In this document: positions 1 to 37,525 of the stretch, piece by piece
Position numbering within the stretch: position 1 is the first letter of the stretch
Layout of the letters: each line of letters opens with the position of its first letter
Assembly (NCBI GenBank): GCA_017474385.1
Contig: JAFVHU010000008.1
Location: 1 to 37,525 of the forward strand
Direction: 5' to 3'
Length of the DNA: 37,525 nucleotides
From: Afipia sp.
GTDB taxonomy: Bacteria; Pseudomonadota; Alphaproteobacteria; Rhizobiales; Xanthobacteraceae
Translations under genes and position numbers: made by a program
Notes under the pieces: generated by a model
Told to the model about the DNA's origin: nothing
The model's database searches: none
Seen by the model: only the letters and a program-made list of their open reading frames with translations

Positions 1-179
1 ACATGTTCATCATCAATCCGTTGTCGGGTCAGGGCATGGACAATCTGTTCTCGACCCATCCGTCGACCGAGAACCGTGTCCGTGAGTTGCAGCGCCTTGC
101 TGGCGAACTCGGGCCGCGCGGGAATTTCGCAACCGCGCCGGCCAATGCGACTGGCAGACCGCGTGGCCCTTGGGGCTAA
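1..179 (+). CDS. htpX: Protease HtpX, C-terminal end (partial)
   Basis: This is the last ~58 codons of a gene that begins before the window; the frame runs through position 3 and stops with TAA at 177-179. The readable peptide starts [20 protein letters not shown] and goes on to an STENRVREL segment, which matches the conserved C-terminal part of HtpX. HtpX is an inner-membrane M48-family zinc metalloprotease that degrades misfolded membrane proteins. The zinc-binding HEXXH motif and the membrane segments lie upstream and cannot be seen. The tail after residue ~38 ([10 protein letters not shown] onward) is low-complexity, as is common in alphaproteobacterial HtpX. The call rests on this C-terminal signature alone, but the match is specific. 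Confidence 0.85.
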
Positions 180-211
180 CGGAAGGGCTGATCACGCGTC
201 GCAAGTTGTCA

Positions 212-244
212 AAGGTCCGATCCAGTTCTTCTGAATCGGACCTT
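212..244. terminator. Bidirectional terminator hairpin between htpX and the cold-shock gene
   Basis: A perfect 10-bp inverted repeat (AAGGTCCGAT at 212-221, ATCGGACCTT at 235-244) with a 13-nt loop lies between two convergent gene ends (179 and 249). The A/T-bearing stem ends give short T runs on both strands. The position and symmetry suit shared termination. The function is inferred. Confidence 0.7.
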
Positions 245-248
245 CCTA

Positions 249-449
249 TCAAACCTTGAGATTTTCCGCCGACGTCTTGCCGCGGTTCGCCACTTCTTCG
301 TATTCGACCGACTGTCCTTCGTTAAGGGAAGAAAGACCTGCCTTCTCAACTGCCGAGATGTGAACGAACACGTCCTTGCCGCCGTTGCTGGGCTGAATGA
401 ATCCATAGCCCTTGGTGGGGTTGAACCACTTCACAGTACCTTTAGCCAT
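249..449 (-). CDS. cspA: Cold-shock domain protein (CspA family)
   Basis: This 66-residue single cold-shock (OB-fold) protein binds single-stranded nucleic acid and acts as an RNA chaperone. Its start reads [20 protein letters not shown], which includes RNP1 (KGYGFI), and RNP2 follows as VFVHISA. The length is typical for the family. The ATG at 447-449 was chosen over an upstream in-frame extension because homology begins there and a GGAG ribosome-binding site sits about 9 nt before it. About 160 bp separate the start from the end of the cyclase gene upstream, enough for its own promoter and the long leader usual for csp genes. Whether it is cold-induced cannot be told from sequence. The exact paralogue name is uncertain. 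Confidence 0.93.
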
Positions 450-609
450 TCCGTCGTCTCCAAGAGGGTAAGACCGATAACAAAACGTCGAACCCCGCGG
501 ATGGGCGTGTCCAACGGCGCGCACGATACGCGGTAAGTGTGAGCCTTGATAGCGAAAATGGCGTTTGCGACAGCCGCATTCGCTCAAACTTTGCTCGAAT
601 CTGTCGAAT

Positions 610-2349
610 TTATGCTGCTGCAACTGCGAAATCGGCGACCAAATCCGACAGCATTTCGGCTTTTTCGACCGTATAAACGTGCAGCGGCTCGACCCGGCCG
701 CGAATGGGGACCTCGATCTGCGGCAAATTGGTCGCAGGGAGGTTCGCCGTTTTCAGGACATCCTCGGAGATCACGACCTCGCAGGACAGGCCCTTGGTCA
801 TGTCCTGCAGGCGCGCGGCGACATTCACGGAATCGCCGAGGGCGGTGAAGACGGTGTGTTCCTCAGAACCGATGTCGCCGATGATGACCTCGCCGCCATG
901 AATGCCGACCCCGAACCGCAGCGGTTCCGGCACGTCGTCGCCGAGAAATTCATTCAGTGCATCGACGTGGATCGCGATCCGCGATGCGGCATCGATCGCC
1001 TGCCGGCAGGCCGTTTGCGGATTGGTGGAGAGGCCGAACAGGGCCAGTTGTCCGTCGCCGACGAACTGGTTTGGCTGTCCGCCGCATTCGACCACGGCCT
1101 GCGAGACAGCCGTCAGGAAGCGGTTGATGATGAAAACGGTATCGAACGGCAGAAGCTGCTCGGCGAGCTTGGTCGATCCGCGCATGTCCACGAACATGCT
1201 GACGACGTAACGCTCCCGGCCGGGAAGCGCCGGCTTGATGGTTGCCGCCGACGAGGCAGTCGTATGCGCGGGAAAGATCTGGAAGAACGCGACATCGGTC
1301 CGGGGGCGTAGCTGGCAGGCGAGGCGAATGGCGGGATCGCCGCCGGCGCCGACCCTTTCGAGCACGAAGGTTTCGCGGTTCGATGGTTCGGGCAGCGCGC
1401 TGCAATCGCCGATGACACGGATGCGGCAGGTCGAGCAGCGCGCCCGTCCGCCGCAGACACTGGAATGGGGAATGTTGAAGCGGGTGCTGGCCTCCAGAAC
1501 GCTCAGGCCGACCGGGACGCGAACCGTCTTGCCGTTGCCATAGGACAGCTTGACGAGACCCCGGCGGCGCTCCATCAGCGCCCGGACCCCGCGGGCGACA
1601 AGGGCGAGGCCCATCAGGCCGAAATACCCATAGAGCGTAAAGGAGCTGATCTGTTCGAGCGCGGCCTGTTCGGCGCCGGTTCCGACCTTGTCACGCGACA
1701 GGTTTTCCGCACGCCATTCGGGTGCGGTGCTCGCGAACTGGACTGCGCGGCCGCCCTGATAGAGCCCGAGCATGGACAGTGTTGGGAGAATGACCGCGAG
1801 CGCGAGCAGCAGGGACGATATTTTCCTGAAGTAAGGCTTCGTCCGGAGCCAGAAATAAATTCCGATACAGCCATGGACCCACGACACCAGCAGCACGGCG
1901 TACATCGACCATTGCATCTCCGGGCGATACACCCAGTAGGCAAAGAAGACCTGCGGGTAATCCTTTTCATGGCCAAGCAAGGATGCAGCCAGGCGGACGC
2001 CGATCACATGGCTGATGATGAAAACCGGGATGCTGAGGCCGAGCACGAGTTGCGTCAATTCCATGCCGGTCCAGCGAAAGTGCCGCCGCGCATAGAGCGC
2101 CCAGATTCCCAGGCCCAGATGTGTCAGGACGGAGCCGTAGAGCACGATGGTCATCGGCCAGCTCTTCCAGAACACCGCATGATAGTAGAGGCCATCGTCC
2201 ATCGCACCGAGCGAGACGTTGCCGAGCGCATGGTTGGCAAAATGGCTGATGACATACGCAAACAGGACAAGGCCAGTGATCAGCCGCACCTGTCGAATTC
2301 CGATGCCGCGAATGAACCGGCGAAGGGGTGATACGGCGGTCTCTGCCAT
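610..2349 (-). CDS. Redox-type adenylate cyclase: b-haem-like membrane anchor + [2Fe-2S] ferredoxin + class III cyclase
   Basis: This 579-residue protein is predicted to make cAMP from ATP. Residues ~20-255 hold about six hydrophobic segments resembling the cytochrome b subunit of succinate dehydrogenase/fumarate reductase. Histidines inside or beside them (H36, H40, H77, H114, H159) are candidate haem ligands. Residues ~265-355 form a plant-type ferredoxin domain with C299-x5-C305-x2-C308 and C345. Residues ~380-560 are the class III cyclase domain: metal-binding D388 (FVDMRGST) and D432 (FVGDG), and the [11 protein letters not shown] motif giving D506, N509 and R513. The usual adenine-contacting lysine before the second metal Asp is Q428 here, so substrate specificity is inferred from D506 and family context. 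Sinorhizobium CyaC is a related quinone-responsive di-haem cyclase; the extra ferredoxin module is the notable difference. ATG at 2349 fits the start of homology, with only a weak ribosome-binding site. Confidence 0.88.
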
Positions 2350-2532
2350 GCTGAAAAGGGTCCGAAGCCGGTGAGTAACAACTGAATTTATACCGCGCCC
2401 GGATCGTCCGGAGGCGGCGGAATCCTAACGGAGACTTGGGTTCTGCGCCATGGGCGACCGCGCGCTTGCGCGCTCCCTTTATCGGCAGTGGCGGTTTGAC
2501 TTCACCGTCGCGGTCGCGGAAAAGCTAACCGC

Positions 2533-4098
2533 ATGGGGAAGGTAAACACTGCCGGAACGACAGAACCGGGGCATCTGACACCGCGCGCGATGCTTGTCGC
2601 GGCCGCTGCGATTGCTGTTCTTGTGACATTGCAGGTGGTCTACGCTGTAACGGCCGATCTGCGCACCGACGAGGCCTATTACTGGACCTTCTCCAAGGAA
2701 AGCGTGCTGTCGTATCTGGATCATCCGCCGATGATCGCCTGGGTGGTGCGGCTGGGAACGGCGATTTTTGGGGATACTAATTTCGGCGCGCGCTTCGGCG
2801 GGTTGCTGGCGATGTGGATAGCCGTTGCGATCCTTGGAGATATCGTCTGGCGTTTGACGCGAGATCGCGGCGCGGTCGTCCTCGCCGTGCTGATGCCGCT
2901 CGCGGCGCCGGAGTATGGCCTGTTCGCGTCGCGCATTCTGCCCGATGTTGCGCTAATTCCGTTCTCGCTCGCGATGGTCTGGTCGCTGGTGCGGCTGACG
3001 CAAAGCGATGACGGCCGCTGGTGGCTCGCCGCCGGATTATTCGGCGGACTGGCGCTGCTGTCGAAGTACACTGCGATCTTCTTTGCCCCGGCAATACTGG
3101 TGTTTCTGCTGGCGCCGCCATGGCGGATGCGATGGCTGCGCAGTCCGTATCCGTGGAGCGCGGTGATTATCGCGCTGCTGGTGTTTTCGCCGGTGCTGAT
3201 CTGGAATTGGCAACACGACTGGGCGTCGTTCAAATTCCAGTTCATCCGCGCCGGTGCGGATCACGGCATTTCGGCGCGGACCGTCGGCGATTTTCTCGGA
3301 CTTCAACTTGCGCTGGTCGGGCCGATCCTGTTTCCGGTCGCGCTCGCGGGATCGGTGATGCTGGCATGGCGCGGGTATCGGCAGCAGAATCCGGCATTCA
3401 TTCTGATCTCGACCTGTGCGCTGGTGCCGTTTGGTTACTTCCTCTGGAAATCGTTCTCGCTGCGGATCGGCGACACCTGGCCGATGCTGATCTGGCCGTT
3501 CGCTTTTGCCGCGGCAGCCATCAATCTTGTCGAGATCGGCAAGGAGCCGCGCTCAGGCTGGATCTTCCGCACCGCTGAACCATGGGCGAGGGCCGCGATC
3601 GTTCTCGGCGTTGTGCTGAACATCGTGATTTTCTATTACTACAGCGTCAGCAATTTCGCGGTCGCGGCTAAACAGGACCCGGTCGCAAAGGAAGCGGGCT
3701 ATGGCGAGATCGCCGCGCGGGCAAAAGCCGTCGCGGATAAGGTGGGCGCGACATGGATCGCGACGCTCGATTATCGGATATATGCGGAACTGCGCTGGCA
3801 TCTGAAGGACAGCATTCCGGTGGTGCAGGTCAACGAGCGCAGCCGCTTCATCGGCTTCAGGGATTCCGCAAGCGCGGCCATGAAGTCCGGTATCGGACTG
3901 TACGTCGACAGCGCACCCAACGACGGCAATGTGATCGAGACCAAAACGCCCGCGACCTTGAAACTGGTCGGGCAGGCAGATCGGACGTGGCGCGGCGTTG
4001 TGATCGAGCCGTTCGCGTTCAAGACGATTACCGGATGGACGCCCGAGCTGTCACCGCCTCCGGACTCGCCGTTCTACCGATGGCGATTGCTCAACTGA
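2533..4098 (+). CDS. GT39 family glycosyltransferase (ArnT/PMT-like), integral membrane
   Basis: This 521-residue polytopic membrane protein has the GT-C fold signature: an N-terminal membrane helix (~18-40), then a first periplasmic loop with the acidic pair D46-E47 in RTDEAYYW and the DHPP motif at 63-66. These are the hallmarks of PMT_2/ArnT-type enzymes, which move a sugar from a polyprenyl-phosphate donor to lipid or protein on the periplasmic face. About ten more hydrophobic segments follow, and a soluble C-terminal domain of ~130 residues begins near residue 385. The acceptor and the sugar cannot be told from sequence. The gene is alone, divergent from the cyclase, and ends at a strong hairpin terminator. 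Assignment to the family is firm; a specific role in lipid A or hopanoid modification would be a guess. Confidence 0.9.
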   Translation: MGKVNTAGTTEPGHLTPRAMLVAAAAIAVLVTLQVVYAVTADLRTDEAYYWTFSKESVLSYLDHPPMIAWVVRLGTAIFGDTNFGARFGGLLAMWIAVAILGDIVWRLTRDRGAVVLAVLMPLAAPEYGLFASRILPDVALIPFSLAMVWSLVRLTQSDDGRWWLAAGLFGGLALLSKYTAIFFAPAILVFLLAPPWRMRWLRSPYPWSAVIIALLVFSPVLIWNWQHDWASFKFQFIRAGADHGISARTVGDFLGLQLALVGPILFPVALAGSVMLAWRGYRQQNPAFILISTCALVPFGYFLWKSFSLRIGDTWPMLIWPFAFAAAAINLVEIGKEPRSGWIFRTAEPWARAAIVLGVVLNIVIFYYYSVSNFAVAAKQDPVAKEAGYGEIAARAKAVADKVGATWIATLDYRIYAELRWHLKDSIPVVQVNERSRFIGFRDSASAAMKSGIGLYVDSAPNDGNVIETKTPATLKLVGQADRTWRGVVIEPFAFKTITGWTPELSPPPDSPFYRWRLLN

Positions 4099-4101
4099 CG
4101 A

Positions 4102-4134
4102 AAAATCCCGGCCGCGCGATGCGACCGGGATTTT
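4102..4134. terminator. Bidirectional rho-independent terminator
   Basis: A perfect 10-bp stem (AAAATCCCGG at 4102-4111, CCGGGATTTT at 4125-4134) has a 13-nt loop. It gives a T run on either strand and sits between two convergent gene ends (4098 and 4156). Confidence 0.88.
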
Positions 4135-4155
4135 CGATTCAGGTGCGGCCCGGAA

Positions 4156-4419
4156 TCAGTAGCAGACGTTCACGGTCCGCCAGCGGATGCCGTGAGGCGT
4201 GCGAACGCGGCGCTGCACATAGCAGCCAGTGTCGTCGGCATAGCCGCCGCTCACGATCACCGGGCTGAAACCGAAGCCAATGCCGTGGCCCCCGCCATGA
4301 CCCCAGCCGTGACCCCCGTGATGGCCGTGCCCGCCGCCAGCGGAGGCTGCGGTGGGAGCGAGGGCGGCTGCGCCGAGAGCGGCAGTGGCAGCAACTGCGA
4401 GAGTGAGTTTGCGAAACAT
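4156..4419 (-). CDS. Small secreted His/Gly-rich protein of unknown function
   Basis: This 87-residue protein has a clear Sec signal peptide (MFRKLTLAVAATAALGAAAL, probable cleavage after the ASA at ~25-27). A His/Gly-rich stretch (~28-48, GGGHGHHGGHGWGHGGGHG) follows, then a short compact end with two cysteines (DTGCYV and NVCY) that could form a disulfide. The repeated HG pattern could bind metal ions, but that is inference. Similar small proteins with a CYVxRRV...NVCY ending are common and uncharacterised in Bradyrhizobium relatives. The start is supported by AGGAG 7-8 nt upstream. The gene is monocistronic and shares a terminator with the GT39 gene. Confidence 0.82.
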   Translation of the reverse strand: MFRKLTLAVAATAALGAAALAPTAASAGGGHGHHGGHGWGHGGGHGIGFGFSPVIVSGGYADDTGCYVQRRVRTPHGIRWRTVNVCY

Positions 4420-4561
4420 GGTCGTTCTCCTGAGGTGCGCGATCTGCGCGGGTTACCGAAATCCACCCCTTGCAGATTGGTCGCACCGCCCGGAGAACAG
4501 GTTCATCCATACCTTCGGCGTTGAAAACGCTTGGATTTTTGCGAGAGATTTTTCGGACGGC

Positions 4562-5605
4562 TCAGGATTTCTGATCGTCCCCACCGGCACGGCGCAGCAG
4601 GTCCTTGGCGAGATCTGACAGCACCGGACGAGGCAGCGCCTCGAACGGCAGCGGCCGTGTCACATCGATGGCGGCGAGGCCAAGCCGCGCCGTGAGCAAT
4701 CCGTTGAGCAGGCCTTCGCCGAGCTTCGCCGACAGCTTCGCGGTAATGCCATGGCCCAGCATCTGCTGGATCAGGCTGTCGCTGGCGGCCATGCCGCCGG
4801 TCAGCGCCAGATGCGCAATCACATGACGCATCAGGCGGATCATGCCGAGCGTGCCAGGCCGCCCGCCATAGAGCCGCGCCAGTTGCCGCACCAGACGCAG
4901 CGCCGCGGCGAACACGAACAGCATGTCGATCACGGCGCCGGGGCTGACAGCCGTGACGAGCGAGACGCGTTGTGCGGCGCTCGAGACCAGCCGCCGCGCT
5001 TCCTGATCGAGCGGCGTCATCAGTTCGCGTTCGGCAAGCCGCATCATGTCGGCGCCGTCGATGATGTCTCGGCCATGTTCTTCCAGCGCGGCGCGGGCGC
5101 GGGCCAGCCGCGGATTGTCATGGGCGATCTTGAGCAGGTCGCGGACGATCGCATCGCTTTCCTTGCGGTCGTCGCTCAGAAGCACTGCGTTGGCGCGCGC
5201 GTGCAGCTTCTCGATGGTTTCCAGCCGCGCCAGACTAAAAGCCTCGCGCGCGATGATGACCACTAGCGCCACGACGGCGAGGATCGCGAACACAAGTCCG
5301 ATGTAGCCAAGGCTGGTGCTGCGGTTGAACAGGTCCTCGACGAGATTGGAGATGCCAAGCCCGAGCCCGAGCACGACCAGACCGGCGAGCGCGGTCCAGA
5401 ACACGCCTGCCCAGCCGAAGCCCTTGCGGGCGGGGACAACCGGCTCGTCGATGGGGACCGGAAGCAGGGCGGGATCGGCTTCCGGCGTGATGTGGACCTT
5501 GCCGCGCGCAGGACGCGAGGGATCGTCCTCCGCATCCATCAGGATGACGCGGGGATCGTCGAGCTTGAACGCTGCCGGCTTGCGGTGATGCGGCTTGTCG
5601 CTCAT
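4562..5605 (-). CDS. ycjF: YcjF-family (TIGR01620/DUF697) inner-membrane protein
   Basis: This 347-residue protein is the usual partner of YcjX. It has a polar, proline-rich N-terminus (1-62), two membrane helices (~64-88 and ~98-119), then a helical cytoplasmic region. The C-terminal DUF697 part includes a conserved hydrophobic stretch (VTAVSPGAVIDMLFVFAAAL) and a Gly-rich end. In Escherichia coli ycjX-ycjF is a stress-responsive operon (phage-shock/heat-shock regulons), and the biochemical role is unknown. Here the start codon overlaps the ycjX stop by 4 nt (ATGA, 5602-5605), which shows translational coupling in the same order. Family assignment is firm; function remains open. Confidence 0.88.
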   Translation of the reverse strand: MSDKPHHRKPAAFKLDDPRVILMDAEDDPSRPARGKVHITPEADPALLPVPIDEPVVPARKGFGWAGVFWTALAGLVVLGLGLGISNLVEDLFNRSTSLGYIGLVFAILAVVALVVIIAREAFSLARLETIEKLHARANAVLLSDDRKESDAIVRDLLKIAHDNPRLARARAALEEHGRDIIDGADMMRLAERELMTPLDQEARRLVSSAAQRVSLVTAVSPGAVIDMLFVFAAALRLVRQLARLYGGRPGTLGMIRLMRHVIAHLALTGGMAASDSLIQQMLGHGITAKLSAKLGEGLLNGLLTARLGLAAIDVTRPLPFEALPRPVLSDLAKDLLRRAGGDDQKS

Positions 5606-7071
5606 TGCAGCTTGTCTCCGATCAGAAACTGAAGCGCACGGTCGAGACGGATATGGGGCAGCGCAGGCTCTTCGCCACCCTCGCGGACCAGCAAAGGCGG
5701 ACGAAATCGCAGAAACCGGAAGTCCGTCTGGTTGGCTGCTGTGTTGGACAGGCCACGGAACGTGCCATCGCCGCTGAACAGGTCGTCGAGCCTGGCTGGA
5801 AGATCGCCGGGGAAGGTCGCCACTTCCGTCTCGCCGTCGAAAACTTCGTCGCCGGACATCTCGCCTTCCTCAGGCGTGCCGAGGATCGAGGGCAGTTTCT
5901 CGCGGCCCTGCTGCACCATGGCTTCGCGTGTTGCGCGCACGGCGGCGAGCGCGACCACGTCCACGGACGCGCCGGCATACTCGGCGCGCGACGCGGCGCG
6001 TTCGACCATGCGTTTCAGGATTGCTTCGAGGCGGTCGTGACTGGTGTGGTGCAGGTGATCGGCCTTGGTGGCCGCGAACAGGATCTTGTCGATGCGCGGC
6101 CGGAACAGCGAACTGACGAACGTACTGCGGCCGATATTGAAGCAGTCGAGAATGCCGGACAGCGTGCCTTCGAGATCTTTCAGCGCCTCGGGGCCGGCGT
6201 TGAACGCAGCGAGCGCATCGACCAGCACGATCTGGCGGTCGAGCCGCGTGAAGTGGTCGCGGAAGAACGGCCGCACCACCACGTCCTTGTAGGCCTCATA
6301 GCGCCGCCGCATCATCGCCCACAGCGAGCCGTCCGGCGCGGTGCCATCATGCGGCACGTCCAGCGGCGCAAAGGTCAGCGCAGGCGATCCAGCGAGATTG
6401 CCGGGCATCAGGAAGCGCCCGGGCGGCAGCAGGCTCATGGCGAAGCGTTCATCGCGGCAGGCGCGCAGATAATCGGTGAACAGTTTGGCGGCGGTGAGTG
6501 TCGCCTGTTCGTCCTCGCGCTCTTTTGGCTCGAGGTTGGCGAGATGCGCATGCCATTGCTTGGCCAGCCGCACGCGAGGTTCGCGGCGCGACAGTGCGAG
6601 ACTTTCCGCCGACCATTGCTCGTAGCTCTTGGTCAGCAATGGCAGGTCGAGCAGCCACTCGCCGGGATAGTCCACGAGGTCGAGTGTCAGCGTGCGCGTC
6701 GCCGCGTTCTGCCGCTGGTACTCGATCACAAGACGCAGTTCGCTGATGTCCGTGGTCGAGTGCGGCCAGCGCCGCTCGTTGATCAGGGTGCGAACGTGTC
6801 CCTCATAAGCAAAGCGCGGCACGGCGTCGTCCGGTTGCGGCTCAAGCCGGGCGCGGGCGATGCGCCCCGTCGCAAGCGACTCGAACACCGGAAAGCGCCC
6901 GCCGCGCAGCAGGCCATGAACGAGCGCGGTGATGAAGACGGTCTTGCCGGCGCGTGACAGGCCTGTGACGCCAAGCCGCACGGTGGGATTGAACAGGCTT
7001 TCGCCGTAATCGATCAGAGACCGGATGGAAAGGCGGGTGTCTTCGACAATGTCCGAAAAGCTGGGTGCCAT
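5602..7071 (-). CDS. ycjX: YcjX-family P-loop NTPase (DUF463)
   Basis: This 489-residue protein is a probable GTP/ATP-binding stress protein of the YcjX family. A Walker A motif GLSRAGKT lies at 37-44, preceded by the family-typical N-terminus (DTRLSIRSLIDYGESLF...TVRLGVTG). A conserved LDLVDYPGEWLLDLPLL segment (~130-146) provides the Walker B-like Asp and DxPG-type switch. Later conserved parts include VLVDALAAFNAG and LFAATKADHLH, a nucleotide-specificity-like TKAD motif. It is the first gene of a two-gene operon with ycjF. The ATG at 7071 lacks a strong Shine-Dalgarno, but homology begins close to it. No stress promoter could be recognised in the 190 bp upstream. Confidence 0.9.
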   Translation of the reverse strand: MAPSFSDIVEDTRLSIRSLIDYGESLFNPTVRLGVTGLSRAGKTVFITALVHGLLRGGRFPVFESLATGRIARARLEPQPDDAVPRFAYEGHVRTLINERRWPHSTTDISELRLVIEYQRQNAATRTLTLDLVDYPGEWLLDLPLLTKSYEQWSAESLALSRREPRVRLAKQWHAHLANLEPKEREDEQATLTAAKLFTDYLRACRDERFAMSLLPPGRFLMPGNLAGSPALTFAPLDVPHDGTAPDGSLWAMMRRRYEAYKDVVVRPFFRDHFTRLDRQIVLVDALAAFNAGPEALKDLEGTLSGILDCFNIGRSTFVSSLFRPRIDKILFAATKADHLHHTSHDRLEAILKRMVERAASRAEYAGASVDVVALAAVRATREAMVQQGREKLPSILGTPEEGEMSGDEVFDGETEVATFPGDLPARLDDLFSGDGTFRGLSNTAANQTDFRFLRFRPPLLVREGGEEPALPHIRLDRALQFLIGDKLQ

Positions 7072-7261
7072 AATTCGATCAAGACTTTGTCGGACTGAGG
7101 GATCAATGAAAGAAACAACGTGCGACAGTTTTATGAAGCTGGCGATTTATCGAACCAATATCAAGTTTCAGTACTGATATGAATCTTGATTTGATGGTTT
7201 TTCAGAGTTCGTTGACCGTTGTCATGCTAGATTGGACCACACGCTTGTCGGACAGTGCCAC

Positions 7262-7963
7262 ATGACGATCTTCCGATTGAAGCAGCTCAGCTCCCACGCC
7301 CGCGTCGCGGGCGGCGGCGTGGTGCGCTGGGACTACGACCGCGCCGAGCTGATCGCGGACGGCGTCGTTCATGTGCTCGGCATCGCGTTCGGATCGATCG
7401 CCGCAATAGCCCTTGTCGTTCTCGCTGCGCTGTATGCCTCGACCAAGGAAATCGTGTCGGTCTCGGTTTACGTCGCCGGACTGCTCGCCATGCTGGGGCT
7501 GTCCGCGATCTACAATCTGTGGCCGGTCTCGCCCGCCAAATGGCTGCTGCGCCGCTTCGATCATTCCGCGATCTACATTCTGATTGCCGCCACCTACACG
7601 CCATTTCTCGCGCAGATGAACGATCGCTTCATGGCGACCGTGCTGCTGATCGGCGTGTGGTCGGTCGCAGCGGCCGGCATCGCGCTCAAGATATTCCTGC
7701 CCGGCCGGTTCGATCGTCTGTCGGTCGGGCTCTACCTCGCGATGGGCTGGAGCGGTGTCATTGCTTACGACAGCCTGGTGGCTTCGCTGCCGAACTCGAC
7801 GCTGTGGCTGATCGCGGCAGGCGGGCTGATCTACTCACTCGGTGTGGTCTTCCATGCCTGGGAGCGGCTGCGGTTTCAGAATGCGATCTGGCATTCCTTC
7901 GTGCTGCTCGCTGCCGCGCTGCACTATACAGCAGTGCTCGACGTGGTTCTGGTCGCAGCCTGA
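7262..7963 (+). CDS. Hemolysin III family (PAQR-like) membrane protein
   Basis: This 233-residue protein has seven hydrophobic segments and the conserved Hly-III/YqfA pattern. An acidic and histidine-bearing first helix (ELIADGVVHVLG, 29-40) comes first, then RFDHSAIYILIAATYTP (99-114, D100/H101), a late FHAW histidine (H198), and a final WHSFVLLAAALHY with H211 and H221. In the related PAQR/adiponectin-receptor superfamily such His/Asp residues bind zinc and catalyse lipid amide hydrolysis; the bacterial activity is unproven. ATG at 7262 is preferred over a TTG at 7232 because homology begins after it. The gene is divergent from ycjX across ~190 bp that contain a small palindrome (7158-7180) and no clear promoter. 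Confidence 0.87.
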   Translation: MTIFRLKQLSSHARVAGGGVVRWDYDRAELIADGVVHVLGIAFGSIAAIALVVLAALYASTKEIVSVSVYVAGLLAMLGLSAIYNLWPVSPAKWLLRRFDHSAIYILIAATYTPFLAQMNDRFMATVLLIGVWSVAAAGIALKIFLPGRFDRLSVGLYLAMGWSGVIAYDSLVASLPNSTLWLIAAGGLIYSLGVVFHAWERLRFQNAIWHSFVLLAAALHYTAVLDVVLVAA

Positions 7964-8044
7964 ACATCCCGTTTAAAACGGCGCATTGCTGACCGGACGT
8001 CAGGAACGATTGATCCGGCTGCATTTCCCTTCTAGAATCTTGTC

Positions 8045-8842
8045 ATGAAAGTTTCCGGGAAAGTTGTCGTTGTCACCGGCGGCGCGAATGGCATCGGTCA
8101 GGCGCTCGCTGAAATCTTCCATCGCGAGGGCGCGGCCAAGGTCGTGGTCGCCGATCTCGACGGCGCATGGGCAAAGACGGTGGCCGATGCCATCGGTGGC
8201 GCATCGTTCGCCTGCGACGTCGGCAAGGAGAGCGACATTCTCCGCGTCATCGACGAAACCGAAAAGCAGTTCGGCCCGATCGACCTGTTCTGCTCGAACG
8301 CCGGTATTATTGGCGAATTCGATCCGATGTCAGAGAATGCCGGCGGATCGTCGGACGAGCCGTGGGCAAAGAGCTGGGCCGTCAATGTGATGTCGCACAT
8401 CTATGCGGCGCGGCATCTGGTCCCGCGCATGAGGGCGCGTGGCGGCGGATACTTCCTCAACACCATTTCAGCGGCCGGTCTGCTGTCGCAGGTTGGCAGC
8501 AGTGCCTACTCGACCACCAAACATGCCGCCGTCGGGTTCGCGGAGAATCTGGCAATCTCGCACAAGGCGCACAACATCCGTGTCTCGATCCTCTGCCCGC
8601 AGGGCGTGGAAACCAACATGATCAGGGGAATGCCGAAGGGCCCGCAGTCCCACGACGGCAATCTCACGCCGGAAGAGGTCGCGCAAAGCGCGCTGGAAGG
8701 CATCGATCGCGAGACGTTCCTGATCCTGCCGCATCCGCAGGTGCTGACCTACATGCGCGCGAAGACCGAGAACTACGATCGCTGGATCGGCGGCATGGGC
8801 AAAATCCAGGCCGGCATGCGCGAGACGTTCGGCAAGAAGTAG
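8045..8842 (+). CDS. Short-chain dehydrogenase/reductase (classical SDR)
   Basis: This 265-residue NAD(P)(H)-dependent oxidoreductase has the classical SDR layout. The cofactor loop TGGANGIG lies at 11-18, D37-L38-D39 ends beta-2 (Asp favours NAD+), NAG at 85-87 follows, and the catalytic tetrad is N114, S142, Y155 and K159 (YSTTK). The length is normal for the family. It faces the minus-strand CoA-transferase/hydratase genes with only 7 nt between stops, so it may serve the same catabolic region, for example by oxidising an alcohol or a 3-hydroxyacyl intermediate. That link is inference from position. The substrate cannot be read from the sequence. Confidence 0.92.
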   Translation: MKVSGKVVVVTGGANGIGQALAEIFHREGAAKVVVADLDGAWAKTVADAIGGASFACDVGKESDILRVIDETEKQFGPIDLFCSNAGIIGEFDPMSENAGGSSDEPWAKSWAVNVMSHIYAARHLVPRMRARGGGYFLNTISAAGLLSQVGSSAYSTTKHAAVGFAENLAISHKAHNIRVSILCPQGVETNMIRGMPKGPQSHDGNLTPEEVAQSALEGIDRETFLILPHPQVLTYMRAKTENYDRWIGGMGKIQAGMRETFGKK

Positions 8843-8849
8843 CGCGCCG

Positions 8850-9704
8850 TTACCAACTCGCGGTGCCCTTCATGGTCGGCGCGCCTGCTGCGTTCGCCGT
8901 CCAGACTTCCAGCCCGCCGTCCTTCTCGTTGCCGTTGACGCTGAATTCCGCGCCATCGAACAGCGGATTGACGCCGCGATAGACGAACTTCGCCGGCGCC
9001 TTGCCGCCGCGCTGGCGTGCGGCGAACTCGATCAGCAGCGATGCCTGCAACGGTCCATGCACGATCAGGCCGGGATAGCCCTCGACCTTGGTGACGTAGT
9101 CGCGATCGTAGTGAATACGATGGCCGTTGAAGGTCAGCGCCGAATATCGAAACAGCAGCACCGGATCGGCCATATGGGTCTCGCGTATCTTTCCCGCCGG
9201 GGCAGGTGCGGGCGATGCGGCCGGCTTCTGATCGCCTGCCGCGGGCATATCGCGATAGACGATATCGTGGCGTTCACGGATGGCGACGCCGCGCGGCGTG
9301 GTGATGGTGTGCTCGACCGAGACGAAGCACAACGTGCCGGTGCTGCCGGTCTTCATCGTCACGTCGGAAATGCGCGACGAGCGCGTGACCTTGTCGCCGA
9401 CACGCAGCGGCTCGATGAATTCGATCTGTCCGCCGGCCCACATCCGGCGCGGAAGCGGCACGGGCGGCAGAAATCCGCCGCGGGCAGGGTGTCCGTCTGC
9501 GCCAATTTCGCTCATCGGCACGACCGGCTGCGCGAGGCACCAGTGCGTTGTGAGCGGCGCGGCATCACCGTCAGCGGGATTTCCGATGTCGAGGAACAGC
9601 GTCGCGCGCAGGCCCTTCACCAGTTGCCCGGTGACGACGTCCGAGGCTTCCTGGGTGCGGCCGATCCACTGGCGCAGATGATCGATGTCGGGTTTCGCGG
9701 TCAT
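8850..9704 (-). CDS. FAS1-like/MaoC-type double hot-dog acyl-CoA (de)hydratase
   Basis: This 284-residue protein is made of two hot-dog folds. The N-terminal FAS1-like dehydratase domain (~5-150) includes a GGFLPPVPLPRRMWAGG segment, and a second, MaoC-like fold (~178-282) follows an Ala/Pro linker. The catalytic half-site region reads FRYSALTFNGHRIHYD (185-200) followed by LIVHGPL (214-220). This arrangement is that of mesaconyl-C4-CoA hydratase/itaconyl-CoA hydratase-type proteins, which add water to an enoyl-CoA. The start overlaps the upstream CoA-transferase stop by 4 nt (9701-9704), so the two are translated together. The true substrate is unknown; pairing with a class III CoA-transferase suggests a dicarboxylyl- or branched enoyl-CoA. 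Confidence 0.85.
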   Translation of the reverse strand: MTAKPDIDHLRQWIGRTQEASDVVTGQLVKGLRATLFLDIGNPADGDAAPLTTHWCLAQPVVPMSEIGADGHPARGGFLPPVPLPRRMWAGGQIEFIEPLRVGDKVTRSSRISDVTMKTGSTGTLCFVSVEHTITTPRGVAIRERHDIVYRDMPAAGDQKPAASPAPAPAGKIRETHMADPVLLFRYSALTFNGHRIHYDRDYVTKVEGYPGLIVHGPLQASLLIEFAARQRGGKAPAKFVYRGVNPLFDGAEFSVNGNEKDGGLEVWTANAAGAPTMKGTASW

Positions 9705-10828
9705 GATGTCTTGCCTCGCGGAAGTTCGCCGGTCGAGTCGCCGACAGCAGGCACGGCGCCGTAGTGCCGTTCTTCGCCGATGACGATAGAGGCAGGCGCG
9801 GGATATGCGACCACGCCATTCGGCGTCGCGACCTCGATCCGGCGCAGATGCGGATGCGCCGACAGATCGTCCATGGTGTTGACTTCGGCAAAGGCGATGT
9901 CGGCATCCGTCAGCCGCTTGAGCAGGTCGTCGCGCGTCATGGTTCTAAACACACCACCCACGGTGTCGTCGGTCAGTTTCCGATTGCGGACGCGCTCCAC
10001 CATGTTGCTGAAACGCGGATCGCTCGGCAGCTCCGGCATCGCCATGACCTCGGCGCAGAGTTTCTTCCACTCGCGCTCGCTCTGGATCGAGATCAGGATA
10101 TCCCGGTCATCCTTCGAGGTGAACACGCCATAGGGCGCAATCGAGGTGTGGGCGAGGCCGATGCGCTTCGGCGGCGTACCCGCTTCTGCGTTGAGCAGCG
10201 GCACGGCGAGCCAGTCGGCCATCACATCGAACATCGAAATGCGGATGTCGGCGCCTTGCCCGCTGCGCGATCGGCCGATCAAGGCTTCGAGGATTGCCGC
10301 ATGCGCCGTCGCGCCGGTCGCGATGTCGACGATGGACAGGCCGACGCGGGCGGGTGCATCCGGTCCACCGGTGATCGAGGCGAGGCCGCTCTCGGCCTGA
10401 ATCAGCAGGTCGTAGGCCTTGCGGTCGGCATAGGGGCCATCGTCGCCGTAGCCGGAAATGGTGCAGATCACCAGCGCCGGATAATCCTTGCGCAGGCGCT
10501 CGCGCGTGAAGCCCAGCTTGTCCATCGAACCGGGCTTAAGGTTCTGCACCAGCACATCCGCGCCGGCGATCAGGCTCTCGAGGGTCTTGCGGCCTTCGTC
10601 GGTGGCAAGGTCGATCACGACGGATTTCTTGCCGCGATTGAGCCAGACGAAGTAGCTGCTCTGGCCTTTGGCTGCGGCGTCATAGCCGCGGGCGAAGTCG
10701 CCTTCCGGCCGCTCGACCTTGAACACGGTCGCGCCGGCATCCGCCAGCCGCGAGGTGCAGAACGGCGCGGCAACCGCCTGCTCGACGGCGATGACGGTCA
10801 GTCCTTCAAGCGGCAGCATCGGTGACAC
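9701..10828 (-). CDS. Class III CoA-transferase (CaiB/BaiF family)
   Basis: This 375-residue enzyme moves coenzyme A between carboxylic acids through an aspartyl-CoA intermediate. Family signs are the N-terminal PLEGLTVIAVEQAVAAPF segment, KVERPEGD (38-44), the WLNRGKKSV stretch (62-70), and the catalytic Asp, probably D140 in KAYDLLIQAESG. Start choice is open: GTG at 10828 abuts the acyl-CoA dehydrogenase stop (10829-10831), and an ATG three codons in (10819) is also possible. It lies in a minus-strand run between the acyl-CoA dehydrogenase and the hot-dog hydratase, with which it overlaps by 4 nt. This order is typical of acid activation followed by CoA-thioester metabolism. Donor and acceptor acids are unknown. 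Confidence 0.91.
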   Translation of the reverse strand: MSPMLPLEGLTVIAVEQAVAAPFCTSRLADAGATVFKVERPEGDFARGYDAAAKGQSSYFVWLNRGKKSVVIDLATDEGRKTLESLIAGADVLVQNLKPGSMDKLGFTRERLRKDYPALVICTISGYGDDGPYADRKAYDLLIQAESGLASITGGPDAPARVGLSIVDIATGATAHAAILEALIGRSRSGQGADIRISMFDVMADWLAVPLLNAEAGTPPKRIGLAHTSIAPYGVFTSKDDRDILISIQSEREWKKLCAEVMAMPELPSDPRFSNMVERVRNRKLTDDTVGGVFRTMTRDDLLKRLTDADIAFAEVNTMDDLSAHPHLRRIEVATPNGVVAYPAPASIVIGEERHYGAVPAVGDSTGELPRGKTS

Positions 10829-11995
10829 TCAATAGGAGCGCGGCATGCCGAGCACATGCTCGGACAGATGCGACAGGATCAGGTTGGTGGAGATCGGGGC
10901 GACCGAGTAAAGCCGCGTCTCGCGGAATTTGCGCTCGATGTCGTATTCCTCGGCGAAGCCGAAGCCGCCGTGGGTCTGGATGCAGGCATTTGCCGCCTCG
11001 AACGACGCATCGGCAGCGAGCATCTTGGCCATGTTGGCCTCCGCGCCGCAGTCCTTGCCGGCTTCATAAAGCCGGGTAGCTTCCTTCACCATCAGTTCGG
11101 CGGCGCGCATGTTGGCGTAGGATTTCGCGATCGGAAACTGGATGCCCTGATTCTGGCCAATGGGACGGCCGAACACCGTACGCTCCTTGGCGTAGTCGCT
11201 GGCCTTCTTGATGAACCACTTGGCGTCACCGACGCATTCCGACGCAATCAGGATGCGCTCCGCGTTCATTCCGGACAGGATGTAGCGGAAGCCCTTGCCT
11301 TCCTCGCCGATGAGATTTTCGGCAGGCACCTTCATGTTGTCGAAGAACACTTCCGTGGTGGCGTGGTTCATCATGGTGCGGATCGGCCGGATCGTCAGCC
11401 CGCCGGCCTTCTTCGCTTCCTGCATGTCGACGATGAACACGGAGAGACCGTCGGTGCGTTTGGCGGCCTGTTCCTTTGGCGTCGTGCGCGCCAGCAGGAT
11501 CATCAGGTCGGAATATTCGGCGCGGCTGGTCCAGATCTTCTGGCCCTTGACCACGTAGTGGTCGTTGCCTTCGCGCTTCGCAAATGTCTTGAGCGACGAG
11601 GTATCGGTGCCGCTGGTCGGCTCAGTCACGCCGAACGCCTGCAGGCGCAGTTCGCCGCTGGCAATGCGTGGCAGCCACTTGGATTTCTGTTCCTCGCTGC
11701 CGTGCCGTAGCAGCGTGCCCATGGTGTACATCTGGGCGTGGGTGGCGCCGCCGTTGCAGCCGGAGCGCTGGATTTCTTCGAGGATTGCCGCCGCCGCCGA
11801 CAGCTTGAGACCCGAGCCGCCGTACTCTTCCGGGATCAGCACCGACAGGTAACCGGCGTCGATCAGGGCCTGAACGAATTCCTTCGGATAGGCCATTTCG
11901 CGGTCCAGCTTGCGCCAGTACTCGCCGGGGAACTGGGCGCAGAGCTTGGCAACGGATTCGCGGATATCGGAAAAATCTTGCTCGTGATGTGTCAT
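10829..11995 (-). CDS. Acyl-CoA dehydrogenase with an isovaleryl/long-chain type catalytic glutamate
   Basis: This 388-residue flavoprotein oxidises an acyl-CoA to the 2-enoyl-CoA and passes electrons to ETF. Family motifs include FGVTEPTSGTDTSSLKT (121-137), GQKIWTS (151-157), HERTVFGRPIG-like AKERTVFGRPIG (269-280) and THGGFGFAEEYDIERKFRE (341-359). The glutamate common in short- and medium-chain enzymes (the YEGT position) is replaced by APIST (366-370). E246 in SGMNAERILIA occupies the position used by isovaleryl-CoA and long-chain acyl-CoA dehydrogenases. ATG 11995 was chosen over an upstream codon at 12052 because homology starts there. It is 125 bp downstream of the P450 gene and abuts the CoA-transferase. 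A short hairpin (CGGAATG/CATTCCG, 12037-12058) lies in that gap. Confidence 0.9.
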   Translation of the reverse strand: MTHHEQDFSDIRESVAKLCAQFPGEYWRKLDREMAYPKEFVQALIDAGYLSVLIPEEYGGSGLKLSAAAAILEEIQRSGCNGGATHAQMYTMGTLLRHGSEEQKSKWLPRIASGELRLQAFGVTEPTSGTDTSSLKTFAKREGNDHYVVKGQKIWTSRAEYSDLMILLARTTPKEQAAKRTDGLSVFIVDMQEAKKAGGLTIRPIRTMMNHATTEVFFDNMKVPAENLIGEEGKGFRYILSGMNAERILIASECVGDAKWFIKKASDYAKERTVFGRPIGQNQGIQFPIAKSYANMRAAELMVKEATRLYEAGKDCGAEANMAKMLAADASFEAANACIQTHGGFGFAEEYDIERKFRETRLYSVAPISTNLILSHLSEHVLGMPRSY

Positions 11996-12120
11996 GTCAA
12001 TGTGTTTGGCAGATTGCAGGCTAATGTTCCAGCGGCCGGAATGCGCAGCCACATTCCGAATACGCAGCCATAGCCAGTGGCCGCAAGAGGCTCGCCACGA
12101 AAGATGGCATCAGACGCGGT

Positions 12121-13386
12121 TTAGGCGTTGATGCGGACCGGCAGCTCCTCATAGCCCTTCACGAAGCTCGAGTAGATCCGCTTGGGCTCGCCGACGACTT
12201 CGATGTTGTCGAACCGCTTGAGGATCTCTTCCCAGATGATCTTGAGCTGCAAATCCGCCAGCCGCATGCCGACGCAGCGGTGAATGCCGAAGCCGAACGA
12301 CATATGGGTGCGCGGCCGGGCGCGATCGATGATGAAGCTGTCCGGGTTTTCGATTGCGTCGCCGTCGCGGTTGCCGGACACGTACCACATCACGACGCGG
12401 TCGCCCTTTTTGATTTTCTTGCCGCCGATCTCGGTGTCCTGAAGCGCCGTGCGGCGCATATGCGCCAGCGGCGTCTGCCAGCGGATCACCTCGGGCACGA
12501 AGCTGTCGATCAATGCATGGTTGTCGCGGAGCTTGTCGTACTGGTCGGGATTTTCGTTCAGCGCCAGCACCGAACCGGTCATCGAATTGCGGGTGGTGTC
12601 GTTGCCGCCTACGATCAGCAGGATCAGATTGCCGAGCAGTTCGTCGCGGTTCATGTGACGCATCGCGTCGCTGTGCGCCATCATCGAAATCAGGTCGTTG
12701 CCGGGATTCTTGACGCGCTCGTTCCACAGCCGGATGAAATAGTCGGCGCATTCGCCGAGTTCCCGCAGCCGCTGCTCTTCGCTGTCATAGATCCCGCTCT
12801 TCGGCAGAGCTGTCGAGAGATCGGACCAGCGCGTCAGCATGCGGCGATCCTCCCACGGAAAATCGAACAGCGTCGCAAGCATCTGCGTGGTGAGTTCGAT
12901 CGACACCCGATCGACCCAGTTGAAGGTCTCGTTGCGCGGCAGGTTATCCAGAATCTCCGCCGAGCGTTCGCGAATGAGAATGGCGAGCCGGTCGAGATGT
13001 GTCGGCGTGAACATCGGCGACACGGTCTTGCGCTGCGGACCGTGCTTCGGCTCGTCCATCGCGATGAAGCTGGGCCACTGATAGTCTTCGCCCATGTCGC
13101 GGAGATTGATGCCGCCATATTTGATATCAGACGAGAAGATCGCAGCATTGGTGTCGACATGCATGATGTCGTTGTACTTGGTGACCGACCAGTAATCGCC
13201 GACCGGGCAGGTCGTGCAGTAGTGCACCGGCTCTTCCTTGCGGAGCCGCTCGAAGTAGGGCCACAGCGTGTCGCTGCGGAACAGTTCGGGCGCGCCGGGG
13301 TGGAATTCCGACAGCGGCGTGGAATAAGCCTTTTCGCGCGCAGCCTTCTGGCGCTCGTCGCGGGCCATGTTGATCGTTCCGTGCAT
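12121..13386 (-). CDS. Cytochrome P450, CYP153-type (terminal alkane/fatty-acid hydroxylase)
   Basis: This 421-residue soluble P450 has a full motif set: the I-helix oxygen-activation motif GGNDTT (260-265), ExxR at E299-R302, and the haem-thiolate loop FGFGIHRCVG with C371 as axial ligand. CYP153-typical stretches support the subfamily: WVDRVSIELTTQMLATLFDF (157-176), RWQTPLAHMRRTAL and KGDRVVMWYVSGNRD. CYP153 enzymes hydroxylate the end carbon of alkanes, alkyl groups or fatty acids, using electrons from a ferredoxin and its reductase. Neither partner gene is in this window. The start ATG at 13386 has AAGGA about 9 nt upstream. It is the second of two tandem paralogues and closely resembles its neighbour. 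Confidence 0.92.
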   Translation of the reverse strand: MHGTINMARDERQKAAREKAYSTPLSEFHPGAPELFRSDTLWPYFERLRKEEPVHYCTTCPVGDYWSVTKYNDIMHVDTNAAIFSSDIKYGGINLRDMGEDYQWPSFIAMDEPKHGPQRKTVSPMFTPTHLDRLAILIRERSAEILDNLPRNETFNWVDRVSIELTTQMLATLFDFPWEDRRMLTRWSDLSTALPKSGIYDSEEQRLRELGECADYFIRLWNERVKNPGNDLISMMAHSDAMRHMNRDELLGNLILLIVGGNDTTRNSMTGSVLALNENPDQYDKLRDNHALIDSFVPEVIRWQTPLAHMRRTALQDTEIGGKKIKKGDRVVMWYVSGNRDGDAIENPDSFIIDRARPRTHMSFGFGIHRCVGMRLADLQLKIIWEEILKRFDNIEVVGEPKRIYSSFVKGYEELPVRINA

Positions 13387-13461
13387 CGTTCGCTTCCTTG
13401 TGCCCCAGGACTTGATGAGCGTGTTTGACGCCCGAATTATTATTGCCGGATGCCGGCTTTG

Positions 13462-14733
13462 CTATGACGCCAGCCGGGCCGGCATGGTCTCGTAACCTTT
13501 GACGAAACTGGAATACACCCGATGGGGCTGCTCGACCACTTCGATGTTGTCGAAGCGCTTGAGAATTTCCTCCCAGACGATCCTCAATTGTAATTCCGCT
13601 AGGCGAATTCCAACGCAGCGGTGAATGCCGAAGCCGAACGACAGATGCTGACGGGGCCGGGCACGGTCGATGATGAAGCTGTCGGGATTTTCGATCACTT
13701 CGTCGTCGCGGTTGCCCGAGACGTACCACATCACGACCTTGTCGCCCTTCTTGATTTGTTTGCCGCGCAGTTCGGTATCTTCCAGCGCGGTGCGGCGCAT
13801 ATGCGCGAGCGGCGTCTGCCAGCGGATGATTTCGGGCACCATGCTGTCGACCAGCGCGTGGTTGTTGCGCAGCTTTTGATACTCGTGCGGATTTTCGTTC
13901 AGCGCGTAAAGGCCGCCGGAGAGCGAGTTGCGGGTGGTGTCGTTGCCGCCGACGATCAGGAGAATGAGGTTTCCCAAAAATGTCTTGGGGTCCATGTCCC
14001 GCGTCGCTTCGGCATGCGCCATCATCGAGAGCAGGTCGCCTTTCGGCGGGGCGTTGATCCGCTCGTTCCAGAGCCGTGAGAAATATGCGGCGCATTCCTG
14101 CAACTCCGCCTGCCGGGCATCCTCAGATGCAATGATGTCCGTGTTGCCGGGAAGGGCGGTCGCGACGTCGGACCATCGCGTGAGCTTGCGGCGGTCCTCC
14201 CATGGAAAATCGAACAGGGTCGCGAGCATCTGGGTGGTCAGTTCGATCGAGACCCGATCGACCCAGTCGAAGGTCGCGTTGCGGGGCAGCGAATCCAGGC
14301 ATTGCGCGGCACGCTGACGGATGGTTCCGGCCAGTTCGTCGAGATGGGTCGGCGTGAACATCGGAGCGACGGTCTTGCGCTGGGCGCTGTGCTTAGGCTG
14401 GTCCATCGCGATGAACATCGGCCGGCGAAATTCTGGCGGCGCATCGCGGATGGTGATCCCGCCGAGGCTCGCCTCCGACGAATAGATCTGGTGGTTGGTC
14501 TCGACATGCATGATGTCGTTGTACTTCATGACGGACCAGTACGCGCCGAACTGGCTGTCCTTGCAGTAGTGGACCGGGTCTTCTTTGCGCAGCCGCTCGA
14601 AGTACGGCCAGAACGTATCGTTGCGGAAAGGATCGGGATCACCGGGATTGAAGTCCGCCAGCGGCGTCGAATAGGCCTTGTCCCGCGCCGCCTTCAGTTC
14701 GGAATTCCGCGCAAGGTCGGGCGTTCCGTGCAT
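13462..14733 (-). CDS. Cytochrome P450, CYP153-type (tandem paralogue)
   Basis: This 423-residue P450 is highly similar to its downstream neighbour over the full length, including the start (MHGT..LARN versus MHGT..MARD). Motifs are GGNDTT (262-267), ExxR at E301-R304, and FGFGIHRCVG with haem ligand C373. The conserved WVDRVSIELTTQMLATLFDF block and the HMRRTAL segment point to CYP153. The ATG at 14733 was chosen over an upstream in-frame codon (14820) because the paralogue starts at the same MHGT and an AGGGAG ribosome-binding site lies ~8 nt before it. The 75-bp gap to the second P450 suggests a single transcript. Differences fall in the B-C loop and F-G region (~85-105, ~195-235), which are substrate-contact regions, so the pair may divide substrates. 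Confidence 0.92.
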   Translation of the reverse strand: MHGTPDLARNSELKAARDKAYSTPLADFNPGDPDPFRNDTFWPYFERLRKEDPVHYCKDSQFGAYWSVMKYNDIMHVETNHQIYSSEASLGGITIRDAPPEFRRPMFIAMDQPKHSAQRKTVAPMFTPTHLDELAGTIRQRAAQCLDSLPRNATFDWVDRVSIELTTQMLATLFDFPWEDRRKLTRWSDVATALPGNTDIIASEDARQAELQECAAYFSRLWNERINAPPKGDLLSMMAHAEATRDMDPKTFLGNLILLIVGGNDTTRNSLSGGLYALNENPHEYQKLRNNHALVDSMVPEIIRWQTPLAHMRRTALEDTELRGKQIKKGDKVVMWYVSGNRDDEVIENPDSFIIDRARPRQHLSFGFGIHRCVGIRLAELQLRIVWEEILKRFDNIEVVEQPHRVYSSFVKGYETMPARLAS

Positions 14734-14975
14734 CGCGCGTCTCCCTGTGAGGTGCTTCCGTGGATTGTTCCCGGAGGCTTGTGTTTCGAGAATTACATCC
14801 GCTCGCCGCCGATCAGGCAAGCGGGACGCATGCGTCTGCTGCGATCGCGGTACGTGAGTGAGGTAGAAATATACAACTTCAGGACGAAAATACGTACTTC
14901 TGCACGTTGATAAAGCTTGGTTAACGGATTTACCGGTAACTTTGGCGCCTCTGGTCCAGAAAGGGACGCGGTGAA

Positions 14976-16457
14976 ATGCAGTTATTTAAGTCTTCTCAGG
15001 AGCTTGCTGCCAAAATCGATGCGCTCGGCGAGTCCCAGGCGATCATCGAATTTAACCTCGATGGCACAATCGTGACCGCGAATCCCAACTTTCTGAACGC
15101 CATGGGATATCGGCTGGATGAGATCGTGGGCAAACACCACAGCATGTTCGTCGATCCTGAACAGCGCGAGCGGCCCGAGTATCGCGAATTCTGGGACGCG
15201 CTGCGCCGGGGAGAGTACCAGTCGCGTGAGTTTCCCCGCATCGCCAAGGGCGGGCGCCCGATCTGGATCCAGGCGTCGTATAACCCGCTGCTGGGCCGCG
15301 GCGGCAAGCCGTACAAGGTGGTCAAGTTCGCCACCGACATCACCGAACAGAAGCTGAAGAGCGCCGATTACGAAGGCCAGATCGCGGCCATTCAGAAATC
15401 GCAGGCGGTAATCGAGTTCAACCTCGACGGCACGATCATCACCGCCAACGAGAATTTTCTGAAGACGCTCGGCTACCGGCTGGATGAAATCCAGGGCAAG
15501 CATCACGGCATGTTTGTCGAGCCGCAATATCGCGACAGCGCCGCCTATCGCGACTTCTGGGATTCACTGCGCCGGGGTGAGTATCAGGCCGCCGAATACA
15601 AGCGCGTCGGCAAAGGCGGCAAGGCGATCTGGATTCAGGCGTCGTACAATCCGATCCGGGGCGCGGACGGCAAGTTCGTCAAGGTGGTGAAATTCGCCAC
15701 CGACACCACGGCGCAGGTTGAAGATCGCATCCGCCGCGGCGAGTTGCAGAAATCCATCGACATCGACCTTGGGCAGATCACCGAGGCTGTGACCTCGACG
15801 TCCGAACGGGTGACGTCGGCGGTGAGCGCGTCGACACAGACATCCTCCAATATGCAGGCCGTTGCGTCAGGCGCAGAGGAACTCGCGGCGTCGGTCGCTG
15901 AAATCAGCCGTCAGGCGTCGGACGCGCTCTCCATCTCGCTTCAGGCGGTGCAGCAGGCCAACGAGACAAGCTCTATCGTTTCGGGTCTCGCCATCGCCGC
16001 CCAGAAGATCGGCGACGTGGTCAAGCTCATCAACAACATCGCGGAACAGACCAACCTGCTGGCGCTCAACGCCACCATCGAGGCGGCGCGTGCGGGCGAG
16101 GCGGGCCGGGGCTTCGCCGTCGTGGCGTCGGAAGTGAAAAGCCTCGCGACCCAGACCGCGAAGGCGACTGACGAAATCAGTGCGCAGATCGCCGAGGTCC
16201 AGGGGACCACGACCAGCGCGGTCAATGTCATCGAGGCCATTACGCAGACGATCTCCCGCATCAACGAAATTTCGTCGGCTATCGCGGCTTCGGTCGAGGA
16301 GCAGGCCTCGGTGACGCAGAGCATCTCGTCCAACATGCAGGTCGCGGCAAAGGGCGTAACCGATATCAATTCCAACATGACCGATATCGCCGAAGCGACG
16401 CGTTCGGTCGATGCATCGACCCGCAAGGTGCGAGAGGCCTCGCGCGCACTGGCGTAA
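14976..16457 (+). CDS. Soluble chemoreceptor with tandem PAS domains (Aer-like MCP)
   Basis: This 493-residue methyl-accepting chemotaxis protein has no membrane segment. Two PAS domains lie at ~21-123 and ~143-245 and are near copies of each other, 122 residues apart; both carry [33 protein letters not shown] and [10 protein letters not shown] signalling domain follows (~260-490) with the CheA/CheW-binding hairpin tip at ~351-390 ([20 protein letters not shown], then [14 protein letters not shown]). Such receptors sense redox state, oxygen or small ligands inside the cell; the ligand is unknown. No C-terminal CheR/CheB-tethering pentapeptide is present. It is divergent from the CYP153 pair and followed by a strong terminator. 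It probably signals through the chemotaxis operon at 28876-34652, but that is inferred. Confidence 0.92.
15036..15710 (+). repeat. Internal duplication: two PAS-domain coding units 366 bp apart
   Basis: Codons 21-123 (15036-15344) and 143-245 (15402-15710) of the chemoreceptor encode very similar PAS domains in the same register, with most core residues identical. This indicates an in-frame tandem duplication of one PAS unit. Confidence 0.85.
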
Positions 16458-16476
16458 GGTTACGCCTGCGAAATTG

Positions 16477-16508
16477 CCCGCCGAAATGTCAGGAACAAGA
16501 CATTTCGG
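16477..16508 (+). terminator. Terminator hairpin after the PAS chemoreceptor gene
   Basis: A perfect 12-bp inverted repeat (CGCCGAAATGTC at 16477-16488, GACATTTCGGCG at 16497-16508) has an 8-nt loop and begins 20 nt after the stop codon. A pyrimidine-rich stretch follows rather than a strict T run. Confidence 0.8.
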
Positions 16509-16676
16509 CGTCTCGCTTTGTGGCCTTCTTCCCGGCGTCCGGGGGCAGAATCGCCGCAACGGAGGCGTCAGCATGTTCCGGCGCTTCCGGCTCTTCTCCC
16601 CGCAACCGGCCCGTGGCATGGTCTGCCAAACAAGGGCTGGCCTTCGTCAAAAAAGCCGCTCTGGGGAGAGAACCTG

Positions 16677-17849
16677 ATGATTCCGAACGCGCATAGTATG
16701 TTCAACTTCGATCTCGGCGAGACCGCGGATGCGATCCGCGAAACCGTCCGCGATTTCTCGGCGAACGAGATCGCGCCCCGTGCCGAGGAGATCGACAAGA
16801 GCAACCAGTTCCCGCGCGACCTCTGGCCCAAGATGGGCGCTCTGGGTCTGCTTGGCATGACCGTCGAGGAAGATTTTGGCGGCTCCGGGCTCGGCTACCT
16901 CGAACACTGTATCGCGATGGAGGAAATCTCCCGTGCCTCGGCATCGGTGGGGCTGTCGTACGGTGCGCACTCCAACCTGTGCGTCAACCAGATCCGCCGT
17001 AACGGCAACGCTGCCCAGAAAAGAAAGTATCTTCCGAAGCTGATCTCGGGCGAGCACGTCGGCGCGCTGGCGATGTCAGAGCCTGGAGCGGGATCGGACG
17101 TGGTGTCGATGAAGACGCGCGCAGACAAGAAGGGCGATCGCTACGTCATCAACGGCAACAAGATGTGGATCACCAACGGGCCGACTGCGGAGACGCTGGT
17201 GGTCTACGCCAAGACCGATCCGGCGGCCGGGCCGCGCGGCATGACGGCGTTTCTGATCGAAAAAGGCATGAAGGGATTTTCGACAGCGCAGAAGCTCGAC
17301 AAGTTCGGCATGCGCGGCTCCGACACCTGCGAACTGGTGTTCGAGGATTGCGAGGTGCCGGAGGAGAACGTGCTCGGCAATGTCGGACGCGGCGTCAACG
17401 TGCTGATGTCCGGCCTCGACTATGAGCGCGCCGTGCTGGCGGCCGGACCGCTCGGCATCATGCAGGCCTGTCTCGATGTGGTGATGCCCTACATCCACGA
17501 GCGCAAGCAGTTCGGCGAGCCGATCGGCAGCTTCCAGCTCGTGCAGGGAAAAGTCGCCGACATGTATGTCGCGATGAATGCGTCCCGCGCTTACGTCTAC
17601 GCGGTCGCGAAGGCCTGCGATCGCGGCGAGACTACACGCGAGGACGCGGCAGGTGCGATCCTTTACGCGGCGGAGCGCGCAACCCAGTGTGCGCTGGACG
17701 CGATCCAGTTGCTTGGCGGTAACGGTTACATCAACGATTATCCGACCGGGCGGCTTCTGCGCGACGCCAAGCTCTACGAAATCGGCGCCGGCACCAGCGA
17801 AATCCGCCGCATGCTGATCGGCCGCGAGCTGTTCGAAAAGACGGCGTGA
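16677..17849 (+). CDS. ivd: Isovaleryl-CoA dehydrogenase
   Basis: This 390-residue FAD enzyme of leucine and isoprenoid breakdown oxidises isovaleryl-CoA to 3-methylcrotonyl-CoA. Motifs: [18 protein letters not shown] (130-147), [10 protein letters not shown] (159-168), the IVD-type catalytic base E250 in [16 protein letters not shown] (243-258), and [20 protein letters not shown] near the end. The canonical medium-chain glutamate position reads IGAGT, as in IVD. ATG 16677 is preceded by GGGGAGAG and homology begins there, so a longer upstream start (16518) was rejected. In many relatives ivd heads an operon with methylcrotonyl-CoA carboxylase; here it stands alone and a palindromic repeat follows its stop. 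Confidence 0.93.
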
Positions 17850-17866
17850 CGGTTAGCTAGTTTGAT

Positions 17867-17976
17867 GTCATTCCGGGGCGCGAGCGCTTGCGAGCGAACC
17901 CGGAATCCAGCAGTTACTTTCCGATGAACTTGTCGAGATTCCGGATCAGCCCGCTGCGCGGTCCGTCCGGAATGAC
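17867..17976. repeat. Palindromic intergenic repeat (Nitrobacteraceae type)
   Basis: The 110-bp element is bounded by GTCATTCCGG (17867-17876) and its reverse complement CCGGAATGAC (17967-17976). Inside are a GCGAGCG..CGAGCG core, ACCCGGAATCC (17898-17908) and GATTCCGG (near 17937). ATTCCGGG...CCCGGAAT repeats of this kind occur between genes throughout Bradyrhizobium and Rhodopseudomonas genomes. It lies between two convergent 3' ends (17849 and 17987), so it may also aid termination. Confidence 0.75.
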
Positions 17977-17986
17977 GGCTGGAGCT

Positions 17987-18799
17987 CTATCGTGGCAGGT
18001 TGTTGACCTTGGCGACCCACGCCCGCACGTCCGGCAGAACTGCCGGCAGCACTTCACGCACTTCATCGACGGTCATGCCCGCCTTGATGCGCGGGTCATA
18101 AAGAATGTTCATGATGTACTGGTCATAGACATCGAAGAAACCCATCGAGACGTCGTCGTTGAACATCGTCCATGGCACCGAGTCGGTGTCGTTGATCGGC
18201 CCGAGGGATTGCAGCAGTTCCTCGTAGGCGCAATCGAGAAACACAAAGTCGCTGTTATCGACGGTCAGGATCACGTCCGAACGCTGGATCTCGTAGTTGT
18301 CGTTCTTGCGAAACCCGGAGAGGCATTGCGGGTCCAGCGAGTCTTGAATTTCCTTCGCCTTCTCCGCGCCGTAGAACGACGTGATGGTTTTCTGAAGATC
18401 ACGGTCGTGAACCAGCGTGATAATGGTGTTGGCATCGTCGCGGTTGGTCGTGATCGCGATGTCGAGATGCTGCACGCGCTTTGCGATATCACCGACAACC
18501 TTTCCGATCTGCTTTTTCCGGTCGGCGCGAGCGGCGCCATCGACAAAGACACGGACCGGCATGTGGTATTTGCGGATACGGTCGACGCGTCCGGCAAGGT
18601 GATATTCCGCACCAAACGCCGTCTTCATGAAGCCGTCGATGATCTGGCTGTCGGTGAAGGTCTTCTTTTCGTTGCGCTGGCGTGCGCTGATGTTGGTCCC
18701 TTCCGCAAGGGTTGGCGACCAAAGTGTCGTGCTGAGCGTCAGGCTGCTCAGCAGCACGATGCCCGGTATCAGCCGCCGTATTGTCGAGGATGCTTCCAT
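17987..18799 (-). CDS. DUF2927 family secreted protein
   Basis: This 270-residue protein has an N-terminal signal sequence (~8-32, hydrophobic, ending SPTLAEG). Its mature part matches the DUF2927 pattern: FTDSQIIDGFMKTAFGAEYH, RIRKYHMPVRVFVDG, C-containing regions (DPQCLSGF, FLDCAYEELLQSLGPINDTD) and the ending LYDPRIKAGMTVDEVREVLP. The two cysteines may form a disulfide in the periplasm. The family is common in alphaproteobacteria and has no established function; a protease-like fold has been suggested for some members, but no zinc-binding motif is evident here. The gene seems monocistronic. Confidence 0.82.
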   Translation of the reverse strand: MEASSTIRRLIPGIVLLSSLTLSTTLWSPTLAEGTNISARQRNEKKTFTDSQIIDGFMKTAFGAEYHLAGRVDRIRKYHMPVRVFVDGAARADRKKQIGKVVGDIAKRVQHLDIAITTNRDDANTIITLVHDRDLQKTITSFYGAEKAKEIQDSLDPQCLSGFRKNDNYEIQRSDVILTVDNSDFVFLDCAYEELLQSLGPINDTDSVPWTMFNDDVSMGFFDVYDQYIMNILYDPRIKAGMTVDEVREVLPAVLPDVRAWVAKVNNLPR

Positions 18800-18869
18800 G
18801 ACAACCTGAGCTACCCGTCACGCCGCCCGCATGCAAGGGAACAGGCGACCGGCTGACGACAAAACGAAG

Positions 18870-18894
18870 AAGGCCGGCCACGACGGCCGGCCTT
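18870..18894 (-). terminator. GC-rich terminator hairpin after the L,D-transpeptidase gene
   Basis: A perfect 10-bp stem AAGGCCGGCC (18870-18879)/GGCCGGCCTT (18885-18894) with a 5-nt loop lies 49 nt past the stop of the minus-strand gene at 18944 and before the DUF2927 start. The trailing T run is short. Confidence 0.7.
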
Positions 18895-18943
18895 GAAGAT
18901 CGTTGCGGCAGGGCCCAGGCCGATGCCGCGTCCCATCCGAATC

Positions 18944-19516
18944 TCAGTTCTTGACGATGACCGTCGCGCCAACCCGCACCCGGTCATACAGGTCGATGAC
19001 GTCGTCATTGACCATGCGGAAACAGCCCGACGAGACGGCCTGGCCGATCGTCTCAGGCTCGTTGGAGCCGTGAATGCGATAAAGCGTCGAGCCGAGATAC
19101 ATCGCGCGTGCGCCGAGCGGATTGTCGGGGCCGCCGACCATGTGGCGCGGCAGATCCGGGCGGCGGCGCAGCATCTGTGCCGGCGGCGTCCAGCTCGGCC
19201 ATTCCTTCTTCGCTGTGATGCGATGGACACCACCCCAGCGGAAGCCATCGCGGCCGACGCCAATGCCATAACGCAGGGCCCGGCCGCCTTCCTGAACCAG
19301 ATACAGCCGGCGTTCCCTGGTATCGATGATGATCGTGCCCGGTGCGTAGTTGCCCTGGAAGCCGACCGTGGTGCGCGGAATCGGGCCGGACCCGCCACTC
19401 ATTCCACCACCGCCGAAAAACGGGAAGAGCGGGTTGTATTCCGCATCGGCCATCGCGAAGCCGCTGCCGCCGAGCAAGGTCGCTGCGGTAAGAATTACGG
19501 TCAAAAGGCGCGTCAT
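18944..19516 (-). CDS. L,D-transpeptidase (YkuD domain)
   Basis: This 190-residue periplasmic enzyme forms 3-3 peptidoglycan cross-links or attaches proteins to the wall. A signal peptide lies at ~1-23 (cleavage near AMA/DA). The YkuD domain spans ~58-188. It begins with TIIIDTRERRLYLV (61-74) and carries the catalytic motif H149-G150 ... S163-G164-C165-x-R167, with C165 as the nucleophile. A short Gly-rich stretch (35-44) links signal and domain. ATG at 19516 was chosen over one four codons upstream because GAGGATT lies directly before it. The family has many paralogues in this bacterial group; which one this is cannot be said. It is divergent from the ThDP enzyme across ~285 bp in which no promoter could be recognised. 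Confidence 0.92.
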   Translation of the reverse strand: MTRLLTVILTAATLLGGSGFAMADAEYNPLFPFFGGGGMSGGSGPIPRTTVGFQGNYAPGTIIIDTRERRLYLVQEGGRALRYGIGVGRDGFRWGGVHRITAKKEWPSWTPPAQMLRRRPDLPRHMVGGPDNPLGARAMYLGSTLYRIHGSNEPETIGQAVSSGCFRMVNDDVIDLYDRVRVGATVIVKN

Positions 19517-19801
19517 TAGAATCCTCATAAGAGATCGTCAGACTGGGCGAAAATGTTGGCGAACCAAGATCACAGGTGCCACGAACTCTGCGAGAAAGGC
19601 CACAATTTGCCTGTTTTCGCAACCCACGGACGCGTGAAAGGCTTCGAGGTAGCCCATTATGTGCCTGAGGCGTGACTTCTGCGAGACATGCCCCATCTGC
19701 ACGGTCATGCGGCCGTTCCAATCTATCGCAGGCTTTGACGAACTGTCATAAGGATGGTTCATCGAACGTCATCACAACAAAAAGCCTCGAACGGGAGTGA
19801 A

Positions 19802-21352
19802 ATGATGAACGGCGCGGAAAGTCTGGTGCGAACATTGGTCGCGGGCGATGTGAATGTCTGCTTCACCAATCCGGGAACATCGGAGATGCATTTTGTCGCC
19901 GCGCTGGATCGGGTCGACGGCATGCGATGCGTGCTCGGACTGTTCGAAGGTGTCGTCACCGGCGCCGCCGACGGGTATTACCGGATGGCCGGGAAGCCGG
20001 CATCGACACTGCTGCATCTCGGACCCGGTCTCGCCAACGGCCTCGCCAATCTGCACAACGCGAAGAAGGCGCATTCCGGCATCGTCAACATCGTCGGGCA
20101 GCATGCGACCTATCACATCGAATACAATGCACCGCTGACGTCGGACATCGAAGGTCTCGCGCGGCCGATGTCGGCCTGGGTCCGCACCTCGCCGGATTCG
20201 AAATCCATCGCGCGCGACGGCGCTGCCGCCATTGCCGCGGCGAGAAGCCATCCGGGCCAGATCGCGACGCTTATTCTCCCGGCGGACACCGCGTGGAATG
20301 AAGCCGACGGCATCGCGCAGGTGCCCGCGGATTCGCAGCGCGCCAGTTATTCGCCGCAGGCGGTGGACGAGGCCGCGCGCGTTCTGCGCAGCGGAGAGCA
20401 GACGCTGCTGCTGCTGACCGGCAAGGCTCTCACGGAAGAAGGACTTGCACTCGCCGCGCGCATCGCCGGCAAGACCGGATGCAAGGTCATGGGCCAGACC
20501 TACAATCCGCGTATGGCTCGTGGCCGCGGCCGTTTTTCCATCGACCGCATCCCCTATGTGATCGAGCAGGCACTGCCAATCCTGAAGGATTTCCGCCACA
20601 TCGTTCTGATCGAGACAAACGACCCGGTGGCGTTCTTCGCCTATCCGAACAAGCCGAGCTTGCTGAAGCCGGAAGGCTGCGAGGTTCATCGCATGTGCGA
20701 GTCCGGCGAGAACTCCGTGGCGGCCTTGCATGCGCTGGCCGATGCGCTCGGCGCCAAGGCGAGCGACGCGAAACCGCAGCAGCTTGTCGAATTGGCCAAG
20801 CCAACCGGCGCGCTGACGTATGCATCCATCGCGCAGGCCATCGCGATGGCTATCCCGGAGAACGCCATCGTGGTCGATGAATCGATCACCACCGGACGTG
20901 GCTTCTTTCCGCCGACGGCGGCAGCGCCTCCGCACGACTGGCTTCAGAACATGGGCGGCTCGATCGGTTTCTCGACGCCGGTCGCGACCGGCGCCGCGGT
21001 TGCCTGCCCGGATCGCAAGGTGATCTGCATGGTCGGCGACGGCAGCGCGATGTACACGCTTCAGTCGCTGTGGACGCAGGCGCGCGAAGGTCTCGACGTC
21101 ACCACCATCGTCTTCGCCAACCGCACGTATCAAATCCTGAAGGGCGAATTCGCAGGCGTCGATGCCGGCGAACCCGGCCGCAAGGCGCTCGACATGCTGA
21201 ACATCGACAATCCCGCACTCGACTGGGTGTCGCTGGCGAAAGGCATGGGCGTGCCCGCTCAGTCGGTCACCACCGCCGAGGATTTTTCAAACGCGCTGAC
21301 CAACTCGGTGCGCGAAAAGGGTCCGCGGCTGATCGAAGTGGTCATGGCATGA
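19802..21352 (+). CDS. ThDP-dependent decarboxylase/acetolactate-synthase-like enzyme
   Basis: This 516-residue member of the acetolactate synthase/benzoylformate decarboxylase superfamily contains the activating glutamate E49 (GLFEGVVTGAADGYYRM, 47-62). The ThDP-Mg motif starts GDGS (412-415) and ends near N440 (VFANRTYQ). A central domain (~185-330) and the PYR and PP domains at either end are complete. Where acetolactate synthases have TSGPG, this protein has LHLGPG, placing H72 close to the position of the catalytic histidine in benzoylformate decarboxylase. Automatic pipelines often name such proteins acetolactate synthase large subunit, and no small subunit follows. The ATG at 19802 has GGGAG upstream. 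The TGA stop lies within an intergenic repeat. The substrate is unresolved. Confidence 0.83.
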   Translation: MMNGAESLVRTLVAGDVNVCFTNPGTSEMHFVAALDRVDGMRCVLGLFEGVVTGAADGYYRMAGKPASTLLHLGPGLANGLANLHNAKKAHSGIVNIVGQHATYHIEYNAPLTSDIEGLARPMSAWVRTSPDSKSIARDGAAAIAAARSHPGQIATLILPADTAWNEADGIAQVPADSQRASYSPQAVDEAARVLRSGEQTLLLLTGKALTEEGLALAARIAGKTGCKVMGQTYNPRMARGRGRFSIDRIPYVIEQALPILKDFRHIVLIETNDPVAFFAYPNKPSLLKPEGCEVHRMCESGENSVAALHALADALGAKASDAKPQQLVELAKPTGALTYASIAQAIAMAIPENAIVVDESITTGRGFFPPTAAAPPHDWLQNMGGSIGFSTPVATGAAVACPDRKVICMVGDGSAMYTLQSLWTQAREGLDVTTIVFANRTYQILKGEFAGVDAGEPGRKALDMLNIDNPALDWVSLAKGMGVPAQSVTTAEDFSNALTNSVREKGPRLIEVVMA

Positions 21353-21415
21353 TCCCGAAAAGCATGCCCTCGGGCTCGACCCGAGGGTGGCACCGGTTTT
21401 CGGAAAAGATCATGC
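21347..21415. repeat. Palindromic repeat with nested hairpin, overlapping the stop codon of the ThDP enzyme
   Basis: The outer arms GCATGATC (21347-21354) and GATCATGC (21408-21415) enclose a perfect inner stem CCCTCGGG/CCCGAGGG (21367-21374, 21380-21387). Partly matching CCGAAAAG and GGTTTTCGG stretches lie between. The layout resembles the GCATGATC...GATCATGC repeats common in Bradyrhizobium relatives. The TGA at 21350-21352 that ends the preceding gene is part of the outer arm. Confidence 0.78.
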
Positions 21416-21448
21416 TGGAAATAGCAAGATCGGCCCGATTGAGCTGAA

Positions 21449-21505
21449 GGAACCTCGCGCGAGGCTTTTGCGTTGAACACGTGCAAGCATTCTCGCGGGG
21501 GTTCC
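21449..21505 (+). promoter_or_regulatory. RBS-proximal hairpin upstream of the short conserved gene at 21510
   Basis: GGAACCTCGCGCGAG (21449-21463) pairs with CTCGCGGGGGTTCC (21492-21505) over 14 base pairs, including one G-U pair, with a single bulged G at 21457 and a 28-nt loop. The right arm contains the G-rich stretch (21497-21501) that is the best Shine-Dalgarno candidate for the ATG at 21510. The fold could therefore hide the ribosome-binding site. It could instead be a terminator remnant. Confidence 0.45.
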
Positions 21506-21509
21506 TGAG

Positions 21510-21728
21510 ATGAACGTCTTTCAGGGCTCGTCCTTCAGCCCCGACACCATTGCGGTCATGACGCAAGCCTTTGAGGAGGCGGTCGAGACCTTGCCGTTTC
21601 CGGTGGGCTCGGCGCGGGTTCAGGCGCTGGCGAAAAATATCGTCGAGCTTGCGTCACAAGGCGAGCGCGACCCGGAGCGCATGAAGCTTCTGGCGTTGCT
21701 GGCGCTGAAATCGGTCCGGCACGACTGA
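21510..21728 (+). CDS. Short conserved hypothetical protein
   Basis: This 72-residue, mostly helical, soluble protein has no signal peptide or membrane segment. It reads MNVFQGSSFSPDTIAVMTQA, then an acidic helix FEEAVETLPF and a C-terminal helix MKLLALLALKSV. Short proteins with a DPERMKLLALLAL-like end are frequent in Rhizobiales and have no known function. Coding is supported by codon use like its neighbours and by its compact, evenly charged composition. A strong hairpin lies directly upstream of the start. A wider look for domains found none. Confidence 0.65.
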   Translation: MNVFQGSSFSPDTIAVMTQAFEEAVETLPFPVGSARVQALAKNIVELASQGERDPERMKLLALLALKSVRHD

Positions 21729-21833
21729 GACTTGTACCTGCCGCAGCCAATTGCCGACGCCGCCGGCGGTATCATGGAAAGGTTTAGTTAAGTCTTCGGC
21801 AGCTTCTTGCCGCTAGATTAGCCGTGGCTTTAC

Positions 21834-21998
21834 CTAGTGGTCCTATTCCAACATTCGCACCCCGTTTCGGCAGGCTTTTTGCGAATGTTGGAATTAAAGG
21901 ACCACTAGAGAATATGATTCTAGTGGAGTTTTGGATTTGACATTCGCGTTACGGATTTGCGGCCAAGTGCGGCGCGAATGTCAAATCCACTCCACTAG
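21834..21998. repeat. Two-hairpin intergenic repeat, copy A
   Basis: Two adjacent long inverted repeats, each bounded by CTAGTGG and CCACTAG, fill most of the 320-bp gap between the short conserved gene and the Flp pilin. Hairpin 1 (21834-21908, 75 bp) has arms CTAGTGGTCC...CCAACATTCGC and GCGAATGTTGG...GGACCACTAG. Hairpin 2 (21920-21998, 79 bp) has arms CTAGTGGAG...GGATTTGACATTCGCG and CGCGAATGTCAAATCC...CTCCACTAG. A second copy with the same module lengths is at 28523-28689. Nothing else was recognised in this gap. Confidence 0.93.
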
Positions 21999-22049
21999 CG
22001 CTCGTATCGCGAAGCCGTCATGTGCAAGAAATGCAGTGAGGTTGATCCG

Positions 22050-22211
22050 ATGAAGACGGCGATTGATTTTATTCGCGACGAGAAGGCTGCGACGTCGATC
22101 GAGTATGCCCTGATTGCGACAGGCATCGCGGTCGCGATCGTCGCCGCTGTCAATGGCCTGGGCACCACGCTCGGGGGCAAGTACGCCACGGTCAAGGCTG
22201 CATTCGATTGA
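22050..22211 (+). CDS. flp: Flp/Fap-type IVb pilin
   Basis: This 53-residue pilin precursor of the tight-adherence (Tad) type has a short positively charged leader (MKTAIDFIRDEKA). The conserved processing region ATSIEYALIA (14-23) places E18 at +5 and Y19 at +6 of the mature pilin, and a single hydrophobic helix runs to ~38. The usual glycine just before the cleavage site is A13 here. ATG 22050 was chosen over an upstream ATG (22020) because the pilin pattern starts there and GAGG lies ~10 nt before it. No Tad secretion or prepilin peptidase genes are in the window, so this pilin is an orphan locally. It follows the two-hairpin repeat by ~50 bp. Confidence 0.87.
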   Translation: MKTAIDFIRDEKAATSIEYALIATGIAVAIVAAVNGLGTTLGGKYATVKAAFD

Positions 22212-22219
22212 CCTGAAGA

Positions 22220-22237
22220 CCGGCGCATATCCGCCGG
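22220..22237. terminator. Possible weak terminator after the pilin gene
   Basis: A 6-bp stem CCGGCG (22220-22225)/CGCCGG (22232-22237) with a 6-nt loop lies 8 nt after the pilin stop and before the end of the convergent gene at 22276. No T run follows, so this is tentative. Confidence 0.35.
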
Positions 22238-22275
22238 CGCAATTCCAGAGCAAAATCTGCCTTTCACTCCGGTCA

Positions 22276-23979
22276 CTACGTGGCCGCAGTTAAAGACAAT
22301 CGCGATAATCCCAATCCGAGAGTTCGCGGATCGGCCGACATTCCCTCGGACAATGGCGATCGCGGCGTATCGATCTCGAACGAAATTTTTAAGGTGCTGC
22401 CGGAAGATTCGTTTGTTCGAGGCGGAAGCGACGCCGTCAGCCACCGGGGCTGATTCAATCTTCCAGCCTCAAACACCCATTCCGCGATTTGCCGATCTGC
22501 GGCGCACACGCGAACGCGAACGGGGTCGCGTTGTTTGCCCAGAAATGCGTGGGCAAACGCGTTCAGGACAAGCCGGTCTCCCGCTTTTGCTTGAACCGGC
22601 AACGCGAGTTCGGCGCGGCGCTCCACGGTCCAGACGCCCCACGGCTCGGTCACTCCCCAGCCATTCCGCATGAAACAGCGCGAGTCGAGAGCACTGCCGA
22701 AATCGATTTCGTCGCCGATCTGATAGCTCGGCTCCATATCCGGCGTGGTTCTGGCCAGCGCAATCATGCCTTCGATGAACCGGCGGCAACCAGTCTCTAT
22801 GCCGAGACGCGGAGCGATCGCGCGGGCGGCGGCACCGAGTTGATCCGAATTGCGCACCGCGCCCAGAAGCGCATCGGCGACAGTTCGCACAGCGGTGTCG
22901 CTGAACATCACCCCGACGCCGTAGCCCTCGGCGATCTTCTCGGCCATCCATGTGCCCTGCGGCACGATGACGGGTTTGCCGAGGCTTGCAGCTTCCGTGA
23001 ACGCCCCTGACGTCAATGCCTTGTACGGCTGTGCCTCATAGGCCAGCCACACCAGCGATGAGCGCGTCAGATTGGTGAAGTAGTCTTCGACGCTCTGCTC
23101 GTGAGAAATGATCTCGACGTATGATGCGGCCTTCCGCTTCACCCTCGCGATTGAGTCCGCGAATTTGGCAGGAGCCTTGACCAGAAACCTGACCGATGGC
23201 TCGGCGCGGGCAACGCGCTGAACAATCTCGCCAAGATTTTCGGCGAGCGCGCCGGACCTGTTGTTCAAATGCACGTAGATCGTCGGGGTCGCTGGTGTTT
23301 CGTCCTGCTCGCCGTTGAAGGTCCGGCCGAAATGGTGCTGCATCATGAATGGCCGCCGGCGGCAGACGCGCGAGACGGTTCGCGCCTTTGCTTTCGAATT
23401 GACCAGAAAAAACACACGCTCTTGTCCGGGGCGCGTGCCGAGATCGGAACATGCGAGCCGGTAAAGGGCGGCTCTGGCTCTGTAACGTCCGGTGTCGAGA
23501 TCGGTCAGTTCGTCGCCGATGATGCGGAAGAACACGCTCGGGCGCAGCGTTTGCGGACGCCGGGCAAGCCACGCGCCGATGCCGCGAATAAGGATCGGGT
23601 GCCCGCGCGGGAAATAGATCAGGTCTTGCGCGGTGAGTTCTTCCGCATCGAACCTGGCCCACAGGGGCTCAAGGATGTGTGCCGTGTCGCTGAAGGCAAC
23701 AAGCTCGGTGACGTAATTATCGGCGGTGACGTCCAATGCGGGCAGGGGGCTGAGAACGGCCTGGGCGGAAAGAGATGCGGCGACATCCGCGTCAGTTGAA
23801 CGGAGCGCAAGAATTGCGACAGACATCTCCAGCGCGCTTCCCTCGGTCTTGAAGGACACCAGCTCATTCAGCCAGTGGCTGGATTGGTCGAGCGGCTCAA
23901 AGCTGGCAATGATCAGTTTGCGATGGGACACAGCCGCGCGACCGAGCGCGTCTTGCAGCGAAGCGTCGAGTGCCGTCAT
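22276..23979 (-). CDS. Large GT-B-like glycosyltransferase protein with C-terminal beta-rich domain
   Basis: This 567-residue cytoplasmic protein has no signal peptide or membrane helix. Residues ~230-410 look like the donor-binding half of a GT-B glycosyltransferase: beta-strands YVHLNN and RFLVKAP, then SSLVWLAYEAQPYKALTSGAF followed by TEAASLGKPVIVPQGTWMAE (E329 in the nucleotide-sugar region) and GYGVGVMF. The N-terminal part (1-225) is less recognisable. A C-terminal segment (~425-563) reads as a beta-sandwich (FMRNGWGVTEPWGVWT, LVLNAFAHAFLG, ISFEIDTPRSP, LGLGLSRLSL) like a carbohydrate-associated domain. ATG 23979 has GGAGAG upstream, and a GTG two codons earlier is possible. A role in cell-surface polysaccharide or glycoprotein synthesis is inferred. 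It is convergent with the pilin gene. Confidence 0.7.
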   Translation of the reverse strand: MTALDASLQDALGRAAVSHRKLIIASFEPLDQSSHWLNELVSFKTEGSALEMSVAILALRSTDADVAASLSAQAVLSPLPALDVTADNYVTELVAFSDTAHILEPLWARFDAEELTAQDLIYFPRGHPILIRGIGAWLARRPQTLRPSVFFRIIGDELTDLDTGRYRARAALYRLACSDLGTRPGQERVFFLVNSKAKARTVSRVCRRRPFMMQHHFGRTFNGEQDETPATPTIYVHLNNRSGALAENLGEIVQRVARAEPSVRFLVKAPAKFADSIARVKRKAASYVEIISHEQSVEDYFTNLTRSSLVWLAYEAQPYKALTSGAFTEAASLGKPVIVPQGTWMAEKIAEGYGVGVMFSDTAVRTVADALLGAVRNSDQLGAAARAIAPRLGIETGCRRFIEGMIALARTTPDMEPSYQIGDEIDFGSALDSRCFMRNGWGVTEPWGVWTVERRAELALPVQAKAGDRLVLNAFAHAFLGKQRDPVRVRVCAADRQIAEWVFEAGRLNQPRWLTASLPPRTNESSGSTLKISFEIDTPRSPLSEGMSADPRTLGLGLSRLSLTAAT

Positions 23980-24043
23980 TGCCACTCTCCAGCCGCTACG
24001 TCAGCGCGATCTAAAAAATGTCTTGTGAAATGTCTTTTTGAAA

Positions 24044-24118
24044 TGGTGGGCGCACAAGGGATCGAACCTTGGACCTCTCCCGTGTGAAGGGAACGCTCTC
24101 CCGCTGAGCTATGCGCCC
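24044..24118 (-). tRNA. tRNA-Val (anticodon CAC)
   Basis: The complementary strand folds into a full cloverleaf of 75 nt including the encoded CCA. The acceptor stem is GGGCGCA/TGCGCCC with discriminator A, and the D arm is GCTC...GAGC. The anticodon loop TTCACAC gives CAC, which reads GUG valine codons. The T arm carries GGTTCGATCC. No truncated 3' copy indicating an integrated island was seen nearby. Confidence 0.96.
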
Positions 24119-24146
24119 GGAACCACCGGATATCTTTCGGAGCGGC

Positions 24147-24176
24147 GATTTACGGAAGCAGGGGCAGGGGTGTCAA
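24147..24176 (-). promoter_or_regulatory. Probable sigma-70 type promoter for tRNA-Val
   Basis: On the complementary strand, TTGACA (24176-24171) is followed after 18 nt by TAAATC (24152-24147). The predicted transcription start lies about 20 nt before the tRNA 5' end at 24118. The -35 box is a perfect match to consensus; the -10 is weaker. Confidence 0.55.
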
Positions 24177-24240
24177 GCGCGGTCGGCCCGTGTACTTCAG
24201 AATTCGGCTCAAATCCCGCCGTATCCGCTCGATGATCAGA

Positions 24241-25542
24241 CTACCCCGGCTGACGAGCCCGCGAGGCGTGGGCCTGCAAAGCCCGAATCCGTTCGGCCAG
24301 CGTGCCGCGCGCCTCTGTCGCGGCGCCGGCGGGCGCGGCTCCGTTGGGGGCAGCACCGTTCGCCGTCGTCGCCTTGACGATGGCGCTGATGGCCGGCTTT
24401 TGCTCCTCGGATGCCAGGATCGCCTCGATCGGCGAGTCCGGGCCTTCCAGCGTCACCGCAAGTTTTGCAACCTCGGCTGCGATGTCATTGATGCGCTCGC
24501 GCAGCAACGCGTTTTCCATGCGCTCGGTAGACCACGAGCTTTCCGCCTGCTGCTGAATGAGATTGATGTCGCGCTGAACCTTGGCGCGTTCGTCGCGGGC
24601 GACGGTGAGTTGCTCTTCCAGCGCGGCCTTCTCCGCGCGAAGCTTTTCCATCGCCGATGAATTGCCGGTGCCGGACGCCATGTCCTCGCGCAGCTTCTGC
24701 TCGGTCTGTTTTGCGGCCTCGGCCTGCTGGCGGAGCAGGGTGTTCTCGTATTCGCGCTCGGCGAGAATCTTGCCCTGCAAGGCGAGACGATTCTCGAGGT
24801 CTATGACCCGCGTCGACAGCAATTCGGTTTCTTTGGTCTGCACCGCAAGCTGGCGGTCGAGATCGCTGACCCGTCCGCTCAGATTCTCGACCTTTCCGCG
24901 CGCGTCGCCGAGTTCGCGCGTCGCGATCTCGGATTCGTTGCGATGGTCGGTCAGGCGCTGCTGGCTGCTGGAAACTTCCTTCTCGGCTTCATTGACGCGG
25001 TTTTGCAGGGCCTCGATCTGGCTGCGGACCGCGAGCAATTCGACCTGACGGCTTTCCGCCGCCATCGAGCGCTGGGAGAGTTCGCTGTTAAGTTTGGCGA
25101 AGTCCGTCTGCTTATCGGCCAGTTGTTGTTCTGCGCCGCGCAGCGACTGCGTCTTGACGCTGAACTCTTCTTCCGTCGCCCGCAGTTGATCCTTCAGCGC
25201 CTTCTCGCGCGCTTCCAGCGAGAAAACCGCGGCGTTCTTCTCGCCGAGTTCGATCTTGAGGCGGTTGATCGCATCCGATTTCTTGCCGAGTTCGGCAAGC
25301 TGGCTCGAGGTCTTGTTCTTGAGTTGCTCGACGCTCATTTCGAGCCGGCGCGCAGACATCGCGAACTCGGCCCGCAACTGGTCCTTGTCCGCCTGAATCT
25401 CGGCCATCGAGAGCGGGGTCGCTGCTTCGAGGCGCTTCGTCGTCAGCCGTACTGCACGGTTATGGACCAGCGGCACGATCATCAGACCGAACAGCATCGA
25501 GACCAGAAAACCGATCGCCAAATACATGATCGGTTCGACCAT
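24241..25542 (-). CDS. Membrane-anchored coiled-coil protein
   Basis: This 433-residue protein has one N-terminal membrane helix (~4-26, MYLAIGFLVSMLFGLMIVPL), followed by a long cytoplasmic coiled coil (~50-345) rich in Glu, Gln, Lys, Ala and Leu heptads. An Ala/Pro-rich linker (NGAAPNGAAPAGAATEA, ~390-410) and a short basic end (LAERIRALQAHASRARQ) follow. No enzyme domain is visible. The architecture suggests a structural or scaffold role at the inner membrane, for example in polarity or envelope organisation, but this is inference. Proteins of this type are conserved and uncharacterised in Bradyrhizobium relatives. It sits upstream of the tRNA-Val gene in the same direction, with 122 bp between. 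Confidence 0.8.
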   Translation of the reverse strand: MVEPIMYLAIGFLVSMLFGLMIVPLVHNRAVRLTTKRLEAATPLSMAEIQADKDQLRAEFAMSARRLEMSVEQLKNKTSSQLAELGKKSDAINRLKIELGEKNAAVFSLEAREKALKDQLRATEEEFSVKTQSLRGAEQQLADKQTDFAKLNSELSQRSMAAESRQVELLAVRSQIEALQNRVNEAEKEVSSSQQRLTDHRNESEIATRELGDARGKVENLSGRVSDLDRQLAVQTKETELLSTRVIDLENRLALQGKILAEREYENTLLRQQAEAAKQTEQKLREDMASGTGNSSAMEKLRAEKAALEEQLTVARDERAKVQRDINLIQQQAESSWSTERMENALLRERINDIAAEVAKLAVTLEGPDSPIEAILASEEQKPAISAIVKATTANGAAPNGAAPAGAATEARGTLAERIRALQAHASRARQPG

Positions 25543-25632
25543 ATGTGAGACCCCTGCGCTAGATTAATTCGCTTTTTACCATGGCATGGCGAGCAGGGAA
25601 AAAGCTAGCGGGACAGTGCGTTAACGTGAATC

Positions 25633-25660
25633 CGCCCGCCTCCCTGAAGGTCGGCGGGCG
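25633..25660 (-). terminator. Possible terminator after the eipA-like gene
   Basis: An 8-bp GC-rich stem CGCCCGCC (25633-25640)/GGCGGGCG (25653-25660) with a 12-nt loop lies ~29 nt past the stop of the minus-strand gene at 25689. There is no T run, so termination is tentative. Confidence 0.45.
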
Positions 25661-25688
25661 ATGTCCCGATCATCCTGTCAGGAAACTG

Positions 25689-26258
25689 TCAGAAAGGGTT
25701 CCAGGTCGCGCGGGGCGTGAACTTCAGATAGCCGATATTGGCGCCGAGCCGCAGACCGACGCCCGACCGGATCGGGACCAGCACGATGCCGTTCGCCGTC
25801 AGCGCAGTCATGCCGAAGCCGCCGATAATGTAGGCCGAGCCGTCGATGCCGGCGAAGCGCTGATAGATCGCGTCGGTCGCGGGCAGGTTGTAGACCAGCA
25901 CCATGGTCCGCGCGCCGTCGCCGCCCCAGTCGAAGCCGACCGACGGTCCCTGCCAGTACACCCGCAGGTCGCCGGCATTCTTGGTGTAGAGCGTGCCTTC
26001 GCCGTAGCGCAGTCCCGCGACGAAAGCGCCGCTGCCTTCCTCGCCGAGCACGTAGCCGTTGGGCAGGCCCCACTGGCTCACCGCTCGCTCGATCACGGAC
26101 GCCAGCCCGCGTGACACATTGCCGAAGAACCGGTGGCCCGCGCCGACTAGTTCGTCCGGGCCATAGGTATTGGGGGCGCGTTGCTGGGCCGAGGCCGGCA
26201 CGGCCAGGGAAATCGTCGCTGCAAAAACCAGCGCCGCGATGCGCAAAGCAAAGGTCAT
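25689..26258 (-). CDS. eipA: EipA-like DUF1134 envelope protein
   Basis: This 189-residue periplasmic protein has a signal peptide (~1-26, ending VPASAQQ). The conserved DUF1134 body includes ELVGAGHRFFGNVSRGLASV, GYVLGEEGSGAFVAGLRYGEG, VYWQGPSVGFDWGGDGAR and the ending GANIGYLKFTPRATWNPF. Brucella EipA is a DUF1134 beta-barrel-like protein needed for envelope integrity and virulence-related stress resistance; the same general role is inferred here. ATG 26258 was chosen over an upstream start (26378) because the signal peptide begins there and AAGGGG lies ~8 nt before it. It is divergent from the YHS-domain gene. Confidence 0.88.
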   Translation of the reverse strand: MTFALRIAALVFAATISLAVPASAQQRAPNTYGPDELVGAGHRFFGNVSRGLASVIERAVSQWGLPNGYVLGEEGSGAFVAGLRYGEGTLYTKNAGDLRVYWQGPSVGFDWGGDGARTMVLVYNLPATDAIYQRFAGIDGSAYIIGGFGMTALTANGIVLVPIRSGVGLRLGANIGYLKFTPRATWNPF

Positions 26259-26380
26259 GAAAGAACCCCTTGGACCACCAGATGGCCGAGTTTCATGTCC
26301 ATCGCTTAACGCCTTGCTGACGTGCATAGGCATAAGCTGCGGTCCCACGTCCCCGACTCGATTGTTTATCGGCATCAACT

Positions 26381-26878
26381 ATGACGGCACGGCGGCAAGA
26401 AAACAAAGGGCAACGCCTTGGAATCGCCTGTCTTGCGGTCCTTGCCGGGCTGGCCGGACCGTATACCAGCGCATCGGCGGTCACCGAACGGGTGGTCGTG
26501 AACCGCCATAGCGGCCTTGCCATCGACGGGTATGACCCTGTCGCCTATTTCACCGACGCCGAGGCCGCCAGGGGACAGCCTGACGTTGAGGCCTCCGCGG
26601 GTGGCACCGTCTGGCGTTTCCGGAACGAAGCCAACCGCGCCGTTTTCCTCGCTCATCCGGATATCTACGGACCTCGGTTCGGCGGCTACGACCCGGTCGA
26701 TGTGGCGCGCGGCAGGACGGTTGCAGGGCAGGCGCAGCTGTGGCTGGTTTCCGGCGAACGGCTGTACCTTTTCAGCCGCGAAGACAACCTCAACGCCTTT
26801 GCAGCCAATCCGGATGCCGTCCTCAAACAGGCCGGCGGCAAATGGCCGGCGCTGGTCGAAACGCTGTCCGCTTACTGA
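26381..26878 (+). CDS. YHS-domain secreted protein
   Basis: This 165-residue protein has a signal-like N-terminus (~10-33, LGIACLAVLAGLAGPYTSASA). The YHS domain is marked by GLAIDGYDPVAYFTDAEAARG (45-65) and a FRNEANRAVFLAHPDIYGPRFGGY stretch. YHS domains bind small molecules or metals in heavy-metal handling proteins and dehalogenase-like enzymes, but this stand-alone secreted form has no assigned function. Its 3' end overlaps that of the convergent cysQ by 7 nt (26872-26878), which is compact but not unusual. ATG 26381 begins 122 bp from the divergent eipA-like start. Confidence 0.85.
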   Translation: MTARRQENKGQRLGIACLAVLAGLAGPYTSASAVTERVVVNRHSGLAIDGYDPVAYFTDAEAARGQPDVEASAGGTVWRFRNEANRAVFLAHPDIYGPRFGGYDPVDVARGRTVAGQAQLWLVSGERLYLFSREDNLNAFAANPDAVLKQAGGKWPALVETLSAY

Positions 26879-27705
26879 TCCGCTGCGGCGGGATCGCCCC
26901 ACGCAATGAACTCGGGCACCAGAAAATCTTCGCGGGCTTCCCCGAAGCACAAGGCTGCGCCCTTGCTGTCCGTGATCCTTCCGCCCGCCGCGGTCACCAC
27001 CGCATGCCCTGCCGCCACATCCCATTCGGATGTCGGGGCCAGCCGGGGGTAGATGTCGGCGCCGCCCTCGGCGATACGGCCAAACTTGACCGCGGAGCCC
27101 AGGGCTTGCCGGATCGCTCCGGGCCGGGCCGCGATGAACGCTTCGGTCCGTTTGTCGCCATGCGACCTGCTCACGGCCACGATCCAGGCCGTGCGAGGAC
27201 CAGGATGGGGGCGGGTGTGGATCGGCTGGGCCGAGCGGGCCTTGCCATCCTTGGTCATCAGCAGACGCTCCGCGCCCCGGCCGACAACCCCTCGCCAGAC
27301 CAGCCCTAGGGCGGGTGCGGCGATAATTCCAAGCACCGGCGTGCCGTGGGTAATGAGCGCGACGTTGACGGTAAACTCGTCACGCCCGGCAACGAACTCC
27401 TTGGTGCCGTCCAGCGGATCGACCAGAAAAAAGCTGTTCTTGTAGGGGCGGGCGGCAAGGCTGGTGCGTTCCTCCGACAGTGCCGGAATATTAGGCGCGA
27501 GTGTCTTCAAGCCTTCCGCGATGATGCGGTCTGCGGCCATGTCTGCTTCTGTGACGGGAGAACCGTCGGATTTTCCCTCGACCTGCATGGTGGAACGGCT
27601 GACGGCGAGGATCGCCGCGCCAGCCTGCACGACGATGTCCGTTAAAGGCTCCATCAGAGCGGCTGCGGCATCGCGATCGATCGCTGGACTGGAGATTTCG
27701 GTCAT
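26872..27705 (-). CDS. cysQ: 3'(2'),5'-bisphosphate nucleotidase CysQ (inositol monophosphatase family)
   Basis: This 277-residue Mg2+-dependent phosphatase recycles 3'-phosphoadenosine 5'-phosphate to AMP in sulfur assimilation. The metal-binding motifs are SEE (77-79), D96-P-L-D99-G-T (VDPLDGTKEF, 95-104) and W228-D229-V-A-A-G near the end. KSDGSPVTEAD (45-55) is the conserved N-terminal site. The length fits CysQ, and KEF after DPLDGT favours CysQ over plain inositol monophosphatases. It is convergent with the YHS gene. The gap to chpT (27706-27878) holds no recognised signal. Confidence 0.9.
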   Translation of the reverse strand: MTEISSPAIDRDAAAALMEPLTDIVVQAGAAILAVSRSTMQVEGKSDGSPVTEADMAADRIIAEGLKTLAPNIPALSEERTSLAARPYKNSFFLVDPLDGTKEFVAGRDEFTVNVALITHGTPVLGIIAAPALGLVWRGVVGRGAERLLMTKDGKARSAQPIHTRPHPGPRTAWIVAVSRSHGDKRTEAFIAARPGAIRQALGSAVKFGRIAEGGADIYPRLAPTSEWDVAAGHAVVTAAGGRITDSKGAALCFGEAREDFLVPEFIAWGDPAAADQ

Positions 27706-27878
27706 AGATCGGCCTTCAATCCGCTGTGGTTCGTGTCGCGCCTCGGTGGCCGCAGGGCCAGCCGCAGTGTATCAAACCATAAAGCACGCATGATTCGCCG
27801 CGTCAGCACCTTGCCGCCATCTTCATCGCGTGATCGCAGGAAATCGCTGAAAAGTCCCTGGAAAATCCGAGGAAATTC

Positions 27879-28526
27879 ATGTCTGGCACGTCAACTCCTG
27901 GTCCCACACCCGACGCACTCGAACTCGCCGCGTTGATGTGTTCGCGCGTCTGCCACGATCTCATCAACCCGGTGGGCGCCATCGTCAACGGTCTTGAGGT
28001 GTTCGACAGCAGCAACAAGGAGGACGACAAGGAGTTTGCGCTCGATTTGATCCGCAAGAGCGCAAAATCCACCTCCGCGCGGTTGCAGTTCTGCCGTATC
28101 GCCTATGGCGCCGCAGGATCGGCCGGCTCCCAGATCGATCTTGGCGAAGCGCAGAAGATGACGCGCAATCATCTGGAGGACGAGAAAACGAAGATCACCT
28201 GGAACCTGCCGCACATGCTGATGGCGAAGAACCGGGTCAAGCTGCTGCTCAACATGCTCGTCATCGCGCAGCAGGCCATTCCTCGCGGCGGTGAACTTAT
28301 CGTCGATCCGGTCGGCGAGGGGGATTCGATGGGATTTCGCATTCGCGCCGCAGGCACAAACGCGCGTGAGCCGCAGAACGTCGCGGCGCAATTGAATCTC
28401 GACAACGCCGGATCGGTTTCCGCGCACGCGGTACAGCCCTACTACACCGCGCTACTGGCGCAGGCCAGCGGGCTCAAGGTATCGCTCGCCGCTGAAGCAG
28501 ACGCTGTGGTCGTGACCGCGGCCTAG
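27879..28526 (+). CDS. chpT: Histidine phosphotransferase ChpT
   Basis: This 215-residue dimeric phosphotransferase, in Caulobacter, carries phosphate from the hybrid kinase CckA to CtrA and CpdR, the core of the cell-cycle relay. The signature is the DHp-like helix LAALMCSRVCHDLINPVGAI, with phospho-accepting H26 followed by D27 and N30-P31. A degenerate ATPase-like C-terminal domain (DUF2328, ~90-213) follows. The stop TAG (28524-28526) is part of the two-hairpin repeat copy B, so the natural 3' end may have been reshaped by the repeat. It precedes the chemotaxis operon by 349 bp; ctrA lies at the other side of that operon. Confidence 0.92.
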   Translation: MSGTSTPGPTPDALELAALMCSRVCHDLINPVGAIVNGLEVFDSSNKEDDKEFALDLIRKSAKSTSARLQFCRIAYGAAGSAGSQIDLGEAQKMTRNHLEDEKTKITWNLPHMLMAKNRVKLLLNMLVIAQQAIPRGGELIVDPVGEGDSMGFRIRAAGTNAREPQNVAAQLNLDNAGSVSAHAVQPYYTALLAQASGLKVSLAAEADAVVVTAA

Positions 28527-28689
28527 TGGTCCAATTCTGACATTCGCCCCCCGTTTCGGTGGAGCGATTTGCGAATGTCAGAATTGAGGACCACTAGTAA
28601 ATATAAGGCTCTAGTGGAGTTTGGGATTTGACATTAGCGTCGCGAATGTGCCGCGGGGTGGGGCGCGAATGCCAAATCCACTCCACTAG
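28523..28689. repeat. Two-hairpin intergenic repeat, copy B
   Basis: This has the same build as copy A at 21834-21998: hairpin 1 at 28523-28597 (75 bp) and hairpin 2 at 28611-28689 (79 bp), both bounded by CTAGTGG/CCACTAG. Hairpin 1 arms read CTGACATTCGC and GCGAATGTCAG where copy A reads CCAACATTCGC and GCGAATGTTGG, so pairing is kept by double changes. It fills the first half of the 349-bp gap between chpT and cheA. The rest (28690-28875) holds the likely operon promoter, which could not be pinpointed. Confidence 0.93.
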
Positions 28690-28875
28690 CGGCATCTTCA
28701 TACACTCTTAATGAACGGCGGCTCCCCGAGGCATCCAGCGCCGGGGTCGGCGTCTTAGCGTCTTGTTCAGCGCGTTCTTTTCCAAATGCTCAACCAATAT
28801 TAAACGCTTTGCGTCGAAACTGACCGCATTCCGGGAGGCGTGTGTTGCGTGCCCGTTTGCGCGAAGGCTTGATTC

Positions 28876-31587
28876 ATGGACGATCTGTTGCGTGAGTTTC
28901 TGACCGAGACCAACGAAAGTCTCGATACTGTCGACAACCAGCTGGTTCGTTTCGAGCAGGATCCCAATAACGCGAAGATTCTCGATAATATCTTCCGGCT
29001 CGTTCATACGATCAAAGGCACTTGCGGCTTTCTCGGATTGCCGCGGCTGGAAGCGCTCGCTCACGCAGCCGAGACGCTGATGGGGAAATTCCGCGACGGC
29101 ATGCCGGTGACCGGCGAAGCCGTGACGTTGATCCTGAGCACCATCGACCGCATCAAGGAAATTCTCGGCCAGCTCGAGGCGACAGAAGCGGAGCCGGAAG
29201 GCGCCGATGTCGATCTGATCGACGCGCTTCATCATATGGTCGAGCAGGGGATGGCCGCGATGGCTGCGGCGCCTGCTGCACCTGCGCCAGTTGCAGCAAA
29301 GCCGGTCACCGTCGGCATGATGGTTGATCAGACGCTGGAGCGCGAACTGCGTCCTGGCGAAGTGTCGCTCGACGAGCTTGAGCGGGCTTTCCGCGAAACG
29401 GAAATCGAAGTCGCATCGCCGTCGATTGCTCCGGTTCAGCCATCGGCTCCCAAGGCTGAGGCTCCGAAGGCCGAAGCTCCGAAGCCGGCAGCGGCAAAGC
29501 CGAAAAAGGCCGTCATCGAGAACGAGACGACGGAGAGCGACAAGATCGCGAACCAGTCCATTCGCGTCAATGTCGACACCCTCGAACATCTGATGACCAT
29601 GGTGTCGGAACTGGTGCTGACGCGTAACCAGTTGCTCGAGATCAGCCGCCGCAACGAGGATTCCGAATTCAAGGTGCCGCTGCAGCGGCTCTCCAACGTG
29701 ACTGCCGAGTTGCAGGAAGGCGTCATGAAGATGCGGATGCAGCCGATCGGAAATGCCTGGCAGAAGCTGCCGCGCATCGTGCGCGATCTGTCGAGCGAAC
29801 TCGGCAAGCAGATCGAACTGGAAATGCACGGCGCCGACACCGAGCTTGATCGCCAGGTGCTCGACCTGATCAAGGATCCGCTGACGCATATGGTCCGCAA
29901 CTCCGCCGATCATGGGCTTGAGACGACGGCCGACCGTGTCGCTGCCGGCAAGCCGGAGCAGGGCACGATCCGCGTTTCCGCCTATCATGAAGGCGGCCAC
30001 ATCATCATCTGCATCGCCGATAACGGGCGCGGCCTGAACACCGAGCGTATCAAGCAGAAGGCCGTGCAGAACGGTCTTGTCACCGAAGCCGACGTCGAGA
30101 AGATGACCGAGGCGCAGATCCACAAGTTCATTTTCGCACCGGGGTTCTCGACTGCTGCGGCGGTTACCAGCGTGTCGGGCCGCGGCGTCGGCATGGACGT
30201 GGTGCGCACCAATATCGATCAGATCGGCGGCACCATCGACGTGAAGTCGGTGCCGGGCGAGGGGTCGAGCTTCACCATCAAGATTCCGCTGACGCTGGCG
30301 ATCGTGTCCGCGCTGATCGTGGAAGCCGCTGGTGATCGCTTCGCGATCCCGCAATTGTCGGTGGTCGAACTGGTGCGTGCGCGCTCCAATTCCGATCATC
30401 GCATCGAGCGGATCAAGGACACACCGGTTCTACGGCTGCGCAACAAGCTGTTGCCGCTGATGCATCTGAAGAAGCTGCTCAAGATCGACGACGGTGCGTC
30501 TATCGATCCGGAGAACGGCTTCATCGTGGTCACGCAGGTCGGCAGCCAGACCTTCGGCATCGTGGTCGACGGCGTTTTCCATACCGAGGAAATCGTGGTC
30601 AAGCCGATGTCCACCAAGCTTCGCCATATCGGGATGTTCTCGGGCAACACGATTCTCGGCGACGGCGCTGTCATCATGATCATCGATCCGAACGGCATCG
30701 CGCAGTCGCTCGGCACGGCGGCGGCTTCGCAGAGCGAAATCGGCGACGACAATGCTGCGACGCGCTCGAACTCTGACGCTCAGCTCACCTCTCTGCTGGT
30801 GTTCCGCGCGGGATCGTCGCAGCCTAAGGCCGTACCGCTGGCGCTGGTGACCCGGCTTGAAGAGATCGCGGTCGAGAAGATCGAAGTCTCGAACGGCCGT
30901 CACATGGTCCAGTATCGCGAACAACTGATGCCATTGGTCGAGATCGAAGGCGTTTCGATCCGCGAGAGCGGCGTGCAGCCGATCCTGGTGTTCGCCGACG
31001 ACGGACGCTCGATGGGCCTCGTGGTCGATGAAATCATCGATATCGTCGAGGAGCAGTTGAGCATTGAAGTGGCGAGCACACGCGAAGGCGTGCTGGGCTC
31101 GGCCGTCGTAAAGGGTCAGGCCACCGAAGTGATCGACGTCGGACACTTCCTGCCGATGGCGTTCGCGGACTGGTTCAGCCGCAAGGAAATGCGTTTGTCC
31201 GCCACCGCGCAAACCGTTCTGCTGGTCGACGACTCCGCCTTCTTCCGCAACATGCTGGCGCCTGTCCTGAAGGCGGCAGGTTATCGAGTCACGGTCGCGC
31301 AGAACGGACACGAGGGACTTGCCGTGCTGCGCTCCGGCAATCAGTTCGACGTCGTTCTGACCGATATCGAGATGCCGGACATGAACGGCTTCGAGTTCGC
31401 CGAAGCGATCCGCGCCGACCGCCGCATGGAAGCGGTGCCGATCATCGCGCTGTCGTCCGTGGTTTCACCTGCGGCCATCGAACGCGGCCGCCAGGCAGGC
31501 TTCCACGACTATGTCGCGAAATTCGACCGGCCCGGATTGATCGCCGCCCTGAAAGAACAGACCGCTGACGTCAAGCAGGCGGCGTAA
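28876..31587 (+). CDS. cheA: Chemotaxis histidine kinase CheA with two CheW-like domains and a fused receiver
   Basis: This 903-residue hybrid kinase starts with an HPt domain (1-105) bearing H44 in RLVHTIKGTCGFLG. A variable linker (106-225) has a PKAEAPKAEAPKPAAAKPKK stretch and a short conserved patch (LRPGEVSLDELERAFRETE). The dimerisation domain (~226-290) and kinase core follow, with N box HMVRNSADHGLE (338-349), G1 ADNGRG (381-386), F box FAPGFST and G2 GRGVGMD. Then come two CheW-like domains (~472-606 and ~637-765) and a C-terminal receiver (~780-900) with D785, D786, phospho-acceptor D830 and K882. GAAGG lies ~8 nt before the ATG. It leads the operon with cheW, cheY, cheB and cheR. 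The fused receiver may act as a phosphate sink or give a second output. Confidence 0.94.
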   Translation: MDDLLREFLTETNESLDTVDNQLVRFEQDPNNAKILDNIFRLVHTIKGTCGFLGLPRLEALAHAAETLMGKFRDGMPVTGEAVTLILSTIDRIKEILGQLEATEAEPEGADVDLIDALHHMVEQGMAAMAAAPAAPAPVAAKPVTVGMMVDQTLERELRPGEVSLDELERAFRETEIEVASPSIAPVQPSAPKAEAPKAEAPKPAAAKPKKAVIENETTESDKIANQSIRVNVDTLEHLMTMVSELVLTRNQLLEISRRNEDSEFKVPLQRLSNVTAELQEGVMKMRMQPIGNAWQKLPRIVRDLSSELGKQIELEMHGADTELDRQVLDLIKDPLTHMVRNSADHGLETTADRVAAGKPEQGTIRVSAYHEGGHIIICIADNGRGLNTERIKQKAVQNGLVTEADVEKMTEAQIHKFIFAPGFSTAAAVTSVSGRGVGMDVVRTNIDQIGGTIDVKSVPGEGSSFTIKIPLTLAIVSALIVEAAGDRFAIPQLSVVELVRARSNSDHRIERIKDTPVLRLRNKLLPLMHLKKLLKIDDGASIDPENGFIVVTQVGSQTFGIVVDGVFHTEEIVVKPMSTKLRHIGMFSGNTILGDGAVIMIIDPNGIAQSLGTAAASQSEIGDDNAATRSNSDAQLTSLLVFRAGSSQPKAVPLALVTRLEEIAVEKIEVSNGRHMVQYREQLMPLVEIEGVSIRESGVQPILVFADDGRSMGLVVDEIIDIVEEQLSIEVASTREGVLGSAVVKGQATEVIDVGHFLPMAFADWFSRKEMRLSATAQTVLLVDDSAFFRNMLAPVLKAAGYRVTVAQNGHEGLAVLRSGNQFDVVLTDIEMPDMNGFEFAEAIRADRRMEAVPIIALSSVVSPAAIERGRQAGFHDYVAKFDRPGLIAALKEQTADVKQAA

Positions 31588-31592
31588 GGAAC

Positions 31593-32069
31593 ATGACAAT
31601 GGATACAAATGTCGACGGCGCTGACCGCGGGATCACTGAATATGTCACCGCGATGATTGGCGGGCAATTGTTCGGGCTGCCGATTTCTCGGGTTCAGGAT
31701 GTGTTCATGCCGGAGCGGCTGACGCGAGTCCCTCTGGCGTCCGCTGACGTCGCGGGGGTTCTCAACCTTCGCGGCAGGATCGTCACTGCGATCGATATGC
31801 GCGCACGTCTCGGTCTGTCGAAAATCGAAGACGGCCGTCCGCCGATGGCGGTCGGTGTGGACCTGCGCGGTGAATCCTACGGCCTGCTGATCGACAGCAT
31901 CGGCGAGGTTCTCAAGCTTGCGGACGATAGCCGCGAGGTGAACCCGGTCAATCTCGATCCGCGCATGGCGAAAATGGCAGGCGGCGTGCACCGGCTCGAA
32001 GGACAATTGATGGTTGTTCTCGACGTCGACCGCGTTCTGGAAATCAATCCGGACATGCTCGCTGCTTAA
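31593..32069 (+). CDS. cheW: Chemotaxis coupling protein CheW
   Basis: This 158-residue SH3-like scaffold connects receptors to CheA. CheW features are the FGLPISRVQDVF segment (~26-37), GVLNLRGRIVTAIDMRARLGL (55-75, with the R-G of receptor binding) and a final VVLDVDRVLEI. It begins 5 nt after the cheA stop. ATG 31593 and the second in-frame ATG at 31599 are both possible: AAGGA lies 2 nt before the first, and spacing suits the second better. Expression with cheA is expected from the spacing. Confidence 0.93.
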   Translation: MTMDTNVDGADRGITEYVTAMIGGQLFGLPISRVQDVFMPERLTRVPLASADVAGVLNLRGRIVTAIDMRARLGLSKIEDGRPPMAVGVDLRGESYGLLIDSIGEVLKLADDSREVNPVNLDPRMAKMAGGVHRLEGQLMVVLDVDRVLEINPDMLAA

Positions 32070-32142
32070 AAGCAATCTTGGGAAGTAACGCAAAGCCCCG
32101 TGACAGCGGCCCACACGGGAACTGAGGAAAAAAGAGGCTAAG

Positions 32143-32508
32143 ATGAAAACATGTCTGATCGTTGACGATTCAAGCGTCATCCGGAAAGTCGCGCGGCGCA
32201 TTCTGGAAGGGTTGGATTTCCAGATCGTAGAGGCCGAGGATGGCGAGAAGGCCATGGAAGTCTGCAAGCGCGGAATGCCGGACGCCATCCTGCTCGACTG
32301 GAACATGCCGGTCATGGATGGCTACGAATTCCTCCGCAACCTGCGTCTGATGCCGGGCGGCGACAGGCCGAAGGTGGTGTTCTGCACCACCGAGAACGAT
32401 GTCGCTCACATCGCCCGTGCGCTTCATGCAGGCGCCAATGAATACATCATGAAACCGTTCGACAAGGAAATCGTGACGGCAAAATTTCATGAAGTCGGTT
32501 TGATCTGA
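32143..32508 (+). CDS. cheY: Single-domain response regulator CheY
   Basis: This 121-residue receiver has D8-D9 in the acidic pocket, phospho-acceptor D52 (LLDWNMP), T82/T83 (FCTTEND) and K104 in YIMKPFD. No output domain is present, so when phosphorylated it acts on a partner, typically the flagellar switch protein FliM. AGAGG precedes the ATG at 32143 by 6-7 nt. A small hairpin (CCCGTG/CACGGG, 32097-32119) sits in the 73-bp gap after cheW, a possible point for adjusting cheY expression. Confidence 0.94.
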   Translation: MKTCLIVDDSSVIRKVARRILEGLDFQIVEAEDGEKAMEVCKRGMPDAILLDWNMPVMDGYEFLRNLRLMPGGDRPKVVFCTTENDVAHIARALHAGANEYIMKPFDKEIVTAKFHEVGLI

Positions 32509-32607
32509 AGCTCTGCGCTGGAACGGCTGCCACCCGGCGCTGTATCCGGATCGTCTGTTGAAGTCACGTAGTGTTGTCGCCGTTCGGTTGCGTAGAGTTG
32601 GTTTTTC

Positions 32608-33783
32608 ATGAGCGTTGCAGTTTTGACCCCACCCGGCTCGTCCGCACAACGGCACGAGCCGCTGCGCGTCATGGTCGTCGACGATTCTGCGGTCATTCGC
32701 GGGCTGATCTCCCGCTGGATCGAGGCGGAGTCGGACCTGACGGTCGTCGCGTCGATCCGCACCGGGCGCGATGCGGTCAACCAGGTCGTCCGGGTCGATC
32801 CTGACGTTATCGTGCTCGATATCGAAATGCCGGATCTGGATGGCATTTCAGCGCTGCCGCTGCTGCTTGAGAAGAAGCGCAATCTCGTCATCATCATGGC
32901 GTCGACGCTGACCCGCCGGAATGCGGAGATCAGCTTCAGGGCGCTGTCGCTCGGTGCGTCGGACTATATCCCCAAGCCTGAGAGCACGCGTGAGATGTCC
33001 GCTGCGGACATCTTCAAGCGCGACCTGATCGAAAAGATACGTCACCTTGGTGCTCGCCTGCGCCGTCCGGCGATCGTTCCTAGTCCTTCGCTGTCGCCGG
33101 CTGCGCAGCCAGTGCGGGCGCTATTGCCCCGGACGTCCCCCGGCACGATGCCGCCGGTCGCACAGACCAAACTCATAGTACGGCCGTTCAGCGCGAATGC
33201 GCCGCGCGTCCTTCTGGTCGGTTCTTCCACGGGCGGTCCACAAGCGCTGATGAATCTGGTTGCCGGCATCGGGCCGGTGATTGACCAGTATCCGGTCCTC
33301 ATCACCCAGCACATGCCGCCGACCTTCACCACCATTCTCGCGGAACATCTGGCGCGTGCGAGCGGGCGACCTGCTCATGAGGCGATCGACGGCGAACTGG
33401 TCAAGGCTGGACAGATCTATCTCGCGCCCGGCGGCCGCCACATGCGTGTTGCGCGCTCGGGTGCGAACACGGTGATCGCTCTTGATGACGGACCGCAGAT
33501 CAACTTCTGCAAGCCGGCCGTAGATCCGCTATTTGCGTCGGCGGCCGAGGTTTGGCAGGCCGGCATCCTCGCTGTGGTGCTGACGGGGATGGGGTCGGAC
33601 GGCGCGCAAGGCGCCAAGACCATCGTCGCCGCCGGCGGCAACGTCATCGCGCAGGACGAAGCCACCAGCGTTGTGTGGGGCATGCCGGGCGCTGTGGCCC
33701 ATGCCGGCGTCTGTGCGGCCATTCTGCCGCTCGACCAGATCGCTCCCAAGGTTGTTCGGGTATTTTCAGGAGTTCGCGGGTGA
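32608..33783 (+). CDS. cheB: Protein-glutamate methylesterase CheB
   Basis: This 391-residue enzyme removes methyl groups from chemoreceptors and may deamidate glutamines. The N-terminal receiver (~20-145) has D25/D26 and phospho-acceptor D71 (IVLDIEMPD). A Pro/Ser-rich linker (~150-195) follows. The catalytic domain (~198-390) has the triad S207 (GSSTGG), H235 ([10 protein letters not shown]) and D331 (LTGMGSDG). The last codons overlap the cheR GTG start by 4 nt (GTGA at 33780-33783), which couples the opposing methylation enzymes. Confidence 0.95.
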
Positions 33784-34652
33784 CACCACTGGATTACGAA
33801 TATCTGCGCAAGCTTCTGAAGGATCGCTCCGGCCTGCTGTTGTCGTCCGACAAGCAGTATCTGATCGAAAGCCGTCTGCTGCCGCTTGCCCGCAAGGCGG
33901 GAATTTCGGGCATCAGCGAACTTGTGCAGAAAATCAAGTCCGGTGCGGAGGCGCTGACCGTCGATGTCGTCGAGGCGATGACGACCAACGAGACGTTCTT
34001 CTTCCGCGACAAGGTGCCGTTCGAGAATGTCCGCGATACGGTGCTTCCCAATTTGCTGAAAGCGCGCGCCAACCGCCGCAGCCTGAGCATCTGGTGCGCG
34101 GCAGCGTCGACCGGGCAGGAGCCTTATTCGCTCGCCATGCTCCTGAAGGAAGCCTTGCCGCCGGACTGGCGGGCCGAGATCGTTGCGACCGATCTGTCGC
34201 TGGAGGTTCTCGAAAAGGCGAAGGCCGGAATCTACAGCCAGTTCGAAGTCCAGCGTGGACTGCCGATCCAGTTGCTGGTGAAGCATTTCAAGCAGGTCGG
34301 CGATGTCTGGCAGCTTAATCCCGATATCCGCGCCATGGTCCGCTACCAGCAGGCCAACCTGCTGCAGGATTTCTCCCATTTCGGAATCTTCGACATCATC
34401 TTCTGCCGCAACGTGCTGATCTATTTCGATCAGCCGACCAAGATCGACGTGTTCGGACGGATGCAGAAGGTGAATGAACCGGACGGCTTCCTGTTCCTGG
34501 GGGCGGCGGAAACCGTGATCGGATTGACCGACGCGTACCGGGCCTGCCCGGACCTTCGCGGCGTGTATGCCCCGAACCCTGCGCGAGTGTCATCGCCATC
34601 CCTGGCGCCGGGCATGGTCATGCGCAGCCAGAAGGCGTTCGCGGCAAGCTGA
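33780..34652 (+). CDS. cheR: Chemoreceptor methyltransferase CheR
   Basis: This 290-residue enzyme uses S-adenosylmethionine to methylate receptor glutamates. An N-terminal helical domain (~1-75) precedes the methyltransferase fold, with [10 protein letters not shown] (substrate side), [16 protein letters not shown] as the SAM loop, ATDLSLEVL, and [10 protein letters not shown] near the end. The start is GTG at 33780, overlapping cheB; AGGAG lies ~7 nt upstream and no ATG fits the homology. No TPR extension is present. The gene ends only 7 nt before the convergent ligase gene. Confidence 0.95.
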
Positions 34653-34659
34653 CGCCGCG

Positions 34660-35817
34660 CTAGATGATCGCGTGCGGCAGGAAGCGTGAACTGTTGCCGG
34701 TAATCGGGGTCTGATCCTCACGAATGGACAGGCCGGACGGATTGCCGTCGACGATCCAGCTTCCGAGCACGGGATACTGCTCCGAAAAATTGCCGAGTGA
34801 CGCCAGTTGCTGGCGGATATATCCGTCGGTGCCGTAAGGCCCGGGCTGCTCCTCGAGCACTTCGCCGGACGTTACAATGGCGACGTTCGCGCCTTCCCGA
34901 GAATAGAGCGGCTTCCGAACGTAAGTTGATCCCAACTCGGACGCCGCTGGATCGTCGTCGAAGTACGCTGCAAGCAAATTCGGGTGCCGCGGAAACATTG
35001 ACCAGAGTAGCGGCAGAATTCCCTTGTTCGACAGGATCGCCTTCCATGGCGGCTCGATCCATCGCGTCGAGGCTCCTTTCAGATTGCCGCCAAACGCTTC
35101 GCGCATCATCCATTCCCATGGATAAAGCTTGAACGCGAGATCGATGTTGCGGTCGTCCATATCGACAAAGCTGCCGTCGCCTCGCGATCCAATCTGCTCG
35201 ATGTCAATCATTGTCGTTGTCAGGCCGGCCTGGCGGGCGACATCTTCGAGATAACACACCGTTCCGGCATCTTCCTCGCTGGCCATCACGGCTGCGAGGT
35301 GCAGGTGACGACCCTTTGCAACCTTCGCCCAAGCTCCGATCAGATTTTCGTGCAGCGAATTATACTGGTCAGACCGCGAGGGAATGATCTGTCGTTCGAT
35401 CGCCTGTTCGAGCCAGGTCCACTGGAAGACCGCCGCTTCGAACAGTGATGTTGGTGTATCGGCGTTGTACTCGAGCAGCTTGGCGGGGCCCTTGCCGGTA
35501 AAGGCGAAATCCATCCTGCCATAAAGGCTCGGATCGCCGCGCTTCCAGCTTGCCGCGATATAGGTCCAGAATTGCTCCGGGATTTTGAGCAGCCGCAGGT
35601 AGCGGTCGTCGGCGATCACGCGGCCGACGAGTTCGCGGCACATCGCCTCGATTTCAGCCGTGGGCCCCTCGATACTCCGCTCGATCTCGTCGAGCGAGAG
35701 CGCGTAATAGGCACTCTCGTCCCAGTAGCGCTCTCCAGCCAGCGTGTGGAAGGTGAAACCCATCGCCGCGGCGGTCGCCTGCCAGTCACTGCGTTCGGGG
35801 CATGTAATGCGCCGCAT
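34660..35817 (-). CDS. Glutathionylspermidine-synthase-like ATP-grasp ligase (YgiC/YjfC family)
   Basis: This 385-residue protein resembles the C-terminal synthetase half of glutathionylspermidine synthase, without the amidase half. Conserved parts are RMDFAFTG (101-108), LLEYNADTPTSLFEAA (114-129, acidic ATP-Mg site), DLAFKLYPWEWM, NKGILPLLWSMFP, and RKPLYSREGANV near residue 310. Homologues YgiC and YjfC of Escherichia coli have no proven substrate; an amide-bond-forming role is expected. ATG 35817 was chosen over an upstream codon (36036), which would overlap the next gene. It follows the small Ser/Gly-rich protein by 8 nt and is the last gene of a three-gene operon, a link that predicts a shared substrate. 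Confidence 0.88.
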   Translation of the reverse strand: MRRITCPERSDWQATAAAMGFTFHTLAGERYWDESAYYALSLDEIERSIEGPTAEIEAMCRELVGRVIADDRYLRLLKIPEQFWTYIAASWKRGDPSLYGRMDFAFTGKGPAKLLEYNADTPTSLFEAAVFQWTWLEQAIERQIIPSRSDQYNSLHENLIGAWAKVAKGRHLHLAAVMASEEDAGTVCYLEDVARQAGLTTTMIDIEQIGSRGDGSFVDMDDRNIDLAFKLYPWEWMMREAFGGNLKGASTRWIEPPWKAILSNKGILPLLWSMFPRHPNLLAAYFDDDPAASELGSTYVRKPLYSREGANVAIVTSGEVLEEQPGPYGTDGYIRQQLASLGNFSEQYPVLGSWIVDGNPSGLSIREDQTPITGNSSRFLPHAII

Positions 35818-35825
35818 GGCCGGAC

Positions 35826-36176
35826 TCAGCCGCCGCCGGAGAAATGCGAGGTGAAGGAATGAGCAAACGAGCCGAAGCCGCCGCGGGTGACGTGGTTGCT
35901 GTCGTGCGCCACGGTGGGATTGCTGGACGACGAATTGTTTCCGAACAGACCCTGACTGGATGACGACGATGATCCACCGGACGAGCGATGTCCGCCACCG
36001 CCCGATGAGGAGGATGACCCGCTGCGGCGGGCACAATCGTTGGCCTGCGGCGAGCCCGGCGACGATATAGCGGGGCGGTCGGCCGAACAGTTCTCGCCCG
36101 GCATCATCGTATAGGCGGTGCCGCCGATCGCGGTGGTGCCCATCAGCAGCAGCGCAACCTGACTGGAGCGTTTCAT
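35826..36176 (-). CDS. Small Ser/Gly-rich YgiB-like secreted protein
   Basis: This 116-residue protein has a hydrophobic N-terminal segment (~6-25, probable signal or anchor). Two cysteines follow (C30 and C48, PGENC and NDCARR) and then a Ser/Gly/His-rich low-complexity tail with serine runs (52-75, 82-85) ending FSGGG. The cysteines and gene position resemble YgiB (DUF1190), the neighbour of ygiC in Escherichia coli. No enzyme motif exists. It lies between the DUF350 gene (11-nt gap) and the ligase gene (8-nt gap). It could be the molecule the ligase modifies; this is inference. ATG 36176 is supported by the start of the hydrophobic segment. Confidence 0.75.
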   Translation of the reverse strand: MKRSSQVALLLMGTTAIGGTAYTMMPGENCSADRPAISSPGSPQANDCARRSGSSSSSGGGGHRSSGGSSSSSSQGLFGNNSSSSNPTVAHDSNHVTRGGFGSFAHSFTSHFSGGG

Positions 36177-36187
36177 GACGGATGCTC

Positions 36188-36592
36188 TCAGTAGGTCATC
36201 GAGGCGGCGTTGAGAGCGCCTGCGGCAAGCGATGCGGCGCCAAGCCATATGGCTGGCGCAAGCTCTCCCTTGGCGATCCTGTTCGACAGGTCGGGGACTG
36301 GAATCCGGACCACGAAATAGACGATGACCTGAACGATCAGGGCGACCACGCTCCAGATCATGCAGTCGAAGACATTGGATGCATGGGTGATGGCGCTGAT
36401 GACCGGCAGCACGAAGCCGAGCAAGCTGAACCCGAGTGAGATCGCCGCTCCCGGAACATTCTCCCGGATCAGCTTGAACTCGTCATGGGGCGTGATGCGG
36501 GTGTAGACGAAAAGAAAAAGAGTAACGGCGACAAGACCCGTGCAAAAATAGACGATAAACGCCGGCAAACCAGCGAGCGATTGCAAAATCAT
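36188..36592 (-). CDS. DUF350 (YjfL-family) membrane protein
   Basis: This 134-residue protein has four membrane helices (~7-30, 48-70, 74-97, 110-131). The family pattern TPHDEFKLIRENVPGAAISLGFSLLGFVLP lies between helices 1 and 2, where charged residues precede a membrane-entering GAA segment. DUF350 proteins occur with YgiB-like proteins and glutathionylspermidine-synthase-like ligases in many bacteria, and the function is unknown. It is the first gene of the operon, with GGGG ~8 nt before the ATG. No promoter was recognised upstream (36593-36692). Confidence 0.87.
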   Translation of the reverse strand: MILQSLAGLPAFIVYFCTGLVAVTLFLFVYTRITPHDEFKLIRENVPGAAISLGFSLLGFVLPVISAITHASNVFDCMIWSVVALIVQVIVYFVVRIPVPDLSNRIAKGELAPAIWLGAASLAAGALNAASMTY

Positions 36593-36692
36593 CCTATTGC
36601 CCCTGAATCAAGACTTCCTGCAATGTGACGGCATTCACTCATCAAACGTTAGTCAGTGCAAGACGACGCGAGGTTCACACCGGACAAACAAA

Positions 36693-36716
36693 AACCCCGC
36701 CATTTGCGGCGGGGTT
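36693..36716 (-). terminator. Rho-independent terminator of ctrA
   Basis: A perfect 9-bp stem AACCCCGCC (36693-36701)/GGCGGGGTT (36708-36716) has a 6-nt loop. On the complementary strand it is followed by TTTGTTTG (36692-36685), the classic intrinsic terminator layout. It lies 45 nt past the ctrA stop. Confidence 0.92.
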
Positions 36717-36761
36717 CAGTCTGGGAGGTGAGAGCCGCACAGGCTCTCGGTACAACCCGTG

Positions 36762-37463
<702 letters not shown>

Positions 37464-37525
37464 GCCAGTCCCCTATAGTCGCCGCTCCGGGCGTCAGGCC
37501 GGCCGCCTACTCGCGGCACTGGAAA

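Follow-up and report, generated by a model that had tools for sequence, protein, structure and literature searches.

The gene at positions 610 to 2349 (minus strand, ATG start) of the window, i.e., the whole 37,525-nucleotide stretch of Afipia sp. DNA analyzed here, encodes a 579-residue protein in which a di-haem-b-like anchor is followed by a ferredoxin domain and a class III cyclase. The protein is very likely a sensor of the CyaC type, in which the redox state of the quinone pool would be relayed through the haems and a [2Fe-2S] cluster to a homodimeric cyclase. We document the domain order, a set of invariant ligands, the predicted fold of the anchor and a family that is well kept in Nitrobacteraceae. 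A preliminary description of the window had proposed that a haem-type anchor, a [2Fe-2S] ferredoxin and a cyclase are joined in one protein, and the Pfam domains, the invariant ligands and six hydrophobic regions bear this out. Its suggestion of a quinone-pool sensor with a cyclic nucleotide output is supported as probable: the gene encodes a real membrane enzyme, and its anchor, Fe-S and cyclase domains probably serve to monitor respiratory-chain status.

Nucleotide differences between the coding sequence and four Afipia orthologues are found mainly at third codon positions (36, 23 and 130 differences at codon positions 1, 2 and 3 relative to L001). This excess indicates that 610–2349 is a maintained gene. 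The differing codons divide into 121/48, 164/68, 174/78 and 174/88 synonymous/non-synonymous, which are plain codon counts and not dN/dS values.

The conservation data refer to an alignment of 98 full-length sequences, the window's included, drawn from related loci and from homologues in genomes of the order. Of 108 loci, six paralogues from the window's own genome (L034–L039) were excluded because they gave no match at 1e-40, and four partial genes (L009, L024, L029 and L030) were left out. The order-wide search contributed 29 loci and 40 fetched regions, and the counts for residue 428 refer to these and leave aside further matches, e.g., in G009, G049, G052, G114, G123 and G287. Two smaller alignments, A1 (30 sequences) and A3 (29), come from the window and 32 related loci, mostly titled Afipia or Bradyrhizobium; L012, which contains X, was omitted from both, and L006 and L009 from A1. 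A third, A2, holds 64 anchors out of the 98 rows.

Membrane anchor and ferredoxin domain

Residues 1 to 263 (1561–2349, minus strand) form a predicted six-helix anchor of the fumarate reductase/succinate dehydrogenase cytochrome b type. Hydropathy gives six hydrophobic regions N-terminal of the ferredoxin domain, and the anchor model has long helices at residues 18–44, 64–86, 96–125, 143–170, 172–206 and 225–262. The identity to the fumarate reductase cytochromes b of W. succinogenes and D. gigas and to the C. aurantiacus succinate dehydrogenase cytochrome b is 12 to 15%; unlike these subunits, the Afipia anchor is fused to a ferredoxin and a cyclase. A PDB profile search with the anchor returned two matches, neither of them significant, while the 50 entries listed in full-length fold searches were all taken up by the cyclase domain. 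TIGR02046, with which a reference b558 was sought, had no match in the window's genome or in 200 genomes of the phylum (E 0.001, 1e-10).

Four precisely spaced intramembrane histidines, one in each of transmembrane helices 1 to 4 of the model, are predicted haem ligands: His36 (2242–2244), His77 (2119–2121), His114 (2008–2010) and His159 (1873–1875), all on the minus strand. Each is present in 98/98 rows and in 27/27 further homologues from the family of genome G187 (see below). Moreover, histidine occupies four of the 11 columns that are invariant in the alignment of 64 anchors (p ~1.3e-4 for this by chance in a hypergeometric test, given 8 His among 249 residues). The preliminary description had counted five histidines in or near the membrane. 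The anchor has eight, and H40, kept in 95/98 rows and in 24/27 of the further homologues, is unlikely to bind haem; hence the likely ligands are four and not five. H57 is conserved only within the 38 close rows, and neither H90 nor H127 is present throughout even these. In the di-haem cytochromes of Wolinella and Bacillus, the haem pairing pattern runs across helices 1/3 and 2/4. If the arrangement in di-haem fumarate reductase cytochrome b holds here, two b haems would sit between the corresponding helices of the anchor, with His36/His114 and His77/His159 as candidate pairs.

The adrenodoxin/putidaredoxin-like [2Fe-2S] ferredoxin domain is located between the membrane and catalytic domains at residues 271–349 (1303–1539, minus strand; Pfam Fer2, E 3.6e-7, above the curated cut-off). 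In a PDB sequence search, the middle part of the protein matched the adrenodoxin homologue 2mjd (E 3e-8), putidaredoxins (1put) and other ferredoxins. The complete cysteine set noted earlier is indeed there: C299, C305, C308 and C345 (stretch 1315–1455, minus strand) have the spacing C-x5-C-x2-C-x36-C and each is present in 98/98 rows.

Other layouts of these domains exist among the relatives. Open reading frames in L121 (1897–3435), L119 (1755–3089) and L120 (1990–3318) combine Fer2 with a class III cyclase and have no anchor. L119 and L121, the two scanned with Pfam for this purpose, carry a C-terminal Rieske domain, in L121 with the motif CPH...CRWHH. With L121 as query, 2/289 genomes of the class matched at E 1e-80, and one match extends into the Rieske part; a literature search on Rieske plus cyclase gave nothing relevant by title and start of abstract. 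In L111 (2565–4232), L110 (2347–3945) and L113 (2308–3852), the same type of anchor and Fer2 are followed by a C-terminal region of ~170 residues, which has no Pfam match at E 0.01. The presence of this region instead of a cyclase suggests that the redox module (anchor plus Fer2) serves other outputs. L109 (2425–3576), L102 (647–1849) and L104 (837–2330) have anchor and Fer2 and no recognized output domain.

Cyclase domain and residue 428

The class III catalytic domain comprises residues 382–548 (706–1206, minus strand; Pfam Guanylate_cyc, E 6.4e-12, above the curated cut-off), and in the PDB search the C-terminal part matched class III cyclases, with 2w01 at the top (E 2e-20). The metal-binding pair Asp388 and Asp432 (stretch 1054–1188, minus strand), previously described as intact, is in place, with D388 in 96/98 rows and D432 in 98/98; among the 38 close rows, 37 have D388 and all have D432. 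Thr502, Asn509 and Arg513 (stretch 811–846, minus strand) are kept in 38/38 close rows, so the metal Asp pair, Thr, Asn and Arg of a class III catalytic domain are all present.

The exception to a canonical ATP-specific class III active site is the adenine-contacting lysine, which is replaced by Gln428 (1066–1068, minus strand), as the preliminary description had pointed out. Residue 428 is Gln in 38/38 rows with at least 57% identity. The 60 rows below 57% have 50 Lys, 3 Gln (L049, L090 and L107), 3 Ala, 2 Asn, 1 Ser and 1 Gly. In a quick tree built without column 428, which has SH-aLRT support only and several long branches, 39 Gln428 rows form one clade (SH-aLRT 97), with the Gln rows L090 and L107 placed elsewhere. 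Under the separation rule applied, the 39 Gln-clade rows are distinguished from the 50 Lys rows at 25 positions of the catalytic region, counting 428 itself; examples are Asn427 for Asp, Ser392 for Phe and Gln515 for Glu. Columns of this kind would also arise by ordinary divergence.

A motif search for the lysine position in cyclases of the same genome gave Asn-Gln in L142, Lys in L144, L147 and L148 and Asn in L146, with no call for L143 and L149. L142 (G000:C71:182212–183606) is thus a second Asn-Gln cyclase in the window's own genome, near the CRP-like gene L126.

Described cyclases, proposed coupling and alternatives

The design has been described before. Cluster (1) of the 6TM class IIIb adenylate cyclases, with 30 members from alpha- and beta-proteobacteria and Rhodopseudomonas palustris Q132R4 as representative, has a ferredoxin between membrane and catalytic domains, an Sdh/Frd cytochrome b-like anchor with four intramembrane histidines, and two predicted haems (PMC4821796, 2016). 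Compared by description, the Afipia protein shares the six-helix Sdh/Frd-like anchor, the four spaced histidines, the ferredoxin and the class IIIb cyclase; judged from the available part of that description, and not from the sequence of Q132R4, there is no architectural difference. That part of the text does not mention a substitution of the adenine lysine. Similarly, the 6TM domain of S. meliloti CyaC (SMc01818) carries two haems B, which ubiquinone can oxidize or reduce, thereby affecting activity; cAMP output is reported, with higher activity when the quinone pool is oxidized, and the scheme in Fig. 6 of that paper, citing Wissig 2019, adds a [2Fe-2S] cluster to the two haems (PMC10463352, 2023). 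The 6TM di-haem-B-type anchor, the [2Fe-2S] domain and the class III cyclase are common to both proteins. Residues T484, N491 and R495 in CyaC correspond with equal spacing to T502, N509 and R513 here, whereas Lys410 corresponds to Gln428 (PMC10463352).

The preliminary description had regarded the ferredoxin as an extra, possibly undescribed sensing layer. The cluster published in 2016 and the CyaC scheme of 2023 do not bear this out: as far as the accessible parts of the two papers go, descriptions of CyaC-type cyclases include a ferredoxin or [2Fe-2S] cluster, so that the supposed second layer already belongs to the established design (PMC4821796 and PMC10463352). On the same sources, the Afipia protein is an added member with an active-site variant at position 428. 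A literature search pairing "Fer2" with "Guanylate_cyc" found no paper.

In the proposed scheme, ubiquinone and the haems would trade electrons with each other and with the [2Fe-2S] cluster in the ferredoxin domain, which lies close to the membrane. The redox change would then control how active the homodimeric cyclase is, and this activity may be higher with an oxidized quinone pool, as reported for S. meliloti CyaC. The wire suggested in the preliminary description, leading directly from haem by way of Fe-S to the cyclase, is putative. By analogy with the homologue, cofactor binding, the place of the cluster in the electron path, the sign of the response and a mainly cAMP product are expected to apply here as well.

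Adrenodoxin and putidaredoxins receive electrons from soluble reductases. That the closest PDB domains are an adrenodoxin homologue and putidaredoxins raises the possibility that the ferredoxin lies outside the haem electron path and is fed by a soluble NAD(P)H-ferredoxin reductase, such that the protein would integrate quinone and cytosolic redox states. The Fer2-cyclase relatives lacking an anchor in the open reading frame (L119, L120 and L121) are in line with this possibility. However, anchor and ferredoxin occur together without a cyclase in L102, L104, L109, L110, L111 and L113, as expected if both form one redox unit, and we consider a separate electron supply doubtful. Loss of the lysine could also mark a degenerate paralogue in which the anchor has lost haem binding or the cyclase is dead. 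This is highly improbable, given that the predicted cofactor ligands, D432, T502, N509 and R513 are present in 38/38 close rows and D388 in 37, and that synonymous exceed non-synonymous codon differences 2.0- to 2.5-fold in all four comparisons.

A further alternative keeps the CyaC-type sensor and changes its product, with Gln428 together with Thr502 allowing the enzyme to make cGMP, either instead of or alongside cAMP, or some different cyclic nucleotide. The fixation of Gln428 in the 39-row clade (SH-aLRT 97) and the other clade-separating catalytic columns, e.g., Asn427, Ser392 and Gln515, fit this reading. Gln differs from Glu, however, and the mycobacterial cyclase Rv0386, with Gln at the lysine position, is mainly an adenylate cyclase; our literature search on Gln at this position found nothing, including nothing on Rv0386 as mainly an adenylate cyclase. 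In Ma1120, the Lys-to-Glu change at the same site lowered adenylate cyclase and raised guanylate cyclase activity in assays at pH 7.5 and 9.0 (PMC4215837). At pH 8, on the other hand, the kcat/Km of K101E for GTP was 0.05 relative to 0.11 for the wild type, and ATP was still favored by K101E/D157T (3.16 vs 0.23), as it was whenever Lys-to-Glu was combined with a second-site Thr or Gly (PMC4215837). In view of these mutants, Gln428 lends itself to testing nucleotide choice and is not evidence of a switch. With Thr502, Asn509 and Arg513 kept in all 38 close rows, an altered or relaxed product is unlikely. It is quite unlikely that the sensor in Nitrobacteraceae changed its output, through Lys-to-Gln and clade-specific changes, to a non-cAMP nucleotide or to cAMP plus cGMP.

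Spread of the family and genome context

The preliminary description had called for the spread of such cyclases to be mapped. Matches, some of them covering only a portion of the query, were found in 82/297 genomes of the order (E 1e-40), in 76/198 sampled genomes of the window's family (E 1e-60; 83 matches listed) and in 74/199 genomes of the family of G187, perhaps Rhizobiaceae (E 1e-60). Rhodopseudomonas palustris and Afipia belong to the same bacterial family. In the family of G187, the best 30 homologues have 37 to 42% identity to the query, and 27 new loci were taken from the 74 matching genomes. All 27 have the 74-residue spacing of the K410/T484 type, with Lys in 26/27. S. meliloti CyaC, sought among them by the K410/T484 numbering and an upstream TetR gene, was not identified, and inspection by eye of the open reading frames printed for 9/27 revealed no TetR gene upstream.

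The window's genome, which is 84% complete, has one full-length copy of the gene, 8 class III cyclase matches and 16 matches to PF00027 (cNMP-binding domain), one of them L126, which has a candidate cAMP-binding motif. The neighbors of 610–2349 are a divergent PMT_2 glycosyltransferase gene on the upstream side and a cold-shock gene downstream, with tblastn relatives in 33/101 and 27/101 homologue loci, respectively, many of which have short flanks. In S. meliloti, by contrast, the TetR gene cycR precedes cyaC, as given in the available description of that locus (PMC10463352); no cycR-like TetR gene adjoins the window's gene, so the cycR–cyclase neighborhood of the CyaC-CycR-Clr complex is absent at this locus. 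Elsewhere in the window (4562–7071), DUF697 (TIGR01620) and YcjX (DUF463) genes overlap at their ends and have relatives in 23/101 and 22/101 homologue loci (tblastn).

Collectively, these data add many members to the described design of quinone-sensing cyclases. Gln428 is one testable difference that sets the Nitrobacteraceae clade apart from the characterized S. meliloti enzyme. Should it prove to alter the product, which we regard as unlikely, Nitrobacteraceae would signal the redox state of the quinone pool by a different messenger than Sinorhizobium.
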